Part shown: piece by piece, positions 1 to 64,000 of the stretch
How the letters are laid out: each line of letters begins with the position of its first letter
Numbering within the stretch: position 1 is the stretch's first letter
Assembly: GCF_000283655.1 (NCBI RefSeq)
Contig: NC_016622.1
Location: 446,501-510,500 of the forward strand
Length of the DNA stretch: 64,000 bases
Source: Azospirillum lipoferum 4B
Lineage (GTDB): Bacteria > Pseudomonadota > Alphaproteobacteria > Azospirillales > Azospirillaceae
Direction: 5' to 3'
The notes under the pieces: model-generated
The model's database searches: none
What the model was told of the DNA's origin: nothing
What the model saw: the letters and a program-made list of their open reading frames with translations, nothing else
Translations under genes and position numbers: made by a program

Positions 1-1
1 G

Positions 2-436
2 GGGCCGGAGTGGCTGCAGGCGGTGTCGCGCTATCTCGCGCACGGCACGCCGCTGTACATGCTGCTCTACGCCTCGCTGATCGTGTTCTTCTGCTTCTTC
101 TATACGGCCATCGTCTTCAATCCGGCGGAGACGGCGGAGAATCTGCGGAAGTATGGCGGCTTCATCCCGGGCATCCGTCCCGGCAAGAACACGGCCGATC
201 ACATCGACTATGTGCTGAGCCGGCTGACGGTCATCGGCTCCGCCTACCTTGTGGCGGTTTGTCTCCTCCCCGAAATCCTGATATCCCAGCACTCGGTTCC
301 GTTTTATTTTGGCGGCACCAGCCTGCTGATCGTGGTCACCGTCACGATGGACACGGTTGCGCAGATTCACTCCCACCTGCTGGCTCACCAGTATGAGGGA
401 TTGATCAAGAAATCGAAGCTTCGGGGGAGAAAGTAA
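2..436 (+). CDS. secY: Preprotein translocase subunit SecY (C-terminal part)
   Basis: Partial gene, cut by the window start; 144 codons remain. SecY is the channel-forming subunit of the SecYEG protein-export complex in the inner membrane. The remaining part has the last transmembrane helices (hydrophobic runs around LYMLLYASLIVFFCFFYTA and the TM segment near FGGTSLLIVVTVTMDT) and the typical tail with ETAENLRKYGGFIPGIRPG and QIHSHLLAHQYEGLIKKS. The stop TAA shares its last base with the adk ATG, the usual secY-adk arrangement at the end of the spc ribosomal-protein operon. Confidence 0.96.
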   Translation, partial: GPEWLQAVSRYLAHGTPLYMLLYASLIVFFCFFYTAIVFNPAETAENLRKYGGFIPGIRPGKNTADHIDYVLSRLTVIGSAYLVAVCLLPEILISQHSVPFYFGGTSLLIVVTVTMDTVAQIHSHLLAHQYEGLIKKSKLRGRK

Positions 437-1083
437 TGAACCTCATACTGCTCGGTCCGCCGGGCGCCGGGAAGGGGACCCAGGCGCGCCGTCTGGAAGA
501 CACGCGTGGCCTGGTGCAGCTGTCCACGGGCGACATGCTCCGCGCCATGGTGGCGGAAGGTGGGCCGCTCGGGCAGCAGGCGAAGGAGATCATGGCCGCC
601 GGCAAGCTGATGCCGGACGAGCTGATGGTCAGCATGATCGCCGAACGCATTTCCAAGCCCGACGTCAAGAACGGTTTCATTCTCGACGGCTTCCCGCGCA
701 CCGTGGCCCAGGCCGAGGCGCTGGACAAGATGCTGGAGGAGAAGGGCCTGAAGCTCGACCATGTGATCGAGATGCGGGTCGTCGACGATGTCCTGGTGGA
801 GCGCATCACCGGCCGCTACACCTGTGCCAAGTGCGGCAAGGGCTATCACGACAGCTTCGAGAAGCCGAAGGTCGAGGGCGTCTGCGACGTCTGCGGCAGC
901 ACCGAGTTCAAGAGGCGCGCCGACGACAATGCGGAGACGGTGACCACCCGCCTCGCCCAGTACCACCAGCAGACCGCGCCGATCCTGCCCTATTACCAGG
1001 GGCGTGGCGTGTTGAAGGCGGTCGACGGCATGGCCGACATCGATGAGGTGACGAAGGAGATCGAGGCGGTCCTCGCAAGCTGA
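436..1083 (+). CDS. adk: Adenylate kinase
   Basis: Cytosolic enzyme that interconverts ATP + AMP and 2 ADP. The 215-residue protein starts with the P-loop GPPGAGKGT (residues 7-15) and has the AMP-binding segment DGFPRT near residue 84. The LID domain carries a Cys4 zinc site (C130, C133, C150, C153), so this is the long, zinc-binding bacterial form. The start overlaps the secY stop by one base and has a GGGGGAGA ribosome-binding site inside secY, so the two are translationally coupled. rpsM, which often follows, is absent; a terminator follows instead. Confidence 0.97.
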   Translation: MNLILLGPPGAGKGTQARRLEDTRGLVQLSTGDMLRAMVAEGGPLGQQAKEIMAAGKLMPDELMVSMIAERISKPDVKNGFILDGFPRTVAQAEALDKMLEEKGLKLDHVIEMRVVDDVLVERITGRYTCAKCGKGYHDSFEKPKVEGVCDVCGSTEFKRRADDNAETVTTRLAQYHQQTAPILPYYQGRGVLKAVDGMADIDEVTKEIEAVLAS

Positions 1084-1105
1084 GGATCGCATCGGCTCCA
1101 TTGAG

Positions 1106-1141
1106 AAAGGCCGCAGTTTCCGGTGGGAAGCTGCGGCCTTT
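1106..1141. terminator. Bidirectional rho-independent terminator between adk and the GntR gene
   Basis: Perfect 11-bp stem AAAGGCCGCAG / CTGCGGCCTTT with a 14-nt loop. T-runs occur on both sides, so it can end adk (+) and the converging regulator gene (-), whose stop lies 34 bp away. Confidence 0.85.
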
Positions 1142-1175
1142 GTCGTTCTTCGGTACGGACGTGGAAGTGGCGGTT

Positions 1176-1985
1176 TCAGCCGGGCGTGCCCGGGGAGGGC
1201 GGGGCGCCAGCCTGGGGTGCCGCCGGTGTCGCCGGCTCCTCGGTCATGGTGCGGTAGCGGGCCAGGATCCAGCCGAGATGGGCGGTGACTGCATTGGCCG
1301 CGGCGTCGGGATCGCGGCGGGCGATGGCCTGATGGATGGCGCGATGATGTTCGATCATCAGCGCCTCGTGGTTCTCCATGAAGGGCTCGGTGTGCTTCAT
1401 CTCCACCATGTTGCCGAGGATGTCGCGGATGGTGGAGAGCAGGTGCAGATAGACCGGGCTGCCCGATGCCTGGGCGACGGCGACATGGAAGTCCATGTCG
1501 TCGGCGGCGCGGCCGCCGTCGCGGTTGGTCTCGCTCATCGCCTGCAGGATGCGGCCGATGGTGTCGATCTGGTCCTGCGTCGCCCGTTCGGCGGCACGGC
1601 GGGCCGCCCAGCTTTCCAGCGCCATGCGGATCTCGACGAGGTCGCACAGGTTCTGGTGGGTGCTGCGCACCATGGCGGTCAGCGCGCCGTCCATCACCCC
1701 GGCGGAGGACACCACACGGGTGCCGCCACCCTGGACCGCGGTCAGGAAACCCTGGGTCTTGAGCTTCTGCAGGGCGGCCCGGACCGAGACCCGGCTGACA
1801 TGCAACTGCTCGGCGAGCTGGCGTTCGCCCGGCAGACGCTCTCCCGGCACCAGCTCGCCGCGCGCGATGCGGTCGAGAAGCTGTTGAGCCACCCACTCCG
1901 AAATGCGCTGCGAGGAGGAGGGGACGTGAGCGCTGTCGTCGGTGCCGGGCACGGGTGATTCCCCTTCGGTCGAAAAGCGGTTCAT
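1176..1985 (-). CDS. GntR-family (FadR/FCD subgroup) transcriptional regulator
   Basis: DNA-binding regulator of 269 residues. The N-terminal winged helix-turn-helix (about residues 25-95; GERLPGERQLAEQLHVSRVSVRAAL) is the classic GntR signature. The all-helical FCD ligand domain follows (about 105-240) with the metal-ligand residues expected for the family (D in DDMDFHVAVA and the later H residues in IEHHRAIHQAI). FCD regulators usually respond to small organic acids. It lies downstream of the exporter gene on the same strand, separated by a terminator, so its target is not evident. Pro/Ala-rich tail of about 20 residues. Confidence 0.9.
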   Translation of the reverse strand: MNRFSTEGESPVPGTDDSAHVPSSSQRISEWVAQQLLDRIARGELVPGERLPGERQLAEQLHVSRVSVRAALQKLKTQGFLTAVQGGGTRVVSSAGVMDGALTAMVRSTHQNLCDLVEIRMALESWAARRAAERATQDQIDTIGRILQAMSETNRDGGRAADDMDFHVAVAQASGSPVYLHLLSTIRDILGNMVEMKHTEPFMENHEALMIEHHRAIHQAIARRDPDAAANAVTAHLGWILARYRTMTEEPATPAAPQAGAPPSPGTPG

Positions 1986-2068
1986 TGGCAGTTGGTAATA
2001 CCGGTAGCGGTCCCTGCGGGTCGGGTCAATGGTCGACAGGCCGGCTGCGGCGCCTTGCCCGCGGGATG

Positions 2069-2096
2069 AAAAAACAGGCCCGGCCGTCGGGCCGGC
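2069..2096 (-). terminator. Rho-independent terminator of the EamA exporter gene
   Basis: On the minus strand a GC-rich hairpin (GGCCCG / CGGGCC core) is followed directly by TGTTTTTTC. It lies 11 bp past the stop of the exporter gene. Confidence 0.75.
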
Positions 2097-2106
2097 TCGA
2101 TTGATG

Positions 2107-3024
2107 TCACCGGCTGCCGCGCCGGGCCAGCAGGATGCCCATCAGGATCACCGCGGCCCCCGCCGCCTGTAGCAACCCCAACGGCTCGTTCAGCAGAATC
2201 CAGGCCAGGATCGCGGCGGCGGCCGGCTGCAGCAGCAGGCTGACGGACGAGAAGGAGGCCGGGAGATGGGCCAGGGCGTAGGCGATCAGGCTCTGCCCGC
2301 CGGCATGGCTGAACAGCGCCAACCCGGCCAGCACCAGCCATCCGGCTGCGGTCGCCGGCAGCATCGTCTCGCCGCCAAACAGACCGAGCGGCAGAAGCAC
2401 GGCTGCGGTGATGACGCCGCTCCAGGTCATGATGGTGGCGGTGGAGAACTCGGCGCGCAGATGCCCGACCGACAGGATGTAGCCGGCATAGAAGACCGCG
2501 GTCAGCAGGCCCAAGGCGTCGCCGAACAGATGGTCGGCGCTGAGCTGGAAGCTCTGCCCCATCAGCACGACGGCACCGGCCAGCGCCAGCAGCATGCCCA
2601 GGACGAAGCGTCCGGTGATCCGTTCCTTGAACAGGAACCACGCCACCGGTGCAACGAACAGCGGCGCGAAGTTGGCCAGCAGCGTGGCGTTGGCGACGGA
2701 GGTGTAGCGGACGGACGTGTGCCAGACCGCAAGGTCGCCGGCGAAGCAGAGGCCGGCCATGGACAGCCGGCCGTAATCGGCGAGCGAGGAGGGGCGCCGG
2801 CTGGCCCGGCCGGCACGCTGCCGCGACTCGCTTACCATCCATAGTGCCAGCACCGGGGTTGCCAGGGCCATGCGCCAGAATCCGATGGCGACCGGCCCGA
2901 CATCGGACAGGCGGACGAAGATGGGAGCGAAGGCGATGCCGAGTGCGCCCAGCAGCAAGGCGATCAGGGCGACGCGTTGCGTCCGGGATGCATGGTCGAC
3001 GGGGATTGCACTGGCGTCTGGCAT
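2107..3024 (-). CDS. EamA-family drug/metabolite exporter
   Basis: Inner-membrane transporter of 305 residues with ten predicted transmembrane helices in two EamA repeats (about residues 20-150 and 165-300). The repeat-1 start GIAFAPIFVRLSDVGPVAIGFWR and the repeat-2 motif ending LLQPAAAAILAWILLNEPLG are typical of the DMT superfamily. Substrate unknown. The gene lies upstream of the GntR regulator on the same strand but has its own terminator. Confidence 0.88.
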   Translation of the reverse strand: MPDASAIPVDHASRTQRVALIALLLGALGIAFAPIFVRLSDVGPVAIGFWRMALATPVLALWMVSESRQRAGRASRRPSSLADYGRLSMAGLCFAGDLAVWHTSVRYTSVANATLLANFAPLFVAPVAWFLFKERITGRFVLGMLLALAGAVVLMGQSFQLSADHLFGDALGLLTAVFYAGYILSVGHLRAEFSTATIMTWSGVITAAVLLPLGLFGGETMLPATAAGWLVLAGLALFSHAGGQSLIAYALAHLPASFSSVSLLLQPAAAAILAWILLNEPLGLLQAAGAAVILMGILLARRGSR

Positions 3025-3125
3025 GGGAGGGCTTATATCCGCCGATGATTGGGCAGACCAGCGGGACGCGCGTCATGGCTGCCGTGCGCGTTCAGGGTTC
3101 GCCTTTACGGTGTTGGCCCAGTGCG

Positions 3126-3821
3126 TCAGCGCGGACGGATGCGGCGCAGCGATACCGACTCGTCGTCTTCCGATCCGAAATCGTCATAGTGGATCGGGCA
3201 GCGGCCATCATTGCGCGGCCGGTCCTTCACCGTGGCGGGATACCAGTCGCCCTGCCACTCCACCTCAACCCGCATGCCGGGCTGGCACAGCGACGCGCCG
3301 GCCGGATAGCCGCCCGCGGAGGACGCAGGGGACTGAATCTGCGACTGGGCGGCGCCCGGCGGCATCGGGCTCAGCATCGGCGCCGCGGCTGGGGCCGGCT
3401 TGGGCTTCTCCTGGTCGCAGAAGGCGGTGCAGACGGTCCGGGCGATCACCTGGCCGCCGCAGCTGCCGCCGAAACAGTCGCGATAGTCGGCCTCGCACCG
3501 CGCCTCGCAGCTGCTGTTGCCGCAGGAGTAGGAGCGGTCGAAGTCGCTGACCGACCTCTTGATCGGCTTCTTTTCCGCCTGCTGCCGGTTGACATAGGCC
3601 TGATACTCGTAAAGCGCCCGCGACCGTGCCTCGTTCACGCAGGCCTGCTGGTTAAGGCCGCAGTTCTGGCGGCAGAAATTGCGGTTCTGCTGGCACTGGT
3701 TGACGCACAGCCGCCCCTCCGCCGAACTGGGCGGGATCAGGCTGTACTGGGTCTCATAGACGGGACCGCAAGCGCTGAGCAGCGCCATCACGGCAAGGCA
3801 GAGGGTGAGCAGGCGGAGCAT
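3126..3821 (-). CDS. Cysteine-rich lipoprotein with C-terminal Tudor/Agenet-like segment
   Basis: Unrecognised protein of about 231 residues. The start at 3821 gives a lipoprotein signal MLRLLTLCLAVMALLSACG, with a lipobox LSAC; a longer N-terminal reading from 3896 would bury it. The mature part has many paired cysteines (CVNQCQQN, CRQNC, CEARCEADYRDC, CTAFC) at spacings of 3-4, then a Pro/Ala-rich linker, then a segment reading MRVEVEWQGDWYPATV and IHYDDF that resembles Tudor/Agenet or SH3-like barrels. Expected outside the inner membrane and disulfide-rich. Function unknown. Confidence 0.7.
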   Translation of the reverse strand: MLRLLTLCLAVMALLSACGPVYETQYSLIPPSSAEGRLCVNQCQQNRNFCRQNCGLNQQACVNEARSRALYEYQAYVNRQQAEKKPIKRSVSDFDRSYSCGNSSCEARCEADYRDCFGGSCGGQVIARTVCTAFCDQEKPKPAPAAAPMLSPMPPGAAQSQIQSPASSAGGYPAGASLCQPGMRVEVEWQGDWYPATVKDRPRNDGRCPIHYDDFGSEDDESVSLRRIRPR

Positions 3822-3940
3822 GCGGGATGTCTTCCGGGTGGGTTCGCGCGGAAAGGGAAGAGCAGCGTAACAGCTTGCCGATCGGGCTACCACCATCGGC
3901 CGCGCTTCCGCCCGGTGTGGCGGTTGCGTTAGTGTGGCGC

Positions 3941-4843
3941 ATGGTTGCCTCCATTCCTCAAGACTCCACGCGCGCCCCCGGCCAATCCCAGGACGGGCCG
4001 CCCGAACACCGCCAGCCGGTCACCGCGCCTGCACCCGCCCCGCGGATCGCCGTTCCGCTGCTTGGTCCCGACGATCCGCCGCCGGCGACCACGCTGAACC
4101 CCGATGCGGGCGGACCGCTGCTTCTGGTGTGCGACCATGCGTCGCGCGCAATCCCCAGGGCGCTGGGCGACCTCGGCCTGCCGGAAGAACAGCTTTGCCG
4201 CCACATCGCATACGACATCGGCGCGGCGGAGGTGACGCGGCGGCTGGCTGCGAGGTTCGGCGCCACGGCGGTGCTGTCCGGCTTCTCCCGGCTGGTGATC
4301 GACCCGAATCGGGCTTTGGAGGATCCGACCGCGATACCGGTGGTCAGCGACGATGTGGTGATCCCCGGCAACCGCGCTCTGGATGCCGGCGAGCAGGCCC
4401 GGCGGGTGGAGGCGCTGTTCCATCCCTATCATGCGGCGGTGGCCGCGGCGCTGTCGGTCATCCGCGGGCGCGGGCAGGTGCCGGTGATGGTGTCGGTGCA
4501 CAGCTTCACCCCCGCCATGCGCGGGGTGGCGCGGCCCTGGCACATCGGCGTGCTGTGGGACAACGATCCGCGCCTGCCGGTGCCGCTGATCGAGGCGCTG
4601 ACCGCCGACGGACGCTGGTGCGTCGGCGACAACCAACCCTATTCCGGCCGCGGCACGCTGGGCGGCACGGTGGAGACCCACGCGACGCCCGCCGGCTATC
4701 CCAACGTCCTGCTGGAGGTGCGGCAGGACCTGATCGCGACGCCGGAGGGGGCCGATCTGTGGGCGCAGGTGATCGGCGATGCGCTGGAACCGCTGCTGGC
4801 CTTGCCGTCGCTGGCGACCATCCAACATTTTCCGCGGGCCTGA
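3941..4843 (+). CDS. N-formylglutamate amidohydrolase family protein
   Basis: Family enzyme (FGase) that removes the formyl group from N-formyl-L-glutamate; some members act on other N-acylated compounds. The 300-residue protein has the family metal-binding motifs: LLLVCDHASRAIP near residue 58, SRLVIDPNRALEDP, and VSVHSFTPAMRG. The start at 3941 avoids overlap with the divergent lipoprotein gene; an in-frame start at 3827 is possible. The next gene, a YbdK-type ligase, begins 7 bp after the stop, so the two are co-transcribed. A second family member lies at 28500. Confidence 0.88.
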   Translation: MVASIPQDSTRAPGQSQDGPPEHRQPVTAPAPAPRIAVPLLGPDDPPPATTLNPDAGGPLLLVCDHASRAIPRALGDLGLPEEQLCRHIAYDIGAAEVTRRLAARFGATAVLSGFSRLVIDPNRALEDPTAIPVVSDDVVIPGNRALDAGEQARRVEALFHPYHAAVAAALSVIRGRGQVPVMVSVHSFTPAMRGVARPWHIGVLWDNDPRLPVPLIEALTADGRWCVGDNQPYSGRGTLGGTVETHATPAGYPNVLLEVRQDLIATPEGADLWAQVIGDALEPLLALPSLATIQHFPRA

Positions 4844-4850
4844 ACACCAG

Positions 4851-6014
4851 ATGGAAACCGCCGTGACCGAACCGTCCTTCACCCTCGGCCTGGAAGAGGA
4901 ATATCTGCTGGTGGACCGCGGCACGCGCGACATCGTGCAGAGCCCGCCGGACGACATGCTGGAGGCCTGTCAGGAGCAGGCGCCCGGCCGCATCCATCCG
5001 GAATTCCTGCGCTGCCAGATCGAGGTCGGTACTCCGGTCTGCAAGACGCTGGCCGAGGCGCGGGCCGAGCTGGCGGCCTTGCGTGCCACGGTGGCCGGGG
5101 TGGCCGACCGCTACGGGCTGGCGCCCATCGCCGCCTCCACCCATCCCTTCGCCGCGTGGGAGCCGCAGAAGCACACCAACCGCGACCGCTACAACATGCT
5201 GGCGCGCGACCTGGGGGCGCCGGCCCGCCGGCTGATGATCTGCGGCATGCATGTGCATATCGGGATCGAGGACGACGATCTGCGCATCGACCTGATGAAC
5301 CAGGTCCGCTATTTCCTGCCGCATCTGCTGGCACTGTCGACCTCCTCGCCCTTCTGGCGCGGGCGCGACATGGAACGGCGGTCCTATCGGCTCAGCGTGT
5401 GGCACGAGCTGCCGCGCACCGGCATGCCCGCCGGCTTCCAGAGCTATGGCGAGTATCAGAGCCATGTCGCGGTCCTGGTGAATGCCGGGGTGATCGAGGA
5501 TGCCAGCAAGCTGTGGTGGGACATCCGCCCGTCTTCGCGCTTTCCCACGCTGGAGATGCGCATCACCGACATCTGCACCCGGCTGGACGATGCGGTCACG
5601 GTGGCGGCGCTCTACCGCTGCCTGCTGCGCATGCTGTGGCGGCTGAAACTGCGCAACGTCACCTGGAGGCCCTACAAGAACCTGCTGATCGAGGAGAACC
5701 GCTGGCGTGCCCAGCGCTATGGCCTTGACAGCGGGCTGGTCGATTTCGGCCAGGGCCGCATCGTGCCCTATGCCGACCTGCTGGACGAGATCATCGACCT
5801 GACCCGCGAGGATGCCCTGCATTTCGGCTGCACCGCCGAGGTCGAGCGGGCGCGCGAGATCCTGGCCCGCGGCACCAGCGCGCACCGGCAGATCGCCATC
5901 TACCAGGAGGCGCTCGCGGGAGGCGCCGGCGAGGACGAGGCGCTGCGCCGGGTGGTGGACTGGCTGGTGGAGGAGACGATGGTGGGGGTGGCGGCCGACG
6001 GACAGGCGGCTTGA
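4851..6014 (+). CDS. YbdK-type carboxylate-amine ligase (glutamate-cysteine ligase family 2)
   Basis: Protein of 387 residues of the GCS2 fold. It begins with FTLGLEEEYLLVD, the family N-terminus, and contains the conserved MHVHIGI (near residue 125) and a LWWDIRPSSRFPTLEMRI stretch. Members ligate an amine to a carboxylate using ATP; E. coli YbdK has weak glutamate-cysteine ligase activity in vitro. The ATG at 4851 is favoured because it gives the family N-terminus and sits 7 bp after the amidohydrolase gene. That pairing suggests shared handling of a glutamate derivative; this is inference. Confidence 0.87.
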   Translation: METAVTEPSFTLGLEEEYLLVDRGTRDIVQSPPDDMLEACQEQAPGRIHPEFLRCQIEVGTPVCKTLAEARAELAALRATVAGVADRYGLAPIAASTHPFAAWEPQKHTNRDRYNMLARDLGAPARRLMICGMHVHIGIEDDDLRIDLMNQVRYFLPHLLALSTSSPFWRGRDMERRSYRLSVWHELPRTGMPAGFQSYGEYQSHVAVLVNAGVIEDASKLWWDIRPSSRFPTLEMRITDICTRLDDAVTVAALYRCLLRMLWRLKLRNVTWRPYKNLLIEENRWRAQRYGLDSGLVDFGQGRIVPYADLLDEIIDLTREDALHFGCTAEVERAREILARGTSAHRQIAIYQEALAGGAGEDEALRRVVDWLVEETMVGVAADGQAA

Positions 6015-6047
6015 AACCTCGCCTGAACGCTGCTCCTCCCAACCACC

Positions 6048-6076
6048 TTGACGCGCGCGTCATGTCTCCATACGCT
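6048..6076 (+). promoter_or_regulatory. Candidate sigma-70 promoter upstream of metY
   Basis: TTGACG, 17-bp spacer, TACGCT. It lies about 120 bp upstream of metY and before the hairpin at 6143, so a transcript from here would read through that hairpin. Confidence 0.45.
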
Positions 6077-6142
6077 TCCGCACCGTCGATGCCGCTGGAA
6101 TGCGGGTTGAACAGGGCTGGCAAATAAAAAGCTGAAAAGCAG

Positions 6143-6176
6143 AAGAGGGCCGCTCGACCATAAGCGGCCCTCTTTC
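6143..6176 (+). terminator. Terminator-like hairpin between the YbdK-type gene and metY (terminator or attenuator)
   Basis: Perfect 12-bp stem AAGAGGGCCGCT / AGCGGCCCTCTT with an 8-nt loop, then only a short T-run. It would end the upstream operon. If the promoter at 6048 is real, it also sits in the metY leader. Confidence 0.7.
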
Positions 6177-6198
6177 CAATCCAAGGGGAGGGCGGGGC

Positions 6199-7548
6199 AT
6201 GGCGGGCGCCAAGTTCCTGAAGTTCGATACGCAGACTCTGCATGCGGGACAGCGGCCCGATCCGGCGACCGGGGCGCGGGCGGTTCCGATTCACCTGACC
6301 TCCTCCTACGTCTTCAGCGACGTCGATCAGGCGGCGGCCCTGTTCAACCTGGAACGGCCGGGCCACATCTATTCGCGCATCTCCAACCCCACCGTCGCGG
6401 TTCTGGAAGAACGGCTGGCGACGCTGGAGGGCGGGGTGGGTGCGGTCTGCACCGCCAGCGGGCAGGCCGCGATGACGCTGGCGATCATGACGCTGATGGG
6501 GGCGGGCGGGCACATCGTCGCCTCCTCCTCCATCTATGGCGGCAGCCGCAACCTGCTGGCCTACACGCTGCCGCGCTTCGGCATCACCACCACCTTCGTC
6601 CATCCGCGCGACCTCGACGGCATCCGAGCGGCGATCCGTCCGGAGACCCGGCTGGTCTTCGGCGAGGTGCTGGGCAATCCGGGGCTGGAGGTGCTGGACG
6701 TGCCGAAGGTCGCGGCCATCGCGCATCAGGCCGGCATCCCGCTGATGATCGATTCGACCTTCACCACTCCCTATCTCTGCCGCCCGTTCGAGCATGGCGC
6801 CGACATCGTCATGCATTCCTGCACCAAATGGCTGGGCGGCCACGGCACCGCCATCGGCGGCGTGGTGATCGACGGCGGCCGCTTCGACTGGGAGGCCTCG
6901 GGCAAGTTCCCGACCCTGACCGAGCCCTATGCCGGCTATCACGGCATCGATTTCGCCGAGGAATACGGCCCCGCCGCCTTCATCGCCCGCGCCCGGGCCG
7001 AGGGCCTGCGCGATTTCGGCGCCTGCATGAGCCCGATGAACGCCTTCCAGATCCTGCAGGGGGTGGAAACGCTGCCGCTGCGGATGAAGTGCCACATCCA
7101 TAACGCCCGCAAGGTCGTCTGCTTCCTGGAAGGGGAGCTGAATGCCGAGAAGGGTGCGGTCGCCTGGGTCTCCTACCCGGAACTGGTGGACCATCCCGAC
7201 CATGCGCTGGCTTCCCGGCTGTTGCCGCACGGCGCCGGCTCCATCATCTCCTTCGGCATCCGCGGCAGCGGTCAAAGCGGCGGGCAAGGCGGCGTGGCGG
7301 GTGGCAGCCGCGAGGCCGGGCGCCGCTTCATCGAGTCGCTGACCCTGTTCTCGCACCTCGCCAATGTCGGCGACGCCAAGTCGCTGGTGATCCATCCCGC
7401 CAGCACCACCCACGCCCAGCTGGATGCCGAGGCGCTGGCCGCCGCCGGGGTGGGGGAGGACATGATCCGCCTGTCCATCGGGCTGGAGGATTGCGAAGAC
7501 CTGATCGACGACCTGAAGCAGGCGCTGCGCGCCGCCACCAAGGGCTGA
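6199..7548 (+). CDS. metY: O-acetylhomoserine sulfhydrylase (Cys/Met metabolism PLP enzyme)
   Basis: PLP-dependent enzyme of 449 residues that makes homocysteine from O-acetylhomoserine and sulfide. Family landmarks: YSRISNPT near residue 58, cofactor-stacking region SSSIYGGS, the Asp in MIDSTFTTPYL (D185), and the Schiff-base lysine in SCTKWLGGHG (K210). The long insert around residues 225-260 (FPTLTEPYAGYHG) is typical of MetY rather than cystathionine gamma-synthase. Good ribosome-binding site (AAGGGGAGGG). A hydrolase gene follows after 10 bp. Confidence 0.88.
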   Translation: MAGAKFLKFDTQTLHAGQRPDPATGARAVPIHLTSSYVFSDVDQAAALFNLERPGHIYSRISNPTVAVLEERLATLEGGVGAVCTASGQAAMTLAIMTLMGAGGHIVASSSIYGGSRNLLAYTLPRFGITTTFVHPRDLDGIRAAIRPETRLVFGEVLGNPGLEVLDVPKVAAIAHQAGIPLMIDSTFTTPYLCRPFEHGADIVMHSCTKWLGGHGTAIGGVVIDGGRFDWEASGKFPTLTEPYAGYHGIDFAEEYGPAAFIARARAEGLRDFGACMSPMNAFQILQGVETLPLRMKCHIHNARKVVCFLEGELNAEKGAVAWVSYPELVDHPDHALASRLLPHGAGSIISFGIRGSGQSGGQGGVAGGSREAGRRFIESLTLFSHLANVGDAKSLVIHPASTTHAQLDAEALAAAGVGEDMIRLSIGLEDCEDLIDDLKQALRAATKG

Positions 7549-7558
7549 GGGCCGCGCC

Positions 7559-8374
7559 ATGCAGCTGACCGTCAACGGAACCCCCGCCTTCGTCCACACC
7601 GGCGGCCGGGAGATCGATCCCGCCCGTCCGGCAATCGTGCTGATCCACGGCGCCGGCATGGACCACAGCGTGTGGAGCCTGCAAAGCCGCTATCTCGCCC
7701 ATCATGGCCGCTCGGTATTGGCGGTCGATCTGCCGGGCCATGGCCGGTCCGGCGGAGAGCCTTTGGGCAGCATCGCCGCCATCGCCGACTGGGTGATCGC
7801 CCTGCTCGACGCCGCCGGTCTGGAACGGGCGGCACTGGTCGGCCACTCCATGGGTGCACTGGTGGCGCTGGACGCCGCCGCGCGGCACGGCGCGCGGGTG
7901 GAGGCGGTGGCGCTTCTGGGCGTGGCGGAACGCATGCCGGTGCATCCGGACCTGCTGGCCGCCGCCCATGCCGGCGAACAATCGGCCATCGAGATGGTGA
8001 TCGGCTGGGGTCATGGGCCGCGCGGCCATGGCGGCGCCCAGGGCGGCAGCTGCCCGACGCCGGGCCTCGCGCTGATCCCCGGCGGCCGCCGGCTGATGGC
8101 GTCGATCCGGCCGGGCGTGCTGGGGGTCGATCTCGCGGCCTGCAACGAATACGGGCAGGGGGCGGATGCCGCGGCGTCGGTCGCCTGTCCCGCCCTGTTC
8201 CTGCTGGGGGCGCTGGACAAGATGACGCCGGCCAAGGCGGGGCGCGCTCTGGCCGCCTGCATCAAATCCTCGCAGGTCGTGGTCCTGCCCCAGACCGGGC
8301 ATATGGTGATGACCGAGGCGCCCGATGCTGTGCTCGATTCGCTGACCTCTTTCCTGTCCTTGCGGCGGGGGTGA
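7559..8374 (+). CDS. Alpha/beta hydrolase
   Basis: Cytosolic hydrolase of 271 residues. Landmarks: oxyanion region LIHGAGMDHSVW, nucleophile elbow GHSMGAL (Ser near residue 97), catalytic Asp region LLGALDKMTP, and His in QTGHMVM near the C-terminus. The sequence does not fix the substrate. It follows metY by 10 bp and is probably in its operon. A short Gly/His-rich insert (GWGHGPRGHGGAQGG) precedes the lid region. Confidence 0.87.
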   Translation: MQLTVNGTPAFVHTGGREIDPARPAIVLIHGAGMDHSVWSLQSRYLAHHGRSVLAVDLPGHGRSGGEPLGSIAAIADWVIALLDAAGLERAALVGHSMGALVALDAAARHGARVEAVALLGVAERMPVHPDLLAAAHAGEQSAIEMVIGWGHGPRGHGGAQGGSCPTPGLALIPGGRRLMASIRPGVLGVDLAACNEYGQGADAAASVACPALFLLGALDKMTPAKAGRALAACIKSSQVVVLPQTGHMVMTEAPDAVLDSLTSFLSLRRG

Positions 8375-8535
8375 GGGTTACAACGGCGAAACCATTGGGG
8401 CCGAACCCGATTTTTACTGACATCACCCGTTAACGGTCGACTGCCTACTCTGACCGGCACGATCGGATTGCCGTCCCGAATTGAGACGGGCGGCAAGCCG
8501 GCCCAACCTCTCTTTGCCGGTTCGGAGGTGTCATC

Positions 8536-10437
8536 TTGCAGGCAGGCGAACGGTCGGTCGGCACCCCATCCCAGATGTTGGACGGAGCGGTTGCGGTGCT
8601 GTCGATGGACGGTCGCATTCTCCAGATCGGCCAAGCCGCGGCGGAGGTGCTGGGCCACACTCCCCAGGCGCTGACCGGCTCCCTGCTGGACCAGCATATT
8701 CATCCCGAGGATCTGCAGGTGGCGAAGCAGCGGCTTCGGACCCGGGCCGCCGCTCCGCAGGGCAGCAGCCGCCGTACCATCTTCCGCTTCCGCCATGCCG
8801 ATGGCGGCTGGCGCTGGCTGGAGGTGACCGCTCGCAATGAACTGGACGATCCGGGGATCGGTGGGCTGGCCCTGACCGTCCGCGACGTCAGCGATGCCAT
8901 CACCCTGTCGGAGCGGCTGCGCGCCAGCGAGGTGCGCTATCGCACGCTGGCGGAAGCGGCGCCGGTCGGGATCCTTCAGGCCGACGCGGCCGGTCAGGTG
9001 GTATTCGCCAATGCCCGCCTTTCGGCCATCACCGGGCTGGAGCCCGACCGGTTGCTCGGCGACGGCTGGCTCGGCGCCGTCCATCCCGACGACCGGGCGC
9101 GGGTTGCGGCGGAGTGGCGGATCGAGCCGGGCCGGGATCCGCAGCCCACCGATTTCCGCTTCCACGATCCGGAGGGGGCGGGGTCCGACCGCCGGGTGCT
9201 GTGCCAGCGCATCCTGATGGAGGACGGCGGCGCCATCGCCACCATCACCGATGTCAGCGAATATCTGCACACTGCCAACGCCCTGCGCCTGTCGGAGGCG
9301 CGCAACGAGGCGATCCTCGACACGGTTGCCGAAGCCATCCTCACTGTGGATGAGGCCGGCATCCTGCTCGGCTTCAACCGTGCGGCGGAGGCGATGTTCG
9401 GTGTTCCGGCCGGGGACATGCTGTGGCGTCCGCTCGACCGGCTGATTCCGCTGGCCCATCTGCGTGAGGAGGGCGGCGCCCGGCTGGAATTCGCGCCCGG
9501 CCAGACAACGGCCCTGGTTGCCCGCGATCGTGCCGCCGAGGCGGAACGTGCCGACGGCACCCGGTTCCCGGTGGAACTGTCGGTCAGCGCCAGCGAGGTG
9601 GAGGGGCGGCGGATCTATACCGCCATCCTGCGCGATGTGACCGAACGGCGCCGGGCGGAAGCCGAACTGCTGGCCGCCAAGGAGGCCGCCGAGGCGGCCG
9701 ACCGCGCCAAATCGACCTTCATCGCCGCCATGAGTCATGAACTGCGGACCCCGCTTAACGCAGTGATCGGCTTCTCCCAACTGCTGGAGGCGCGGACGGA
9801 CGCACCGTCAGCGGACCGGCGGGGGCAACAGCGCGATTGCGTCATCGCCATCAGGCAGGCAGGCGAGCAGCTGCTGGCCATCATCGACGATATCCTCGAC
9901 ATGGCACGAGTCGAGGCCGGCGGGCTGTCGCTGGCGGAAGAGCCGGTCGACCTGACGGCGCTTGCCGCCCAGGCGGTGGCCGATCTGGAGTTCCAGGCCA
10001 CCCACCAGGGCGTGACGGTGGAGGTGGACGCAGCCGGCGATCTGCCGCCGATGCGGGGCGATGCGCGGCGCCTGCGCCAGGCGCTGGGCAATCTGTTGTC
10101 CAACGCCATCAAGTTCAGCCATCCGCAGGGCGTCGTGACGCTGGCCATGGCGCCCGCGCCCGACGGATGGGTGGAGCTGGCGGTGCACGACCGCGGCATC
10201 GGCATGCGGGCGGACGACATCGCGACCGCCCTGACCCCCTTCGCCCAGATCGACCAGAGCGCCACCCGCCGGTACGAGGGGATCGGCCTCGGCCTGCCGC
10301 TCGCGTTGCGTATGGTGGAGTCGCATGGCGGTACCCTGACGCTGGACAGCGCACCCGGTCAGGGCTGTACCGCAACCATCCGCCTGCCGCCGTCGCGTGT
10401 CATGACCATCGAGGACATGTTGGCGAGCATGATGTGA
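8536..10437 (+). CDS. Soluble PAS-domain sensor histidine kinase
   Basis: Protein of 633 residues with no transmembrane segment, so a cytoplasmic sensor. Three PAS domains in order (about residues 10-125, 135-250, 255-380; the third ends with [18 protein letters not shown]), then a short coiled coil, HisKA with phospho-acceptor H401 in [20 protein letters not shown], and HATPase with [12 protein letters not shown] and GIGLGLPLA. No receiver is attached, and no response regulator gene is adjacent. TTG start chosen because GGAGGTG lies 5 bp upstream. The 161-bp gap before it holds a small hairpin (8468-8496) of unknown use. Confidence 0.9.
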
Positions 10438-10537
10438 TCGCCGCGACGCCCGTTCTGGCCCGATGCGCCGGGATGTGCCAAAAGCTGTCGCCATCCTTGC
10501 CCGTGACGGCGGGCAGCTTTGCAGAGGTGGGTGTGCG

Positions 10538-11278
10538 ATGGCGGATCAGGACAAGACGATGGGTGCAGCGAAGGAAGCCGTGGTGCTGGTCAGCGGCGGC
10601 CTCGATTCGACGACGGTGCTCGCCATCGCCAAGGCGGAAGGCTATCGCGTCAACGCCCTCAGCTTCCGTTACGGCCAGCGCCATTCGGTGGAGCTGGAGG
10701 CGGCGCGGCGCGTGGTCGCGGCGATGGGGGTGGAGCGGCATGTGATCGCCGACATCGATCTGCGCGCCTTCGGCGGGTCCGCGCTCACCGACAGCATCGA
10801 CGTGCCCAAGCATGACAGCGCCGCAGAGCTGGAGGCCGATCCGGGGCAGGGCATTCCCGTCACCTATGTGCCGGCGCGCAACACCGTCTTCCTGTCCTTC
10901 GCGCTGGCCTGGGCGGAAACGCTGGGGGCGTCCGACCTGTTCATCGGCGTCAACGCGCTGGATTACTCCGGCTATCCCGACTGCCGCCCGGAATACATCG
11001 CGGCCTTCGAAGCCCTGGCCAATCTGGCCACCAAGGCCGGGGTGGAGGGGACGAGCCGGTTCAAGATCCACGCGCCGCTGATGACGCTGGACAAGGCCGG
11101 CATCGTCCGCCGGGGGCTGGAGCTTGGGGTGGACTACAGCCTCACCCATTCCTGCTACGATCCGACGCCGGAGGGACTGTCCTGCGGTGCCTGCGACAGC
11201 TGCCTGTTGCGGCTGAAGGGTTTTTCCGAAGCCGGAATGAGCGACCCGATCCGTTACGCTGCCGGAACGGCACCGTAA
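10538..11278 (+). CDS. queC: 7-cyano-7-deazaguanine synthase
   Basis: Converts 7-carboxy-7-deazaguanine to preQ0 using ATP and ammonia, in queuosine tRNA biosynthesis. The 246-residue protein has the PP-loop SGGLDSTT near residue 20, the FRYGQRH and [10 protein letters not shown] motifs, and the C-terminal zinc cysteines (HSCYDP then [11 protein letters not shown]). Start at 10538 has an AGAGGTGG site; an internal ATG at 10559 is possible. No other que gene is nearby. Confidence 0.94.
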
Positions 11279-11319
11279 CGGAAAAGGTCGTTTCGCAAGC
11301 GGCCCTTGATTCCAAGGCC

Positions 11320-12327
11320 TCACTTCCAGGGCATGTCGGTCCACAGGGCGCGGAACTCGCCGTCCAGCTGCTTCAACTCCGCGGCGAAGGCATCGGGACC
11401 GACGATGCGCAGGGGCTGGAAGGTCTCGCGCGCCTTGGCCTGGAACTCCGGGTCCATCGCGGCCTTGGTGATCGCCTCGATCAGGGTGCGGCGGATGTCC
11501 GGCGGCAAACCCTTCGGGGCGCCGATGCCGCGCATGGACACCATGTCGATGGCATAGCCCTGTTCGCGGAAGGTCGGCAGGTCCGGCGCCATGTCCCAGC
11601 GCGACCGGCTCATCACCCCCAGCATGCGGACCGGATCGCCGCCGGCGATACCGCGCAGCCCCTCGCCCAGGTTCTGGTCGCAGATCCTGGTGTGGGAACC
11701 CAGCATCGCGCGGTAGTTCTCGGCGCTGCCGGCGAACGGCACATGGGTCATCTTCACCCCGGCCTGCCGTTCGAGCAGAAGCATGGCGAGATGGTCATCG
11801 GACCCCACGCCGGTGGATCCGACGGTAAGCGCGCCCGGATTGCCCTTCGCGAATTCAACCACGTCGGCGACCGAGCGGAACGGGCTGTCAGCGCGGACGG
11901 TCATCACGCCGGGATCGTCGACGATGTTCACCAGCGGGTCCAGCCGGTCCAGCGCATATCGCGCCTGCCGTTCGATCAGGATGGTGATCAGGTTGGGCGT
12001 GTTGATGAAGCCGATCGTATAGCCGTCCGGCGCGGCGTCGGCGATGGCGGCGAAGCCGATCTCGCCGCCGGCCCCCGGCCGGTTGAGGACGACGATGCGC
12101 CCGCCGCCGAGATAGCGCTCGATATAGGGCGCCAGCATGCGCGCCGTGACGTCGGTGGACCCGCCGGCGCCATAGGCGACGACCATGGTGATCGGCTTCT
12201 CGGGATAGGCGGCCTGCACCGCCGCAGGGGAGCCCGCGAGCCACAGCATCAGCGTCGCGAGCGCCGCAATCAGGAAAGAGGCGGCAGGGCCGCCGGCCAT
12301 ACGCTGGGGGAGAGACGCTGCTGTCAT
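11320..12327 (-). CDS. Tripartite tricarboxylate transporter substrate-binding protein (TctC/Bug family)
   Basis: Periplasmic binding protein of 335 residues with a signal peptide (hydrophobic run about residues 15-40, cleavage after VQAA). The mature start YPEKPITMVVAYGAGGSTDVTAR and RPGAGGEIGFAAIADAAPDGYT are the Bug-family signatures; the second contributes carboxylate-binding loops. It delivers a di- or tricarboxylate to the TctAB membrane complex encoded divergently at 12682-14657. Confidence 0.9.
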   Translation of the reverse strand: MTAASLPQRMAGGPAASFLIAALATLMLWLAGSPAAVQAAYPEKPITMVVAYGAGGSTDVTARMLAPYIERYLGGGRIVVLNRPGAGGEIGFAAIADAAPDGYTIGFINTPNLITILIERQARYALDRLDPLVNIVDDPGVMTVRADSPFRSVADVVEFAKGNPGALTVGSTGVGSDDHLAMLLLERQAGVKMTHVPFAGSAENYRAMLGSHTRICDQNLGEGLRGIAGGDPVRMLGVMSRSRWDMAPDLPTFREQGYAIDMVSMRGIGAPKGLPPDIRRTLIEAITKAAMDPEFQAKARETFQPLRIVGPDAFAAELKQLDGEFRALWTDMPWK

Positions 12328-12408
12328 CGTTCGTCGTCCGATCCTTCGGGCTCCGCTCCCGGCCGCACCGGAGTTACCCGTTCATGATGCGTGTATGAAT
12401 AAAGTAAG

Positions 12409-12437
12409 CGTATACCATAGCGGGTAATATGTCACAA
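12409..12437 (-). promoter_or_regulatory. Candidate sigma-70 promoter for tctC; sole clear signal in the 354-bp tctC-tctB intergenic region
   Basis: On the minus strand TTGTGA, 17-bp spacer, TATACG, about 75 bp before the tctC start. The rest of 12328-12681 holds a short palindrome (CAGACC-ggc-GGTCTG near 12480); I see no convincing promoter for tctBA. Confidence 0.5.
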
Positions 12438-12681
12438 ATCCGATGCAAAAGATCTTGAACTTTCCGCCGATGTTCTCTCCAGACCGGCGGTCTGCGGCGA
12501 GAACGCGCTCGACGAGGGGGTGTCGTCCGGTAATAATGCAACTGGCGGAGATGGCGCCGGCGGCTGGATCGGCGGCCCCGGGTGATTTCCTCGGCGCTGC
12601 GGGCCGCATTGCCCGATGAAGCGGGTGTGGCGCCCGGGCCTTCCGCCGTCGCATGGCTGAGAGAGCGGACACATCCATCCA

Positions 12682-13158
12682 ATGACACATACCCTGAGAT
12701 CGCCCCGGTCGGCCGGATCCCGGCTGAGATCGCCCCAGGATCTCGCGGCCGGACTGCTGCTCAGCGCCATCGCCCTCGGCGGGCTCTGGCTGGCGCGCGG
12801 CTGGGAGGCGGGATCGCTGGCCATGATGCAGGCCGGCTTCTTCCCGCGGCTCGTCTGCTATCTCCTGCTGGCGGCCGGGCTGGCGTCCATTCTGCGCGGA
12901 TTGACGGCGGAAGGACCGGCGACGCTGGCCTGGGCCTGGAGGCCGTCGGTCGCCATCACCATCGCCGTGATCGCCTTCGCGGCTCTGCTCGACAGGCTGG
13001 GTCTGGTGCTCGCCATCCTGGCGCTGATCGGCATCGGCGGATTGGCCGGACGGCCGCTGCGCCCCGGCCCCTTCACCGCATTGTGGGCCACGCTGGCCAC
13101 GAGTTGCGTCGCCATCTTTTCCTGGGGACTGGGCCTGCCGCTCCAGATCTGGCCATGA
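12682..13158 (+). CDS. Tripartite tricarboxylate transporter small membrane subunit (TctB)
   Basis: Inner-membrane protein of 158 residues with four predicted helices (near residues 18-40, 50-65, 80-115 and 130-150). Hydrophobic pattern, length and position directly before tctA identify it as TctB. Its TGA overlaps the tctA ATG in an ATGA motif, giving translational coupling. Confidence 0.85.
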   Translation: MTHTLRSPRSAGSRLRSPQDLAAGLLLSAIALGGLWLARGWEAGSLAMMQAGFFPRLVCYLLLAAGLASILRGLTAEGPATLAWAWRPSVAITIAVIAFAALLDRLGLVLAILALIGIGGLAGRPLRPGPFTALWATLATSCVAIFSWGLGLPLQIWP

Positions 13159-14657
13159 TGGACGTCTTCGCCAATCTCTGGCTCGGGCTGGGTGTGTCGG
13201 TCGAACCGATGAACCTGGTCTATTGCTTTCTCGGCGCGCTGATCGGCACGCTGATCGGCGTGTTGCCCGGACTGGGGCCGACGGCGACGGTGGCTCTGCT
13301 GCTGCCGATCACCTTCTACCTGCCGCCGGTGGGGGCGCTGATCATGTTGGCCGGCATCTTCTACGGCGCCCAGTATGGCGGATCGACCACGGCCATCCTG
13401 GTGAAGCTGCCGGGCGAATCCTCGTCCGTCATGACCTGCCTGGACGGCAACGCCATGGCGCGCCAGGGCCGCGGCGGCGTCGCGCTGGCGACGGCGGCGC
13501 TGTCGTCGCTGTTCGCGGGCTGCGTCACGACCCTGGTCATCGCGCTGGCCGGTCCGCCCCTGGCCGGGATGGCGCTGGCCTTCGGTCCGTCGGAATATGT
13601 GGCGCTGATGCTGGTCGGCCTGATCGGCGCGGTGACCCTGGCCCATGGGTCGGTGGTGAAGGCGGTGGCGATGATCCTGGTCGGACTGCTGCTGTCGATG
13701 GTCGGGACCGACGTCAATTCCGGCCAGATGCGCTTCACCTTCGACATTCCGCAGCTTTATGACGGGCTGGACTTCGTGCCGCTGGCGATGGGGTTGTTCG
13801 GCCTCGCCGACATCATCATCAACCTTGAGGAGACGGAGGGGCGGGGCATCGAACCCTCGCCGGTCCACCGGCTGTGGCCGAGCTGGCAGGACTTCAAGGA
13901 TGCCTGGCCGGCGGCGGTGCGCGGCACGGCGCTGGGCGCCTTCCTGGGAATCCTGCCGGGGGGCGGGGCGACGCTCAGCGCCTTTTCCTCCTATGCCTTG
14001 GAAAAGAAGGTGGCGCGGGATCCTTCCGCCTTCGGCAAGGGCGCCATCCAGGGCGTCGCCGGGCCGGAAGCCGCGAACAATGCCGGCGCCCAGGCCAGCT
14101 TCATCCCGATGCTGAGCCTCGGCATCCCGTCGAACGCGGTGATGGCGCTGATGGTCGGCGCCATGATGATCCACGGCATCACGCCGGGGCCGCAGATCAT
14201 GACCAAGCAGCCGGACCTGTTCTGGGGCATGATCGCCAGCATGCTGGTCGGCAACGTCATGCTGGTGGTGCTGAACCTGCCGCTGATCGGGCTGTGGGTG
14301 CGGCTTCTGCGCGTGCCCTATGCCTATCTGTTCCCGGCGATCCTGGTCTTCTGCTGCATCGGCACCTACAGCCTGAAGAACGACGTGTTCGACGTGCTGC
14401 TGATGGCCGGCTTCGGCGTGTTCGGCTATGTGCTGAAAAAGCTGGACTGCGAGCCGGCACCGTTGCTGCTCGGCTTCGTCCTCGGCCCGCTGCTGGAGGA
14501 GAATCTCAGCCGCGCCATGCTGCTGTCCCAGGGCGACCTGACCGTCTTCGTCACCCGCCCGATCAGCGCCGGCCTGATGGCCGTGGCCGCCGGCCTGCTG
14601 GCCCTCATCCTGCTGCCTGCCTTCCGCCGCCAGCGCGAGGTGGCCTTCAAGGAATAG
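13155..14657 (+). CDS. Tripartite tricarboxylate transporter large membrane subunit (TctA)
   Basis: Inner-membrane permease of 500 residues with about eleven helices. Signatures include LIGTLIGVLPGLGPTATVAL near the N-terminus, GIFYGAQYGGSTTAILV, and the second-repeat motif LGAFLGILPGGGATLSAFSSY, then GVAGPEAANNAGAQASFIPML. The reading frame is open far upstream, but the start at 13155 overlaps the tctB stop and gives the family N-terminus (MMDVFANLWLG). A terminator follows. Confidence 0.93.
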   Translation: MMDVFANLWLGLGVSVEPMNLVYCFLGALIGTLIGVLPGLGPTATVALLLPITFYLPPVGALIMLAGIFYGAQYGGSTTAILVKLPGESSSVMTCLDGNAMARQGRGGVALATAALSSLFAGCVTTLVIALAGPPLAGMALAFGPSEYVALMLVGLIGAVTLAHGSVVKAVAMILVGLLLSMVGTDVNSGQMRFTFDIPQLYDGLDFVPLAMGLFGLADIIINLEETEGRGIEPSPVHRLWPSWQDFKDAWPAAVRGTALGAFLGILPGGGATLSAFSSYALEKKVARDPSAFGKGAIQGVAGPEAANNAGAQASFIPMLSLGIPSNAVMALMVGAMMIHGITPGPQIMTKQPDLFWGMIASMLVGNVMLVVLNLPLIGLWVRLLRVPYAYLFPAILVFCCIGTYSLKNDVFDVLLMAGFGVFGYVLKKLDCEPAPLLLGFVLGPLLEENLSRAMLLSQGDLTVFVTRPISAGLMAVAAGLLALILLPAFRRQREVAFKE

Positions 14658-14682
14658 GGCTGGCCTTACCCGCGACCCTATC

Positions 14683-14730
14683 CGGCAACCGAATCCCGTG
14701 GCGTCACGCCGCAGGATTCGGTTCTTGCCG
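14683..14730 (+). terminator. Long hairpin downstream of tctA, probable terminator
   Basis: CCGAATCC (14689) pairs with GGATTCGG (14714) and CGGCAA (14683) with TTGCCG (14725), with a short inner stem. There is no T-run directly after it; an AT-rich stretch follows, and the right arm overlaps the -35 box of the next gene. Confidence 0.5.
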
Positions 14731-14772
14731 AACAAGATAAAATTTTATATAAATACGCTTATACTTGTTCGG
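14725..14772 (+). promoter_or_regulatory. Strong sigma-70 promoter inside a 9-bp inverted repeat
   Basis: TTGCCG (14725), 17-bp spacer, TATAAA (14748). The arms CCGAACAAG (14728-14736, over the -35) and CTTGTTCGG (14764-14772, just past the expected start of transcription) form a perfect inverted repeat with 27 bp between them. This looks like a repressor operator. Confidence 0.6.
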
Positions 14773-14789
14773 GATGATGGGAGCGCATC

Positions 14790-15023
14790 ATGGCCGCCAA
14801 TGTCTGGTTCGGACGCCGACTGCCCGGTGGCGCCATGCGCGCGGTGCTTCGCGAGCATCGCCGGGCGAACGCCCGCAAGCGTGCGCTGACCCGTGACGTC
14901 GCCCGCCTGATGCTGGTCGCCTCCGTCCTCGTGCTGGGCGTGCTGGCGGTGGAGATCGGCCGCAAGGCCGTCACCATCATCAGTCACGGCGCCGCGCAGA
15001 ACTCGGTCGAACTGACGGGTTGA
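14790..15023 (+). CDS. Small hypothetical membrane protein
   Basis: Not recognised; 77 residues. A basic N-terminal half (many Arg, about residues 9-36) precedes one hydrophobic helix (LMLVASVLVLGVLAVEIG, about 40-57) and a short tail. By the positive-inside rule the N-terminus would be cytoplasmic. Support for a real gene: GGGAG 6 bp before the ATG and a near-consensus promoter 35 bp upstream flanked by an inverted repeat. Nothing indicates function. Confidence 0.55.
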   Translation: MAANVWFGRRLPGGAMRAVLREHRRANARKRALTRDVARLMLVASVLVLGVLAVEIGRKAVTIISHGAAQNSVELTG

Positions 15024-15032
15024 GCGGGCCGG

Positions 15033-15383
15033 TCAGGGCAGGACCACCACATAGCGCTTGGTCGTGGTCGCGACCACAGTCCAGCTGCCTTGGAAACCCG
15101 GTTCGATGACGAAACGGTCGCCGGCCTTCAGGGGCCAGGACCGGCCGTCGTCATGGGCGACGACGCTTTCGCCCTCCAGGATTTCGCAATACTCCCACTC
15201 GTCATAAGCGATGCGCCAGGAACCCGGGGTCGACCGCCAGGTTCCGGCGAACCGCTTGCCGTCGGTTGACTCGTAACCGTTCCAGGTGGTGAAGACGGGG
15301 GCTCCGGACAGGATGCGGTCGGCGGCCGGGCCGCCGGCTTCGGGGGCGATGCCGTCCAGGTCGGGCAGGGGAAGCAGGGTCAT
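15033..15383 (-). CDS. Cupin-domain protein (EutQ/ureidoglycine-aminohydrolase type)
   Basis: Single-domain beta-barrel of 116 residues. The segment WRIAYDEWEYCEILEGESVV followed by WPLKAGDRFVIEPGFQGSW fits the cupin_3 (DUF861) pattern, with E-rather-than-H metal ligands. Such proteins are small isomerases, hydrolases or binding proteins; no substrate can be named. It follows the HAD hydrolase gene by 12 bp on the same strand, so the two form an operon. Confidence 0.8.
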   Translation of the reverse strand: MTLLPLPDLDGIAPEAGGPAADRILSGAPVFTTWNGYESTDGKRFAGTWRSTPGSWRIAYDEWEYCEILEGESVVAHDDGRSWPLKAGDRFVIEPGFQGSWTVVATTTKRYVVVLP

Positions 15384-15395
15384 CGATCAGGCTCC

Positions 15396-16133
15396 TCACC
15401 AGGTCGCCAGCAGTGCCGGCAGGTCGCGCACCGAGTCGAGCCGGCGGTAATGGTCGTCGGGCACCTCGGCCTCTTCATGGGCCCAGGTGATGGCGTAGGG
15501 AATATGGACGGCATGGGCGCCGGTCGCCAGCACCGGCAGGATGTCCGACCGGACCGAGTTGCCGACCATCAGGAAGCGTTCCGGGTCGATGCCATGGCGG
15601 TCCATCACCCGCCGGTAGGTCGCCGGGTCCTTCTCGCTGACGATCTCCACCGCATGGAACAGCTCCGACAGACCGGAGCGGGCGACCTTGCTTTCCTGGT
15701 CGAACAGATCGCCTTTGGTGATCAGAACCAGCCGGTAGCGGGAAGACAGCGCCTCCACCACCTCCGCCACGCCGGGCAGCAGGTCCACCGGGTGGTCCAG
15801 CATCGCCTTGCCGAAGTCGATCAGGCTCTGCAGGTCGCGGGCGGCGACGTTGCCGTCGGTGACCGCAATCGCCGTCTCGATCATCGACAGCACGAATCCC
15901 TTGATGCCGTAGCCATAGACCCGGAGGTTGGCCCGCTCCGCCTCCAGCAGGCGGCGGTCGAGGTCGGTTGGGTCGGCGGCATGGGCCAGCAGGGCGCGGA
16001 AGCGGTCCTGCGTCATCGAGAAGAGCGATTCGTTGTGCCACAGCGTGTCGTCGCCATCGAACCCGATGGTCTCGAAGGTCTGCTTGCCGGGTGCGCCGCC
16101 GGGGGGCTGTATGCCGTTCATGGGAGTGTCCAC
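15396..16133 (-). CDS. HAD-superfamily hydrolase
   Basis: Phosphatase-type protein of 245 residues. Motif I is FDGDDTLWHNE (nucleophile Asp near residue 26), motif II LVLITKGD, motif III Lys in the VSEKDPATYRRV region, and motif IV GNSVRSDILPVLATGAHAVHIP. A helical cap lies between motifs I and II. Substrate unknown. First gene of a two-gene operon with the cupin protein. An internal ATG four codons in is an alternative start. Confidence 0.85.
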   Translation of the reverse strand: MDTPMNGIQPPGGAPGKQTFETIGFDGDDTLWHNESLFSMTQDRFRALLAHAADPTDLDRRLLEAERANLRVYGYGIKGFVLSMIETAIAVTDGNVAARDLQSLIDFGKAMLDHPVDLLPGVAEVVEALSSRYRLVLITKGDLFDQESKVARSGLSELFHAVEIVSEKDPATYRRVMDRHGIDPERFLMVGNSVRSDILPVLATGAHAVHIPYAITWAHEEAEVPDDHYRRLDSVRDLPALLATW

Positions 16134-16434
16134 AGGTTCGCGCGATTGATCAGTAAGTAAAACAATACATGGGCCAAGTCAGGTTGCCTTGTCCAGGGCA
16201 TGAAGATGCGGGGGTCCGTTATTGTCCGTCTACCAAACCGTAAGTATCCGCAATGACGATTTTGCCACAGATCGGTGACATTCAGTGGCGAGTTCTTCGC
16301 TGCCTGCAAAGCGGGCATGTTGCCGCCGGGGGTGGCAACATGCCTCGAAGAAGCATAATTATATTTCCACACAAGGAGGACGTGATCGCCGACTGGCGGA
16401 CCCTCCAAAACAAGACATCTCAGGAATCTCCATC
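16134..16434. other. 301-bp intergenic region with an 11-bp inverted repeat
   Basis: Between the divergent HAD and DUF1127 genes. It contains a perfect hairpin GGCATGTTGCC / GGCAACATGCC (16314-16344, 9-nt loop), an AT-rich run (ATAATTATATTT near 16355) that may hold a -10 box, and AAGGAGGA at 16373, which is about 55 bp too far from the DUF1127 start to serve it. Confidence 0.5.
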
Positions 16435-16647
16435 ATGGCCACCTTGCTGCATTCGGCCGAAGCCGGCCGTTCCACCTCCACCTTCTCCCACATCGTCGAA
16501 ATGGCCTCGAACCTGCTGGGCCTGTGGCGCCAGCGCGTCGTGACCCGTCGTGAGCTGGGCTATCTGGACGACCGTATGCTCCAGGACATCGGCTTCAATC
16601 GCCTGGATGCCGAGCGCGAGATGTCGAAGCCGTTCTGGCGCGAATGA
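16435..16647 (+). CDS. DUF1127 small protein
   Basis: Basic protein of 70 residues. The C-terminal half WRQRVVTRRELGYLDDRMLQDIGFNRLDAE is the DUF1127 signature (YjiS-like). In Rhizobiaceae such proteins have been linked to phosphate and carbon metabolism and RNA turnover; the role here is not known. The start is the ATG that gives the usual family length; its ribosome-binding site is weak. A strong terminator follows. Confidence 0.85.
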   Translation: MATLLHSAEAGRSTSTFSHIVEMASNLLGLWRQRVVTRRELGYLDDRMLQDIGFNRLDAEREMSKPFWRE

Positions 16648-16680
16648 ACGCCTGTACGCCGGCCGGCGAGTTCACCGGAA

Positions 16681-16716
16681 AAGGCCGCTTCCGTTGATCG
16701 GAAGCGGCCTTTTTCT
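16681..16716 (+). terminator. Rho-independent terminator of the DUF1127 gene
   Basis: Perfect 12-bp stem AAGGCCGCTTCC / GGAAGCGGCCTT with a 7-nt loop, followed by TTTCTTTG. Confidence 0.9.
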
Positions 16717-16781
16717 TTGTCCGCGTTTTCGGCCTGCCCAAAGAATGGGCTGCACAAAAAGTGACCGGCAGGAAAAGAAAA

Positions 16782-16812
16782 GCCCGCCGCCGGATCGATC
16801 CGGCAGGCGGGC
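16782..16812 (-). terminator. Rho-independent terminator of the ornithine decarboxylase gene
   Basis: GC-rich palindrome: core GCCGGATCGATCCGGC plus outer GCCCGCC / GGCGGGC with one bulged base. On the minus strand it is followed by TTTTCTTTT. It lies about 50 bp past the stop. Confidence 0.85.
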
Positions 16813-16862
16813 ATTTTCTTGGACCAGATCCGGGAAGGGCAGGGCGCCGCCCCGCCGCCTTC

Positions 16863-17999
16863 TCAGATGCAGTAGTGCTGCAGCGGCGCGAAGCCGTTGA
16901 AGCAGACGGCCGAGTAGGTCGTGGTGTAGGCACCGGTGGCGTGGATGCGCACGCGGTCGCCGGCCTTCAGACCCATCGGCATCTTGTAGTCGGCACGCTC
17001 ATACAGCACGTCGGCGCTGTCGCAGGTCGGACCGGCCAGGATCACCGCCTCGCGGTCTTCTTCCTGCTCATCGCCCAGCACCTCGATCGGGTACTGGATC
17101 GCCTCGTCCATCGTCTCGGCCAGACCGCCGAACTTGCCGATGTCCAGATAGACCCAGCGCTTGGGATCCTCGGCCGACTTGCGCGACACCAGGACCACTT
17201 CGCTCTCGATGATGCCGGCACTGCCGACCATGCCGCGGCCGGGCTCCACGATGGTTTCCGGCAGGTGGTTGCCGAAGTGGGTGCGCAGCGAGTCGAAGAT
17301 CGCCTGGCCGTAGGCGGTGCATTCCGGCACGTCGGTGCGGTAGCGGGTGGGGAAGCCGCCGCCCAGGTTGATCATGCCCAGGTCGACGCCCAGCACCTCA
17401 AGCTCGCGGAACAACTGCGCCACCTGGAAGATGGCGTGGTCCCACTGCATCAGGTCCTTCTGCTGCGAGCCGACATGGAAGGACACGCCATAGGGCTGCA
17501 CGTCCATGTCGCGGGCCTTCAGCAGCAGCTCGCGCGCCATCGTCAGGTCGCAGCCGAACTTGCGCGACAGCGGCCATTCGGCGCCTTCGCCCGAGGTCAG
17601 GATGCGGCAGAAGACGCGGGCGCCGGGGGCGGCGCGCTCGATCTTCTCCAGCTCCGGCTCGCTGTCGAAGGCGAACAGGCGCACGCCCAGCTCATAGGCG
17701 CGGCGGATGTCGCCTTCCTTCTTGATGGTGTTGCCGAAGGAGATGCGGTCCGGGGTGGCACCGGCGGCCAGCGCCATCTGGATTTCCGGAACCGAGGCGC
17801 AGTCGAAGGCGGAGCCGAGACGGGCCAGCAGGCTGAGGATTTCCGCGGCCGGGTTCGCCTTCACCGCATAGAAGATGCGGGCATCGGGCAGGGCGTCGTG
17901 CAGATCGTTGTAGTTCTGCTCGACGACATCCAGGTCGATGACGAGGCAAGGGGTCTGCGGGCGCTGCTCTTGGAAAAAGCGCGCAATCTTCTGGGTCAT
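16863..17999 (-). CDS. Ornithine (or ornithine/lysine) decarboxylase, alanine-racemase fold
   Basis: PLP enzyme of 378 residues making putrescine from ornithine. Landmarks: Schiff-base lysine K47 in YAVKANP, H175 in SFHVGSQQ, the phosphate-binding EPGRGMVGSAG (E252), and the active-site CDSADVLY (C326, D327), which is the group IV ODC signature. Related alphaproteobacterial enzymes may also take lysine, so specificity is not settled. A leader of about 300 nt with a small ORF precedes it, and a strong terminator follows. In alphaproteobacteria this gene is often called speF/odc. Confidence 0.92.
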   Translation of the reverse strand: MTQKIARFFQEQRPQTPCLVIDLDVVEQNYNDLHDALPDARIFYAVKANPAAEILSLLARLGSAFDCASVPEIQMALAAGATPDRISFGNTIKKEGDIRRAYELGVRLFAFDSEPELEKIERAAPGARVFCRILTSGEGAEWPLSRKFGCDLTMARELLLKARDMDVQPYGVSFHVGSQQKDLMQWDHAIFQVAQLFRELEVLGVDLGMINLGGGFPTRYRTDVPECTAYGQAIFDSLRTHFGNHLPETIVEPGRGMVGSAGIIESEVVLVSRKSAEDPKRWVYLDIGKFGGLAETMDEAIQYPIEVLGDEQEEDREAVILAGPTCDSADVLYERADYKMPMGLKAGDRVRIHATGAYTTTYSAVCFNGFAPLQHYCI

Positions 18000-18070
18000 C
18001 TCAGTCTCCTGGGACGCAAGATGATGGAACGGAATGGGTGAAGTCGGGGGGGACGGAGCGGCCGGGCGGG

Positions 18071-18099
18071 CCGATCAGCAACTGAAAAAGCTGATCAGG
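18071..18099 (-). promoter_or_regulatory. Hairpin in the ODC leader, overlapping the leader-ORF stop
   Basis: GATCAGC pairs with GCTGATC across a 10-nt loop (U-rich in the RNA), extended by two pairs after one bulge. The TGA of the leader ORF lies in the 5' arm, so a ribosome at the stop codon would cover it. Confidence 0.5.
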
Positions 18100-18217
18100 C
18101 GCTCAGGCCGCCAATACTGGATTGCCCCGTACAGAACCCTGTTCTGTCCGTTTGGTCCAGGAGCGGCAGATTTCGGAGACGGGTGAGCACGCGCCCACCC
18201 ACAACAACATCAACCAT
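18095..18217 (-). CDS. Putative leader peptide upstream of ornithine decarboxylase
   Basis: Forty-codon ORF starting with MVDVVVGG, with an Arg/Leu-rich middle (RVLTRLRNLPLL) and ending GGLSA. A perfect GGAGG lies 5 nt before its ATG, better than that of the ODC gene itself. It ends about 95 nt before the ODC start, and its stop codon lies in a hairpin. Alphaproteobacterial ODC genes have a described conserved 5' leader motif (speF leader), and E. coli speF is controlled by an ornithine-sensing arrest peptide; this ORF could act in a comparable way. Translation is not shown by sequence alone. Confidence 0.5.
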   Translation of the reverse strand: MVDVVVGGRVLTRLRNLPLLDQTDRTGFCTGQSSIGGLSA

Positions 18218-18341
18218 CGTAACCTCCAAGTCGCCGCCTTGTTTAAGGGACGGTCGGGGATCACGCGTTACGTCGTTGCATAACCACATCTCGGAGACGC
18301 CGAGGGGCGGGCCAGCGGCACGTGCGCTTGCGAGTTCGCGT

Positions 18342-18369
18342 TACATAGATCCAACGCGTTCGATTGCAA
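18342..18369 (-). promoter_or_regulatory. Candidate promoter of the ODC leader transcript
   Basis: On the minus strand TTGCAA, 16-bp spacer, TATGTA. It would give a leader of about 335 nt containing the small ORF and hairpin. Confidence 0.4.
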
Positions 18370-18438
18370 AGTGAAAAATGCCGCATGCCCCAAAAAAGTG
18401 GCAGACCATTTGAGGGGCCAAAAAACCGGAGCGATTTC

Positions 18439-19011
18439 ATGGGCTTGACCACGGTTCTGACGATGGAGGAGATCGGATTGCGGCTGCTGGCTGCAGCCTT
18501 CTGCGGTGCGCTGCTCGGGCTTGACCGCGAGATGCGCGGCAAGGCGGCCGGCTTGCGCACGCACACGCTGATTTCCATCAGCTGCGCCCTGACGACTCTG
18601 GTGGCGCTGGAGCTCTATGTCGGCCTGCATACCGGCGGCGACGAGCGGCCGAGCGACCCGGTGCGCGTCATTCAGGGCGTGGCCCAGGCGGTCGGCTTCA
18701 TCAGCGCCGGTGTGATGTTCCGTTCCGGCGACAGCGTGCGCGGGGCGACGACCGCCGCGGTGATCTGGGTGGCGGGCGGGCTGGGCATCGCCTGCGGTGC
18801 CGGATACTACCTGCTGGCGGGGATGGCGCTGGCCCTGTGCCTGATGGTGACGATCCTGTTCACCGTCCTGATGGACCGTTTCCCGCAGTTCGGCAAGGAG
18901 GACGGGGACGGCGGCAGGGTCGACGACGACCGCAAGCTGCGGGAGCGGCGCCGCGCCGCCCGCCCGCCGGGCCGGGTCAGGCGGATCGCCCGTCCCGCGC
19001 CGCGGGGATGA
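18439..19011 (+). CDS. MgtC/SapB-family membrane protein
   Basis: Inner-membrane protein of 190 residues with four or five helices. The start region LRLLAAAFCGALLGLDREMRGKAAGLRTHTLI is the MgtC signature, followed by VAQAVGFISAGVMFRSGDSVRGATTAA. Family members are tied to Mg2+ limitation, acid tolerance and intracellular survival. Start chosen for GGAG 8 bp upstream; eight residues further in is another Met. An Arg-rich tail overlaps the converging MFS gene by 35 bp. The 220 bp before it holds no clear promoter on this strand. Confidence 0.87.
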   Translation: MGLTTVLTMEEIGLRLLAAAFCGALLGLDREMRGKAAGLRTHTLISISCALTTLVALELYVGLHTGGDERPSDPVRVIQGVAQAVGFISAGVMFRSGDSVRGATTAAVIWVAGGLGIACGAGYYLLAGMALALCLMVTILFTVLMDRFPQFGKEDGDGGRVDDDRKLRERRRAARPPGRVRRIARPAPRG

Positions 19012-20242
19012 CCAGCAGGCGGTGCGCCAGCAGCGCGCCCAGCGCCACCAGCCCGATGGCCCCCATCATCGGCAGGGCGCTGCCGTCGTTCATATGGCCG
19101 ACGACGATGCCAATGGCGGCGGCGATGGTCATCTGCGCGAAGCCCAGCAGGGAGGAGGCGAGCCCGGCCATGGTGGCGTAGGGGCCGACCGCATTGGCAG
19201 TGGCGTTGGGCAGGGTCAGCCCGGCGCCGAGGATGAACAGGAAGACTGGAAGCAGGATGGCCAGCAGATGGACCACGCCGGCCAGAGCCAGCAGACCGCC
19301 CACAACTCCGCCGCCAAGCGAGAGCAGCGTGCCGATGCGGATCATCCGGGCGCCGCCCAGCCGCGGCGTCAGCCGTCCGGCCAGGAAGGTGCCCAGCATA
19401 TAGCCCAGCACCACCGCGCCGAAGCTGGCGCCATACTGCGCCGGGGTCAGGTGCAACCGGTCGATCAGCACGAAGGACGAGCCCGAGATGAAGGAGAAGA
19501 TGCCGCTGTAGGAAAAGCCGACCACCAGCACATAGCCGACGAAGCCGCGGTTGCGCAGCAGAAGCAGGTAGTTGGCGGCGAGCCGGCCCGGCCGCAACGC
19601 CTCCTCGTCGCGGTGGGCGTTGGTCTCGCCCAGCATCGACCACACCGCCGCCAATATGCCGCAGGCGAAGACGGTCAGCAGAACGAAATTGGCGCGCCAG
19701 CCGAACCACTCCGTCAGCACGCCGCCCAGCATCGGCCCGACCGCCGGGGCCAGCGCCATCGCCATCGACATATAGGCCAGCACCGTCGCCGCCCGGTCGC
19801 GGCCGAAGACGTCGCGCACCACCGCCCTTGCCACCACCGGCCCGCAGCAGGCCCCTAGTGCCTGGAAGAAGCGGGCGGCGATCAGCCCCTCGATGCTGGT
19901 GGCCATGGCGCAGACGGCGCTGGCCGCCAGATAGATCGCCACCCCGACCAGCAGGGTGGGGCGCCGGCCGAACCGGTCGGACATCGGGCCATAGATCAGC
20001 TGCGACACCGCGAAGCCGATCAGGAAGATCGACAGCGTCATCTGCACCGTGACGACATCGGTGTCGAACACCCGGACCAGCGTCGGCAGCGACGGCAGAT
20101 AGAGGTCGGTGGACAGCGGACCGAAAGCGACCAGAGCGGTCAGCAGGACACGGATCGGCAGGGAATCGGGACGGGGCATGGCAGGGGCGGGCACCGCGGC
20201 GGGGAAGCGAGGACGGGGCCGCACTGTATCAGACGAAACCAT
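18977..20242 (-). CDS. Bcr/CflA-type MFS multidrug efflux pump
   Basis: Inner-membrane proton-driven exporter of up to 421 residues with twelve helices. Bcr/CflA markers: TM1 ending GPLSTDLYLPSLP, the MFS motif A YGPMSDRFGRRPTLLVG after TM2, and motif C-like GPMLGGVLTEWFGWRANF in TM5. The ATG at 20179 (MPRPDSL) gives the usual short N-terminus and may be the true start; neither has a good ribosome-binding site. Last gene of a likely ribF-small ORF-MFS operon; converges with mgtC. Confidence 0.9.
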   Translation of the reverse strand: MVSSDTVRPRPRFPAAVPAPAMPRPDSLPIRVLLTALVAFGPLSTDLYLPSLPTLVRVFDTDVVTVQMTLSIFLIGFAVSQLIYGPMSDRFGRRPTLLVGVAIYLAASAVCAMATSIEGLIAARFFQALGACCGPVVARAVVRDVFGRDRAATVLAYMSMAMALAPAVGPMLGGVLTEWFGWRANFVLLTVFACGILAAVWSMLGETNAHRDEEALRPGRLAANYLLLLRNRGFVGYVLVVGFSYSGIFSFISGSSFVLIDRLHLTPAQYGASFGAVVLGYMLGTFLAGRLTPRLGGARMIRIGTLLSLGGGVVGGLLALAGVVHLLAILLPVFLFILGAGLTLPNATANAVGPYATMAGLASSLLGFAQMTIAAAIGIVVGHMNDGSALPMMGAIGLVALGALLAHRLLVIPAARDGRSA

Positions 20243-20281
20243 CGCCGCCAGTGCCGATGACGGCCCGGCGGGACCGCCGCC

Positions 20282-20458
20282 TCACTTCGCCGGCAGAACC
20301 ATGCGGATGCAGCGTGACAGCACGGTGTTGCCGGTCATCTCGCGGTAGTTCTGGATGACGACCGGCTCGGCCGCCCTGCATTGCTCCATGCTGGCGAACT
20401 CCAGCGTGGTCGGACCGCCTTGGTTCAGGATGAACAGCAGCATCAGAACCCGCTCCAT
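20282..20458 (-). CDS. Small hypothetical protein between ribF and the MFS pump
   Basis: Fifty-eight residues starting MERVLMLLFIL; not recognised. A weakly hydrophobic N-terminus, then a polar part with two cysteines (EQCRAA, SRCIRM) that could form a disulfide if exported. GGGGAGG lies 6 nt before the ATG, a strong sign of translation. The ATG is 14 bp after the ribF stop and the MFS gene follows by about 40 bp, so it reads as the middle gene of an operon. Confidence 0.6.
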   Translation of the reverse strand: MERVLMLLFILNQGGPTTLEFASMEQCRAAEPVVIQNYREMTGNTVLSRCIRMVLPAK

Positions 20459-20472
20459 CCCCGTCCTCCCCG

Positions 20473-21414
20473 TCAGCCGGCGGCCAGCACCGCGCGGGCG
20501 GCGGCGGCATCCTGAACGATCTGGTCCTTCAGCGCGTCGAAGCTGGGGAACTTCATCTCCGGCCGCAGGAAATCGATCATCTGCACCCGCAGATGCAGAT
20601 CGTACAGGTTCAGGTCGACGTCGAACAGATGGGCCTCCAGCCGGGCAACGGTGCCGTCCACGGTGGGGCGGGCGCCGAGATTGGCGACGCCCGGCAGCCA
20701 GACGGTCTCGCCGCCGCGGTCTACGCCGGCGCGGATCGCATAGACGCCGAAGGCCGGGCGCAGATACTCGCCCAGTTCGATGTTCGCGGTGGGGAAGCCG
20801 ATGGTGCGGCCGCGCTGGTCACCATGGACGACGCGCCCCTCGATCTCCCAGGGATGGCCCAGCACATGGGCGGCCTCGCGCGGCCGGCCGGCGACCAGCG
20901 CGTCGCGCACGCGGGTGGAGGAATAGACCCCGCCCTCGGCGTCGGACACCGGGCCGACCTCGGTCACGCCGAAGCCCTGGGCGCGGCCGGCGCGCAGCAG
21001 GAAGGCCGGGTCGCCCGACCGCTTGTGCCCGAACAGGAAATCATAGCCGCAGACGACATGCCGGACGCCCAGCCCGCCGATCAGGACCTCGTCGACGAAA
21101 GCCTGCGCGGTCTTGTGGCGGAAGCCGTCGTCGAAATGGCAGACGATCAGCTGGTCGACGTCCAGAGCCTCGATATGCCGGGTCTTGACGCGGAAGGGCG
21201 TCAGGCGGAAGGGCGGGTCGTCGGGACGGAAGACGCTGCGCGGGTGCGGTTCGAAGGTGACCACGGCCGACGGCGCGCCCATGTCGGCCGCAAGGCGCTG
21301 GGCGGTGCCGATGACCGTCTGATGCCCGCGGTGCACGCCGTCGAAATTGCCGAGCGCCACGACGGCGCCCCGCTCTTCGGCCGGCAGGTCGGCGGTGTGT
21401 CTGTACAGTCGCAT
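20473..21414 (-). CDS. ribF: Bifunctional riboflavin kinase / FAD synthetase
   Basis: Makes FMN from riboflavin and then FAD. The 313-residue protein has the N-terminal nucleotidyltransferase domain (VVALGNFDGVHRGHQTVI near residue 20; VVCGYDFLFGHKRSGD; SSTRVRDAL near residue 165) and the C-terminal riboflavin kinase domain (GRTIGFPTANIEL near residue 205; EAHLFDVDLNLYD). Standard length. It has its own promoter candidate at 21464-21495. Flavin supply suits the many flavoproteins of the island (FixABC), but no direct link is visible. Confidence 0.95.
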   Translation of the reverse strand: MRLYRHTADLPAEERGAVVALGNFDGVHRGHQTVIGTAQRLAADMGAPSAVVTFEPHPRSVFRPDDPPFRLTPFRVKTRHIEALDVDQLIVCHFDDGFRHKTAQAFVDEVLIGGLGVRHVVCGYDFLFGHKRSGDPAFLLRAGRAQGFGVTEVGPVSDAEGGVYSSTRVRDALVAGRPREAAHVLGHPWEIEGRVVHGDQRGRTIGFPTANIELGEYLRPAFGVYAIRAGVDRGGETVWLPGVANLGARPTVDGTVARLEAHLFDVDLNLYDLHLRVQMIDFLRPEMKFPSFDALKDQIVQDAAAARAVLAAG

Positions 21415-21463
21415 GCGCGCCCCGGTGCTGTGGGCGGACCCCGGCGGGTCCGCTTGCTCGGGC

Positions 21464-21495
21464 GTCTATATAGACCGACGCCGGCGCGGGGTAAA
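21464..21495 (-). promoter_or_regulatory. Candidate ribF promoter containing a 12-bp palindrome
   Basis: On the minus strand TTTACC, 17-bp spacer, TATATA. The -10 lies in the perfect palindrome GTCTATATAGAC (21464-21475), about 50 bp before ribF. A 9-bp GC hairpin (21480-21504) overlaps the -35. Confidence 0.5.
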
Positions 21496-21545
21496 CGCGC
21501 CGGCGCTGTCCTGCCGCCCGAAGGCAGCGGTCAGGCGTCGAAAAA

Positions 21546-21995
21546 TCAGCCGCGGGACGGGACCATCAGCAGCGCTTCGCCTTCCACCACCACGGTCTCG
21601 CCGACGGTGCAGACGGTCTTGATGACGCAGCGGCGCTTTTCCGGGATCAGTTCGGTGATGGTGGCGCGGGCGGTGACGGTGTCGCCGGCGCGGACCGGCG
21701 CCTTGAACTTCAGCGTCTGGCTCATGTAGATGCAGCCCGGCCCCGGCAGCTTGGTGCCCAGCACGGCCGAGATGAAGCCGACCGTCAGCATGCCGTGGGC
21801 GATGCGGCCCTGGAACATGGTGGTGGCGGCGTATTCCTGGTTGATGTGGACCGGGTTGGTGTCGCCGGAGATGCCTGCGAACAGGACGATGTCGGCTTCC
21901 GTCACCGTCTTGGCGAAGCTTGCCGTCATGCCGACGGACAGGTCTTCGATGCAGTAGCCTTCGGTATCCTTGCGGACCTGACGCACGTCGTCCAT
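21546..21995 (-). CDS. MaoC-like (R)-specific enoyl-CoA hydratase
   Basis: Hot-dog-fold protein of 149 residues. The hydratase motif is present: FAGISGDTNPVHINQEYAAT (catalytic Asp and His near residues 46 and 51), then GRIAHGMLTVGFISAVLGTKLPGPG. Members of this size (PhaJ-like) hydrate trans-2-enoyl-CoA to (R)-3-hydroxyacyl-CoA, feeding polyhydroxyalkanoate synthesis. Start chosen for the AGAGGAA site; an upstream ATG at 22043 lacks one. Confidence 0.87.
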   Translation of the reverse strand: MDDVRQVRKDTEGYCIEDLSVGMTASFAKTVTEADIVLFAGISGDTNPVHINQEYAATTMFQGRIAHGMLTVGFISAVLGTKLPGPGCIYMSQTLKFKAPVRAGDTVTARATITELIPEKRRCVIKTVCTVGETVVVEGEALLMVPSRG

Positions 21996-22460
21996 CGCAG
22001 CAATTCCTCTTTCTCTCGATGCCTGTTCCGGCGTCTCACGCACTGGCGCCGCGCCGTTCGCTGCGATGCGTCATGTGCACCGCAGCGATGGGAATGGCAC
22101 CACGTCTCCTCCAAAAATGCAAAAAAATCTCTAACGTTCCGCACAAGACCGCGGACAAAGCGGCTGCGCCCTGCGGTATGCTTGTTCGCAATGGAAGGGC
22201 GCCATGCGCGACCGGATTACTTCCTGCCGAAGGTAGAGCGGCGGAATCATCGGCCGATCAACAGCTTAATGGGAAATCCCGCCAACCTCCGGCCTTTTGT
22301 GCCACCGTTGGCGCGACTGTTTGACGCCGCCCCACGCCGCAATGGCAAAGTCTGTTTCCTTTCAACTGATTGACTGTTCGGTGACTGTTGGTTCGGCAGC
22401 GCAATAAAAGCTGGAGCGCGGGCGCGGCGAATCGGGGAGCGTCTTCGCCGCGCCGCAGCA
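21996..22460. other. 465-bp intergenic region upstream of the MaoC gene
   Basis: No gene seen. It holds the leader of the MaoC gene (on the minus strand GGAGGAGA near 22105 is followed by a 10-codon frame that I do not regard as a gene) and, at its right end, the terminator of the RlpA-like gene. Confidence 0.4.
22421..22454 (-). terminator. Probable terminator of the RlpA-like gene
   Basis: Perfect 11-bp stem GGCGCGGCGAA / TTCGCCGCGCC with a 12-nt loop, 6 bp past the stop. The T-run (CTTTTATT) is about 10 bp downstream, so efficiency is uncertain. Confidence 0.5.
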
Positions 22461-23045
22461 TTACTTGCCAGAACCAGAGTGCGACACTGTGTCGCTGCCG
22501 GTTCCGCCACTATTGCCGCTGCCTTCGCTGCGGCGGTTTTCGCGGTCCGCCACCTGCCGGTCGGGGGTGAGCTGGTCGACCTTCGCCTCAACCTTGTCGC
22601 GGGCGGTGTCGGTCGGCTGTTCGGACGGCTTGACCTCCACCGTCACCGGGGCGGTCCCGTCCTCGATCATGTCCAGCTTCCTGGCGGCGGAGCGTGACAG
22701 GTCGATCACCCGGCCGTCGACATAGGGGCCGCGGTCGTTGACGATGACGTCGACGCTTCTGCCGTTCTCCTCGTTCGTGACGGTGGCCTTGGAACCGAGC
22801 GGCAGCGCGCGCGATGCCGCGGTCGACTTGTTCTGGTTCATCGGCTCGCCGCTGGCGGTGGTGCGGCCATGGAACTTGTGGCTGTAGAAGGACGCTTCCC
22901 CCTTGTGGACGAGGACTTCTTCGCCATCCTCATGCTCGACACGCATGGGCGGAACCTTGGCCTTCCCGTTCGCCAGCACCGGGACCACGGTCCCGCTCAG
23001 GGTCGTGGCGGCAAGCGCCAGGACGATGATTCGCATTGTCTTCAT
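22461..23045 (-). CDS. RlpA-like septal-ring lytic transglycosylase family protein
   Basis: Exported protein of 194 residues: signal peptide (about residues 1-25, ending VLA), then a double-psi beta-barrel domain with GEASFYSHKFHGRTTASGE near residue 48 and VIVNDRGPYVDGRVIDLS. In some bacteria RlpA cleaves glycan strands lacking stem peptides. The C-terminal 50 residues are Ser/Gly/Asp-rich and look disordered; no SPOR domain is present. Start fixed by GGAGGTG 6 nt upstream of ATG 23045. Confidence 0.85.
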   Translation of the reverse strand: MKTMRIIVLALAATTLSGTVVPVLANGKAKVPPMRVEHEDGEEVLVHKGEASFYSHKFHGRTTASGEPMNQNKSTAASRALPLGSKATVTNEENGRSVDVIVNDRGPYVDGRVIDLSRSAARKLDMIEDGTAPVTVEVKPSEQPTDTARDKVEAKVDQLTPDRQVADRENRRSEGSGNSGGTGSDTVSHSGSGK

Positions 23046-23214
23046 CGGTACACCTCCAACGGCGCACCAACGCCCTGCAAGGAAAAGAGTTCCCTCACGG
23101 ATCGCATGCAAGACATCGCTACTATTTCCGGTTTCGAATATCTTGACGAATTCGGGGTGGGTGGTCCGCATCGACGCTCTTCCGATCGTCATCACAACGT
23201 TCAGGGGAGAAAAC

Positions 23215-24249
23215 ATGGCTGACGATGCCGCCTGGACTGCATCCGGGATCATGCCGGACCTGCGCCATGTGGAGATGCGGTCTGTCGCGATGGCCGACGG
23301 GGCGCGGCTGCGGGTCGCCGTCTGGCCGAAGCCGGAGCGGGTGCGCGGCACGGCGCTGGTGCTGACCGGCCGGGCCGAGTTCATCGAGAAATATGCGGAG
23401 ACCGCAGGCGCGTTGGCCGCCCGCGGCTTCCGCGTGGTGGCGGTCGACTGGCGCAACCAGGGCCTGTCGGACCGGCCGCTGGCCAACCGGCAGATCCACC
23501 ATCTCAGCGATTTCGCGCTGCTGGTCGACGACCTCGACGGCGTCTACCGGCAGGTCGTGGCGCCCGTCGCCGCGGAGACCGGAGGGCCGCTGATCCTGCT
23601 GGCGCATTCCATGGGTGGTCTCGTGGCGACGCTGGCGCTGGCCCGCCATGCCGCGGACGATCCCGGCCGCTATGCCGCCGTGCTGCTGGCGGCACCGATG
23701 TACGCCATCCACACCGGACCGCTGCCGCCCCGGCTGGCGCGGGCGCTGGCCTGCCTGGGGCTCGCCTGCGGATGGGGGGGCCGCTATGCGCTGTGGCAGG
23801 GCGATTACGACCCGGCGGAGGCCGTCTTCCGGCCGGACAACAAGATCACCGCCGATCCGCAGCGCTACGCCGCCTTCCATACCCCCTTCGCCGAGCGGCC
23901 GGAACTGCGCGTCGGCGGTGTCAGCTTCGCCTGGGTGGCGGCGGCGCTGGATGCGGAGGACGCGCTGCGCCATGGCGGCCTGCCGCTGGACCGGGTGCGG
24001 ACGCCGGTCCTGCTGCTGAGCGCGCCCGGCGACCGGGTGGTCCGGGCGGAGCTTCACCGCATGGTGGCCGGCCGGCTCGGCAACGCCCATCTCGTCGAGT
24101 ATCCCGGAGCGAAGCACGAGCTGCTGATGGAATGCGACGCCATCCGCGACCGGGTGTGGGCGGACATCGACGACTTCCTCGACAGGACCCTCGGTGACGG
24201 GACCGGCCACAAGACACTTGCGCAGTCCGGCGGCTCTGTCGTCGGATAG
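23215..24249 (+). CDS. Alpha/beta hydrolase (lysophospholipase/monoacylglycerol-lipase type)
   Basis: Hydrolase of 344 residues. Landmarks: LVLTGRAEFIEKYAET, VDWRNQGLSDRPL, nucleophile elbow LLAHSMGGLVA (Ser near residue 127), acid Asp in SAPGDRVV, and His in GAKHELLME. This is the pattern of lysophospholipase L2 (PldB)-like enzymes. Start fixed by AGGGGAGA before ATG 23215. Divergent from the RlpA-like gene; the next gene follows by 30 bp. Confidence 0.87.
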   Translation: MADDAAWTASGIMPDLRHVEMRSVAMADGARLRVAVWPKPERVRGTALVLTGRAEFIEKYAETAGALAARGFRVVAVDWRNQGLSDRPLANRQIHHLSDFALLVDDLDGVYRQVVAPVAAETGGPLILLAHSMGGLVATLALARHAADDPGRYAAVLLAAPMYAIHTGPLPPRLARALACLGLACGWGGRYALWQGDYDPAEAVFRPDNKITADPQRYAAFHTPFAERPELRVGGVSFAWVAAALDAEDALRHGGLPLDRVRTPVLLLSAPGDRVVRAELHRMVAGRLGNAHLVEYPGAKHELLMECDAIRDRVWADIDDFLDRTLGDGTGHKTLAQSGGSVVG

Positions 24250-24279
24250 GCGCCTTCAGGACCAGAGGTGCCCCTCAGC

Positions 24280-25293
24280 ATGACCGATTTCTGGACGGCG
24301 TCCGGCTTCCACCTGTTGGCCCGCGATGCCGACAACCATCTGGCGGTGACGCCCGATTTCCTGCGCGCCTATCTGCTGCGGCCCGAGATGCGCCCGCCGG
24401 AGGAGGCCTGCGACGCCGAGCGCACGCTGCACGCCGCCTTGCTGGACGATCCGGCGCGGACGGTGCCGGCCCCGCTGCTCGACGCCATCGCCGATCCGGA
24501 TGCGCGGGAGAATTTCCAGGTCTGGCTGGCCTTCCGTGACCGGCTGCTGGCCGCCGGGACTCTGGAGGGCTGCTACATCCGCCTGTTCCGCGAGGGTGCC
24601 CGCGGCGTGCCCGGCCTGTTCATCGACCAGCTGGTGCATGCCATCCTGCGCGGCATCCTGGATGGAACCCCGTCGGGCCTGCGCACCCGTGCCGGCGAAC
24701 TGTTCTTCCGCGAGCAGACGGTGTCGGTCGACGACGGCCGCGTCCGCGTCGCCGATGCCGAGACGGTGGAGACGATGGCGGCGTCGGGCGGCTTCGGCTC
24801 TCTCGGCCGTCTGGTGGTGGAGGCCGGAACCGCCCCCCGCAGTGTCGATCTGGACATCCTGGACGAGACCAACCACCCGCTCTACTGGGGCCGCGACGCC
24901 CGGCACGACACCGTGCTGGACATCACCTTCGCCGCCGCCGGGCTGGACGCGCTGGCCCGCGTGCTGGAGGCCTGGGTTGGGCATTTCCTGGGCGTGACGG
25001 TCGGCATCCAGCCGGTGCAGAACATCCGCGACGACCGCTGGGTCTGGCATGTCGGGCTCGACAGCTCCGCCACGGCGATCCTCAACGATCTCTACAACGG
25101 TGTGGAGGTGGGGGAGGACCGGCTGGCCCGCATCCTCGCCCTGTTCCGCCTGGACTTCGCCGACCCCGCCGCCATGCGTCCCGACCTTGCCGGCCGGCCG
25201 GTCTATCTGGGGCTGGCGATGACGGAAGGGCGGCGGCTGAAGCTGAAGCCGCAGAATTTGCTGGTGAATTTGCCGCTGGCTTCGGTGGCGTGA
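24280..25293 (+). CDS. Conserved hypothetical protein (DUF6352-like)
   Basis: Soluble protein of 337 residues; I recognise it only as a conserved uncharacterised family seen in alpha- and betaproteobacteria. It starts MTDFWTASGFHLLARD, has a DETNHPLYWGRDARHDTVLDITF stretch near residue 200, and ends with a LKPQNLLVNLP tail. No catalytic motif or membrane segment is evident. AGAGGTG lies 9 nt before ATG 24280. Probably co-transcribed with the hydrolase upstream. Confidence 0.7.
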   Translation: MTDFWTASGFHLLARDADNHLAVTPDFLRAYLLRPEMRPPEEACDAERTLHAALLDDPARTVPAPLLDAIADPDARENFQVWLAFRDRLLAAGTLEGCYIRLFREGARGVPGLFIDQLVHAILRGILDGTPSGLRTRAGELFFREQTVSVDDGRVRVADAETVETMAASGGFGSLGRLVVEAGTAPRSVDLDILDETNHPLYWGRDARHDTVLDITFAAAGLDALARVLEAWVGHFLGVTVGIQPVQNIRDDRWVWHVGLDSSATAILNDLYNGVEVGEDRLARILALFRLDFADPAAMRPDLAGRPVYLGLAMTEGRRLKLKPQNLLVNLPLASVA

Positions 25294-25307
25294 AGGAGGC
25301 GCTGGGG

Positions 25308-25428
25308 TTGCCCCCTCCCTAACCCTCCCCCGCCCTCGGCCGGCCGATGGCCGGTCCGATCACGGGAGAGGGGACTGCCGCCGCTATGCGAATCCACCCT
25401 CTCCCGCGAAGCGGGAGGGAGGGGGCAA
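25308..25428. repeat. Dispersed palindromic intergenic repeat, copy 1
   Basis: Starts TTGCCCCCTCCCTAACCCTC and ends GGAGGGAGGGGGCAA, with the shared internal GAGAGGGGACTGCCGCCGC. The left inner hairpin is replaced by a longer GC palindrome (GGCCGGCCGATGGCCGG) compared with the copies at 32766 and 50371. It fills the gap between two converging genes. Confidence 0.85.
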
Positions 25429-25434
25429 TCGCAT

Positions 25435-26595
25435 TCACCCCCCCAACACCGCCCCCACCGGCTTCAGCGGCTCGTGCGCATCGAACAGGATCTTCAGGAT
25501 CGCCAGGATCGGCACGGCCAGCAGCGCGCCCGGTATGCCCCACAGCCAGCCCCAGAACAGGATCGACACGAACACCGCGATGGGGTTCAGCGACAGCCGG
25601 CGGCCGACGATCATCGGCGTCAGGAAGTTGCCCTCGATGGTGGTCAGCGCCACGAAGGAGAGGGGCGGCAGCAGGATGGTGCCGAGACCGTCGAAGGTCA
25701 GGACCGACACCAGGAACAGGACCCCGGTCATAACCGCCGGTCCGATGAAGGGGATGTAGTTGGCCACCGCCACCAGCACCCCCCACAGCGCCGGGTTGGG
25801 CAGCCCCCACAGCCACATGACCAGACCGGTGGCGATGCCCAGCGCCACGTTGATCACGGTGATGGTCAGCAGATAGGCGGCGATGTTCTGCTGCAGCGTC
25901 GCCGCGACCATGGCGTAATGCACGCGGTCGTCGACGTTGCGCATGGTGCCGATCAGCGCCTCCAGCGAATGGCGGCCTCTCGCCAGGAAGAAATACAGCA
26001 GGACCTGCAGGATCAGGACATTGACGATCACCGATTCGACATGGCTGACCGCCTGTTCCATCAGCGACGGACCGCGCAGCACCACCTCGCGCACCGGTCC
26101 GGCCTCGTTGCCGGTCTCCTTGGCGATCTGCTCGATCTGGCGCGAGGCCTCGCGGGCCCGCTCGATGCCGGCGCGGATGTCGCCCAGCTTGAACTCCAGC
26201 TCGTGCAACACGCGCGGCATGCGGTTCACCCATTCCGCCGCCGGGGCCGACAGGGTGTAGACCGCCAGCAGCACGCTGCCGAACAGCGTGATCACCATGA
26301 TGGCGGCGCCGATCCCTTCCGGAATGCCGATACGGTAGAGCGCGCGCACCAGCGGCCGCAGCAGGAAGCTGAGGATCAGCGCCAGCATGATCGGCAGCAG
26401 GACCTCGCGCCCGAAATACAGCGCGAACAGCACGGCGATCACGAACAGGCCGACGGCGGCGATGGTCAGCGGATCGCGGCGGTGGCCGGGCGGGGGCAGG
26501 GGCTCGGTCACCGGTTCCGGCGTTCCGGGAAGCGGGGCCTCGGGCGCGGGGGGATGCGCAGGGGGAACCGAGGCGAGCGGGCTGCGGTCTGTCAT
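25435..26595 (-). CDS. AI-2E-family transporter (PerM-like permease)
   Basis: Inner-membrane protein of 386 residues with seven or eight helices and a long cytoplasmic/periplasmic linker (about residues 125-200). Family markers: LLPIMLALILSFLLRPLV, VANYIPFIGPAV, and the C-terminal NFLTPMIVGRRLSLNPIAVFVS. Members export autoinducer-2 or act as Na+/H+ antiporters or general exporters; the actual substrate is open. A Pro-rich N-terminus of about 40 residues precedes the first helix. Start at 26595, 124 bp from the divergent creA. Confidence 0.87.
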   Translation of the reverse strand: MTDRSPLASVPPAHPPAPEAPLPGTPEPVTEPLPPPGHRRDPLTIAAVGLFVIAVLFALYFGREVLLPIMLALILSFLLRPLVRALYRIGIPEGIGAAIMVITLFGSVLLAVYTLSAPAAEWVNRMPRVLHELEFKLGDIRAGIERAREASRQIEQIAKETGNEAGPVREVVLRGPSLMEQAVSHVESVIVNVLILQVLLYFFLARGRHSLEALIGTMRNVDDRVHYAMVAATLQQNIAAYLLTITVINVALGIATGLVMWLWGLPNPALWGVLVAVANYIPFIGPAVMTGVLFLVSVLTFDGLGTILLPPLSFVALTTIEGNFLTPMIVGRRLSLNPIAVFVSILFWGWLWGIPGALLAVPILAILKILFDAHEPLKPVGAVLGG

Positions 26596-26719
26596 CGCGG
26601 TGGCCGGACCTCCGAAGGACGGCGCTTGACGGTGGCGCCGGACCCTCCGATCTAGGGGAGTATTTTTCCGGGCCGCGCTTTCTGCGGTCCCGCCCGTCCT
26701 TGCCGGAGACCCAGTCGCG

Positions 26720-27244
26720 ATGCGCAGCCCGTTTCCCCTGATGAACGTTTCCGCCGGCCTTTTGGTTCTGGGTCTGCTGACAGCCGGGCTCACGCTCCGG
26801 TCCGCGGCGGCGGACGAGGTGGTCGGCCGCTTCTCCAACGACTGGACCGGCAACGGGCTGCAGGTGCAGGCGATCGAGGATCCCGGCGTGAAGGGCGTCA
26901 CCTGCCATCTGGTCGATTTCGACCGCAGCCTGATCGACCGGCTGAGCAAGGGCAACTGGTTCGAGGACCCGTCCAACGCCTCCATCGCCTGCCGCCAGAC
27001 CGGGCCGGTCACCGTCGGCGACATCGAGTTGTCGCAGAAGGGGGAGGAGGTCTTCTCCGAACGGAAAAGCCTGATTTTCAAGTCGATTGCCATCCGCCGC
27101 ATCTACGACCGGCCGAACGACACGCTGGTTTATGTGGTGTACAGCCGGCAGGTGAAGGACGCATCCGCCAAGATGTCGATCTCGACCGTGCCGCTGTTCA
27201 GCGCCAACGCCACCTGGACGAAGGGCAAGCCGCCGGCGAAGTGA
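26720..27244 (+). CDS. creA: CreA-family periplasmic protein
   Basis: Protein of 174 residues with a signal peptide (hydrophobic run about residues 8-30, cleavage after SAAA). The mature start VVGRFSNDWTGNGLQVQAIE and GVTCHLVDFDRSLIDRL are CreA signatures. CreA is conserved in proteobacteria but its function is unknown. A monocistronic gene here, with no creBC neighbours. Confidence 0.9.
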   Translation: MRSPFPLMNVSAGLLVLGLLTAGLTLRSAAADEVVGRFSNDWTGNGLQVQAIEDPGVKGVTCHLVDFDRSLIDRLSKGNWFEDPSNASIACRQTGPVTVGDIELSQKGEEVFSERKSLIFKSIAIRRIYDRPNDTLVYVVYSRQVKDASAKMSISTVPLFSANATWTKGKPPAK

Positions 27245-27250
27245 GCGGGT

Positions 27251-28219
27251 TTACCCCACGATCCGGCCCAGACGCACCGCCGTCTGGCCGGACTTCACCC
27301 GGCGGGCGGGCATGATCAGGACGCAGTCGTCATAAGGGGTCAGGACGGCGCGACCGTCGTCCCAGCCGATGACGGTGCCGGCGCGGCCGATCACCTCCAT
27401 GCCGACGAAGGGGGCGGTGAAGCGGAAGCGCTCGCTGGACGCGGTGACGGCGTCGGTGACCTCGACCACCCGCTGAGAATCGGTGCGCGGGCGCAGGCGC
27501 GGACCGTTCCCCTGCCGGCCGATCATGTCCGAATCGATCATTTCCAGGCCGAGCAGCAGGCGCAGACAGCTTTCCAGCGCGACCGTCGCCGTCTCGGTCC
27601 GCCAATGCTGACCGCATTCGACCAGGATCGCGGTGCGTGACCCCTCCGCCTCGGCGAAGCTGCCATAGTCGATCAGCCGCTTCCCCCCGGCATGGCCGCC
27701 ATCGGCCACTATCCAGGCCGGATAGCCGAGACCGAGCGCCAGGTCGCGCCCGCGCGTGGTCCGGCCGCACAGGGTCAGCGGGGCCGTGTCCGCGGTCATC
27801 GAATGGAGGTCGAGCAGCAGGTCCGCCGAGTCGTAGACCGGGCGCAGCACCCGGGCGCGCCGCAACTCCACACTGTCGCGCCGGCCGTCGAGCTGGTCGG
27901 GCGACCACAGCCGGTTGAAATCCTCGTCCAGATAGCGCGAGGCGTAGGGGTTCTGCCGGTCGAAGGCGGCGTAGGCGGCGGTATTGGCGAAGACGAAGGT
28001 CAGCCGCCCACGTCGTGGCCGCAGACCCATCCGCAGCAGCGCATCCAGCGCGATGGCGCCGCACAGCTCGTTGCCGTGGACGAGCGCATTGAGCACCACA
28101 TGCGGTCCCGGCTCTTCCGCCGACAGGCTGGTGACGTGATCGATGCCGGTGTTGCCGCGCCGGTAGGGCGCGATGTCCGGCGGTGAGAGTTCGACGGGAG
28201 CGAAAAGGGGATCGGTCAA
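27251..28219 (-). CDS. Succinylglutamate desuccinylase/aspartoacylase-family deacylase
   Basis: Zinc hydrolase of 322 residues, M14-like fold. The metal-binding HGNE motif is in LNALVHGNELCGAIALD near residue 48, and the third ligand in LLLDLHSMT; the catalytic Glu lies in AILVECGQHW. A C-terminal beta domain follows. The family removes acyl groups from amino-acid derivatives. It converges with creA (6-bp gap) and diverges from an N-formylglutamate amidohydrolase, so both sides of 28.2-28.5 kb encode N-acyl amino-acid hydrolases. Confidence 0.85.
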   Translation of the reverse strand: MTDPLFAPVELSPPDIAPYRRGNTGIDHVTSLSAEEPGPHVVLNALVHGNELCGAIALDALLRMGLRPRRGRLTFVFANTAAYAAFDRQNPYASRYLDEDFNRLWSPDQLDGRRDSVELRRARVLRPVYDSADLLLDLHSMTADTAPLTLCGRTTRGRDLALGLGYPAWIVADGGHAGGKRLIDYGSFAEAEGSRTAILVECGQHWRTETATVALESCLRLLLGLEMIDSDMIGRQGNGPRLRPRTDSQRVVEVTDAVTASSERFRFTAPFVGMEVIGRAGTVIGWDDGRAVLTPYDDCVLIMPARRVKSGQTAVRLGRIVG

Positions 28220-28400
28220 GCGGCAGGCTCGCCAGCGGTGGGGGCGCTCCGGTCAGTATGGCGAACCATGGGACCCCGCGCCAGTCCGGGGCAGGTCGGC
28301 GGCGTGGATTTTTCGGCTGATGCGGCTGGCGCGATGTTGCGGCGGCATGGCAGGATCGTGACAGATTGCCGTCGACTGCGGCTTGACGCATGGGTTATAG

Positions 28401-28438
28401 GATCTGCGGGATCCGTTTTTCACGGGATCCGCAGGATC
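28401..28438. promoter_or_regulatory. Imperfect palindrome upstream of the second N-formylglutamate amidohydrolase gene
   Basis: GATCTGCGGGATCCGT and ACGGGATCCGCAGGATC face each other around a 5-nt loop, pairing along about 16 bp with small bulges. It lies in the 280-bp divergent intergenic region and could be an operator or an RNA hairpin. Confidence 0.5.
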
Positions 28439-28499
28439 AATGAAGGCGGCGGTCGAGCTTGCGGTTAACACAGTCTTGGCGTCTGGGCGGGGCCGGTCG

Positions 28500-29366
28500 A
28501 TGAGCTTCGTGATCGATGACGTACTTGTCCGCAACGACCCGGTCGGCCATCGCCTGCCGGTGCTGTTCGATTCGCCCCACAGCGGCAGCGTCTATCCCGC
28601 CGATTTCCGGGTGGTCTGTCCGCATCCCCTGCTGCGCCAGGGCGAGGACAGCCATGTGGAGGAGCTGTTCGCCACGGCCCCCGACCATGGCGCGACCCTG
28701 CTGTGCGCGCTGTTTCCCCGCACCTGCATCGACGTGAACCGCGCGGTGGACGACATCGACCCGACGCTGATCGACGGCGACTGGCCGGTGCCGCTGCGCC
28801 CGACCGCGCGCAGCACGCTGGGCATGGGGTTGATCCGCAGCATGCTGCGGCCGGGGGTTCCGCTCTATGACGGCAAGCTGCCGGCTGCGGTGGTCGCCGA
28901 CCGGATCGACCGCTATTACCGCCCCTACCATGCCCAGATGCGGCTGGCGCTCGACGGGCTGGCCGATCGCTTCGGCGCGGTCTGGCACGTCAACTGCCAT
29001 TCGATGCCGTCGTCGCTGCGACCGGACGGGCGCGATCCGCTGGCGGCGGATTTCGTGATCGGCGACCGCGACGGCACCACAAGCGAGCCGGGATTCGTCC
29101 ATCTGGTGGCGCAGACCCTGCGCGGCTTCGGCTATCGCGTGGCGATCAACGATCCCTACAAGGGGGTGGAACTGCTGGCGCGTTACGGCGATCCGGCAAG
29201 CGGCCGCCATTCGATCCAGCTGGAGATCAACCGGCGCCTCTACATGAACGAGGAGACGCTGGAGCGGCACGACGGCTTCACCCGGCTGAAGGGCGACATC
29301 GACCTGCTGATCGGCCGCATCGCCGACTATGCCGGGCAGAGCATCCTGCGCCGCGCAGCGGAATAG
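28500..29366 (+). CDS. N-formylglutamate amidohydrolase family protein (second copy)
   Basis: Protein of 288 residues with the metal-binding LFDSPHSGSVYPADF near residue 21, CIDVNRAVDDIDP, and VNCHSMPS, closer to classic HutG-type FGase than the copy at 3941. It also has LEINRRLYMNE, a typical late motif. ATG 28440 would add 20 residues but abuts the palindrome; ATG 28500 gives the family N-terminus. The deacylase gene lies divergently. No hut genes are adjacent. Confidence 0.88.
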   Translation: MSFVIDDVLVRNDPVGHRLPVLFDSPHSGSVYPADFRVVCPHPLLRQGEDSHVEELFATAPDHGATLLCALFPRTCIDVNRAVDDIDPTLIDGDWPVPLRPTARSTLGMGLIRSMLRPGVPLYDGKLPAAVVADRIDRYYRPYHAQMRLALDGLADRFGAVWHVNCHSMPSSLRPDGRDPLAADFVIGDRDGTTSEPGFVHLVAQTLRGFGYRVAINDPYKGVELLARYGDPASGRHSIQLEINRRLYMNEETLERHDGFTRLKGDIDLLIGRIADYAGQSILRRAAE

Positions 29367-29370
29367 GCGG

Positions 29371-29399
29371 CCCGCCGCCGTTCCCGTTCGGGCGGCGGG
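29371..29399. terminator. Terminator-like hairpin between converging genes
   Basis: Perfect 9-bp stem CCCGCCGCC / GGCGGCGGG with an 11-nt loop, 4 bp past the amidohydrolase stop and before the converging DUF1476 gene. It lacks a T-run. Confidence 0.45.
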
Positions 29400-29424
29400 T
29401 CCGCAGGACGGGAGGGGCCCCCGA

Positions 29425-29745
29425 TCAGTCTTGCGTCACCTGCTGGCGCGCCAGATCCAGGAACTGGGCCATCTGCTTTTCCACCCGGTGGTCGGAGATG
29501 TCGACTCCGCGGGCGTGCAGGTCGGCGCACAGCTTGTCCCGGATGTCGTGCGGGCCGAGCGTGGCGATGTCGGTGTCCACGACCTCGCGGGCGTAGGCTT
29601 CCGCCTCGGCCCCGGTCAGCCCCATCAGGGTGGCGGCCCATTCGCCGGCCAGCCGGTCGCGCCGTGCGCGGATGCGGAAGAGCAGGTCCTCGTCATGTTG
29701 GAATTTGGTCTCGAAGGCCTTTTCGCGGTCGTCGAAGGTCGTCAT
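29425..29745 (-). CDS. DUF1476 protein: F1F0-ATPase inhibitor zeta subunit
   Basis: Helical protein of 106 residues beginning MTTFDDREKAFETKFQHDEDL, the DUF1476 signature. In Paracoccus the zeta subunit blocks reverse rotation (ATP hydrolysis) of the F1 motor through its N-terminal segment; the remaining four-helix part is also present here. No atp gene is close, as usual for this family. An AAGGAG lies somewhat far (12 nt) from the ATG, with AGGT closer in. Confidence 0.88.
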   Translation of the reverse strand: MTTFDDREKAFETKFQHDEDLLFRIRARRDRLAGEWAATLMGLTGAEAEAYAREVVDTDIATLGPHDIRDKLCADLHARGVDISDHRVEKQMAQFLDLARQQVTQD

Positions 29746-29924
29746 GATGACCTGCGCTCCTTTATTGGTTTCACTCCCATTCCCAAGGATTATATAGCCG
29801 GGAAACGGCCGCCGTCACCGTCCCGCCGCGTCGCAGCCACGGATATTCCGCGGCCATTTCCACGGATTGACAGCGATTCCCGTTCCTCTCCCCCGACAAG
29901 ACGAAACAGCGGACAGGGCAAGGC

Positions 29925-30698
29925 ATGTGCAGCGTGATTCTCCTGCGGCGACCCGACGCAACCTGGCCGCTGGTCGTCGCCGGGAACCGTGACGAGATGG
30001 CGGGGCGGCCCTGGCTGCCGCCCGCCCGCCATTGGCCCGACCGGCCGAATGTGGTCGCCGGGCTGGACGAGCTGGCCGGCGGCTCCTGGATGGGGTTGAA
30101 CGACGAGGGGGTGGTGGCGGTCATCCTCAACCGCTTCGGTACGCTGGGGCCGGAAGCCGGCAAGCGCTCGCGCGGGGAACTGGTGCTGGATGCGCTCGAC
30201 CATGCCGACGCCGCCGATGCGGCGCGCAGCTTCGCCCATCTCGACATCCGCGCCTACCGCCCCTTCAATCTGGTGATCGCCGACAACCGCGACGCCTTTC
30301 TGGTGGTCCATCGCGGCGCCAACCCGCGCCACCGGCCGGAGGTGTCGTCGATCCCCGCCGGCGTCCATATGCTGACCGCTTTCGAGCTGGACGACCCGCA
30401 GGACCCCCGCACCGCCTTCTATCGCCCGCTGTTCGAGCATGCCGCGCCGCCGGCCACCGACGCCCCCGACGCGGAGTCCTTCGCCTGGGGCGGCTGGCCG
30501 GAATTGATGGGCAGCCGCATCTGGGAAGGCACGCCGGACGAGCGCGGCGCCATGGACTTCACGCTGCCGAGCGGCTTCGGCACCTCGTCCAGCTCGCTGC
30601 TGGCGCTGCCCAGGGTGGAGCGGCCCGACCTGAACCCGATCTGGCACTTCGCCCCCGGCCGGCCGCACGCGGTGCCCTATGCGCCGGTGGAGCTGTGA
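29925..30698 (+). CDS. NRDE-family (TANGO2-like) protein
   Basis: Protein of 257 residues that begins with Cys2 (MCSVILL) and carries the family-defining AGNRDEMAGRP near residue 20. The catalytic-looking Cys after the initiator Met resembles N-terminal nucleophile hydrolases, but the biochemical role is unsettled; eukaryotic TANGO2 has been tied to heme and lipid handling. Single gene; AT-rich 180-bp region upstream without a clear promoter. Confidence 0.88.
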   Translation: MCSVILLRRPDATWPLVVAGNRDEMAGRPWLPPARHWPDRPNVVAGLDELAGGSWMGLNDEGVVAVILNRFGTLGPEAGKRSRGELVLDALDHADAADAARSFAHLDIRAYRPFNLVIADNRDAFLVVHRGANPRHRPEVSSIPAGVHMLTAFELDDPQDPRTAFYRPLFEHAAPPATDAPDAESFAWGGWPELMGSRIWEGTPDERGAMDFTLPSGFGTSSSSLLALPRVERPDLNPIWHFAPGRPHAVPYAPVEL

Positions 30699-30742
30699 GA
30701 GAGTGTCGACTGCCGGGTCAGTTGCGCATGGCGGGCAAAATT

Positions 30743-30878
30743 GACACGGATGTCACGGATTTAGACACGGATTACACGGATTTTTCTGGGTTTGCCGAGA
30801 TTCCGGCCTTTCCCGAAAGCCATGAATTTGGGACGCCACATCCGTGAAATCCGTATTCAAATCCGTGTAATCCGTGGA
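30743..30878. repeat. Inverted repeat built of CACGGAT units
   Basis: The left arm (30744-30780) has four CACGGAT-type units and the right arm (30840-30878) four ATCCGTG units. The 37-bp arms match at about 31 positions, with about 60 bp between them. It lies in the 344-bp gap before purC and contains no credible gene. Similar CACGGAT arrays are known to me from many bacteria, often near GxxExxY genes, but no such gene is here. Confidence 0.7.
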
Positions 30879-30946
30879 GATCTTGCCTCCGACGCCGCGC
30901 CCCAGGGGATCCGCGACCACACAATCCTGCCCTCCCGCCCCCGTCG

Positions 30947-30975
30947 TTGTGTTCGTGCACCCGGCTTGCTATATC
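30947..30975 (+). promoter_or_regulatory. Candidate sigma-70 promoter of purC
   Basis: TTGTGT, 17-bp spacer, TATATC, giving a leader of about 60 nt before purC. It lies just downstream of the CACGGAT repeat. Confidence 0.55.
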
Positions 30976-31042
30976 ACTCAGGCACATTCCTGGGCCGGCA
31001 AGCTCGCTTGACCGGTCCTTACGTATTTGGACGAAACACGCG

Positions 31043-31807
31043 ATGACACGACGCCGGCGCATCTACGAAGGCAAGGCCAAGGTTCTTTTCGAAGGGCCGG
31101 AGCCGGGCACCCTGGTGCAGTACTTCAAGGACGACGCCACCGCCTTCAACAACCAGAAGAAGGGCGTCATCACCGGCAAGGGGGTGCTGAACAACCGCAT
31201 CTCCGAATATCTGATGAGCCGCCTGTCCGAGATCGGCGTGCCCACGCACTTCATGCGCCGCCTGAACATGCGCGAGCAGCTGGTGCGCGAGGTGGAGATC
31301 ATCCCGATCGAGGTCGTCGTCCGCAACGTCGCTGCCGGCAGCCTGTCGCGCCGCTTCGGCATTCCCGAAGGCACGCCGCTGCCGCGCTCCATCATCGAGT
31401 ATTATTACAAGTCGGACGAGCTGAACGACCCGATGGTCTCGGAAGAGCACATCACCGCCTTCGGCTGGGCCGGCCCGCAGGATCTCGACGACATGGTCGC
31501 GCTGTCGTTGCGCGTGAACGATTATCTGTCCGGCCTCTTCCTCGGCATCGGGCTCAAGCTGGTGGACTTCAAGCTGGAGTTCGGCCGGCTGTGGGAGAAC
31601 GAGGAGATGCGGATCGTCCTGGCGGACGAGATCAGCCCCGACAATTGCCGGCTGTGGGACGTCAAGACCAACGAAAAGCTGGACAAGGACCGGTTCCGCC
31701 AGGATCTGGGCCGCGTCGAGGAAGCCTATCAGGAGGTCGCGCGGCGCCTCGGCATCCTGCCGGAAGGCGGGCCGAGCGACGTCAAGGGCCCCAAGACCAT
31801 CCAGTAG
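31043..31807 (+). CDS. purC: SAICAR synthase (phosphoribosylaminoimidazole-succinocarboxamide synthase)
   Basis: ATP-dependent purine enzyme that joins aspartate to CAIR. The 254-residue protein has [15 protein letters not shown] at the N-terminus, [39 protein letters not shown] and DFKLEFGR, all family signatures. Start at 31043 gives the standard N-terminus. purS follows after 47 bp, a common alphaproteobacterial pair. Confidence 0.96.
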
Positions 31808-31854
31808 TCAGCAACCACCCCTCCACCCAACACCGTAAAGCGAGCGGACATCCG

Positions 31855-32097
31855 ATGAAGGCCAAGGTTCACGTCACCCTCAAGCGCGGCGTTCTCGACC
31901 CCCAGGGCAAGGCCATTGCGCACGCGCTGCACACGCTGGGCTTCGACGGCGTCGAGGACGTCCGCGCCGGCAAGGTGATCGAGCTGCAGCTCAAGAGCAC
32001 CGACGAGGCGACCGCCCGCAAAGAGGTCGAGGCGATGTGCAGCAAGCTGCTCGCCAACACCGTGATCGAGGACTACGCCATCGAGCTGGTGGCCTGA
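31855..32097 (+). CDS. purS: Phosphoribosylformylglycinamidine synthase subunit PurS
   Basis: Small subunit of 80 residues of the three-part FGAM synthase (PurS, PurQ, PurL); it bridges the glutaminase and synthase subunits. MKAKVHVTLKRGVLDPQGKA and LGFDGVEDVRAGKVIEL are typical. purQ and purL, which usually follow, are not here; a DNA glycosylase gene follows instead. Confidence 0.95.
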   Translation: MKAKVHVTLKRGVLDPQGKAIAHALHTLGFDGVEDVRAGKVIELQLKSTDEATARKEVEAMCSKLLANTVIEDYAIELVA

Positions 32098-32141
32098 GCC
32101 ACCGGTTGTCTGGAGCAGAGCGCGGCCGATGAGCGTCGAGC

Positions 32142-32780
32142 ATGAACGCTGAGCATCTGGCCGCGCTCGACCCCATTTTCGCCGAATGCCTGCGCGTCGG
32201 CGGCCCGGTGATCCGCGATTTCACCCGGCCGACCGGCTTCGTCGGCCTGCTGCGCATGGTGATGGAGCAGCAGCTCTCCACCAAGGTGGCGCTGGCCCTG
32301 TGGGCCAAGCTGCAGGACCGGCTGGGCGGCGAGGTCACTCCCGGCGCCATATTGGCGCTGAACGACGAGACCTTGCGCGCCTGCGGTTTCTCCCGCCAGA
32401 AGATCGGCTACGCCCGCGGCCTTGCCGAGGCGGTGGCGAGCGGCCGGCTCGATTTCGACATCATCCATGACCTGCCGGACGAGGAGGCGATTGCCCGACT
32501 CGTCGCGCTAAAGGGCATCGGCCGCTGGAGCGCCGAGGTCTATCTGATGACCACGCTCGACCGGCCGGACATCTGGCCCATCGGCGATCTGGCGATCCAG
32601 CTGGGAGTCCAGCGGCTGAAGGGCTGGGCCGACAAGCCGACGGCGAAGCAGTTGATCGAGGTGGCCGAACCCTGGCGGCCCTACCGCTCGCTGGCGGCGC
32701 GGCTGGTCTGGCACCATTACGTGGCGCTGCAGGAGCAGGCTAGGGCGGCGAGGGTCGGCAAGGGATTGCCCCCTCCCTAA
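32142..32780 (+). CDS. DNA-3-methyladenine glycosylase II (AlkA-like)
   Basis: Base-excision repair enzyme of 212 residues with the HhH-GPD fold: EQQLSTKVALALW near residue 40, hairpin LKGIGRWSAEVYLM, and the catalytic Asp in DIWPIGDLAIQ near residue 150. It lacks the N-terminal AlkA domain of E. coli, as is common. The last codons (GLPPP) and the TAA stop lie inside the dispersed repeat at 32766, so the C-terminus was probably altered by that repeat. Confidence 0.88.
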   Translation: MNAEHLAALDPIFAECLRVGGPVIRDFTRPTGFVGLLRMVMEQQLSTKVALALWAKLQDRLGGEVTPGAILALNDETLRACGFSRQKIGYARGLAEAVASGRLDFDIIHDLPDEEAIARLVALKGIGRWSAEVYLMTTLDRPDIWPIGDLAIQLGVQRLKGWADKPTAKQLIEVAEPWRPYRSLAARLVWHHYVALQEQARAARVGKGLPPP

Positions 32781-32869
32781 CCCTCCCCCTCTTCGAGGGA
32801 GAGGGGACTGCCGCCGCCCTTGCACTTACTCCCTCTCCCGCGAAGCGGGGGAGGGTTGGGGAGGGGGCA
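32766..32869. repeat. Dispersed palindromic intergenic repeat, copy 2
   Basis: Starts TTGCCCCCTCCCTAACCCTC, ends GGAGGGTTGGGGAGGGGGC. Inner part CCCTCTTCGAGGGAGAGGGG, then ACTGCCGCCGC, then CTCCCTCTCCCGCGAAGCGG. Outer ends are inverted repeats of each other, with two inner hairpins. The first 15 bp overlap the end of the glycosylase gene. Confidence 0.88.
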
Positions 32870-32893
32870 TCGTCAGCCGACACCTCCACAGCC

Positions 32894-33865
32894 TCACCCC
32901 GCCAGCACCGGCAACCGCCACCCCGCCAGCGCGATCTCCACCGGCAGCCGCGCCAGCACGTCGCCGTCGCCCTGCACTGCGTCGGCGAACAGCCCGTCGC
33001 CCGCCGGCCCTTCGATGCGCACGCGCTTCGCCGTCACCACGCGATACTCCGGAAAACGCGCCAGCCGCCCGGCGGTGACGCCCCAGACATAGCGCAGCGC
33101 GTTCAGCCGCCCGCCGCGCGGGAACAGGCAGACATGCAGCTCCGGCTCGGTCAGCCGGGCATCGGGCGCACAGATGAAGCGGCCGCCGTAGAAATGCCCC
33201 TTGGCGACGATGACCGACGCCACGTCGTGAGCCTCCCCGTCATCCAGCGTCACCCGATAGCGGTGATCCGGCCGGGTCGCCAGCTGCACCAGCGTTTCCG
33301 CCACATAGGCGCCCTTGCCGATCAGCCGCTTCACCCGCGGGTCGACCCGCTCCACCACCCGCGCGTCCAGCCCGACCCCGGCCATCAGCGAGAACACCCG
33401 CCCGTTCGCCAGCGCCGGCCAGATCATCGTCCGCCGCCCGCCGGCAATCGCCGCGGCGATGCGTTCCGCATCCATGCCCAGGCCCAGTTCGGCGGCCAGC
33501 ACGTTGGCGGTGCCCATCGGCACGATGCCGAGCGGCAGCGGCAGGCCCGCCGCGGCATGGACCGCCAGCCCGTTGATGACCTCGTTGATGGTGCCGTCGC
33601 CACCGGCCGCGATGACGGCATCGACCTCGGCGGGATCCGCACCGCGGGCGAAGTCCTCGGCATCGCCGCGCTTGCCCGTCGGCTTGACGGTGACCGACAG
33701 GCCGCGCGCCTCCAGCCGGGACACCACCGCGCGCAGCCGCCGTGCCCGCCGCCCGCCCGCCGTCGGGTTGTGGATCACCAGCAGCCGCCGCACTTCGGCC
33801 GTGGCATCGCTTCCGCCGCCCGAGCCAACCGCCGGGTTCTCGTCCATCAGCACCGTGTCGCGCAC
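32894..33865 (-). CDS. Diacylglycerol/lipid kinase family protein (YegS/BmrU-like)
   Basis: ATP-dependent lipid kinase of 323 residues. Signatures: LLVIHNPTAGGRRARRLR near residue 28, the nucleotide loop AAGGDGTINEVINGL near residue 86, and LGIVPMGTANVLAAELGLG. The C-terminal beta-sandwich domain is present. Substrate not determined; family members phosphorylate diacylglycerol, phosphatidylglycerol or sphingoid lipids. An ATG six codons in is an alternative start. Divergent from the LpxH-like gene. Confidence 0.87.
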   Translation of the reverse strand: MRDTVLMDENPAVGSGGGSDATAEVRRLLVIHNPTAGGRRARRLRAVVSRLEARGLSVTVKPTGKRGDAEDFARGADPAEVDAVIAAGGDGTINEVINGLAVHAAAGLPLPLGIVPMGTANVLAAELGLGMDAERIAAAIAGGRRTMIWPALANGRVFSLMAGVGLDARVVERVDPRVKRLIGKGAYVAETLVQLATRPDHRYRVTLDDGEAHDVASVIVAKGHFYGGRFICAPDARLTEPELHVCLFPRGGRLNALRYVWGVTAGRLARFPEYRVVTAKRVRIEGPAGDGLFADAVQGDGDVLARLPVEIALAGWRLPVLAG

Positions 33866-33937
33866 CGATTCGCTCTCCCTGACCGGCGCACCGGGCGCCT
33901 TCTGTTGCAGAACCGTGAAGGGCAGGCGGCGATTTCA

Positions 33938-34038
33938 TTGCAGTAAAACTGCAACGCTGTGACGAACGCCCAAATCACTGTCACGAATAGGTGCGGGCGT
34001 TCCAAATCATTGTCAAGATGTGGTACTTTCCTTTATAC
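33938..34038 (+). promoter_or_regulatory. Promoter of the LpxH-like gene with palindrome and paired direct repeats
   Basis: TTGTCA (34010), 17-bp spacer, TTATAC (34033). Upstream are the perfect palindrome TTGCAGT-aaa-ACTGCAA (33938-33954) and two direct repeats CAAATCAyTGTCAmGA at 33971 and 34003, 32 bp apart, the second covering the -35. This arrangement suggests control by one or two DNA-binding proteins. Confidence 0.6.
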
Positions 34039-34085
34039 GGCTGTTGTCTTGATGGCCACCGGCCATGGCGACGACGGAGCGGATG

Positions 34086-34907
34086 ATGGACGCCGTCCCA
34101 GCGGTCAAGCGCTACCGCAGCATTTGGATATCCGACGTTCATCTGGGAACGCGCGGCTGTCAGGCGGAGCTGCTTCTCGATTTCCTGAAGCATACCGAAT
34201 CGGATCACCTGTTCCTGGTCGGCGACATCGTCGACGGCTGGCGGCTGAAGAAAAGCTGGTACTGGCCCCAGGCCCACAATGACGTGGTGCAGAAGATCAT
34301 GCGCCGCGCCCGCAAGGGGGTGCAGGTCTATTACATTCCCGGCAACCATGACGAGGCGGCGCGCGACTATGTCGGCCTGCAGTTCGGCGGCGTGCATGTG
34401 GTCGACGAATGGGTCCACACCACCGCCGACGGAAAGCGCCTGCTGATCACCCATGGCGACAAGTTCGACGCGGTGGTGCGCTATGCCAAGTGGCTGGCCC
34501 TGCTGGGCGATCACGCCTACGTCACGCTGCTGCATGTCAACACCCTGTTCAATTGGGTGCGCCGCAAGCTGGGCTTCAATTACTGGTCGCTGTCGGCCTA
34601 CCTGAAGCACAAGGCCAAGACCGCGGTCGAGTTCATCGGCAAATACGAAGAGGCGCTGGGCGACGAAGCCCGCCGCCGCAATGTCGACGGCGTCGTCTGC
34701 GGCCACATCCACACCGCCGAGATGCGCGATATCGAAGGAATCCTCTATTGCAACGACGGCGATTGGGTCGAGTCCTGCACCGCTTTGGTGGAGCACGACA
34801 GCGGCGTGCTGGAGATCATCCACTGGGCGGAGGTCATGGCGCGGCGGCTTCCCGCCCCCGGTCCGAGTGCGGGCAAGATCACGGCGAAGGAACGGGAAGC
34901 GGCGTGA
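34086..34907 (+). CDS. LpxH-like metallophosphoesterase (UDP-2,3-diacylglucosamine diphosphatase family)
   Basis: Calcineurin-like phosphoesterase of 273 residues. Metal-site motifs in order: SDVHLGTRG, GDIVDGW, PGNHDE, THGDKFD and GHIHTAEM. The pattern and length fit the LpxH-like group found next to glycosyltransferases in alphaproteobacteria; a role in lipid A synthesis is plausible but not certain, since many alphaproteobacteria use LpxI. ATG 34086 follows GGAGCGG; an upstream ATG at 34065 lacks a site. It overlaps the next gene by 4 bp. Confidence 0.82.
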   Translation: MDAVPAVKRYRSIWISDVHLGTRGCQAELLLDFLKHTESDHLFLVGDIVDGWRLKKSWYWPQAHNDVVQKIMRRARKGVQVYYIPGNHDEAARDYVGLQFGGVHVVDEWVHTTADGKRLLITHGDKFDAVVRYAKWLALLGDHAYVTLLHVNTLFNWVRRKLGFNYWSLSAYLKHKAKTAVEFIGKYEEALGDEARRRNVDGVVCGHIHTAEMRDIEGILYCNDGDWVESCTALVEHDSGVLEIIHWAEVMARRLPAPGPSAGKITAKEREAA

Positions 34908-35902
34908 ACATCCTGATCGTCAGCGACGCCTGGCACCCGCAGGTGAACGGCGTCGTGCGCACCATCGGCACCGTGCGGGCCGAGTTGGAGGCGATGGGCC
35001 ACAGCGTCGAGGTGATCGGCCCCGACCGCTTCCGCACCCTGCCGATGCCCACTTATCCGGAAATCCGCTTGGCGGTGGGGGCGAAGCGCCGGCTGTGGGC
35101 GATGATCGACGGCATGCGGCCCGACTGCATCCACATTGCCACCGAAGGACCGCTCGGCTTCGCGGCACGGTCCTATTGCCTGAAGCACGGCAAGCCCTTC
35201 ACCACCGCCTATCACACGCGCTTTCCCGAATATGTGCGCGACCGCGCGCCGATCCCGCTGGCGCTGTCCTATGCGGTGGTCCGCCGCTTCCACAAGCCCT
35301 CCTCGGCGGTGATGGTGGCGACCCAGACCATCGAGGACGCGCTGAAGGGCCGCGGCTTCACCAACATCCGGCGCTGGACCCGCGGGGTCGATACCGAGCT
35401 GTTCCATCCCCGCGACAAGGGCTTCCTCGATCTGCCGCGGCCGGTGTCGATGTATGTCGGCCGCGTCGCGGTGGAAAAGAACCTGGAGGATTTCCTGCGC
35501 CTCGACCTCCCCGGCACCAAGGTGGTGGTCGGCGACGGCCCGGCGCGGGAGGAGCTGCAGCGCAAATACCCCGGCGTCCATTGGGTCGGCGCCAAGCATG
35601 GCGAGGAGCTGGCGAAGCACTATGCCGCCGCCGACGTCTTCGTCTTCCCATCGCGCACCGACACCTTCGGGCTGGTCCTGCTGGAGGCGCTGGCGTCGGG
35701 CGTGCCGGTGGCGGCCTATCCGGTGCCGGGACCGCTGGACGTGGTCGACGGCTCTGGCGCCGGCTGCCTGGACGTCGATCTGAAGCGGGCGGTCGAAGGC
35801 GCGCTGGCGATTCCGGCGCAGACCTGCCGGGACTATGCGCTGGGCTATTCCTGGCGCCGCTCGGCCGAACAGTTCCTGTCCAACCTGCGGCCGTTCACGT
35901 AA
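34904..35902 (+). CDS. Group 4 glycosyltransferase (MgtA/SqdX-like)
   Basis: Cytoplasmic-side sugar transferase of 332 residues. The N-terminal Rossmann domain starts MNILIVSDAWHPQVNGVVRT; the C-terminal donor domain has YVGRVAVEKNLEDFL and the E-x7-E-type region FPSRTDTFGLVLLEALASG. Related enzymes transfer mannose or sulfoquinovose to diacylglycerol. GTG start in a GTGA overlap with the phosphoesterase gene, with GGAAGCG upstream, so the two products probably act in the same glycolipid pathway. Confidence 0.88.
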   Translation: MNILIVSDAWHPQVNGVVRTIGTVRAELEAMGHSVEVIGPDRFRTLPMPTYPEIRLAVGAKRRLWAMIDGMRPDCIHIATEGPLGFAARSYCLKHGKPFTTAYHTRFPEYVRDRAPIPLALSYAVVRRFHKPSSAVMVATQTIEDALKGRGFTNIRRWTRGVDTELFHPRDKGFLDLPRPVSMYVGRVAVEKNLEDFLRLDLPGTKVVVGDGPAREELQRKYPGVHWVGAKHGEELAKHYAAADVFVFPSRTDTFGLVLLEALASGVPVAAYPVPGPLDVVDGSGAGCLDVDLKRAVEGALAIPAQTCRDYALGYSWRRSAEQFLSNLRPFT

Positions 35903-35907
35903 CGGCG

Positions 35908-36726
35908 TCAGGTCAGCGGGGGCGGCGCTTCCCGGTGCCGTCCCCCGCCGTTGGCCCTGAGGCGCTGGCGCAGCAGCAACCGTGTCCGCGTCCGCGCGTC
36001 GTCCACCATCGGCACGATCGCCAGCAGCACCAGGAACGCGGCCAGCGGCACCGTCGTGACGTAGCCCACATATTTGAACCCGGCGGCCCCGATCACCCCG
36101 CCCAGGCAGAAGGCGGCGAGCAGCGCCACCAGCAGACCCAGCCGCGGCCAGTTGGTGCGCACCGGCTGGTAGCGAGCCGACTCGGTGCCGAGATTGATGT
36201 AGACCAGCTTGCCCAGCTCGATCCCGATGTCGGTGACGATGCCGGTCATGTGGGTGGTGCGGATCTCCGCATTGGAGATCTTGGTGACGATGGCGTTCTG
36301 CAGCCCCATGATGAAGCACAGCAGCAGAACCGTCACCGGCACGAACAGCGCCCGATGCTCGTCCAGGCTGTTGCCCAGCAGCCCGAATCCCAGCAGCAGC
36401 AGCGCCTCCCAGAACAGCGGGTAGGCATAGGCGCTGTGCATCCGGTGGTGCCGCCCCCAATTGACGAGAATGGTCGAATAGGCCGCCCCCGACACGAAGG
36501 CCGCCACCGACGCCATCCCCGCCGCCGCCGCCACGAGGTTCCCCAGGATCAGGTTGTCGGCGATGGACGAGACGATGCCGGTCATGTGCGAGGTGTATTG
36601 CAGCACCGCCAGCAACCCGCCCGCATTGATCGCCCCGGCGACGAAGGCCAGCGACACGCCGAGATGGACGTTGGCCCGCCTGGTTCGCTTGCTCTCCGAA
36701 AGCGTGCGCAGATATGAGACCGGCAT
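35908..36726 (-). CDS. YoaK/DUF1275-family membrane protein
   Basis: Inner-membrane protein of 272 residues with six helices. Family markers: VSLAFVAGAINAGGLLAVLQYTSHMTGIVSS near residue 25 and LCFIMGLQNAIVTKISNAEIRTTHMTG near residue 140. Function unknown. It converges with the glycosyltransferase gene with a 5-bp gap. Basic C-terminal tail. Confidence 0.87.
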   Translation of the reverse strand: MPVSYLRTLSESKRTRRANVHLGVSLAFVAGAINAGGLLAVLQYTSHMTGIVSSIADNLILGNLVAAAAGMASVAAFVSGAAYSTILVNWGRHHRMHSAYAYPLFWEALLLLGFGLLGNSLDEHRALFVPVTVLLLCFIMGLQNAIVTKISNAEIRTTHMTGIVTDIGIELGKLVYINLGTESARYQPVRTNWPRLGLLVALLAAFCLGGVIGAAGFKYVGYVTTVPLAAFLVLLAIVPMVDDARTRTRLLLRQRLRANGGGRHREAPPPLT

Positions 36727-36888
36727 GCATCACCGCAAGGCGGGGGATTTGGATCAGGATAGCGGAGGGATGGGGCGGGGGACAATGCGACGGGATGGAC
36801 TTTCCCGACTTGCGAAACCATCCCCTTGGCGACGGTCCCGCGGCATGGTTCCATTCGGCTCTTCCACATTGGCGCGAGGTGTCCGCCC

Positions 36889-37500
36889 ATGAGCCCCGAA
36901 TTCCTCATCACCTCCCTGATCGTCGTCGCCTCGCCCGGCACCGGGGTGCTGCTCACCCTGGCGGCGGGGCTGTCGCAGGGGGCGCGGGCCAGTGCGATCA
37001 CGGCGTTCGGCTGCACGCTGGGGATCGTGCCGCACATGGCGGCGGCCGTGCTTGGGTTGGCGGCGCTGCTGCACACCAGCGCCGTGGCGTTCCAGGGGCT
37101 GAAGATCCTGGGCGTGCTCTACCTGCTCTACATGGCCTGGGCGACGCTGAAGGAGCAGGGGGCGCTGAGCGTCCAGGCGGAGACGGCGCGGCTTCCGGCC
37201 GGGCGGATGATCCTGCGGGCGGTGCTGGTCAATGTGCTGAACCCGAAACTGTCGATCTTCTTCCTGGCCTTCCTGCCGCAGTTCGTCACCGACGCCGATC
37301 CGCAGCCGCTCGCCCGCATGCTGGAACTCAGCGGCGTGTTCATGGCGCTGACCTTCGCCGTCTTCGTCGTCTACGGCCTGTTCGCTGCGGCGGTGCGCGA
37401 TCAGGTGGTCTCCCGCCCGCGGGTGATGGCCTGGATGCGCCGCAGCTTCGCCGCCGCCTTCGCCGCGCTGGGGGCCAAGCTGGCGCTGGCGGAGCGGTGA
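36889..37500 (+). CDS. LysE/RhtB-family exporter
   Basis: Amino-acid or metabolite exporter of 203 residues with six predicted helices. The N-terminal ITSLIVVASPGTGVLLTLAAGLSQG holds the family SPG motif; LVNVLNPKLSIFFLAFLPQFV is the central NPK signature. Start fixed by family length. A second LysE-type gene is at 41644, not adjacent. Confidence 0.9.
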   Translation: MSPEFLITSLIVVASPGTGVLLTLAAGLSQGARASAITAFGCTLGIVPHMAAAVLGLAALLHTSAVAFQGLKILGVLYLLYMAWATLKEQGALSVQAETARLPAGRMILRAVLVNVLNPKLSIFFLAFLPQFVTDADPQPLARMLELSGVFMALTFAVFVVYGLFAAAVRDQVVSRPRVMAWMRRSFAAAFAALGAKLALAER

Positions 37501-37508
37501 GATGGGAA

Positions 37509-37556
37509 TTGGAGACCATGACGAGCTGGACTATATCTGACCAATCATCTGGTCAG
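37509..37556 (+). promoter_or_regulatory. vapBC promoter with overlapping operator
   Basis: TTGGAG (37509), 17-bp spacer, TATATC (37532). The inverted repeat CTGACCA-aTCATC-TGGTCAG (37537-37556) begins at the last base of the -10 and spans the expected transcription start, as expected for antitoxin autoregulation. Confidence 0.65.
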
Positions 37557-37567
37557 GATGCCCGGAC

Positions 37568-37810
37568 ATGAACATGATCCCCCTTGCCGACGCCAAGGCC
37601 CATCTCAGCGATCTGGTCGCGCAGGCGGAAGCGGGAGAGACCGTCTGCATCACCAGGCGCGGAAAGCCTGTCGCCCGGTTGACGGCCGTGCAATCCGCTC
37701 GCCGTCCGATTTCCCTGGCGGAGCTGCAGTCGGTCACGAATTCGATGCCGATGCAGTCTGAAGATGCCGGGGATTTCGTCCGCAACATGCGTGACGGCGA
37801 CCGGTATTGA
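37568..37810 (+). CDS. Type II antitoxin, Phd/YefM-VapB type
   Basis: DNA-binding antitoxin of 80 residues. [37 protein letters not shown] is the prevent-host-death fold; the C-terminal part (residues 45-80) would wrap the toxin. The ATG two codons in (37574) is an alternative start. Its stop overlaps the toxin start. The operator lies 12 bp upstream. Confidence 0.88.
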
Positions 37811-38232
37811 TCCATTATCTCGATACGTCGTTGGTGGTTGCCGCACTGACGAATGAAGCTGCGACGGCGCGCATCCAGGTCTGGCTGCACCGGCAGGATC
37901 CCGCCGGTCTGTTGATCAGCCCATGGGTCATGACGGAGGTATCGTCGGCATTGGCGATCAAGCTGCGCACCGGGCAGCTTGCTGCCAATCATCGCGCGGC
38001 GGCGTTGGCATTGTTCACGCGGCTTTGCGCAGAGACCTTCACCATTCTTCCGGTTGAAGCGGCGCATTTCCGAACTGCGGCCCGGTTTGCCGACCAGCAC
38101 ATGCTTGGCCTGCGGGCTGGCGATGCCCTGCATCTTGCCATCGCGGCGGAAGCCGGGGCTTGCCTGTGCACGCTCGACCGCCGCTTGGCGGAGGCGGGGC
38201 TCGCGTTGGGGATCGAAACACTTTCGCCTTGA
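37807..38232 (+). CDS. Type II toxin, VapC-type PIN-domain ribonuclease
   Basis: RNase of 141 residues with the four acidic PIN residues D6 (LDTS), E44 (TEVSSAL), D106 (RAGDALHLA) and D124 (TLDRRLAE). Most VapC toxins cut tRNA or the sarcin-ricin loop; the target here is unknown. TTG start in a TTGA overlap with the antitoxin stop, which ties toxin output to antitoxin translation. All active-site residues are intact. Confidence 0.88.
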
Positions 38233-38404
38233 TGACCAACAGTTCCGCGGAGCCCCGACCTGCCGGCCACGCATCCCCATCGAACCGGCCCCTGTTACGG
38301 AACGGTTGCCGCGTGCTAAGGTGCCGCCGGGCGCGCTGCCGGTGTTCCGTATCAGGAGGACCGGCAACGCGCCCGTTGTCGTCCGTCTCCTGTTCCGGGC
38401 CTTG

Positions 38405-39691
38405 ATGCTGCAATCCCTTTACCGTGGCCTGACGACCGTCGCCGGGCCGGCGGTGCGCCTCTATCTCGACCGCCGCCGCGCTGCGGGCAAGGAAGACCCC
38501 GTGCGTCAGGCGGAGCGGTTCGGCACGCCCTCGCGCCCGCGGCCGGCCGGACCGCTGGTGTGGATCCATGCGGCCAGCGTGGGCGAGGCGAATTCGGTCC
38601 TGGTCCTGATCGGCCGGCTTCTGGACGACGCATCCGACCTGACCGTGCTGATGACCACCGGCACCGTCACCTCGGCAGAACTGATGGGACGGCGGCTGCC
38701 CGAGCGGGCGATCCACCAATATGTGCCGGTCGATCTGCCGGATGCCGTCGACCGTTTTCTCGACCACTGGCGCCCCGACGCGGTGCTGTGGACGGAATCG
38801 GAGATCTGGCCGAACCTGCTGGCCGGCATCCGCGCCCGCGCCATCCCCGCCGCCCTGGTCAACGCCCGCATGTCGGAGCGCAGCTTCGCCCGCTGGCGCA
38901 ACGCGCCGCGCTTCGTCGGCGGGCTGCTGTCGACCTTCCAGATCACGCTGGCCCAGACCGAAGGCGATGCGGAGCGGCTGCGCCGGCTGGGTGCCGCGGG
39001 AGTCGCCAGCGTCGGCAACCTGAAATTCTCCGCCGAGCCGCCGCCCGCCGCCGCCGCTGCGATGGAGCCACTCCGCGCGGCGCTGGCCGGCCGGCCGGTC
39101 TGGCTGCTCGCCAGTTCCCATCCGGGGGAGGAGGACATCGCCGCGGCGGTCCACGCGGCGCTGGCTCCGGCTCTGCCCGGCCTGCTGACGATCATCGTCC
39201 CCCGCCATGCCCATCGTGGCGAGGCCGTTGCCGAGCTGATGGGGGCGCGCGGCTTGCCGGTGCTGCGGCGAACGGACAGCCACCTGCTGCCGGGGCCGGA
39301 GCATGCCGTCTATGTCGCCGACACGATGGGCGAGCTGGGACTGTTCTACCGCGCGGCCCCGGTGGTGTGCATGGGCGGCTCCTTCATTCCCCATGGCGGG
39401 CAGAACCCGGTGGAGCCGGCGCAGCTGGGCTGCGCGGTGATCTACGGCCCGCACATGTTCAATTTCGGCGAGATCACCCACATGCTGGAGGCCGCCGGCG
39501 GCGCCCTGCCGGTCGCGGACGGCGAGGCACTGGCCCGCGAGATCCGGCGCCTGCTGACCGACGACCATGCGCGCGACCGCATCGTCGCGGGGGCGGCGCG
39601 GGTGACGGCGGACAACCGGCGGATCATCGACCGCGCGCTGGCCGCGCTGTCCCCGCTGCTGGACACCGCCGGCATCCCGACCGCCGCCTGA
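38405..39691 (+). CDS. waaA: 3-deoxy-D-manno-octulosonic acid (Kdo) transferase
   Basis: Inner-membrane-associated enzyme of 428 residues that adds Kdo to lipid IVA. Markers: N-terminal membrane anchor MLQSLYRGLTTVAGPAVRLY, LVWIHAASVGEANSVLVLI, TESEIWPNLL, and the donor-site GGSFIPHGGQNPVEPAQLGCAVIYGP. The frame is open well upstream, but ATG 38405 gives the standard N-terminus. It heads a waaA-lpxK-lauroyltransferase cluster. Confidence 0.93.
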   Translation: MLQSLYRGLTTVAGPAVRLYLDRRRAAGKEDPVRQAERFGTPSRPRPAGPLVWIHAASVGEANSVLVLIGRLLDDASDLTVLMTTGTVTSAELMGRRLPERAIHQYVPVDLPDAVDRFLDHWRPDAVLWTESEIWPNLLAGIRARAIPAALVNARMSERSFARWRNAPRFVGGLLSTFQITLAQTEGDAERLRRLGAAGVASVGNLKFSAEPPPAAAAAMEPLRAALAGRPVWLLASSHPGEEDIAAAVHAALAPALPGLLTIIVPRHAHRGEAVAELMGARGLPVLRRTDSHLLPGPEHAVYVADTMGELGLFYRAAPVVCMGGSFIPHGGQNPVEPAQLGCAVIYGPHMFNFGEITHMLEAAGGALPVADGEALAREIRRLLTDDHARDRIVAGAARVTADNRRIIDRALAALSPLLDTAGIPTAA

Positions 39692-39728
39692 GGGATGAGC
39701 GTGAGGGGATGAGCGTTAGGGGATGACT
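39692..39728 (+). repeat. Short tandem repeat in the waaA-lpxK gap
   Basis: Two full and one partial copy of a 14-bp unit, GGGATGAGCGTkAG, fill the gap between waaA and lpxK and include the ribosome-binding region of lpxK. Confidence 0.7.
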
Positions 39729-39733
39729 GGCCC

Positions 39734-40732
39734 GTGAAGACCCCCGCCTTCTGGTACAGGCCGCCCGGCTTGGCTTCCTCGCTGCTGGCGCCGCTTGGCG
39801 CCCTCTATGGGTTTGCCGGACGGCGGCGCATTGCCGGGACCGTTCCGCACCGGGTCGCGGCGCCGGTGGTCTGCGTCGGCAATCTGGTGGCGGGCGGTGC
39901 CGGGAAGACGCCGGTCGGGCTGGCGCTGATCGCCGCACTGCATGCCCGCGGCGTTCCCGTCCATGCGCTGACCCGCGGCCATGGCGGACGGGAGGCCGGA
40001 CCTCTGCAGGTCGATCCCGCCCGCCACACCGCGGCCGATGTCGGCGACGAGGCTCTGCTGCTGGCCGGCGCCGCTCCCTGCTGGGTGGCGCGCGACCGGG
40101 TGGCGGGGGCGCAGCGCGCGGTCGCCGCCGGGGCGGGGGCCATCGTCATGGATGACGGGTTTCAGAACCCCGCCCTGCACAAGAATCTGGCGCTGATCGT
40201 CGCCGATGGCGCGGTCGGCTTCGGCAATGGGCGGCTGGTGCCGGCGGGACCGCTGCGCGAACGGGTGGCCGACGGCCTCGCCCGTGCCGATGCGCTGGTG
40301 ATCCTGGGGGAGGACCGCCATGGCCTCGCGGCGCTGGCCGGCGGGCGTCCCGTGCTGAAGGCGTGGCTGGAGCCCGATCCCGCTGCCGCCGCCCGGCTCG
40401 CCGGCCGTGACGTCCTGGCCTTCGCCGGCATCGGCCGCCCGGAAAAGTTCTTCGCCACGCTGGAGGCGCTCGGCGCCCGCGTGGTGGAGCGTGGGCCCTT
40501 CGCCGACCACCATCCCTACCGCCCGGACGAGGTCGCGGCCCTGATCGACCGCGCCGCGGCGACGGGCGCCTTGCCCGTCACCACCGCAAAGGACGCCGTG
40601 CGCCTGCCGCCGGACCTGCGGGGCAGGGTGGAGGTGCTGCCGGTCTCCGTCCGCTGGGAGGATGAGGGGGCGCTCGCCGCACTGCTGTGCCCTGTGCCGT
40701 TGAAAGGAAGCCCCGATGGCCAAGCCGCGTAG
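39734..40732 (+). CDS. lpxK: Tetraacyldisaccharide 4'-kinase
   Basis: Membrane-associated kinase of 332 residues that phosphorylates the 4' position of the lipid A precursor. Markers: MKTPAFWYRPPGLASSLLAPLGALYG, the P-loop VGNLVAGGAGKTPV near residue 47, DEALLLAG and MDDGFQNPALHKNL. GTG start chosen to give the family N-terminus. Overlaps the next gene by 17 bp. Confidence 0.94.
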   Translation: MKTPAFWYRPPGLASSLLAPLGALYGFAGRRRIAGTVPHRVAAPVVCVGNLVAGGAGKTPVGLALIAALHARGVPVHALTRGHGGREAGPLQVDPARHTAADVGDEALLLAGAAPCWVARDRVAGAQRAVAAGAGAIVMDDGFQNPALHKNLALIVADGAVGFGNGRLVPAGPLRERVADGLARADALVILGEDRHGLAALAGGRPVLKAWLEPDPAAAARLAGRDVLAFAGIGRPEKFFATLEALGARVVERGPFADHHPYRPDEVAALIDRAAATGALPVTTAKDAVRLPPDLRGRVEVLPVSVRWEDEGALAALLCPVPLKGSPDGQAA

Positions 40733-41612
40733 CCCGCTGCAACAATGGCTGACGCGCCATGTCGGCTACAAGCTGGAAGCGGCGCTCGTCCATGGCGTCT
40801 GCGCAGTGTTCCGGGCGCTGCCGCTCGACCGCGCGTCGGCGCTCGGCGGCTGGATCGGACGGACGGTCGGGCCATGGCTGCCCAACAGCGCCCGTGCCCG
40901 CCGCAACCTGACCCGCGCCTTCCCCGAAAAGAGCAAGGCGGAGATCGACGCGATCCTGCGGGGGATGTGGGACAATCTGGGCCGCACCATCGCCGAGTAT
41001 CCGCATCTGGAGCAGATCGGCCGCGAGCGGATCGAACTGGTTGGCATCGAGCATGTCGACATGCTGCGCGAGGACGGCAAGGCGGGCATCCTGGTCTCCG
41101 GCCATCTGGCGAATTGGGAGGTGCAGTCGGTCACCGCCCGCCTGCACGGGCTGGAGTTGGGGCTGGTCTACCGCGCGCCCAACAACCCCATCGTCGGCGA
41201 GCTGCTGGTGAAGCTGCGCGGGGCGGCGACCGGCACCCACATCCCCAAGGGGCCGGACGGCGCCCGCATCCTGCTGCGCCATCTGACCAAGGGCGGCCAT
41301 GTCGGCATGCTGATCGACCAAAAGATGAATGACGGCATTCCGATCCCCTTCTTCGGCCGCGACGCCATGACCGCACCGGCCGCCGCCATGCTTGGCATGA
41401 AGATGCAGCTGCCGCTGTGTCCCGCGCGGACCGAACGGCTGGAGGGCGCGCGGTTCCGCGTCACCGTCCTGCCGCCGGAGGAATACCCGACCAGCGGCGA
41501 CCGCAATGCGGATGCTCGAATTCTGATGGAACGGCTGAACCGTCTGTTGGAGGATTGGATCCGCGAGAGGCCGGCGCAATGGCTGTGGATCCACCGCCGC
41601 TGGCCGGATTGA
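40716..41612 (+). CDS. Lipid A biosynthesis acyltransferase (LpxL-like lauroyltransferase)
   Basis: Inner-membrane acyltransferase of 298 residues that adds a secondary acyl chain to Kdo-lipid A. The catalytic H-x4-E is in SGHLANWEV near residue 129; the RAPNNPIVGELLVKLR and IDQKMNDGIPIPFFGR motifs are typical. ATG 40716 lies within the end of lpxK, so translation is coupled. Acyl chain length cannot be read from sequence. Confidence 0.91.
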   Translation: MAKPRSPLQQWLTRHVGYKLEAALVHGVCAVFRALPLDRASALGGWIGRTVGPWLPNSARARRNLTRAFPEKSKAEIDAILRGMWDNLGRTIAEYPHLEQIGRERIELVGIEHVDMLREDGKAGILVSGHLANWEVQSVTARLHGLELGLVYRAPNNPIVGELLVKLRGAATGTHIPKGPDGARILLRHLTKGGHVGMLIDQKMNDGIPIPFFGRDAMTAPAAAMLGMKMQLPLCPARTERLEGARFRVTVLPPEEYPTSGDRNADARILMERLNRLLEDWIRERPAQWLWIHRRWPD

Positions 41613-41643
41613 CCGCGTCCCCATCGCCCGAAGGCCCGTCGCC

Positions 41644-42306
41644 ATGACCCTGCCGCTCGATCCCCATCTGCTGCAACTCTACATGATCGCCGTCTGTGTC
41701 CTGGTCCTGGCGCCGGGACCGGATTCGCTGCTGGTGCTGACCCGCAGCATCGCCGACGGCCGGCAGGCCGGGGTGGTTGCGACTCTGGGCATCTGCGTCG
41801 GCAACATGGTGCATGCGCTGCTGGCCGCCGCCGGCATCTCCGCCCTGATCGCGGCCTCGACCACGCTGTTCGACCTGCTGCGCTATGCCGGCGGCGCCTA
41901 TCTGGCGTGGATCGGCCTGCGGTCGCTGTGGAGCGTCTGGGCGAGCCGGGGCGCCGAACCCGCGCCGGCCATCGAGGCGCCGCCCTCGGCCCGCGCCGGC
42001 CGGGTGTTCGTCCAGGCGCTGCTGACCAACCTGCTGAACCCGAAGATCATCCTGTTCCAGCTGGCCTTCGTCCCGCAGTTCATCGCCCCCGCCCTGGGCC
42101 AAGTGGCGTTGCAGACCTTCATTCTCGGCAGCATCATCTCGGTGCTGGGCGGCCTCTATCTGGCCGGCGTCGCCGCCCTCAGCGCCGGCGCCGCCCGCCG
42201 CGTGCTGTCCAGCCCGCGGGTGCGCACGGCGCTGGACGGCATCGCCGGGGTACTGTTCCTTGGCTTCGCGGTGCGCCTGCTGCTGACGGACCGGAAGTTC
42301 GCGTAA
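41644..42306 (+). CDS. LysE/RhtB-family exporter
   Basis: Exporter of 220 residues with six helices. LVLAPGPDSLLVLTRSIADG holds the family PGPD motif and LLTNLLNPKIILFQLAFVPQFI the NPK motif. It follows the lipid A acyltransferase gene by 31 bp and could be read with it, although no functional link is evident. Substrate unknown. Confidence 0.9.
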   Translation: MTLPLDPHLLQLYMIAVCVLVLAPGPDSLLVLTRSIADGRQAGVVATLGICVGNMVHALLAAAGISALIAASTTLFDLLRYAGGAYLAWIGLRSLWSVWASRGAEPAPAIEAPPSARAGRVFVQALLTNLLNPKIILFQLAFVPQFIAPALGQVALQTFILGSIISVLGGLYLAGVAALSAGAARRVLSSPRVRTALDGIAGVLFLGFAVRLLLTDRKFA

Positions 42307-42345
42307 GGGATAGGTAGGGGTCTAGCTGCGCACCGCAGCAACCCC

Positions 42346-43191
42346 TCACCAAAGATCGTCCTCGTCCTCCGCCCCGGTATCGACATCGAAGGTCGCCGTC
42401 TGCCGGACGACCGGGTGGCTGTCCTTCCACTCCTCGAAATCCGACACCACCGCCGGGCGGATGCCCAGCGCCAGCACCGGGCAGCCGCCGCCGCGGCCGG
42501 CATCCAGCCGGTAGAGCAGCTTCTTCATCCAGGTGGTGCTGGCGCCGTACTTGTTCTGGAAATTCTTCATCTCCACCCGCCGCGCCACCTCGGTGAACAG
42601 CGGGATCAGCTCGGCGCTGCGGGTCAGCAGGACGCCGGCATTGATGATGCCGCATTCGTAGAAGGTGCGGGCGGCGTAGAGATCGCGGTCGAAGGTCTGG
42701 TCCTTGCTGTTCCATTCCAGGTCGAAGGAGACCCGCCCCTTCACGAAGTCGATCTTGTGCCCATCGATGAAGCCGTTGACCTTGTAAAGCTCCTCGCGCT
42801 GGCGCTGCTCGGTCACGGTCTGGCCGCGGTTCTTGCCGGCGACGCGGCGCTTCTCCTCGTGCGTCACGATCATCTTGGTGATGAACAGGTCGCCGCGGAT
42901 GCGCGTCTCGTTCCAGCCCAGCGGGTTCAGCATCCGCTCCATCGTCTTGGCGATCTGCGACTTGTTGCCGCCGGATGCCACGATGTCCTCGGTGCGGATG
43001 CGGAACTCCATCAGCCGTTCGGTGATCTCGCGGAACTCTGGCGTGCAGGCATAGGCCAGGATGCGGGCGGCGTTGCGGTAGCTGTGCACCTCGTACAGGT
43101 CGAGGAAGCCCGGCGGGAACAGATCGCCCAGGTCGGGATCCCGCGCCTCGATCAGCGGGGCCTTGTCGTGGATGCAGGCAAGCAGGGTCAT
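42346..43191 (-). CDS. BglII/BstYI-family type II restriction endonuclease (orphan)
   Basis: Nuclease of 281 residues. The stretch HKIDFVKGRVSFDLEWNSKD has the catalytic arrangement of BstYI and BglII (Asp148, then Glu159-Trp-Asn161; the usual Gln/Lys is Asn here), followed by AARTFYECGIINAGVLLTRS and, near the C-terminus, GRGGGCPVLALGI, all aligned with BstYI by eye. Known members cut AGATCT or RGATCY. No methyltransferase gene is anywhere in the window. ATG 43191 fits the family N-terminus; longer starts up to 43317 exist. An acidic tail (TGAEDEDDLW) ends the protein. Confidence 0.78.
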   Translation of the reverse strand: MTLLACIHDKAPLIEARDPDLGDLFPPGFLDLYEVHSYRNAARILAYACTPEFREITERLMEFRIRTEDIVASGGNKSQIAKTMERMLNPLGWNETRIRGDLFITKMIVTHEEKRRVAGKNRGQTVTEQRQREELYKVNGFIDGHKIDFVKGRVSFDLEWNSKDQTFDRDLYAARTFYECGIINAGVLLTRSAELIPLFTEVARRVEMKNFQNKYGASTTWMKKLLYRLDAGRGGGCPVLALGIRPAVVSDFEEWKDSHPVVRQTATFDVDTGAEDEDDLW

Positions 43192-43380
43192 GACGGCACA
43201 TGCGCGATGGGAAACGGCGCCACCATGGCGGCTGCCGCCCGGCAAATCCACCCTTTCCGCCCGACGGCACCGCCTCATGAAGACAGCCGGGGGCCGAACT
43301 GGCGACCATTCCCGCACCTATGATAAGGTCCCCCGCGCGCCGGGGTGGAAAATGCGCGGCAAGTTCGCCGGGGGACCGTG

Positions 43381-46300
43381 ATGAGCGACGAATTCCTGTT
43401 CGCGGATGAGGAGCCTGCCGTCGAGGTGCCGGCGGAGGCTGCCGAACCGGTCGAACCCTGGCTGATCCTGATCGTCGACGACGACCCCGCCATCCATGCC
43501 ACCACCAAGATGGTGCTGCGCGGCTTCACCTTCGAAGGGCGCCCGGCACAGTTCCTGTCGGCGGCCACCGCGGCGGAAGCGCGCGGGGTTCTGCGCGACA
43601 ATCCGGCCATCGCGGTGATCCTGCTGGACGTCGTGATGGAATCGGACGACGCCGGCCTGCGGCTGGTCCGCTACATCCGCAACGAGCTGAACAACCGCCG
43701 CGTCCGCATCATCCTGCGCACCGGCCAGCCGGGGCAGGCGCCGGAACGCGACGTCATCCTCAGCTACGACATCAACGACTACAAGTCGAAGACCGAGCTG
43801 ACGGCGCAGAAGCTGTTCACCTCCGTCGTCGCGGCACTGCGCGGCTACCAGGACATTACCGCGATCGAGGACCATCGCGAGGGGCTGGAGCGCATCCTCG
43901 ACGCCTCCTCCACGCTGCTGGGCAAGCGGACGATGGCGGAGTTCGTGCGCCATGCCGTGGCGCAGATCGTCGGCGTCTGTCCGCCCGCCAATGGAATGAC
44001 GGTGGGCGGGGTGGCGCTGGTCAACCGCCTGTCCGACGACGGGCTGCAGCCGGCGGAACCGCTGGTGCTGGGCGGTGCCGGCCGACATGCCGGGATGGAA
44101 GGGACGCCGCTGGTCCTGGCCCTGCCGAACGATGCGGTGCAGGCGGTGACGGCGGCGCTGGCCGACGGCCGCAACCGGTTCGAGCGCGGGCACAGCGTCC
44201 TGGTCTTCCGCTCCGCCACCCAGCGGCACGACACCGCGGTCTATCTCGGCCATGGCCGCGCCCTGACGGCGGACGAGCGGCGGCTCCTGGAGGTGTTCTG
44301 CGCCAAGGTCGCCATCGGATTCGACAACGTCCATCTCTACGAGGAGCTGAACCGCAGCCTGGAAGGCCAGGTGGCGGAGCGCACGCGCGACCTCGTGGCG
44401 GCGCGCGAGGCGGCGGAGGCGGCGCGGTCGGAGGCGGAGGCGGCCAACCAGGCCAAGTCGCTGTTCCTGGCCACCATGAGCCATGAGATCCGAACGCCGA
44501 TGAACGGCATCCAGGGCATGCTGGAACTGCTGGAGCACACCAGCCTGACCGGCGACCAGCGCGAACTGGTCAGCGTGGTGCGGGAATCGGCCGGCGCGCT
44601 GCTGACCATCATCAACGACATCCTGGATTTCTCGAAGATCGAGGCCGGCCGTCTGGACCTGGAGCGGGTGCCGGTGGCACTGGCCGGCGTGGTGGAGGGG
44701 GTGGCCGACACGCTGGCCCCCGGCGCGCGGGCCAAGGGCCTGTCGCTGGTCACCTACATCGACCCCGACCTGCCGGCGGCGGTGCTGGGCGATCCGGTGC
44801 GCATCCGGCAGGTGCTGTTCAACATCGCCGGCAATGCGGTGAAGTTCACCCAGTCCGGCTCGGTGACGGTGCGGGTGGAGCTGGCGCATTTCGACGGCGA
44901 CCGCGTCGTCATCCGGGTCGCGGTGACCGACACCGGCATCGGCATCTCGCCGGAAAACCAGATCCGCCTGTTCCGTCCCTTCACCCAGGCGGAGGTGTCG
45001 ACCACCCGCCGGTTCGGCGGCACCGGTCTCGGGCTGTCGATCTGCCGGCGTCTGGCCGAGTTGATGGGCGGCGACGTCGGCGTCACCAGCGAGCTGAATG
45101 TCGGCTCCACCTTCTGGTTCACCTTCGCCGCCGATCTGGTCCCGCAGGAGGATGACGCCTGCCTTCAGCGGGCTCCGCTGCAGGGCGTGACCGTGCTGCT
45201 GCTGGCGGCGGATGCGGAGGAGCGCGGATTCCTCGCCCGCTACCTGAACGCCGACGGCGCCCAGGTGGTGGAGGCGGCGGACGCCGACGCGGCGTTGCGC
45301 ACCCTGCTGCCCACCGCCGCCTGCGACGTGCTGGTTTCGACCTTGGGCACCGACAGCGCGGCACTGGACAGCGACCCGCGTGGCCGGGTGCGCGGCCGGG
45401 TGCTGATCGGCGGCGACGCGCTGAACGCTGGCGATGCGGCCACGCCGGGCTCATCCGGGGCCGGGACCATCGTTCTCGGTCGGCCGGTGCGGCGGACCAG
45501 CCTGATCCGTGCCGTTCTGGCCGCCGCCGGACGCATGCCGGCAGGGGAGGGCGGGAGGACCGATCTGCAGCCGGAACCGGAGGAGCCCGCCGCTCCCGCC
45601 GCCGGCCGGCGCCGGCTGCCCACGGTGGAGGAGGCACGGGCACAGGGCCGCCTGATCCTGGTGGCGGAGGATCATCCGACCAACCGGCAGGTCATCCAGC
45701 GCCAGCTGACCCTGTTGGGCCATGTCATGGAAACCGCGGAGGACGGCGCCCAGGCGCTGGACCTTTGGCGGGCCGGCGGCCATGGCCTGCTGCTGACCGA
45801 CTGCCAGATGCCGGAGATGGACGGCATGGAACTGGCCCGCAGCATCCGCGCGGCGGAGGCGGCCGGGGGCGGTCCCCGCCTGCCCATCGTCGCCATCACC
45901 GCCAATGCGACGGAGAACGAGGCCCAGCTTTGCCTGCTGGCGGGCATGGACGACACGCTGGCCAAGCCGGTCAGCCTCGCCGACCTGCGCCGCGTGCTCG
46001 ACCGTTTCCTGCCGCCGCCGGACGGCGACGCGGAAGGCTGGCCGGAGGAGGAGCCCGACCGGCAAGCCGCCCTTCCGCCGCCCACCCTTCCACCGGTTGC
46101 CGTCGAGGTTCCGCCGCCGGTGCCGCAGGCGGCCGACCTGCCGCCGCTGGACATCGGGGCGCTGACCGCGCTGTTCGATGGCGACGGCGACTTCGTCCGC
46201 CATCTGCTGGGCGAATTCGTCACCTCCAACCTCACCTCCCACCGTTGGCTGACCGATGCGCTGGCGGGCGAGATCTGGGACGAGGTGCGCCAGGCCGCGC

Positions 46301-46467
46301 ACAAGCTGGCGGGGTCCTCGCGCACCGTCGGCGCCCGCGATCTCGCCGCCGCCGCCGACGCGGTGGAGATGGCGGTGATCGACCGCCGGCTGGACGGCAT
46401 CGCCGCCATGGTCGCCCGCGTCGGCGTCGAGCTGAACCGCGTCGTCGCCCATATCGAGGCGGTCTGA
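43381..46467 (+). CDS. Soluble hybrid histidine kinase: REC-DUF3369-HisKA-HATPase-REC-HPt
   Basis: Phosphorelay protein of 1028 residues without membrane segments. In order: receiver (about 25-155, Asp83 in ILLDVV), DUF3369 (about 165-330, [19 protein letters not shown]), coiled coil, HisKA (H368 in [11 protein letters not shown]), HATPase (ending [13 protein letters not shown]), a degenerate receiver (about 600-715) lacking the phospho-Asp, an intact receiver (D807 in [12 protein letters not shown]), and an HPt domain (H974 in [13 protein letters not shown]). ATG 43381 has GGGGGAC upstream. Divergent from the endonuclease gene; signal unknown. Confidence 0.9.
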
Positions 46468-46485
46468 TTCCGCACCCTCACAGGC

Positions 46486-46529
46486 TGTAACGAACCCGAC
46501 ATGGCAGCCCGCTTGTCGCCTTTGCGACA
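46486..46529 (+). promoter_or_regulatory. Two NifA upstream activator sequences of fixABCX
   Basis: TGT-aacgaacccg-ACA (46486-46501) and TGT-cgcctttgcg-ACA (46514-46529), both exact TGT-N10-ACA matches, centres 28 bp apart and about 100-130 bp before the expected transcription start. Confidence 0.85.
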
Positions 46530-46597
46530 AGGCTGCGGTGCACTGCATCTCCTGGAAATTCTGAACGTTTTCCGCGGCTTGGCCGGCCTCGACCGGC

Positions 46598-46613
46598 TGG
46601 CACGCCGCTTGCT
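46598..46613 (+). promoter_or_regulatory. Sigma-54 (RpoN) promoter of fixABCX
   Basis: TGGCACG-ccgc-TTGCT, an essentially perfect -24/-12 promoter. The start of transcription would be near 46625, about 70 nt before fixA. Confidence 0.9.
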
Positions 46614-46693
46614 GTTCTGGCTGTATCCCGGCCCGGAGCCGGCCCCAAACCCACATGCGCGTCACAGCGAGAGCGGAAGCCAAGGAGAACGGG

Positions 46694-47545
46694 ATGCACA
46701 TCGTCGTCTGTATCAAACAGGTGCCCGACAGCGCCCAGATCCGCATCCATCCCGTCACCAACACCATCATGCGGCAGGGCGTGCCCGCCATCATCAACCC
46801 CTTCGACCTGTTCTCGCTGGAAGAGGCGTTGCGGCTGAAGGACAAGGTCGGCGCCCGCGTCACCGTGCTGACCATGGGGCCGCCGATGGCGGAGACCTCG
46901 CTGCGCAAGGCGCTGTCGCTGGGGGCCGACGACGCGGTGCTGCTGACCGACCGCAAATTCGCCGGGTCCGACACGCTGGCGACCTCCTACGCCCTGACCT
47001 CCGCCATCCAGAAGCTGGCGGAGGAGGAGCCGGTCGACATCGTCTTCTGCGGCAAGCAGACGGTCGACGGCGACACCGCGCAGGTCGGCCCCGGCATCGC
47101 CACCCGTCTCGGCTTCGAACAGCTGACCTACATCACCAAGATCGAGGACCTGAACATCGCCTCCAAGGAGATCGTGGTGCAGCGCCGCTCCGAAGGCGGC
47201 GTGCAGGTGCTGAAGACGAAGCTCCCCTGCATGATCACCATGCTGGAAGGCACCAACACCATCCGCTTCGGCAAGATGGACGACCTGTTCCGCGCCGCCC
47301 GCTACGAGCTGAAGACCTGGAGCCGCGACTTCACCGGCGCCGAAGAGGGCCGCGTCGGGCTGAAGGGCTCGCCGACCGTGGTGTCGAAGGTCTTCGTGCC
47401 GAAGCCGCGCGCCGAGAAGGCGAAGATGATCGTCGCCGACGCCGACACCCCCGATGCGCAGGCCGCCGCCGCCATCGACGCTATCTTCGCCGCCCAGCCC
47501 AAGCTGGCCGGCGATCTGCTCGCCCGCGCCGCGGCCGGGCTTTGA
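46694..47545 (+). CDS. fixA: Electron-transfer flavoprotein beta-type subunit FixA
   Basis: Protein of 283 residues, beta subunit of the FixAB flavoprotein. With FixC and FixX it oxidises NADH and, by flavin bifurcation, reduces ferredoxin or flavodoxin for nitrogenase while passing electrons to quinone. [18 protein letters not shown] at the N-terminus, [18 protein letters not shown] and [15 protein letters not shown] (AMP/FAD-binding signature) are clear. ATG 46694 follows AAGGAG. First gene of the operon. Confidence 0.96.
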
Positions 47546-47570
47546 CGATCCATCCGCGGGAGACCCGACG

Positions 47571-48650
47571 ATGAGCGAACCGAGCAAGCCCCAGGGCCGC
47601 AAGTTCCAGCTTCCCGAACACCTGAAGGTTTACAAGAACGTCTGGGTGATCGTGGAGCAGGAGCGCGGCATCGTCCATTCCGTGTCGCTGGAACTGCTGG
47701 GCGAAGCCCGCAAGCTGGCCGACAAGCTGGGTGTGGAGGTGGGTGCGGTGGTGCTGGGCGCCGAAAGCCCCGACCTGAACCGCATCTGCGGCGACGCCAT
47801 CGGCTATGGCGCCGACATCGTCTACAAGGTGACCGACCCGGCGCTGGCCGACTACCGCACCGATCCCTATTGCCGCGTCATGACCGACGTGGTGAACACC
47901 CACAAGCCGGAAATCGTGCTGCTGGGCGCCACCACGCTGGGCCGGGATCTGGCGGGCGCCATCGCCACCACGCTGGCGACCGGCCTGACCGCCGACTGCA
48001 CCGAGCTGGACATCTACGCCGACAACCGCTCGCTGGCCGCCACCCGGCCGACCTTCGGCGGCACGCTGCTCTGCACCATCCAGACGCTGGCCTACCGGCC
48101 GCAGATGGCGACGGTGCGCCCGCGCGTGATGGCGATGCCGGAGCGCGACGATACCCGCACCGGCCGCGTCATCGAAATCCAGCCGGATCTCCGCGAAGAG
48201 GACATCGTCACCAAGGTCCTGAACTTCATCGCCGACCGCGAGCAGAACGAGGCGCAGCTGGCCTTCGCCGACATCATCGTGTCGGCCGGCAAGGGGCTGG
48301 GCAAGGTCGAGAACATGAAGCTGGTCTTCGACCTCGCCAAGGTCCTGGGCGCCGAGGTCGGGGTGACCCGTCCGCTGGTCCAGGCCGGCTGGGCCACCAA
48401 CGACCGTCAGGTCGGGCAGACCGGCAAGACGGTGCGGCCGAAGCTCTACATCGCCGCCGGCATCTCCGGCGCCATCCAGCATCGGGTGGGCATGGAGAAG
48501 TCGGACCTGATCCTGGCGATCAACACCGATCCCAACGCGACGATCTTCGACTTCGCCCATCTCGGGCTGGTCGGCGACGCGCTGAAGATCCTGCCGGCGC
48601 TGACCGATGCCTTCGGCCGCCGCCTGTCCGTCAACCGCATGGCCGGCTGA
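47571..48650 (+). CDS. fixB: Electron-transfer flavoprotein alpha-type subunit FixB
   Basis: Protein of 359 residues. The N-terminal domain has [23 protein letters not shown]; the C-terminal FAD-binding domain has the ETF-alpha signature from [18 protein letters not shown] to NTDPNATIF. It binds FixA to form the heterodimeric flavoprotein. Starts 25 bp after fixA. Confidence 0.96.
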
Positions 48651-48678
48651 CCGCCGGACGAGAAAGGAGCCTGTCGAC

Positions 48679-49980
48679 ATGGTCGAAAAGTTCGACGCCA
48701 TCGTCATCGGTGCCGGCCCGTCCGGCAATGCCGCGACCTACACGCTGGCCAAGCAGGGGCTGAAGGTGCTCCAGCTTGAGCGCGGCGAGTATCCCGGCGC
48801 CAAGAACGTCCAGGGCGGCATCATGTACGCCCACGAGCTGGAGAAGATCATCCCGGACTTCCGGGACGATTGCCCGACCGAGCGCCACATCATCGAACAG
48901 CGCGTCTGGCTGCTGGGCGACGACAGCTATGTCGGCACCAACTACCGCTCGGAATCCTTCAACAGCGACAAGCCGAACCGCTACACCATCATCCGCGCCA
49001 ACATCGACAAATGGTGGGGCGAGCAGATCCGCAAGGTCGGCGGCCTGCAGATCTGCGAGACCACGGTGACGGAGCTGATCCGCGATCCGTCCGGCAAGGT
49101 GATCGGCGTGCGCACCGACCGCGAGGGCGGCGAGATCCACGCCGACGTCGTCATCATGGCCGACGGCGTCAACGCCCTGCTGGCCAAGCGCGCCGGGCTT
49201 CAGGGCGAAGCGGCGCCGGAGAATGTGGCGCTGGCCGTCAAGGAAATCCTCTTCATCGATCCGGAGCTGATCCAGCAGCGCTTCGGCATCAAGGAGGACG
49301 AAGGCGTCGTCATCGAGATCATGGGCAAGGTGACCAAGGGGATGGTCGGCACCGCCTTCCTCTACACCAACAAGGAATCGCTGACGATCGGCATCGGCTG
49401 CCTGATCTCCGACTTCAAGAACGGCGATTGCACGCCCTACAAGATGCTGGAGGATTTGAAGAACCATCCCGTCATCAAGCCGCTGATCGAAGGGGCGGAG
49501 ATGAAGGAATACGCCGCCCACATGATCCCGGAAGGCGGCTACAAGGCGGTTCCGCAACTCTACGGCGACGGCTGGATGGTGGTCGGCGACGCCGCCCACT
49601 TCAACAACGCCGCCCACCGCGAAGGCTCCAACCTCGCGATGGCGTCGGGCCGGATGGCGGCGGAGACGGTGATCGAGCTGAAAGCCGCCGGCAAGGGCTA
49701 CAGCGCCTCGAACCTGGCGGCCTACAAGAAGAAGCTGGACGACAGCTTCATCATGAAGGACCTGAAGAAGTACCGCGAGCTGCCCGGCATCATGCACGGC
49801 AACAAACAGTTCTTCGGTGCCTATCCCGACGAAATCACCTCCGCCGTCCACAACTGGTTCACGGTGGACAGTGTCGACAAGAAGACCAAGGAAAAGCAGA
49901 TCATGAAGTCCTTCATCAAGCGCCGCTCGGTGATGGGACTGGTCGGTGACGCAATCAAGCTGGTGAGGGCCGTGCGATGA
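48679..49980 (+). CDS. fixC: FixC flavoprotein (ETF-quinone oxidoreductase family)
   Basis: FAD protein of 433 residues that takes electrons from FixAB and passes the high-potential pair to quinone. The dinucleotide-binding site is FDAIVIGAGPSGNAATYTLA at the N-terminus, with GDGWMVVGDAAHFNNAAHREGSN as the second FAD contact near residue 305. It lacks the Fe-S domain of mitochondrial ETF-QO; FixX supplies it. AAAGGAG precedes the start. Its last four bases overlap fixX. Confidence 0.96.
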   Translation: MVEKFDAIVIGAGPSGNAATYTLAKQGLKVLQLERGEYPGAKNVQGGIMYAHELEKIIPDFRDDCPTERHIIEQRVWLLGDDSYVGTNYRSESFNSDKPNRYTIIRANIDKWWGEQIRKVGGLQICETTVTELIRDPSGKVIGVRTDREGGEIHADVVIMADGVNALLAKRAGLQGEAAPENVALAVKEILFIDPELIQQRFGIKEDEGVVIEIMGKVTKGMVGTAFLYTNKESLTIGIGCLISDFKNGDCTPYKMLEDLKNHPVIKPLIEGAEMKEYAAHMIPEGGYKAVPQLYGDGWMVVGDAAHFNNAAHREGSNLAMASGRMAAETVIELKAAGKGYSASNLAAYKKKLDDSFIMKDLKKYRELPGIMHGNKQFFGAYPDEITSAVHNWFTVDSVDKKTKEKQIMKSFIKRRSVMGLVGDAIKLVRAVR

Positions 49981-50270
49981 ACATGATGGTCAAGGTCGAA
50001 GAGAAGCTCTATCAGAACCGCTACATCGTCGACGAGAGCCGGCCGCACATCCAGATCAAGAGCGAGGAGGCCTGCCAGAGCTGCGAGAAGCAGGCCTGCA
50101 CCTTCTGCTGCCCGGCCGCCTGCTACAGCAAGAACGAGACCGGCGGCGTGACGCTGGTGACCGACGGCTGCCTGGAATGCGGCACCTGCCGCGTCGTCTG
50201 CCAGGACAAGGCCAACATCGCCTGGGACTATCCGCGCGGCGGTTACGGCATCAGCTACAAGTTCGGCTGA
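49977..50270 (+). CDS. fixX: Ferredoxin-like protein FixX
   Basis: Fe-S protein of 97 residues, partner of FixC. Ten cysteines, including C65-x2-C68-x2-C71-x3-C75 for one 4Fe-4S cluster and C33, C36, C41, C44/C45, C49 for a possible second site. ATG overlaps the fixC stop (ATGA). A terminator follows about 36 bp downstream. Confidence 0.96.
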   Translation: MNMMVKVEEKLYQNRYIVDESRPHIQIKSEEACQSCEKQACTFCCPAACYSKNETGGVTLVTDGCLECGTCRVVCQDKANIAWDYPRGGYGISYKFG

Positions 50271-50305
50271 TCGGCCATTTTTGGAGTCTTCCCCCGGAAC
50301 TGCAT

Positions 50306-50340
50306 GGCCTCCGCGCGGCGACGCGCGGGGGCCGATTTGT
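50306..50340 (+). terminator. Terminator of the fixABCX operon
   Basis: 12-bp stem GGCCTCCGCGCG / CGCGCGGGGGCC (one T-G pair) with a GCGA tetraloop, followed by GATTTGT. Confidence 0.75.
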
Positions 50341-50370
50341 TTGGTGGGAAGTGGTTGCCGGGTAAGGTGT

Positions 50371-50474
50371 TTGCCCCCACCCTAACCCTCCCCCTCTTCG
50401 AGGGAGAGGGGACTGCCGCCGCTCTGCGACTAACTCCCTCTCCCGCGTTAGCGGGGGAGGGTTGGGGAGGGGGC
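50371..50474. repeat. Dispersed palindromic intergenic repeat, copy 3
   Basis: Nearly identical to the copy at 32766, with the same outer inverted repeat (CCCTAACCCTCCCC / GGGGAGGGTTGGGG) and inner hairpins (CTCTTCGAGGGAG; CTCCCGCGTTAGCGGGGGAG). It sits between fixX and the response-regulator gene. Confidence 0.88.
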
Positions 50475-50490
50475 CTGCGCCGACAATTTT

Positions 50491-50898
50491 CTAAACGCTA
50501 CCCCGCAACACCCCCGCCGCATGGTCCAGCGCCCGTTGCAGCTCGGCCGGGAAATAGGGCTTGCGGACGAAGCCGAAGGGCTCGCAATCGGTGGCGCGGT
50601 GCCGGGTCTCGGCATCGGCGAAGGCGGAGGTGAAGATACAGCGGATGCCGGTGCGCGCGCGGATCGCCGCGGCGGCGTCGATCCCGTCGCGGGGACCGAG
50701 CAGGCGGATGTCCATCATCACGATGTCGGGGCGCAGCCGCTCGGCCGCCTCGATCGCGGCATCGGCATTGTCCTCGATGCCGATGACGGCGAAGCCCAGC
50801 ATGCCCAGGACCTCTTCCAAAGCCATGGCGGCGAGACTTTCGTCCTCGACGATGAGGATGCGCAGGGGCTGGCCGGAGGCAGGCGTAAGGTCTGTCAT
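50491..50898 (-). CDS. Single-domain response regulator
   Basis: Receiver-only protein of 135 residues: acidic pair in LIVEDESLAAMALEEVL, phospho-acceptor Asp in VMMDIRLLGPRDGID (near residue 63), Thr/Ser in IFTSAFAD and Lys in FGFVRKPYF. It has no output domain, so it would act in a phosphorelay or by protein binding. It lies inside the nif island but has no visible nif-type promoter. The hybrid kinase at 43381 is a possible but unproven partner. Confidence 0.9.
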   Translation of the reverse strand: MTDLTPASGQPLRILIVEDESLAAMALEEVLGMLGFAVIGIEDNADAAIEAAERLRPDIVMMDIRLLGPRDGIDAAAAIRARTGIRCIFTSAFADAETRHRATDCEPFGFVRKPYFPAELQRALDHAAGVLRGSV

Positions 50899-51193
50899 CG
50901 TACTCGCGCAGGTGCTGTCACAAGAATTCTACAGGAGCCCCGCAGCAGGCGAACCCAAAAAGCGCAGGATTATGACCAATGGCGCGGTCTGCGCTGGATG
51001 CATGGCACCAGCGGGCAGGCATGGCCGCAGGTCGGCACAGATGTTCGATGGGGGTTGGCGCGCCCTTGTTTTTCACCCCATCGGCGTACCATCTCTATCC
51101 CATGGCTGTTTTCAGGACCGAACATCGCGGACCTGCGGGCGTCCCATGCGGACCATTGGCGGGGCCGCGCCCTATTCCATGAGGAGGACGGCG

Positions 51194-51496
51194 ATGGACC
51201 TGCGTGTCTGTTTCGAAAACATGGAGAGCGTCAACGTCAACGACGCGGCGATGATGAAGCATTACGCCAAGAGCTATCTGGCGGATTTCGACCCCGAATG
51301 GGCCGGATTCATCATGCTCCCTCATGACGAGACCATGCGTGCGACGATGGAGCCCGCCTGGCAGGTGCTGATCCGCGACGCCACGCCGCGGACGGAGCAG
51401 CAGTTGCTGCGCTACATCGACGAGAACCCGATGGCCGCCTACCACATCCATGTCTACCGGCGCGACGACGGCCCCAACGAGAGCAAGATCCACTGA
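51194..51496 (+). CDS. Hypothetical protein of the nif island
   Basis: Soluble protein of 100 residues; family not recognised. It starts MDLRVCFENMESVNVND, has an aromatic middle (YAKSYLADFDPEWAGFIMLPHDE) and ends YHIHVYRRDDGPNESKIH. There is a clear GAGGAGG 7 nt before the ATG, so it is very likely translated. It lies between the converging fix and nif operons. The 295-bp region upstream has no sigma-54 site I can defend and no other gene. Confidence 0.65.
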   Translation: MDLRVCFENMESVNVNDAAMMKHYAKSYLADFDPEWAGFIMLPHDETMRATMEPAWQVLIRDATPRTEQQLLRYIDENPMAAYHIHVYRRDDGPNESKIH

Positions 51497-51565
51497 CGGC
51501 GAAGGGGGCGCGGTCGGCGCCCCCTTCTGTCCGTTGCTCCGGGCCGGTCCACCGGTGCAGGCGGC

Positions 51566-51901
51566 TCAGCCGACCGGCGACCCCAGCAGGCTGTCCAGCG
51601 GGACGAAGCGGTCGGCCATCTTGCGCGCTTCTTCCTTGTGGACCTTGAAGGTCTTTTCCGCGATGGCGTTGGACACCACGAAATCCTGGTACGCCCGTTC
51701 CAGATGGAAGCGGTAGCGCGACGACATGCCTTCGTCGTCCAGCCCCTCCATCCCATGGTCCGCCGACAGGTAGTCGTGGAAGCGCTGCAGGATGTGCAGG
51801 CGGTTCACGTGGACCACGCGCTGGTCGTAGGTGACGTGGAAGAAGCGCAGGAAGTCTTCCGCGGTTTCCAGATCGTCGAGGTCGTCGGTGAAATCGCTCA
51901 T
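51566..51901 (-). CDS. nifW: Nitrogenase-stabilizing/protective protein NifW
   Basis: Protein of 111 residues that helps keep the MoFe protein active, especially under oxygen. LETAEDFLRFFHVTYDQRVVHVNRLHILQRF is the NifW signature. Start fixed by GAGGAG before ATG 51901. Last gene of the leftward operon, 13 bp after cysE. Confidence 0.94.
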   Translation of the reverse strand: MSDFTDDLDDLETAEDFLRFFHVTYDQRVVHVNRLHILQRFHDYLSADHGMEGLDDEGMSSRYRFHLERAYQDFVVSNAIAEKTFKVHKEEARKMADRFVPLDSLLGSPVG

Positions 51902-51914
51902 CGTCGAAGGCTCC

Positions 51915-52766
51915 TCACGCGTGCTGCTGGGTGGAAGGGGAGGGGCCGCACCCCTCCTGGTCGCAGATGTTGCCACAAGAGCTGCAGGCAACGCCGTCCA
52001 AACGTATATCGCTGTGCATATCGTTCAGGCGAAATTCCGACAGGCGGATGTTCTTAGCAGGAAACTGTGACGGTTCGGTTGCGGTGTGGGCTTCCAGCCG
52101 GGCTTCGATGCGGTTGATGTGGTCGATCAGGCAGGCGATGGCCTTGCCGACCGGATCCGGCATCAGATGGTGTTCCAGGTCGATGTTGTGATCGGAGATC
52201 GGTCGGTCAGACGGCCGGCGCTGGGTCTCCGGCCGCACCACCCGGCCGGGAATGCCGACCACGGTCATGCCCGGCGGCACCGGCTTGGTCACCACCGAAT
52301 TGGCGCCGACCCGCGCGTTGGCGCCGACGGTGATCGGCCCCAGGATCTTGGCGCCGGCCCCGACCAGCACCCCGTCCATCAGCGTCGGATGCCGCTTGCC
52401 CTTGGTCCAGGAGGTGCCGCCCAGCGTCACCCCGTGATAGAGCGTCACGTCGTCGCCGATCTCCGCGGTCTCGCCGATCACCACGCCGGCGCCATGGTCG
52501 ATGAAGAAGCGGCGGCCGATGCCGGCACCGGGATGGATGTCGATGTTGGTCACCGCACGGGCGACATAGGACAGGAAGCGCGCCGGCCAGCGCAGCCCCC
52601 GCCGCCAGGCCGCGTTGGCGAAGCGGTACATCACCAGCGCATGGATGCCGGGATAGCAGGTCAGCACGTCGAAGACGTTGCGCGCGGCCGGATCGCGGTC
52701 GAACACGCAGGCGACGTCCTCACGCAGCAGGGCGATGATGCCGGGCCGGCGATCAGCTTTGCTCAT
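51915..52766 (-). CDS. cysE: Serine O-acetyltransferase with Cys-rich C-terminal extension (NifP/CysE)
   Basis: Makes O-acetylserine for cysteine synthesis; in nif clusters (nifP) it raises cysteine supply for Fe-S clusters. The 283-residue protein has the left-handed beta-helix hexapeptide repeats and the catalytic [32 protein letters not shown] and [10 protein letters not shown]. Beyond residue 200 it has an unusual tail ending with C-x2-C-x3-C-x4-C ([16 protein letters not shown]), which looks able to bind metal. ATG overlaps the nifV stop by 4 bp. Confidence 0.92.
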
Positions 52767-53884
52767 GTCGCCGCCTCCAGGAAGGCATGCAGCTCCTCGG
52801 GCGTGGGCGGCCGCTTGGCGCGCGTCGCCAGCGCCCGGACGCGCGGCAGCACCGCCTGCGCCGTGGCGTCGTCGCAGGCGATGCCGAGCCGCTCATAGGC
52901 CAGCTTCACCGCCGCGGTGCCGGAATGCTTGCCCAGCACGATGCGGTGTTCGCGCCCGACCTCGGCCGGGTCGAAATTCTGGTAGGTGGCGCGGTCGCGC
53001 AGCAGCCCGTCGACATGGATGCCGGCCTCATGGGTGAAGACGGCGGCGCCGACGATGGACTTGTTGACCGCCACCGGCCGGTTGGACGCCCGCTCCACCA
53101 GATCGCTGATGGTGCTGAGCGAGCGCGTCTCGACGCCGGTGTCGATGTGGTAGAGGTGTTTCAGCGACACCACCACCTCCTCCAGCGGGGCGTTGCCGGC
53201 GCGCTCGCCCAGGCCGTTCACCGTGGTGTTGACATGGGTGGCGCCGCCCAGCACCGCCGCCAGCGAGTTGGCGTTGGCGAGGCCCAGATCGTCATGGGCG
53301 TGGATCTCGATCTCCAGGTCGGTGGCCCGGCGCAGCCGTTCGATGCAGGTGCGCGTCTGGAAAGGGTCGAGCACGCCCAGCGTGTCGGCGAAGCGGAAGC
53401 GGCGGGCGCCGGCCTCTTGCGCCACGGTGGCGGCGGCGATCAGGAAATCCATGTCGGCGCGCGACGAATCCTCGCCGCCGACGCTGACCTCCAGCCCATG
53501 GTCGCGCGCCTGTTTCACCCGGCGCTCGATCTCCGCCAGCGCCCAGGCGCGGCTGCGCTTCAGCTTCTTCGTGATGTGGATGTCGGACACCGGCATGGAG
53601 AGGTTGACGAAGCCGACATTGCAGGACAGAGCCGCCTTCAGGTCGGCGTCGTGCATGCGGCACCACACCATCAGCCGGCCCGTCAGCCCCAGCGCGGCCA
53701 CGGCGCGGATGCCCTCGCGCTCCTCCTCGCCCATGGCGGGGATGCCGATCTCCTGCTCCGGCACGCCGGCGTCGTCGAGCGCGCGGGCGATGGCGATCTT
53801 CTCGTCGAGCGTGAAGGCGACGCCGGCGGTCTGCTCGCCATCGCGCAGCGTGGTGTCGTTGATGGTGGCGAAGGTGGTGGGCAT
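52763..53884 (-). CDS. nifV: Homocitrate synthase NifV
   Basis: Condenses acetyl-CoA with 2-oxoglutarate to homocitrate, the organic ligand of FeMo-co. The 373-residue TIM-barrel protein has the HMGL/isopropylmalate-synthase signatures [17 protein letters not shown] and the [15 protein letters not shown] segment; metal ligands His-x-His are in EIHAHDDLG. The frame is open upstream, but GAGGTG before ATG 53884 fixes the start. 134 bp separate it from nifS. Confidence 0.95.
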
Positions 53885-53949
53885 GGGGGCACCTCGCGCG
53901 CGGAGGCAATCGCTGCCCCCATCAGAAGTGTCGCAGGCCGGGCCGGGGA

Positions 53950-53978
53950 CCCGCCCCGACGGGGTGTCGTCGGGCGGG
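53950..53978 (-). other. GC hairpin in the nifS-nifV gap
   Basis: CCCGCCCCGACG pairs with CGTCGG-GCGGG (one bulge) around a 6-nt loop. There is no T-run, so it is more likely an mRNA stability or processing element than a terminator. Confidence 0.4.
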
Positions 53979-54018
53979 GTGCCGGGACGGGCCATCGACC
54001 CGGCCTGCGATTCCGGTG

Positions 54019-55224
54019 TTACGAATAAACGGGTGCGAATTCCTTGGGCTTGCCGGCTTCCTGCTGCCAGTAGGGCGACAGGCTGCGCAGCTTGGCGATG
54101 ATGCCCGGCACCACGGCGATGACCCGGTCGATCTCCTCCTCCGTCGTTTCGCGCGACAGCGAGAAGCGGGTGGCGCCATGGGCGGCGGTGTAGGGTACGC
54201 CCATGGCGCGCATGACGTGGCTGGGCTCCAGCGAGCCAGAGGTGCAGGCGGAGCCGGAGGACGCGGCGATGCCGGCCTCGTTCAGCAGCAGGAGGATCGC
54301 CTCGCCCTCGATATACTCGAAGGCGATGTTGCAGGTGTTGGGCAGGCGGTTGTCGGGGTTGCCGGTGACGAAGCAGCTCGGCACCGCCGCCAGGATCGCC
54401 TGTTCCAGCTTGTCGCGCAGCGCCTTCACCCGCGTGTTCTCGTCGCCCATATGGACCAGCGCCAGCTGGGCGGCGGCGCCCAGCCCGACGATGCCGGGCG
54501 CATTCTCGGTGCCGGCGCGGCGCGAGCGTTCCTGATGGCCGCCGCGCAGCATCGGGCGGTAGCGCAGGCCGCGCTTGACGTACAGCGCGCCGATGCCCTT
54601 GGGGGCGTGCAGCTTGTGGCCGGACAGCGACAGCATGTCGATGGCGCTGTCGGCCAGCTTCACCGGGATCTTGCCGACCGACTGCACCGCGTCGGTGTGG
54701 AAAAGGGCGCCGACCTCCTTCGCCATGCGCGCCAGCTCCTCCACCGGGAAGATCGTCCCGGTCTCGTTGTTGGCCCACATGATGGAGACGATGGCGACCT
54801 GATCCGACAGCGCCGCGCGGTAGGCCTCCATGTCGAGGTTGCCCTTGCCGTCCACCGGGATGCGGTGGACCTTGTAGCCGCGCTTCTTCTCCAGATACTC
54901 GCAGAGCGCCAGCACGCCGGGGTGTTCGACCACGCTGGTGACGATCTCGCGCTTCTTCGGGTAGGCCTCCAGCGCCGACAGGATGGCGGTGTTGTCGCTC
55001 TCCGTCCCGCCGGAGGTGAAGACGATCTCGCTGTCATGGGCGGCACCCAGCAGGGCCTGGACTTGGCAGCGCGCCCATTCGATCTTGCCGCCCACCGCGG
55101 CGCCGAAGCCGTGCATGGAGGAGGCGTTGCCGAAATGCTCGGTGAAGAGCGGCAGCATCTCCTGCAGCACCTCCGGATCGACGCGGGTGGTCGCGTTGTT
55201 GTCGAGGTAGATTCCCTGGCTCAT
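54019..55224 (-). CDS. nifS: Cysteine desulfurase NifS
   Basis: PLP enzyme of 401 residues that takes sulfur from cysteine and passes it to NifU for nitrogenase cluster assembly. Starts [15 protein letters not shown]101 in VVEHPGV, D178 in HTDAVQS, Schiff-base lysine K204 in [10 protein letters not shown], and active-site Cys327 in [11 protein letters not shown]. Follows nifU by 15 bp. Confidence 0.96.
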
Positions 55225-55239
55225 GGCTTGGCGCTCCCC

Positions 55240-56163
55240 TTAGCCCGCGTGGGCCGGCATGAGGGACGCGGGCTTGACCCGCACGAACTCGCCGAGCTTC
55301 TCGACCAGCTTCATCTGCACGCCCATCATCGTGCCGGCCGACTGCGAACAGCCGGAACAGGCGCCGGAGAGCCGGACGTAGATGTCCTTGCCGTCGATGT
55401 CGACCAGTTCCACGTCGCCGCCGTCGCGCTGGATCTGCGGCCGGATCTCCTCGATGGCAGACATGATGGCCTGCATGCGCTGGACATTCGTCAGCTTGGG
55501 CGCCGCGGTCGGTTCCGCCTTCGGCTCCAGCGGCTTGATGGCGTCGAGGCCGACGGTGCCGGGGGCATGCTTCTTGGCGGGCTTGAGCGCGCCGGTCTTC
55601 GCCAGCACCTCTTCCAGCACCTCCTCGATCTTCTCGTGGCAGGTCTGGCAGGAGCCGCCGGCCTTGGTGTAGTGGGTGACTTCCTCAAGCGTGGTCAGGC
55701 CGTTGACGCTCACCGCGCGCTCGATCATGGCGGCGTCGATGCCGAAGCACTTGCAGACCAGCTCGCCTTCCTCATGGTCGTCTTCCCACGCCTCGCCCTT
55801 GTAGTTGGCGATGGCGGCACGCAGTGCCTCCGCACCCATGACGGAGCAGTGCATCTTCTCCGGCGGCAGGCCGCCCAGATACTCGGCGATGTCGCGGTTG
55901 GTCAGGGTCAGCGCCTCGTCCACCGTCTTGCCGATGATCATCTCGGTCAGCGCCGAGGAGGAGGCGATGGCCGAGCCGCAGCCGAAGGTCTGGAACTTCG
56001 CATCCAGGATGATCTGGGTGTCGGGATCGACCTTCAGCATCAGACGCAGCGCGTCGCCGCAGGTGATGGAGCCGACCTCGCCGACCGCGTTGGCGCTGTC
56101 CAGGACACCGGAGTTCTTCGGGTTGAAGAAGTGTTCCTTGACCTTGTCGGTGTAGTTCCACAT
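55240..56163 (-). CDS. nifU: Fe-S scaffold protein NifU
   Basis: Modular scaffold of 307 residues. The N-terminal IscU-like domain has C35, C62 and C106; the central 2Fe-2S domain has C137, C139, C172 and C175; the C-terminal Nfu domain has C269-x2-C272. These positions match Azotobacter NifU closely. It assembles 2Fe-2S and 4Fe-4S clusters with NifS. The linker (residues 185-225) is Lys/Pro-rich. 56 bp after the IscA-like gene. Confidence 0.96.
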
Positions 56164-56219
56164 GTCGCTGCTGCCTTTCCGTGGGGTGCGCGCCTAGGGG
56201 AAGAGTGTCCGGGGAGACT

Positions 56220-56615
56220 TCAGTGCGTCGAATAGGGGGTCGACGATCCGCAGCTGGACGAGGAGGTCGAGCAGGAGCCGCCACCGCCTTCACCGGCCGA
56301 GAAGGACTTGCCGCAGCCGCAGCTGCTGGTCGCGTTCGGGTTGTCGAACTTGAAGCCGGAGCCTTCGATGCCCTCGACGAAATCGACCACCACGCCGCTG
56401 AGGAAGGGCTGGCTGTTGGCGTCGACGAAGATGGTGACCGGGCCGAAGCTGAGCACCGCGTCGTCGTCGCCGGCCGCCGCCTCCAGCCCCATCTGGTATT
56501 TCAGGCCGGCGCAGCCGCCGTCGGTCACGGCGATCCGCAAGCCGGCCGCCGCACCACCCGACTTCGCCAGGACCTGTTCCAGGGTGGAAACCGCCGCATC
56601 CGTCAGAGTCACCAT
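56220..56615 (-). CDS. IscA/HesB-like A-type Fe-S carrier (nif-associated)
   Basis: A-type carrier of 131 residues with the three conserved cysteines C35 (DGGCAGLKY) and C99/C101 (SSCGCGKSF). It probably passes clusters from NifU to nitrogenase maturation proteins. After residue 105 it has an unusual Gly/Ser tail with two further cysteines. Start fixed by GGAGG before ATG 56615; it is the first gene of the leftward operon, directly after the sigma-54 promoter. Called iscN or nifIscA in related bacteria. Confidence 0.9.
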   Translation of the reverse strand: MVTLTDAAVSTLEQVLAKSGGAAAGLRIAVTDGGCAGLKYQMGLEAAAGDDDAVLSFGPVTIFVDANSQPFLSGVVVDFVEGIEGSGFKFDNPNATSSCGCGKSFSAGEGGGGSCSTSSSSCGSSTPYSTH

Positions 56616-56671
56616 GTCCCGCCTCCTCAAGCCGCGTTGCCGGGGGTGCCGGCCGATCTGACGGGGAATAA

Positions 56672-56687
56672 AGCAAGCGGTGTGCCA
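56672..56687 (-). promoter_or_regulatory. Sigma-54 promoter of the iscA-nifUSV-cysE-nifW operon
   Basis: On the minus strand TGGCACA-ccgc-TTGCT, a near-perfect -24/-12 element. Transcription would start near 56661, about 45 nt before the IscA-like gene. Confidence 0.9.
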
Positions 56688-56787
56688 AACAGACAAAGCA
56701 TTGATTTGCAATGATTGTCAGGTCGGAGGGGCGTGGCGATAGTCCGACAATGTTTCGCGTTCAAACGTTTTTGTCGGGTTTGGTTCG

Positions 56788-56803
56788 TGTCGGCTTTGCG
56801 ACA
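56788..56803. promoter_or_regulatory. NifA upstream activator sequence shared by divergent operons
   Basis: TGT-cggctttgcg-ACA, an exact TGT-N10-ACA site. It is about 125-140 bp from the leftward start point and about 95 bp from the possible rightward one. It is the only exact match in 56616-56937. Confidence 0.8.
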
Positions 56804-56865
56804 GCCGCGACACTTCGCCGCACAAAAATATTGTGGTCTTTCCCTGTGCCCGCGCGCGTACCATG

Positions 56866-56881
56866 TGGCGTCGTCGGTGCG
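56866..56881 (+). promoter_or_regulatory. Possible sigma-54 promoter of the helical-repeat gene
   Basis: TGGCGTC-gtcg-GTGCG keeps the invariant GG and GC 10 bp apart but departs from consensus elsewhere. It would start transcription about 45 nt before the gene at 56938. Confidence 0.4.
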
Positions 56882-56937
56882 TCGGATGGTTGATTTTCTC
56901 AACAGAAAATCCAGGCAGCGGAAAGGTGAGGGAAGCG

Positions 56938-57450
56938 ATGAGCGACGAACCGATCGAACTCAGGATGTCGAACGGCCGCATGGCCTTCGGCGACGTGCCC
57001 GAACAGATCGACGAACTTTTGCAGGAGGCGGTGAAGGCCCGTGACGTGCCGGAGGTCTGCGAGTCGCTGTTGTGGGAGGCGCATCGCAAGGGGCCGCGGG
57101 TGCTGCCGGTCTTCTATGCGCTCTATAAATTCTACTTCAATCGCAAGAAGCTGGGGGAAGCGGAGCGGGTGGCCCGCATCGGGCTGGATGCCGCCGCACT
57201 CCAGGGCGGTTTTCAGGCGGACTGGTCGCAGTTGACCGCGCGCTCCACCGACTGGACGGCGGCCGGGCCGGCGCGCTTCTTCCTGTTCACCATGAAGGCG
57301 CTGGCCTTCATCGAACTGCGCCGCCACAACCGCGACAAGGCGCTGGCGATCCTTGCCAAGATGGCGGAGATCGACCCGGCCGATCAGGTCGGCTACGGCA
57401 CCATCGCCGCCTTGGCCCGCGGGCTGGACGGAGAGGGCGGGGCGGCGTAG
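56938..57450 (+). CDS. TPR-like helical protein, divergent from the nif operon
   Basis: Soluble all-helical protein of 170 residues; not firmly recognised. It has TPR-like pairs of helices (VLPVFYALYKFYFNRKKLGEAERVARIGL near residues 60-90; FLFTMKALAFIELRRHNRDKALAILAKMAEIDP near 120-150) and an acidic N-terminus with a DVPEQIDELLQEAVKARDV segment. A GGTGAGGGAAG ribosome-binding site precedes the ATG. It shares the intergenic region and NifA site with the nif operon, so nitrogen-fixation conditions probably control it; its role, perhaps as an adaptor in nitrogenase maturation, is inference. Confidence 0.7.
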   Translation: MSDEPIELRMSNGRMAFGDVPEQIDELLQEAVKARDVPEVCESLLWEAHRKGPRVLPVFYALYKFYFNRKKLGEAERVARIGLDAAALQGGFQADWSQLTARSTDWTAAGPARFFLFTMKALAFIELRRHNRDKALAILAKMAEIDPADQVGYGTIAALARGLDGEGGAA

Positions 57451-57472
57451 AGGCCGCCTCCGCATAAAAAAG

Positions 57473-57505
57473 GCCCCCGGCCCAGGGGGGAACCGGGCCG
57501 GGGGC
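57473..57505 (-). terminator. Terminator of the alkene reductase gene
   Basis: Perfect 11-bp stem GCCCCCGGCCC / GGGCCGGGGGC with an 11-nt loop; on the minus strand it is followed by CTTTTTTATG. It also lies just past the helical-repeat gene on the other strand, but the T-run serves only the minus strand. Confidence 0.85.
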
Positions 57506-57598
57506 AGCGGGGATTTGCGTCTCACGACGCTCTCACGACGCGCTCTCTCACGTCGGGAGGTATTGCGGCCCCGCCGGGGCAGTGGGGCCGCAAACCGG

Positions 57599-58729
57599 TC
57601 AGGCGGCGACGGATTCCAGGGCCGGATAGTCGGTGTAGCCCTTGGCGTCGCCGCCGTAATAGGTGGTGCGGTCCGGCTCGGCCAGCGGCGCATCGGCACG
57701 GAAGCGCACGGGCAAGTCCGGGTTGGAGATGAAGGCCTCGCCGAAGCTGACCGCGTCGGCCTCACCCTTGGCGAGTGCGGCGTCGGCATCGCCGCGGCTG
57801 TAGCCGCCATTCAGGATGAACGGACCCTTGAAGGCGGCACGCAGGGCGGACGCCACATGCGGCGCCCCTTCCGGCGGGGCCATGTGGTGGCCGGGCCGTC
57901 CTTCGATCACATGCAGATAGGCGATATTGAACGGGTTCAGCGCCTTGGTGATCGCCAGGAAATGCGGCAGCGGGTCGCTGTCCTTCATGTCGTTGAACAC
58001 ACCGGTCGGCGACAGGCGGACGCCGATGCGGTCGGCGCCGACGGCATGGGCCGTGGCCTCAAGGATCTCCAGCAGGAAGCGGCAGCGATTCTCCACCGTT
58101 CCGCCATACCGGTCGGTGCGGGTGTTGGTGCTGTCGCGCAGGAACTGGTCGATCAGATAGCCGTTGGCCGCGTGGATCTCGACGCCGTCCAGGCCGGCAT
58201 CGAACACCGCGCGCTTGGCCGCATCGGCGAAATGGCGGACCAGTCCGGGGATCTCGGCGGTTTCGAGGGCGCGCGGCACCGGGAACGGCTCCATGCCGGC
58301 ACCGGTGTAGAGCTGGCCCTTCGCCGCGATGGCCGAGGGGGCGACCGGCGCGGCGCCGTTCGGCTGGAAGCGCGGATGGGAAATGCGGCCGACATGCCAG
58401 AGCTGGGTGACGATCCGCCCACCGGCATCGTGCACGGCGTCGGCCACCGCGCGCCAGGCCAGGGTCTGGGCGTCCGTGTGGATGCCCGGCGTGTTGGGAT
58501 AGCCCTGGGCGGTGTCGCAGACCTGCGTCGCCTCGGTGATGATCAGGCCGGCCGAGGCGCGCTGCGCATAGTATTCGGCGGTGAGCGCGGTCGGGCAGTT
58601 GCCTTCGCCGGCGCGGCTGCGGGTCATCGGCGCCATGACGACGCGGTTCGGCAGCTCGATCGCGCCGAGGCGCAGTGGGGTGAACAGATCCGGAGCGGCG
58701 GTGCTGTGCGTGTCGGTGCTCTGCGGCAT
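57599..58729 (-). CDS. Old-yellow-enzyme alkene reductase (NemA-like)
   Basis: FMN-dependent oxidoreductase of 376 residues reducing electrophilic alkenes, quinones or nitro compounds with NAD(P)H. Markers: LFTPLRLGAIELPNRVVMAPMTRSRAG at the N-terminus, QLWHVGRISHP, the substrate-binding His-Ala-Ala-Asn in EIHAANGYLIDQFL, the N-terminal side of the catalytic Tyr region DRYGGTVENR, and FILNGGYSRGDAD. Divergent from a TetR regulator with two operators between them, which suggests induction by a reactive compound. Confidence 0.92.
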   Translation of the reverse strand: MPQSTDTHSTAAPDLFTPLRLGAIELPNRVVMAPMTRSRAGEGNCPTALTAEYYAQRASAGLIITEATQVCDTAQGYPNTPGIHTDAQTLAWRAVADAVHDAGGRIVTQLWHVGRISHPRFQPNGAAPVAPSAIAAKGQLYTGAGMEPFPVPRALETAEIPGLVRHFADAAKRAVFDAGLDGVEIHAANGYLIDQFLRDSTNTRTDRYGGTVENRCRFLLEILEATAHAVGADRIGVRLSPTGVFNDMKDSDPLPHFLAITKALNPFNIAYLHVIEGRPGHHMAPPEGAPHVASALRAAFKGPFILNGGYSRGDADAALAKGEADAVSFGEAFISNPDLPVRFRADAPLAEPDRTTYYGGDAKGYTDYPALESVAA

Positions 58730-58762
58730 GGCGGGACTACCCCCTGTTGGGCGAAGCGACTT

Positions 58763-58826
58763 GTATGTATGTGAGTACATACTTGAACCGGAGCCTGCCG
58801 CTTGTCAAGTATGTATCTGCATACTT
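58763..58826. promoter_or_regulatory. Two TetR-type operators between the alkene reductase and regulator genes
   Basis: GTATGTA-tgtgag-TACATAC (58763-58782) and AAGTATG-tatctg-CATACTT (58807-58826), both 20-bp dyads with 7-bp arms, related by a common AAGTATGTA half-site and 44 bp apart. They cover the region where both divergent promoters must lie. Confidence 0.8.
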
Positions 58827-58864
58827 ATTATCGAACCGGCGGCATCACGGGAGAGGGACGGGTT

Positions 58865-59530
58865 TTGGACGCAAGCAAGGATGGGGACGGCTGTTGCCCG
58901 GGCAACGGCGCCACTGACGGTGGATGCGAAGGCGGGGCGCGCAAGCGGGACCGGGCCGCGACCGAGGGCGCATTGCTCGACGCCGCCAAAGTGGTGTTCG
59001 CCGAGCGCGGCTTCGACGCGGCGACGACGCGCGAGATCGCCGGGCGGGCCGGGGTCAACGAACAGCTGATCCAGCGCTATTTCTCAGGCAAGAGCGGGCT
59101 GCTGGTGGCGGTGGTGGAGCGCTATTGGCGCGAGGAATCGGGCGGCTGCCACCTGCCGCCGCCGGACGAGGATCTGGAGACTGACCTTGCCCGCTTCCTG
59201 CACGCCCAGTTGAGGCACAGCTGGGCATGCCGCGACTTCACCCGCGTGGTTCTGGCCCGCGCCCTGGTCGATCAGGCGGTTGCCGACGAGATGGCCCGCA
59301 CCCTGTCGCAAAGCCGCATTCCCTGCTTGCTGAAGCGGCTGGAGGGGTTCCGCGACCGCGGCGCCATCGCCGCCGACGCCGACCTCGCCAATGTGGCGGC
59401 TGGCATCGCGACGCTCAGCTTCGGGCTGGGCTTCCTCGATCAGGTGGTGTTCGGCCGCGACGAGGCCGGCATCTGCGCCATGGTCGGCACGCTGGCCCAC
59501 ACCATCGCCTACGGCCTGACGCCGCGGTAA
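58865..59530 (+). CDS. TetR/AcrR-family regulator
   Basis: DNA-binding repressor of about 221 residues. The helix-turn-helix is ALLDAAKVVFAERGFDAATTREIAGRAGVNEQLIQRYF (about residues 42-80); the C-terminal ligand domain follows. TTG 58865 is chosen because GAGAGGG lies 7 nt upstream; earlier frame starts at 58802 or 58811 fall in or near an operator. A Gly/Cys-rich stretch (DGCCPGNGATDGGCEGG) precedes the HTH and could be redox-sensitive; that is a guess. Probably represses the alkene reductase and itself. Confidence 0.88.
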   Translation: MDASKDGDGCCPGNGATDGGCEGGARKRDRAATEGALLDAAKVVFAERGFDAATTREIAGRAGVNEQLIQRYFSGKSGLLVAVVERYWREESGGCHLPPPDEDLETDLARFLHAQLRHSWACRDFTRVVLARALVDQAVADEMARTLSQSRIPCLLKRLEGFRDRGAIAADADLANVAAGIATLSFGLGFLDQVVFGRDEAGICAMVGTLAHTIAYGLTPR

Positions 59531-59533
59531 CGG

Positions 59534-60460
59534 TTATTCCGCAGCGGCGGCGGCGCGGGTGGCGGCGCGATGGCTGTGCACAGCGTCCGCGGTGAAGACG
59601 GCCAGCGCCACCCAGATGCAGGCGAAGGCGATGGCATGGCTGCTGGTGAAGGCCTCGCCATAGACCAGCACGCCCAGCAGAAGCTGCCCGGTCGGCCCGA
59701 CATATTGCAGCAGCCCCATGGTGGTCAGCGTCAGTCGCGCCGCGCCGATCATGAACAGCACCAGCGGCACCGCGGTCATCGGCCCGGCCAGCACCAGAAG
59801 GGTGCTCTCCCCCCATTCATGGCCGAAGGCCCCGCTGCCGCCTAGCCACAGCAGATAGCCGAGGGCGGCCGGCAGCAGCAGCGCGGTTTCCACCAGCAGG
59901 CCGACCACCGGATCGACCGCCGCCTTCTTGCGCACCAGCGCATAGAAACCGAAGGACAGCGCCAGCGACAGGGCGACCCAGGGCACGGCGCCATAGCTGA
60001 CGACGAGGCTGCCGACGCCGGCCGCGGCGATGGCGACCGCGAGGATCCGCCCGCGGCTGAGCCGTTCGTTCAGGAACAGCACGCCCAGCAGCACATTGAC
60101 CAGCGGGTTGATGAAATATCCCAGGCTCGCTTCGACCAGCCGGCTGTTGACCACCGCCCAGATGAAGACGGTCCAGTTGGTGGTGACCAGCAGCGTGGTG
60201 ACCAGGAACACGCCCAGCCGGCGCCAGCTTCCCACCGCCGCCACGATTGCCGCCGGTCCGCGGGTGGCCAGCACGCCGATGCCGACCAGCACCACCGTCC
60301 AGACCACGCGGTGCGCCACGATCTCCACCGCGCCGACATCGCCCAGCGATTTGAAGAAGACCGGGTTGACCAGCCCCCAGATCAGGTAGGAGGCCAGCGC
60401 CGCGACGAACGCCGCGGTTGTGGAGGTCGGGGCCTTGGCGGGCGGCGGAGTCTGAACCAT
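59534..60460 (-). CDS. rarD: EamA-family transporter RarD
   Basis: Inner-membrane protein of 308 residues with ten helices. FVAALASYLIWGLVNPVFFKSL at the N-terminus, EIVAHRVVWTVVLV, NWTVFIWAVVNSRLVEASLGYFINPLVNVLLG and LLQYVGPTGQLLLGVLVYGE are RarD hallmarks. Named for chloramphenicol sensitivity effects in Pseudomonas; the substrate is unknown. Converges with the TetR gene (3-bp gap). Confidence 0.91.
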   Translation of the reverse strand: MVQTPPPAKAPTSTTAAFVAALASYLIWGLVNPVFFKSLGDVGAVEIVAHRVVWTVVLVGIGVLATRGPAAIVAAVGSWRRLGVFLVTTLLVTTNWTVFIWAVVNSRLVEASLGYFINPLVNVLLGVLFLNERLSRGRILAVAIAAAGVGSLVVSYGAVPWVALSLALSFGFYALVRKKAAVDPVVGLLVETALLLPAALGYLLWLGGSGAFGHEWGESTLLVLAGPMTAVPLVLFMIGAARLTLTTMGLLQYVGPTGQLLLGVLVYGEAFTSSHAIAFACIWVALAVFTADAVHSHRAATRAAAAAE

Positions 60461-60564
60461 ACCGTCCGTTTAGCACATTGTTTGTGCAATCCGGCAGCGG
60501 GCGGCCGGACATGGCCGGGCTGCGCAACCGGCATCACTGCCGCCTCGCGCCCCATTCACCCAAC

Positions 60565-60586
60565 AAAAAACCCCGCCGGAGCGGGG
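60565..60586 (-). terminator. Terminator of the glutaredoxin gene
   Basis: On the minus strand stem GCCCCGC / GCGGGG-type (CCCCGC at 60571, GCGGGG at 60581, loop CGGA) followed by TTTTTTG. About 35 bp past the stop. Confidence 0.8.
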
Positions 60587-60619
60587 CTTTTCGCTGTGGT
60601 GCCCGAAGGAGCGACCGTG

Positions 60620-60955
<336 letters not shown>

Positions 60956-61043
60956 GACTCGATAACCCTTCCGATTCGGCCCGGCGCTGCCGGGGCCTTG
61001 TCCGTTGCGACGTGTGTCCAGGCGCCTTCCGGCGGCTCTGACC

Positions 61044-61283
61044 TCAGGCGCCTTCCGGCACCGCTGTGGTCAGCGCCAGGGCGTGCAGTTCGCCGCCCAT
61101 CTTCCCCTGCAGGGACGCGTAGACCATCTGGTGCTGCTGCACCCGGCTCTTGCCCTTGAAGGCGGCGGAGGTGACGAGCGCGGCATAGTGGTCGCCGTCG
61201 CCCCGCAGATCCGCGATCTCGACGACCGCGTCCGGGATGCCCTCCTTGATGAGCTTTTCGATCGTGGCGGCTTCCATCGCCAT
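61044..61283 (-). CDS. BolA-family protein
   Basis: Class II KH-fold protein of 79 residues. AATIEKLIKEGIPDAVVEIADLRGDGDHYAALVTS and the invariant His in RVQQHQMVYASL show the BolA/IbaG type. With the adjacent monothiol glutaredoxin it forms the Grx-BolA Fe-S complex. ATG 61283 or 61277 are both possible; GAGG lies upstream. Confidence 0.92.
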   Translation of the reverse strand: MAMEAATIEKLIKEGIPDAVVEIADLRGDGDHYAALVTSAAFKGKSRVQQHQMVYASLQGKMGGELHALALTTAVPEGA

Positions 61284-61454
61284 GGGTCCAATCCTCGTTC
61301 TGTTCAGGGCTCTGTTCAGGATTGCCCCGCCCGGGCACTTGCTTCTCAGGATAGAGTAGGTGCGGGCGGGCCGTTTGTCATCCACCGGCAAATATTTGCC
61401 GGAATGCGGAAGACGCCCCGACGGCCCGGCCCAACGGCCCACCCCATCAGACGG

Positions 61455-62750
61455 TCACTCGCCGAACACGCGCTTGAAGACCGTGTCGACATGCTTGGTG
61501 TGGTAGGTCATGTCGAACATCGGCTCCAGCTTGTCGCGGCCGATATGCTTGGCGATGTCGGGGTCGGCAGACAGCAGGTCCAGGTAGTTGCCGCCCTTTT
61601 CCCACACCTGCATGGCGTTGCGCTGCACCGCCTTGTAGCTGTCCTCGCGGCTCATGCCGGCCTGGGTCAGCGCCAGCAGCACGCGCTGCGAGAAGACCAG
61701 ACCGCCCAGATCGTCCAGGTTCTTCTGCATGCGCTCCGGATAGACCACCAGCTTTTCCATCATGCCGGTCAGGCGCACCAGGGCGAAGTCCAGCGTGACG
61801 GTGGCGTCGGGGCCGATCATCCGCTCGACCGAGCTGTGGGAGATGTCGCGCTCGTGCCAGAGCGCGACGTTCTCCAGAGCCGGGACCACGGCGGAGCGCA
61901 CGATGCGGGCAAGACCGGTCAGGTTCTCCGACAGGACCGGGTTGCGCTTGTGCGGCATCGCCGACGAGCCCTTCTGGCCGGGGTGGAAATACTCCTCCGC
62001 CTCGCGCACTTCGGTGCGCTGCAGGTGGCGGATTTCCGTCGCCAGATTCTCGATGCTCGACGCGATCACGCCAAGGACCGAGAAGTAGAAGGCATGGCGG
62101 TCGCGCGGGATGACCTGGGTCGACACCGGCTCCACCGACAGGCCCAGCTTGGCGGCGACATGCTCTTCAACCCGCGGGTCGATGTTGGCGAAGGTGCCGA
62201 CGGCGCCGGAGATGGCGCAGGTGGCGATGTCCTGGCGCGCCTGGACCAGACGCTCGCGCCCGCGGGCGAAGGCGGCGTAATGGCTGGCCAGCTTCAGGCC
62301 GAAGGTCGTCGGCTCGGCATGAATGCCGTGGCTGCGGCCGATGGTGACGGTGTCCTTGTGCTCGTATGCCCGGCGCTTCAGCGCGGCCAGCAGCGCGTCC
62401 ATGTCGGCCAGCAGCAGGTCGGCGGCCTGGGTCATCTGCACGGCGAGGCAGGTGTCCAGCACGTCCGACGAGGTCATGCCCTGGTGGACGAAGCGGGCCT
62501 CGGGGCCGACATACTCGGCGAGGTTGGTCAGGAAGGCGATGACGTCGTGCCGGGTCTCGCGCTCGATCTCGTCGATGCGGTCGATCTCCCACTTGCCGCG
62601 CTCCCACACCGCCTTGGCGGCCTCCTTCGGGATGACGCCCAGCTCGGCCTGCGCGTCGCAGGCGTGCGCCTCGATCTCGAACCAGATGCGGAAGCGGTTT
62701 TCCGGCTCCCAGATGCGGGCCATTTCGGGGCGGGTATAGCGGGGGATCAT
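61455..62750 (-). CDS. purB: Adenylosuccinate lyase
   Basis: Purine enzyme of 431 residues that acts twice, on SAICAR and on adenylosuccinate. Markers: MIPRYTRPEMARIWEPENRF at the N-terminus, GMTSSDVLDT, the catalytic His region GRSHGIHAEPTTFG, and the signature loop GSSAMPHKRNPVLSEN. GGAGAG precedes ATG 62750. Upstream gene of a leftward purB-bolA-grxD series with 100-170 bp gaps. Confidence 0.96.
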   Translation of the reverse strand: MIPRYTRPEMARIWEPENRFRIWFEIEAHACDAQAELGVIPKEAAKAVWERGKWEIDRIDEIERETRHDVIAFLTNLAEYVGPEARFVHQGMTSSDVLDTCLAVQMTQAADLLLADMDALLAALKRRAYEHKDTVTIGRSHGIHAEPTTFGLKLASHYAAFARGRERLVQARQDIATCAISGAVGTFANIDPRVEEHVAAKLGLSVEPVSTQVIPRDRHAFYFSVLGVIASSIENLATEIRHLQRTEVREAEEYFHPGQKGSSAMPHKRNPVLSENLTGLARIVRSAVVPALENVALWHERDISHSSVERMIGPDATVTLDFALVRLTGMMEKLVVYPERMQKNLDDLGGLVFSQRVLLALTQAGMSREDSYKAVQRNAMQVWEKGGNYLDLLSADPDIAKHIGRDKLEPMFDMTYHTKHVDTVFKRVFGE

Positions 62751-63175
62751 CGGCACTCTCCGGAGGATGCGGGCGCTGGATTGAGGGTGGCTTGCGGGTC
62801 TCATAGCACGCGCGCGCGACCATAGCGGCGTGGGCAGGCGTTTTAAAGCCTCGCGATGCTCCGGTTCGCCCGTCCGGACCGGGCCGTCCTCTGCCGCGTT
62901 AATATTTGCGGTCGAATCGTTGCCGGCCGAAGGGAATCCGCGCCTAAATCCCGGCAGGCGAAGTTTCCGCGATTTCCCTGTACACTCGTGGTCGCGCCGC
63001 GGATCGCCCATCCAAGGGCGAGGAAAACAGTCAAAGAGTCGCGCCTTGGTGGATTTGATTCGCTTGCAGTTGAATCCGGGCGAGCATTAAGCAACACTTG
63101 CACAGCGCATCGGGGCCGGCCCCAGTCGGTTTCCGCGAGCTCGATTCTGATCAGCCCATCCGAAGGGAGCCTTTC
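62751..63175. other. 425-bp intergenic region, no gene seen
   Basis: Between divergent purB and the Cache-domain gene. Open frames here have no ribosome-binding sites or recognisable products. A weak promoter-like pair (TTGCAG near 63064, TTAAGC 17 bp on) could serve the rightward gene. Confidence 0.4.
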
Positions 63176-64000
63176 TTGTCCGACCCCGTCGCCGAGCTGG
63201 TCCGTGCGCCGTCGCGCTCGTCAGACGAGGCCCGGCTCTACCGCCTGCAGTTCCTGGCGTCGATGGCGCTGGTGTCGGCGCTCGTCCTCGGGCTCGGCTT
63301 CTATTTCGTCTGGCAGCATTGGGCCGACCTGGAGCACGACCTGAAGCAGAGCGAGGCGCGCTATGTCCAGGAGCAGCATCAGGCCCTGGTGCAGGAGGTG
63401 GAGAACGCCCAATCCTATCTGGCCTACATGCGCTCGCGCGTCGAACCGCTTCTGAAGGAGCAGCTGCGCGCCCAGGTGGATGAGGCGTATTCCATCGCCC
63501 GCAGCGTCTATGACAGGGAAAAGGACATCCTGCCCGATGCGGCGGTGAAGGAATCCATCAAGGAGACGCTGCGGCCGCTCCGCTTCTCCGGCGGGCGCGG
63601 CTACTATTTCATCCACGATCTGCACGGCGAGTCGGTGCTGATGCCGGTCGATCCGTCGCGGGAAGGAACATCGCCCTTCGCGGCTCCCGACCCGCAGGGT
63701 GCCGCGGTGGTGCGCGAGCTGACACGGGCGGTCCAGGACCCCAGCCTGCGCGGCTTCGCCCGCTACCGCTGGCGCATGCCCGACGACCCGTCGCAGTTGG
63801 TGGACAAGCTGGCCTTCGTCCGCCGGTTCGAACCCTATGACTGGCTGATCGGTGCCGGCGATTCGCTGGGAGCGGTGGAGGCGCAGCTTCAGCGCGAATC
63901 GCTGGAACGGCTGCGCGCCTTCCGCTTCGGAGAGACCGGCTATATCGGCGTTCTGCGCCAGGACGGGCAGGTTCTGCTGTCGCCCACCGCGCCGGCGTCG
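63176..64000 (+). CDS. Cache-domain membrane sensor (N-terminal part)
   Basis: Runs off the window end; 275 codons visible. A short cytoplasmic N-terminus, one transmembrane helix (FLASMALVSALVLGLGFYFVW, about residues 25-46), a coiled coil, then a periplasmic Cache (sCache_2-like) domain with LRPLRFSGGRGYYFIHDLHG and YDWLIGAGDSL. A second Cache repeat seems to begin (GETGYIGVLRQDG). The output (histidine kinase, GGDEF or chemoreceptor) lies beyond the window. TTG start chosen for GGGAG 6 nt upstream. Confidence 0.8.
   Translation, partial: MSDPVAELVRAPSRSSDEARLYRLQFLASMALVSALVLGLGFYFVWQHWADLEHDLKQSEARYVQEQHQALVQEVENAQSYLAYMRSRVEPLLKEQLRAQVDEAYSIARSVYDREKDILPDAAVKESIKETLRPLRFSGGRGYYFIHDLHGESVLMPVDPSREGTSPFAAPDPQGAAVVRELTRAVQDPSLRGFARYRWRMPDDPSQLVDKLAFVRRFEPYDWLIGAGDSLGAVEAQLQRESLERLRAFRFGETGYIGVLRQDGQVLLSPTAPAS

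Follow-up and report, generated by a model that had tools for sequence, protein, structure and literature searches.

The ornithine decarboxylase (ODC) gene of Azospirillum lipoferum 4B lies behind a structured leader with a short upstream open reading frame (uORF), and the cell probably uses the ribosome that reads this uORF as a switch for ODC. On balance we favour a two-stage, translation-based attenuator, in which an RNA gate would act on initiation of the uORF and the ribosome would then pause before a hairpin. By comparative sequence analysis we could show a conserved 5' domain, a predicted pairing of the Shine-Dalgarno (SD) sequence, an in-frame uORF with an AGU-containing end motif, a hairpin that covaries in Azospirillum and the association of the leader with ODC.

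The leader, its gene and their distribution

We analysed a stretch of 64,000 nucleotides from contig NC_016622.1 (positions 446,501 to 510,500), hereafter the window; the features of the leader are listed in Table 1. A preliminary description had noted a 40-codon ORF with a GGAGG ribosome-binding site ahead of the ODC gene, and a stop codon within the 5' arm of a hairpin. Both are borne out at the positions tabulated. The uORF stop is separated from the ODC start (17999) by 95 nt, and the predicted fold of the 370-nt leader has an energy of -145.9 kcal/mol (z -2.62), with 2 of 100 shuffles as good. When compared with solved structures, the product best matches lysine/ornithine and ornithine decarboxylases (E 1.9e-58). 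Seven NCBIfam families match it, every one below its cut-off and the best being lysA (197.5 of 297.9 bits), so that the name ODC for 17999-16863 comes from these relatives and from the preliminary description, without support from a curated model.

Table 1. Positions of the leader elements and of the ODC gene within the window
Feature	Position	Strand	Basis or remark
ODC, fold-III, PLP-dependent, 378 aa, regulated gene	16863..17999	(-)	ORF and solved relatives
ODC ribosome-binding region CAGGAGACTGAG	18000..18011	(-)	resembles counterpart in Azospirillum relatives
Candidate site of Rho loading, rich in C and poor in G, between the hairpin and ODC	18021..18070	(-)	C-G excess
Covarying hairpin with uORF stop UGA (18097-18095) in its 5' arm	18057..18112	(-)	fold and covariation
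C-terminal motif codons TCC AGT ATT (S-S-I), immediately 5' of hairpin	18113..18121	(-)	
uORF, 40 codons, AUG start, UGA stop	18095..18217	(-)	peptide MVDVVVGGRVLTRLRNLPLLDQTDRTGFCTGQSSIGGLSA
Shine-Dalgarno GGAGG of uORF, paired in predicted fold	18223..18227	(-)	
Conserved structured 5' domain, helices over uORF SD and early codons	18212..18326	(-)	
5' domain box CGCACGUGCC	18326-18317	(-)	
5' domain box GCAACGACG	18279-18271	(-)	

To survey the leader, the best 80 loci from a longer list returned by an ODC protein search were used. The leader parts occur in the same order in L001-L021, which come from Azospirillum, Skermanella and other mostly Rhodospirillales genomes and MAGs (the contig stretch of L016 starts within the leader). 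Four more of the best 80 loci (L033, L056, L059 and L079) were added to the alignment, and a covariance model, R1, was built from 17 of the 26 aligned leaders, near-duplicates and the cut L016 being left out; with 11 base pairs, R1 is mostly a sequence profile. At E 0.01 it matches all 82 genomes of the order, which belong to one family (G056 only at 0.0076), and at least two matches are present in 70 of them. Across the class R1 matches 59 of 385 sampled genomes, five of the 59 being from the window's family. An exact pattern for both 5' boxes matches in 61 of the 385 class genomes, as against 8 genomes for a reversed control pattern. Some of the two-box matches, such as those in G085, G177 and G089, resemble chance matches in genes.

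An ODC homologue lies downstream in 137 of 139 leader loci, the exceptions being L125 and L212; the 139 are L081-L219 minus L130 plus the window, and some genomes are counted twice. L130, a third R1 match in G080, falls within a long unrelated ORF and was taken as chance. Among loci fetched later, L244 and L246 have an ODC homologue about 1.6 kb from the leader, and the stretches fetched for L290 and L293, like the contig-end pieces L291 and L296, yielded none. Not every ODC gene has this leader: 11 of 20 upstream regions, mostly from ODCs with no R1 or pattern match nearby, contain neither CAACGA nor GCACGTG. In those genomes of the family that were inspected there is a second, weaker match; at 29 of 30 such second-copy loci it precedes a paralogous decarboxylase sharing some 28-34% identity with the window's ODC. 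The first long ORF after the second-copy leader in L125 is presumably a homospermidine synthase, as recognised from its sequence.

Reading frame, end motif and hairpin of the uORF

The uORF start was set at the first AUG that lies 50-110 nt downstream of GCAACGACG and is preceded by an SD-like word. Both 5' boxes are present in 238 loci, and the rule yields a start in 186 of these, giving 139 distinct peptides; the 52 loci without a qualifying AUG are nearly all of the speF type discussed below. Among the distinct peptides, 127 were classed as separate uORFs (L212, counted here, is in truth a long ORF of another kind) and 12 as fused to or replaced by ODC. Counts of the word AGTAT and of the end motif refer to the 123 distinct uORFs for which ODC was located.

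Judged by these comparisons, the uORF is under selection, its frame being held to AGTAT at many spacer lengths. When the word was counted in all frames from the uORF start to ODC, 62 of 63 occurrences were in frame 0; the sole out-of-frame one (L242) and two in frame (L208, L209) lie past the uORF stop. Within the uORFs 60 of 60 are in frame, and no occurrence out of frame with the AUG was seen inside any of them. The distance from AUG to AGT takes 18 values between 27 and 153 nt, L294 and L295 included, and all are divisible by three. If the distances were independent events, the chance of such frame-keeping would be about (1/3)^17, a figure that relatedness makes optimistic. An in-frame AGTAT is absent from 63 of the 123 distinct uORFs, including those of Skermanella and most of the short uORFs of the second copy.

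In 56 of the 60 cases, AGTAT encodes the end of [S/T]-S-[I/M]. Of the 123 distinct uORFs, 56 have this motif within their final 12 residues; with shuffled residues the number averages 0.8 and never exceeds 4. The codon of the second Ser is AGT in 56 of 56, whereas the ODC genes downstream use AGT for 2.1% of their Ser codons (47 of 2205), and the uORF middles for 15% (18 of 119). With a looser motif (69 cases) the Ser codon is AGT in 67 and TCG in 2, and the codon before it is any of the six Ser codons, ACC, ATA or ATC. Since the preceding Ser appears in all six codons, selection seems to act on the amino acid at the first position and, given the near-invariant AGT, on the codon at the second. 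Motif-bearing uORFs are 28-55 codons long, with 0 to 5 residues between S-[IM] and the stop. Of the fixed stop and hairpin geometry anticipated by the preliminary description, the arrangement is kept in Azospirillum, while the position of the stop is not fixed. The second-copy uORFs are short, 22 of 26 distinct peptides having 11 or 12 codons (e.g. MYAAHGGAVRR and MLALHGRALRR), and all but two of the 26 lack an in-frame AGTAT. That of L129 ends in MSI, with AGT ATC, which ties the short second-copy uORFs to the long type.

The middle of the uORF had been described as rich in Arg and Leu, and codon-type substitutions had been expected in an alignment. The first is literally so (Arg 15.1% and Leu 14.0% of the middle residues in 42 Azospirillum-like uORFs) but is without meaning, with an omega of 0.99 for frame 0 in 11 divergent representatives (frame 2, 0.78). 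Among 29 distinct 40-codon sequences, omega in frame 0 was 0.85, and 0.70 for codons 9-32 alone. The codon-type substitution test on the middle was negative, with no amino-acid constraint, and the middle residues vary from lineage to lineage; what the alignment does reveal is an ORF whose frame is conserved in many lineages and whose length varies. Because the middle is neutral, its substitutions carry no coding signal, and the Arg and Leu codons are not likely to act as a sensor. At the N-terminus, GCAACGACG pairs with the uORF bases UGUUGUUGU in the window's predicted fold, and the conservation of MV[D/H]VVVGG would therefore reflect, at least in part, RNA pairing with this box.

The hairpin at the uORF stop is real: it is more stable than shuffled sequences and it covaries in Azospirillum. 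In the window, the segment from motif to hairpin has a z of -3.9 against shuffles. In 37 motif-bearing representatives the segment after AGT gives z values from -0.5 to -5.5; when AGTAT is held fixed, z is below -2 in 33 of the 37 (median -3.4), and the median length of the first stem is 21 pairs, compared with 14 in shuffles. The first predicted paired base lies 0 to 10 nt past the A of AGT in 37 of 37 representatives, but 85% of shuffled segments also pair within 10 nt of AGT. This control weakens the argument from geometry, and hairpin position was therefore dropped as evidence in favour of stability and covariation.

For covariation we used 21 of the 25 distinct Azospirillum-type tails, leaving out L011, L092, L095 and L142. 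The named hairpin is paired in 89.8% of cells, a figure favoured by the structure having been taken from the window's own fold, and sliding the partner lowers it to 19-51%. Cells changed on both sides number 20, compared with 7.8 in shuffled controls, none of 500 of which reached that count; the covariation score is 0.160 against 0.109. Two other measures gave no excess over shuffles, namely pairs changed on both sides (3 vs 2.3) and further pair types (9 vs 11.6). At columns 18-59, A-U and G-C replace each other (9 and 9 sequences), which is also in keeping with the alternation of LNA and LSA at the end of the peptide. While decoding AGU, a ribosome would have the base of the hairpin near its mRNA entrance.

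Between the hairpin and ODC, the value of (C-G)/50 is 0.42 at 18070-18021, compared with a mean of 0.11 and a maximum of 0.24 in the ODC coding control. A C>G stretch above the 95th percentile of the control is found in only 71 of 118 leaders, and the bubble is absent in some motif-bearing leaders, e.g. L056 and L059. From this composition, Rho could plausibly be involved in Azospirillum. A scan of 17950-18450 in the window gave no intrinsic terminator. Pairing of the uORF with the ODC SD was rejected as a general expression platform (median z -0.27 in 36 representatives), being strong only in a few lineages such as L013, L079 and L203.

The 5' domain and its relation to known leaders

The 5' domain is the most conserved part of the leader. 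The SD of the uORF (or of ODC) is predicted to be paired in 44 of 46 divergent cores, as against 50% when the upstream part is shuffled. The helix UCCUUUUUGG/CCGAGAGGGA, together with its apical stem, is kept in 86.4% of cells in 26 of the 46 cores, selected as one sequence type that excludes the window's core. Its covariation is modest, at 14 cells vs 6.7 (2 of 500 as high), and since a slide by -1 reaches 22 cells, the core helix is backed more by pairing than by compensation. RNAalifold gave almost no supported pairs on the first alignment of 17 sequences, a failure that we think is due to misaligned distant leaders, and nothing useful on the 46 cores. An outer stem GACGC:GCGUC, present in most class-level leaders, was rejected; it is near-invariant, and swapped rows pair as well as their own.

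A separate uORF is missing in 12 distinct cases, where the domain is immediately followed by ODC. In 11 of these the ORF that comes after the domain continues in frame into ODC, and in the twelfth (L251) ODC's own AUG lies 5 nt after the one picked by the rule. These cases are the strongest hint that the domain may be an initiation gate in its own right.

Like the speF (RF00518) and ar45 (RF02347) leaders, the present leader precedes a fold-III ODC (PMC1273637). It shares with them, in the same order, CGCACGUGCC, a stem with a variable insertion, GCAACGACG, a U-rich strand and an SD-like GAAGAGG, and the ar45 consensus contains both boxes. The architecture of RF00518 (5' box, stem with insertion, long stem-loop, fold-III ODC downstream) is found here as well, the stem-loop over the SD being predicted. 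Rfam gave no match at the gathering threshold in the window, and speF and ar45 gave none even at E 10 (17500-18900); on 20 further loci, RF00518 came near its threshold only in L270 (36.2 of 37 bits). Ten of 20 loci scanned match both ar45 and speF (L023 (Thalassospira), L028, L031, L035, L038, L043, L046, L051, L065 and L072). By their titles these ten are mostly Rhizobiales. R1 found 19 of the speF-type loci, only at E 0.2 or worse. With R1 so weak on these types, we infer kinship with speF and ar45 from box order and wording and not from model score. The link to speF raised in the preliminary description is thus invisible to the Rfam model in the window and survives in the two shared boxes. 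A putative UUG uORF in the Rhizobiales-type speF leaders was rejected, the words TCTCCA/TTCCAC occurring in all three frames; as no frame is kept to them, we make no case for the same peptide being encoded in speF leaders.

The speF leader was described in 2005, in a report without a ligand (Corbino 2005; PMC1273637). None of the polyamine-pathway ligands tested in that report bound the A. tumefaciens speF RNA (PMC1273637), and the function of the leader was still termed unclear in 2020 (PMC7717549). It is possible, if rather doubtful, that the 5' domain alone regulates ODC, as a riboswitch or protein-binding element acting on initiation, and that the uORF is a mere relay that carries the ribosome to the hairpin, its peptide sensing nothing. 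The degree of conservation of the domain, the neutral peptide middle and the 12 cases in which the domain stands at the start of ODC, or of an N-terminally extended in-frame ODC, would all suit this arrangement. However, transit alone would hardly account for the [ST]S[IM] end, in which any of six Ser codons precedes a near-invariant AGU, and the ligand results also speak against it, for a different RNA, that of A. tumefaciens speF (PMC1273637).

A uORF-bearing alphaproteobacterial ODC leader, odc1 (uORF-25-1), was published in 2021 with 272 representatives and a ribosome-binding site sequestered in a stem (PMC8632094), which lessens the newness that the preliminary description had attached to a peptide-type sensor in this lineage. 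According to that paper, odc1 has two UUG starts two nucleotides apart, a fixed 11-aa uORF and a main ORF that starts beside it, and reporter fusions in E. coli indicate that both starts are used (PMC8632094). Our leader resembles odc1 in preceding ODC in alphaproteobacteria, in having a uORF and in the sequestered SD (here predicted, in 44 of 46 cores). Compared by description only, it differs in having an AUG uORF of 40 codons whose stop lies 95 nt before the ODC AUG, a hairpin and the SS[IM] end. No dual-UUG leader was recognised by eye in 20 further ODC upstream regions. A ribosome profiling study of S. meliloti mentions leader peptides, and ornithine and odc2 are absent from its main text (PMC10117765). 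Among the PMC papers listed by our searches, none describes in its title or abstract opening the uORF, its SS[IM] motif or the ODC leader of Azospirillum; this scope mostly excludes preprints and subscription papers.

In the SpeFL and orf34 systems, the ODC belongs to a different enzyme family from the fold-III ODC found here, and the sensor motif of SpeFL is H-x-R-R. E. coli SpeFL and Salmonella orf34 share with our leader a uORF ahead of an ODC gene (PMC8429421, PMC6386406). A ligand-dependent arrest peptide similar to SpeFL or TnaC, in which ornithine or a polyamine in the exit tunnel would stall the ribosome at the uORF end, nevertheless seems unlikely. The place of the uORF before ODC, the conserved C-terminal residues, a stop within 0-5 residues of S-[IM] and the C-rich region downstream in part of the leaders are compatible with such a peptide. 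In contrast to a fixed termination arrest, the distance from motif to stop is variable, and the neutral middle holds no conserved sensor segment; H-x-R-R occurs in 0 of 59 motif-bearing uORFs, and RR in 12 of 59, the window's uORF not among them.

Translation of Salmonella orf34 counters Rho and helps to unfold a structure over the speF RBS, with two consecutive Arg codons being used (PMC6386406). Despite this precedent and the TRLR found in Azospirillum uORFs, classical charged-tRNA attenuation, in which codon runs would sense arginine or another amino acid, is very improbable given the scarcity of RR, its absence from the window's uORF and middle residues that differ between lineages. That the ORF is open merely by chance within a structured RNA, with conservation entirely at the RNA level, can hardly be maintained, in spite of the omega near 1 in the middle and the predicted pairing of early codons with GCAACGACG, when the frame is held at 18 different ATG-to-AGTAT distances and the Rhizobiales-type speF leaders, by contrast, carry TCTCCA/TTCCAC in all three frames relative to UUG.

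A proposed gate followed by a pause

In the two-stage attenuator that we favour, the 5' domain would fold so as to pair the uORF SD and the first codons, as sequence and predicted fold suggest, and some signal of polyamine state, presumably a ligand, would open or close it. A ribosome that has started would then translate a spacer peptide of free sequence until it reaches [S/T]-S(AGU)-[I/M] just before the stable stop-codon hairpin, where it may pause or stall. Whether or not a ribosome waits there would affect formation of the hairpin and exposure of the C-rich region downstream, probably to Rho. The outcome would decide whether RNA polymerase and ribosomes reach ODC.

Analogues of this gate-then-pause picture are provided by Salmonella orf34 and by CruR, both of which act via a translating ribosome and Rho (PMC6386406, PMC9426467). 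Bordetella CruR (DUF2946) has a tolerant stretch, a conserved C-terminal stall motif and a C>G bubble (PMC9426467), and the leaders described here likewise combine a uORF with a tolerant stretch, a conserved C-terminal motif and a C>G bubble. They differ from CruR in that the latter uses a RAPP stall and a CXXC copper sensor (PMC9426467), RAPP being found in 0 of the 59 motif-bearing uORFs.

More tentatively, there may be a single leader superfamily across the alphaproteobacteria, of which speF/ar45 and perhaps odc1 would be local forms, with a common initiation gate. In Azospirillum and other lineages the gate would be coupled to a new stall element, [S/T]S(AGU)[I/M] before a hairpin. This element would differ both from amino-acid-run attenuators and from SpeFL-type sensors, and it would report the polyamine state to ODC. 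If the element gates translation of the leader ORF, classical searches for riboswitch ligands may have targeted the wrong step. To recognise a functional uORF with a neutral middle, the guide is a frame kept across many spacer lengths rather than dN/dS. If the proposal is true, the junction of AGU and hairpin offers a precise and cheap test point, and polyamine control in the plant-associated Azospirillum would become directly testable.

Variant leaders ahead of ODC

In 12 loci (L214, L216, L219, L222, L224, L226, L227, L229, L247, L248, L249 and L251), ODC, or ODC with an in-frame N-terminal extension, directly follows the same conserved 5' domain, and here the uORF seems to have been fused or lost. 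The standard boxes are absent upstream of ODC in L301, L302 and L303, which have a different element in common, in the order CCACGTGCC or CCACGTACC, AACGAGG and ACGGTGCG; this element may be a further diverged form. In the lineage of L079 and L203, unlike in most other leaders, a strong duplex of −25.2 kcal/mol (z = −3.0 and −3.8) can form between the uORF and the ODC Shine-Dalgarno region.

Second-copy and speF-type leaders

The second-copy loci (L111–L129 and L180–L190) have a paralogous leader ahead of a second fold-III decarboxylase, and this leader contains a short uORF. This uORF has 11–12 codons in 22 of the 26 distinct peptides, many of which have an RA[LV]RR-like C-terminal end, and in several loci its stop codon seems, by eye, to lie inside a small GGGC...GCCC hairpin.

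Leaders of the speF type (within L023–L080) carry a conserved Shine-Dalgarno-like GAAGAGG followed by UUGCC, from which the frame reads M-P-x-V-R in many cases and meets early stops in some. Across these leaders, the TCTCCA/TTCCAC words do not keep their frame relative to the putative UUG start.

Genes around the leader

The product of the divergent ORF beside the leader resembles, judged by eye, an MgtC/SapB-type membrane protein.

Neighbouring ORF in the window
Feature	Position	Strand	Remark
215-aa ORF	18364–19011	+	Divergent; starts just upstream of leader

In L125, the gene after the leader appears to encode a homospermidine synthase, and the ODC homologue is some 1.6 kb distant in L244 and L246. 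Control by the leader may extend to a larger polyamine operon.
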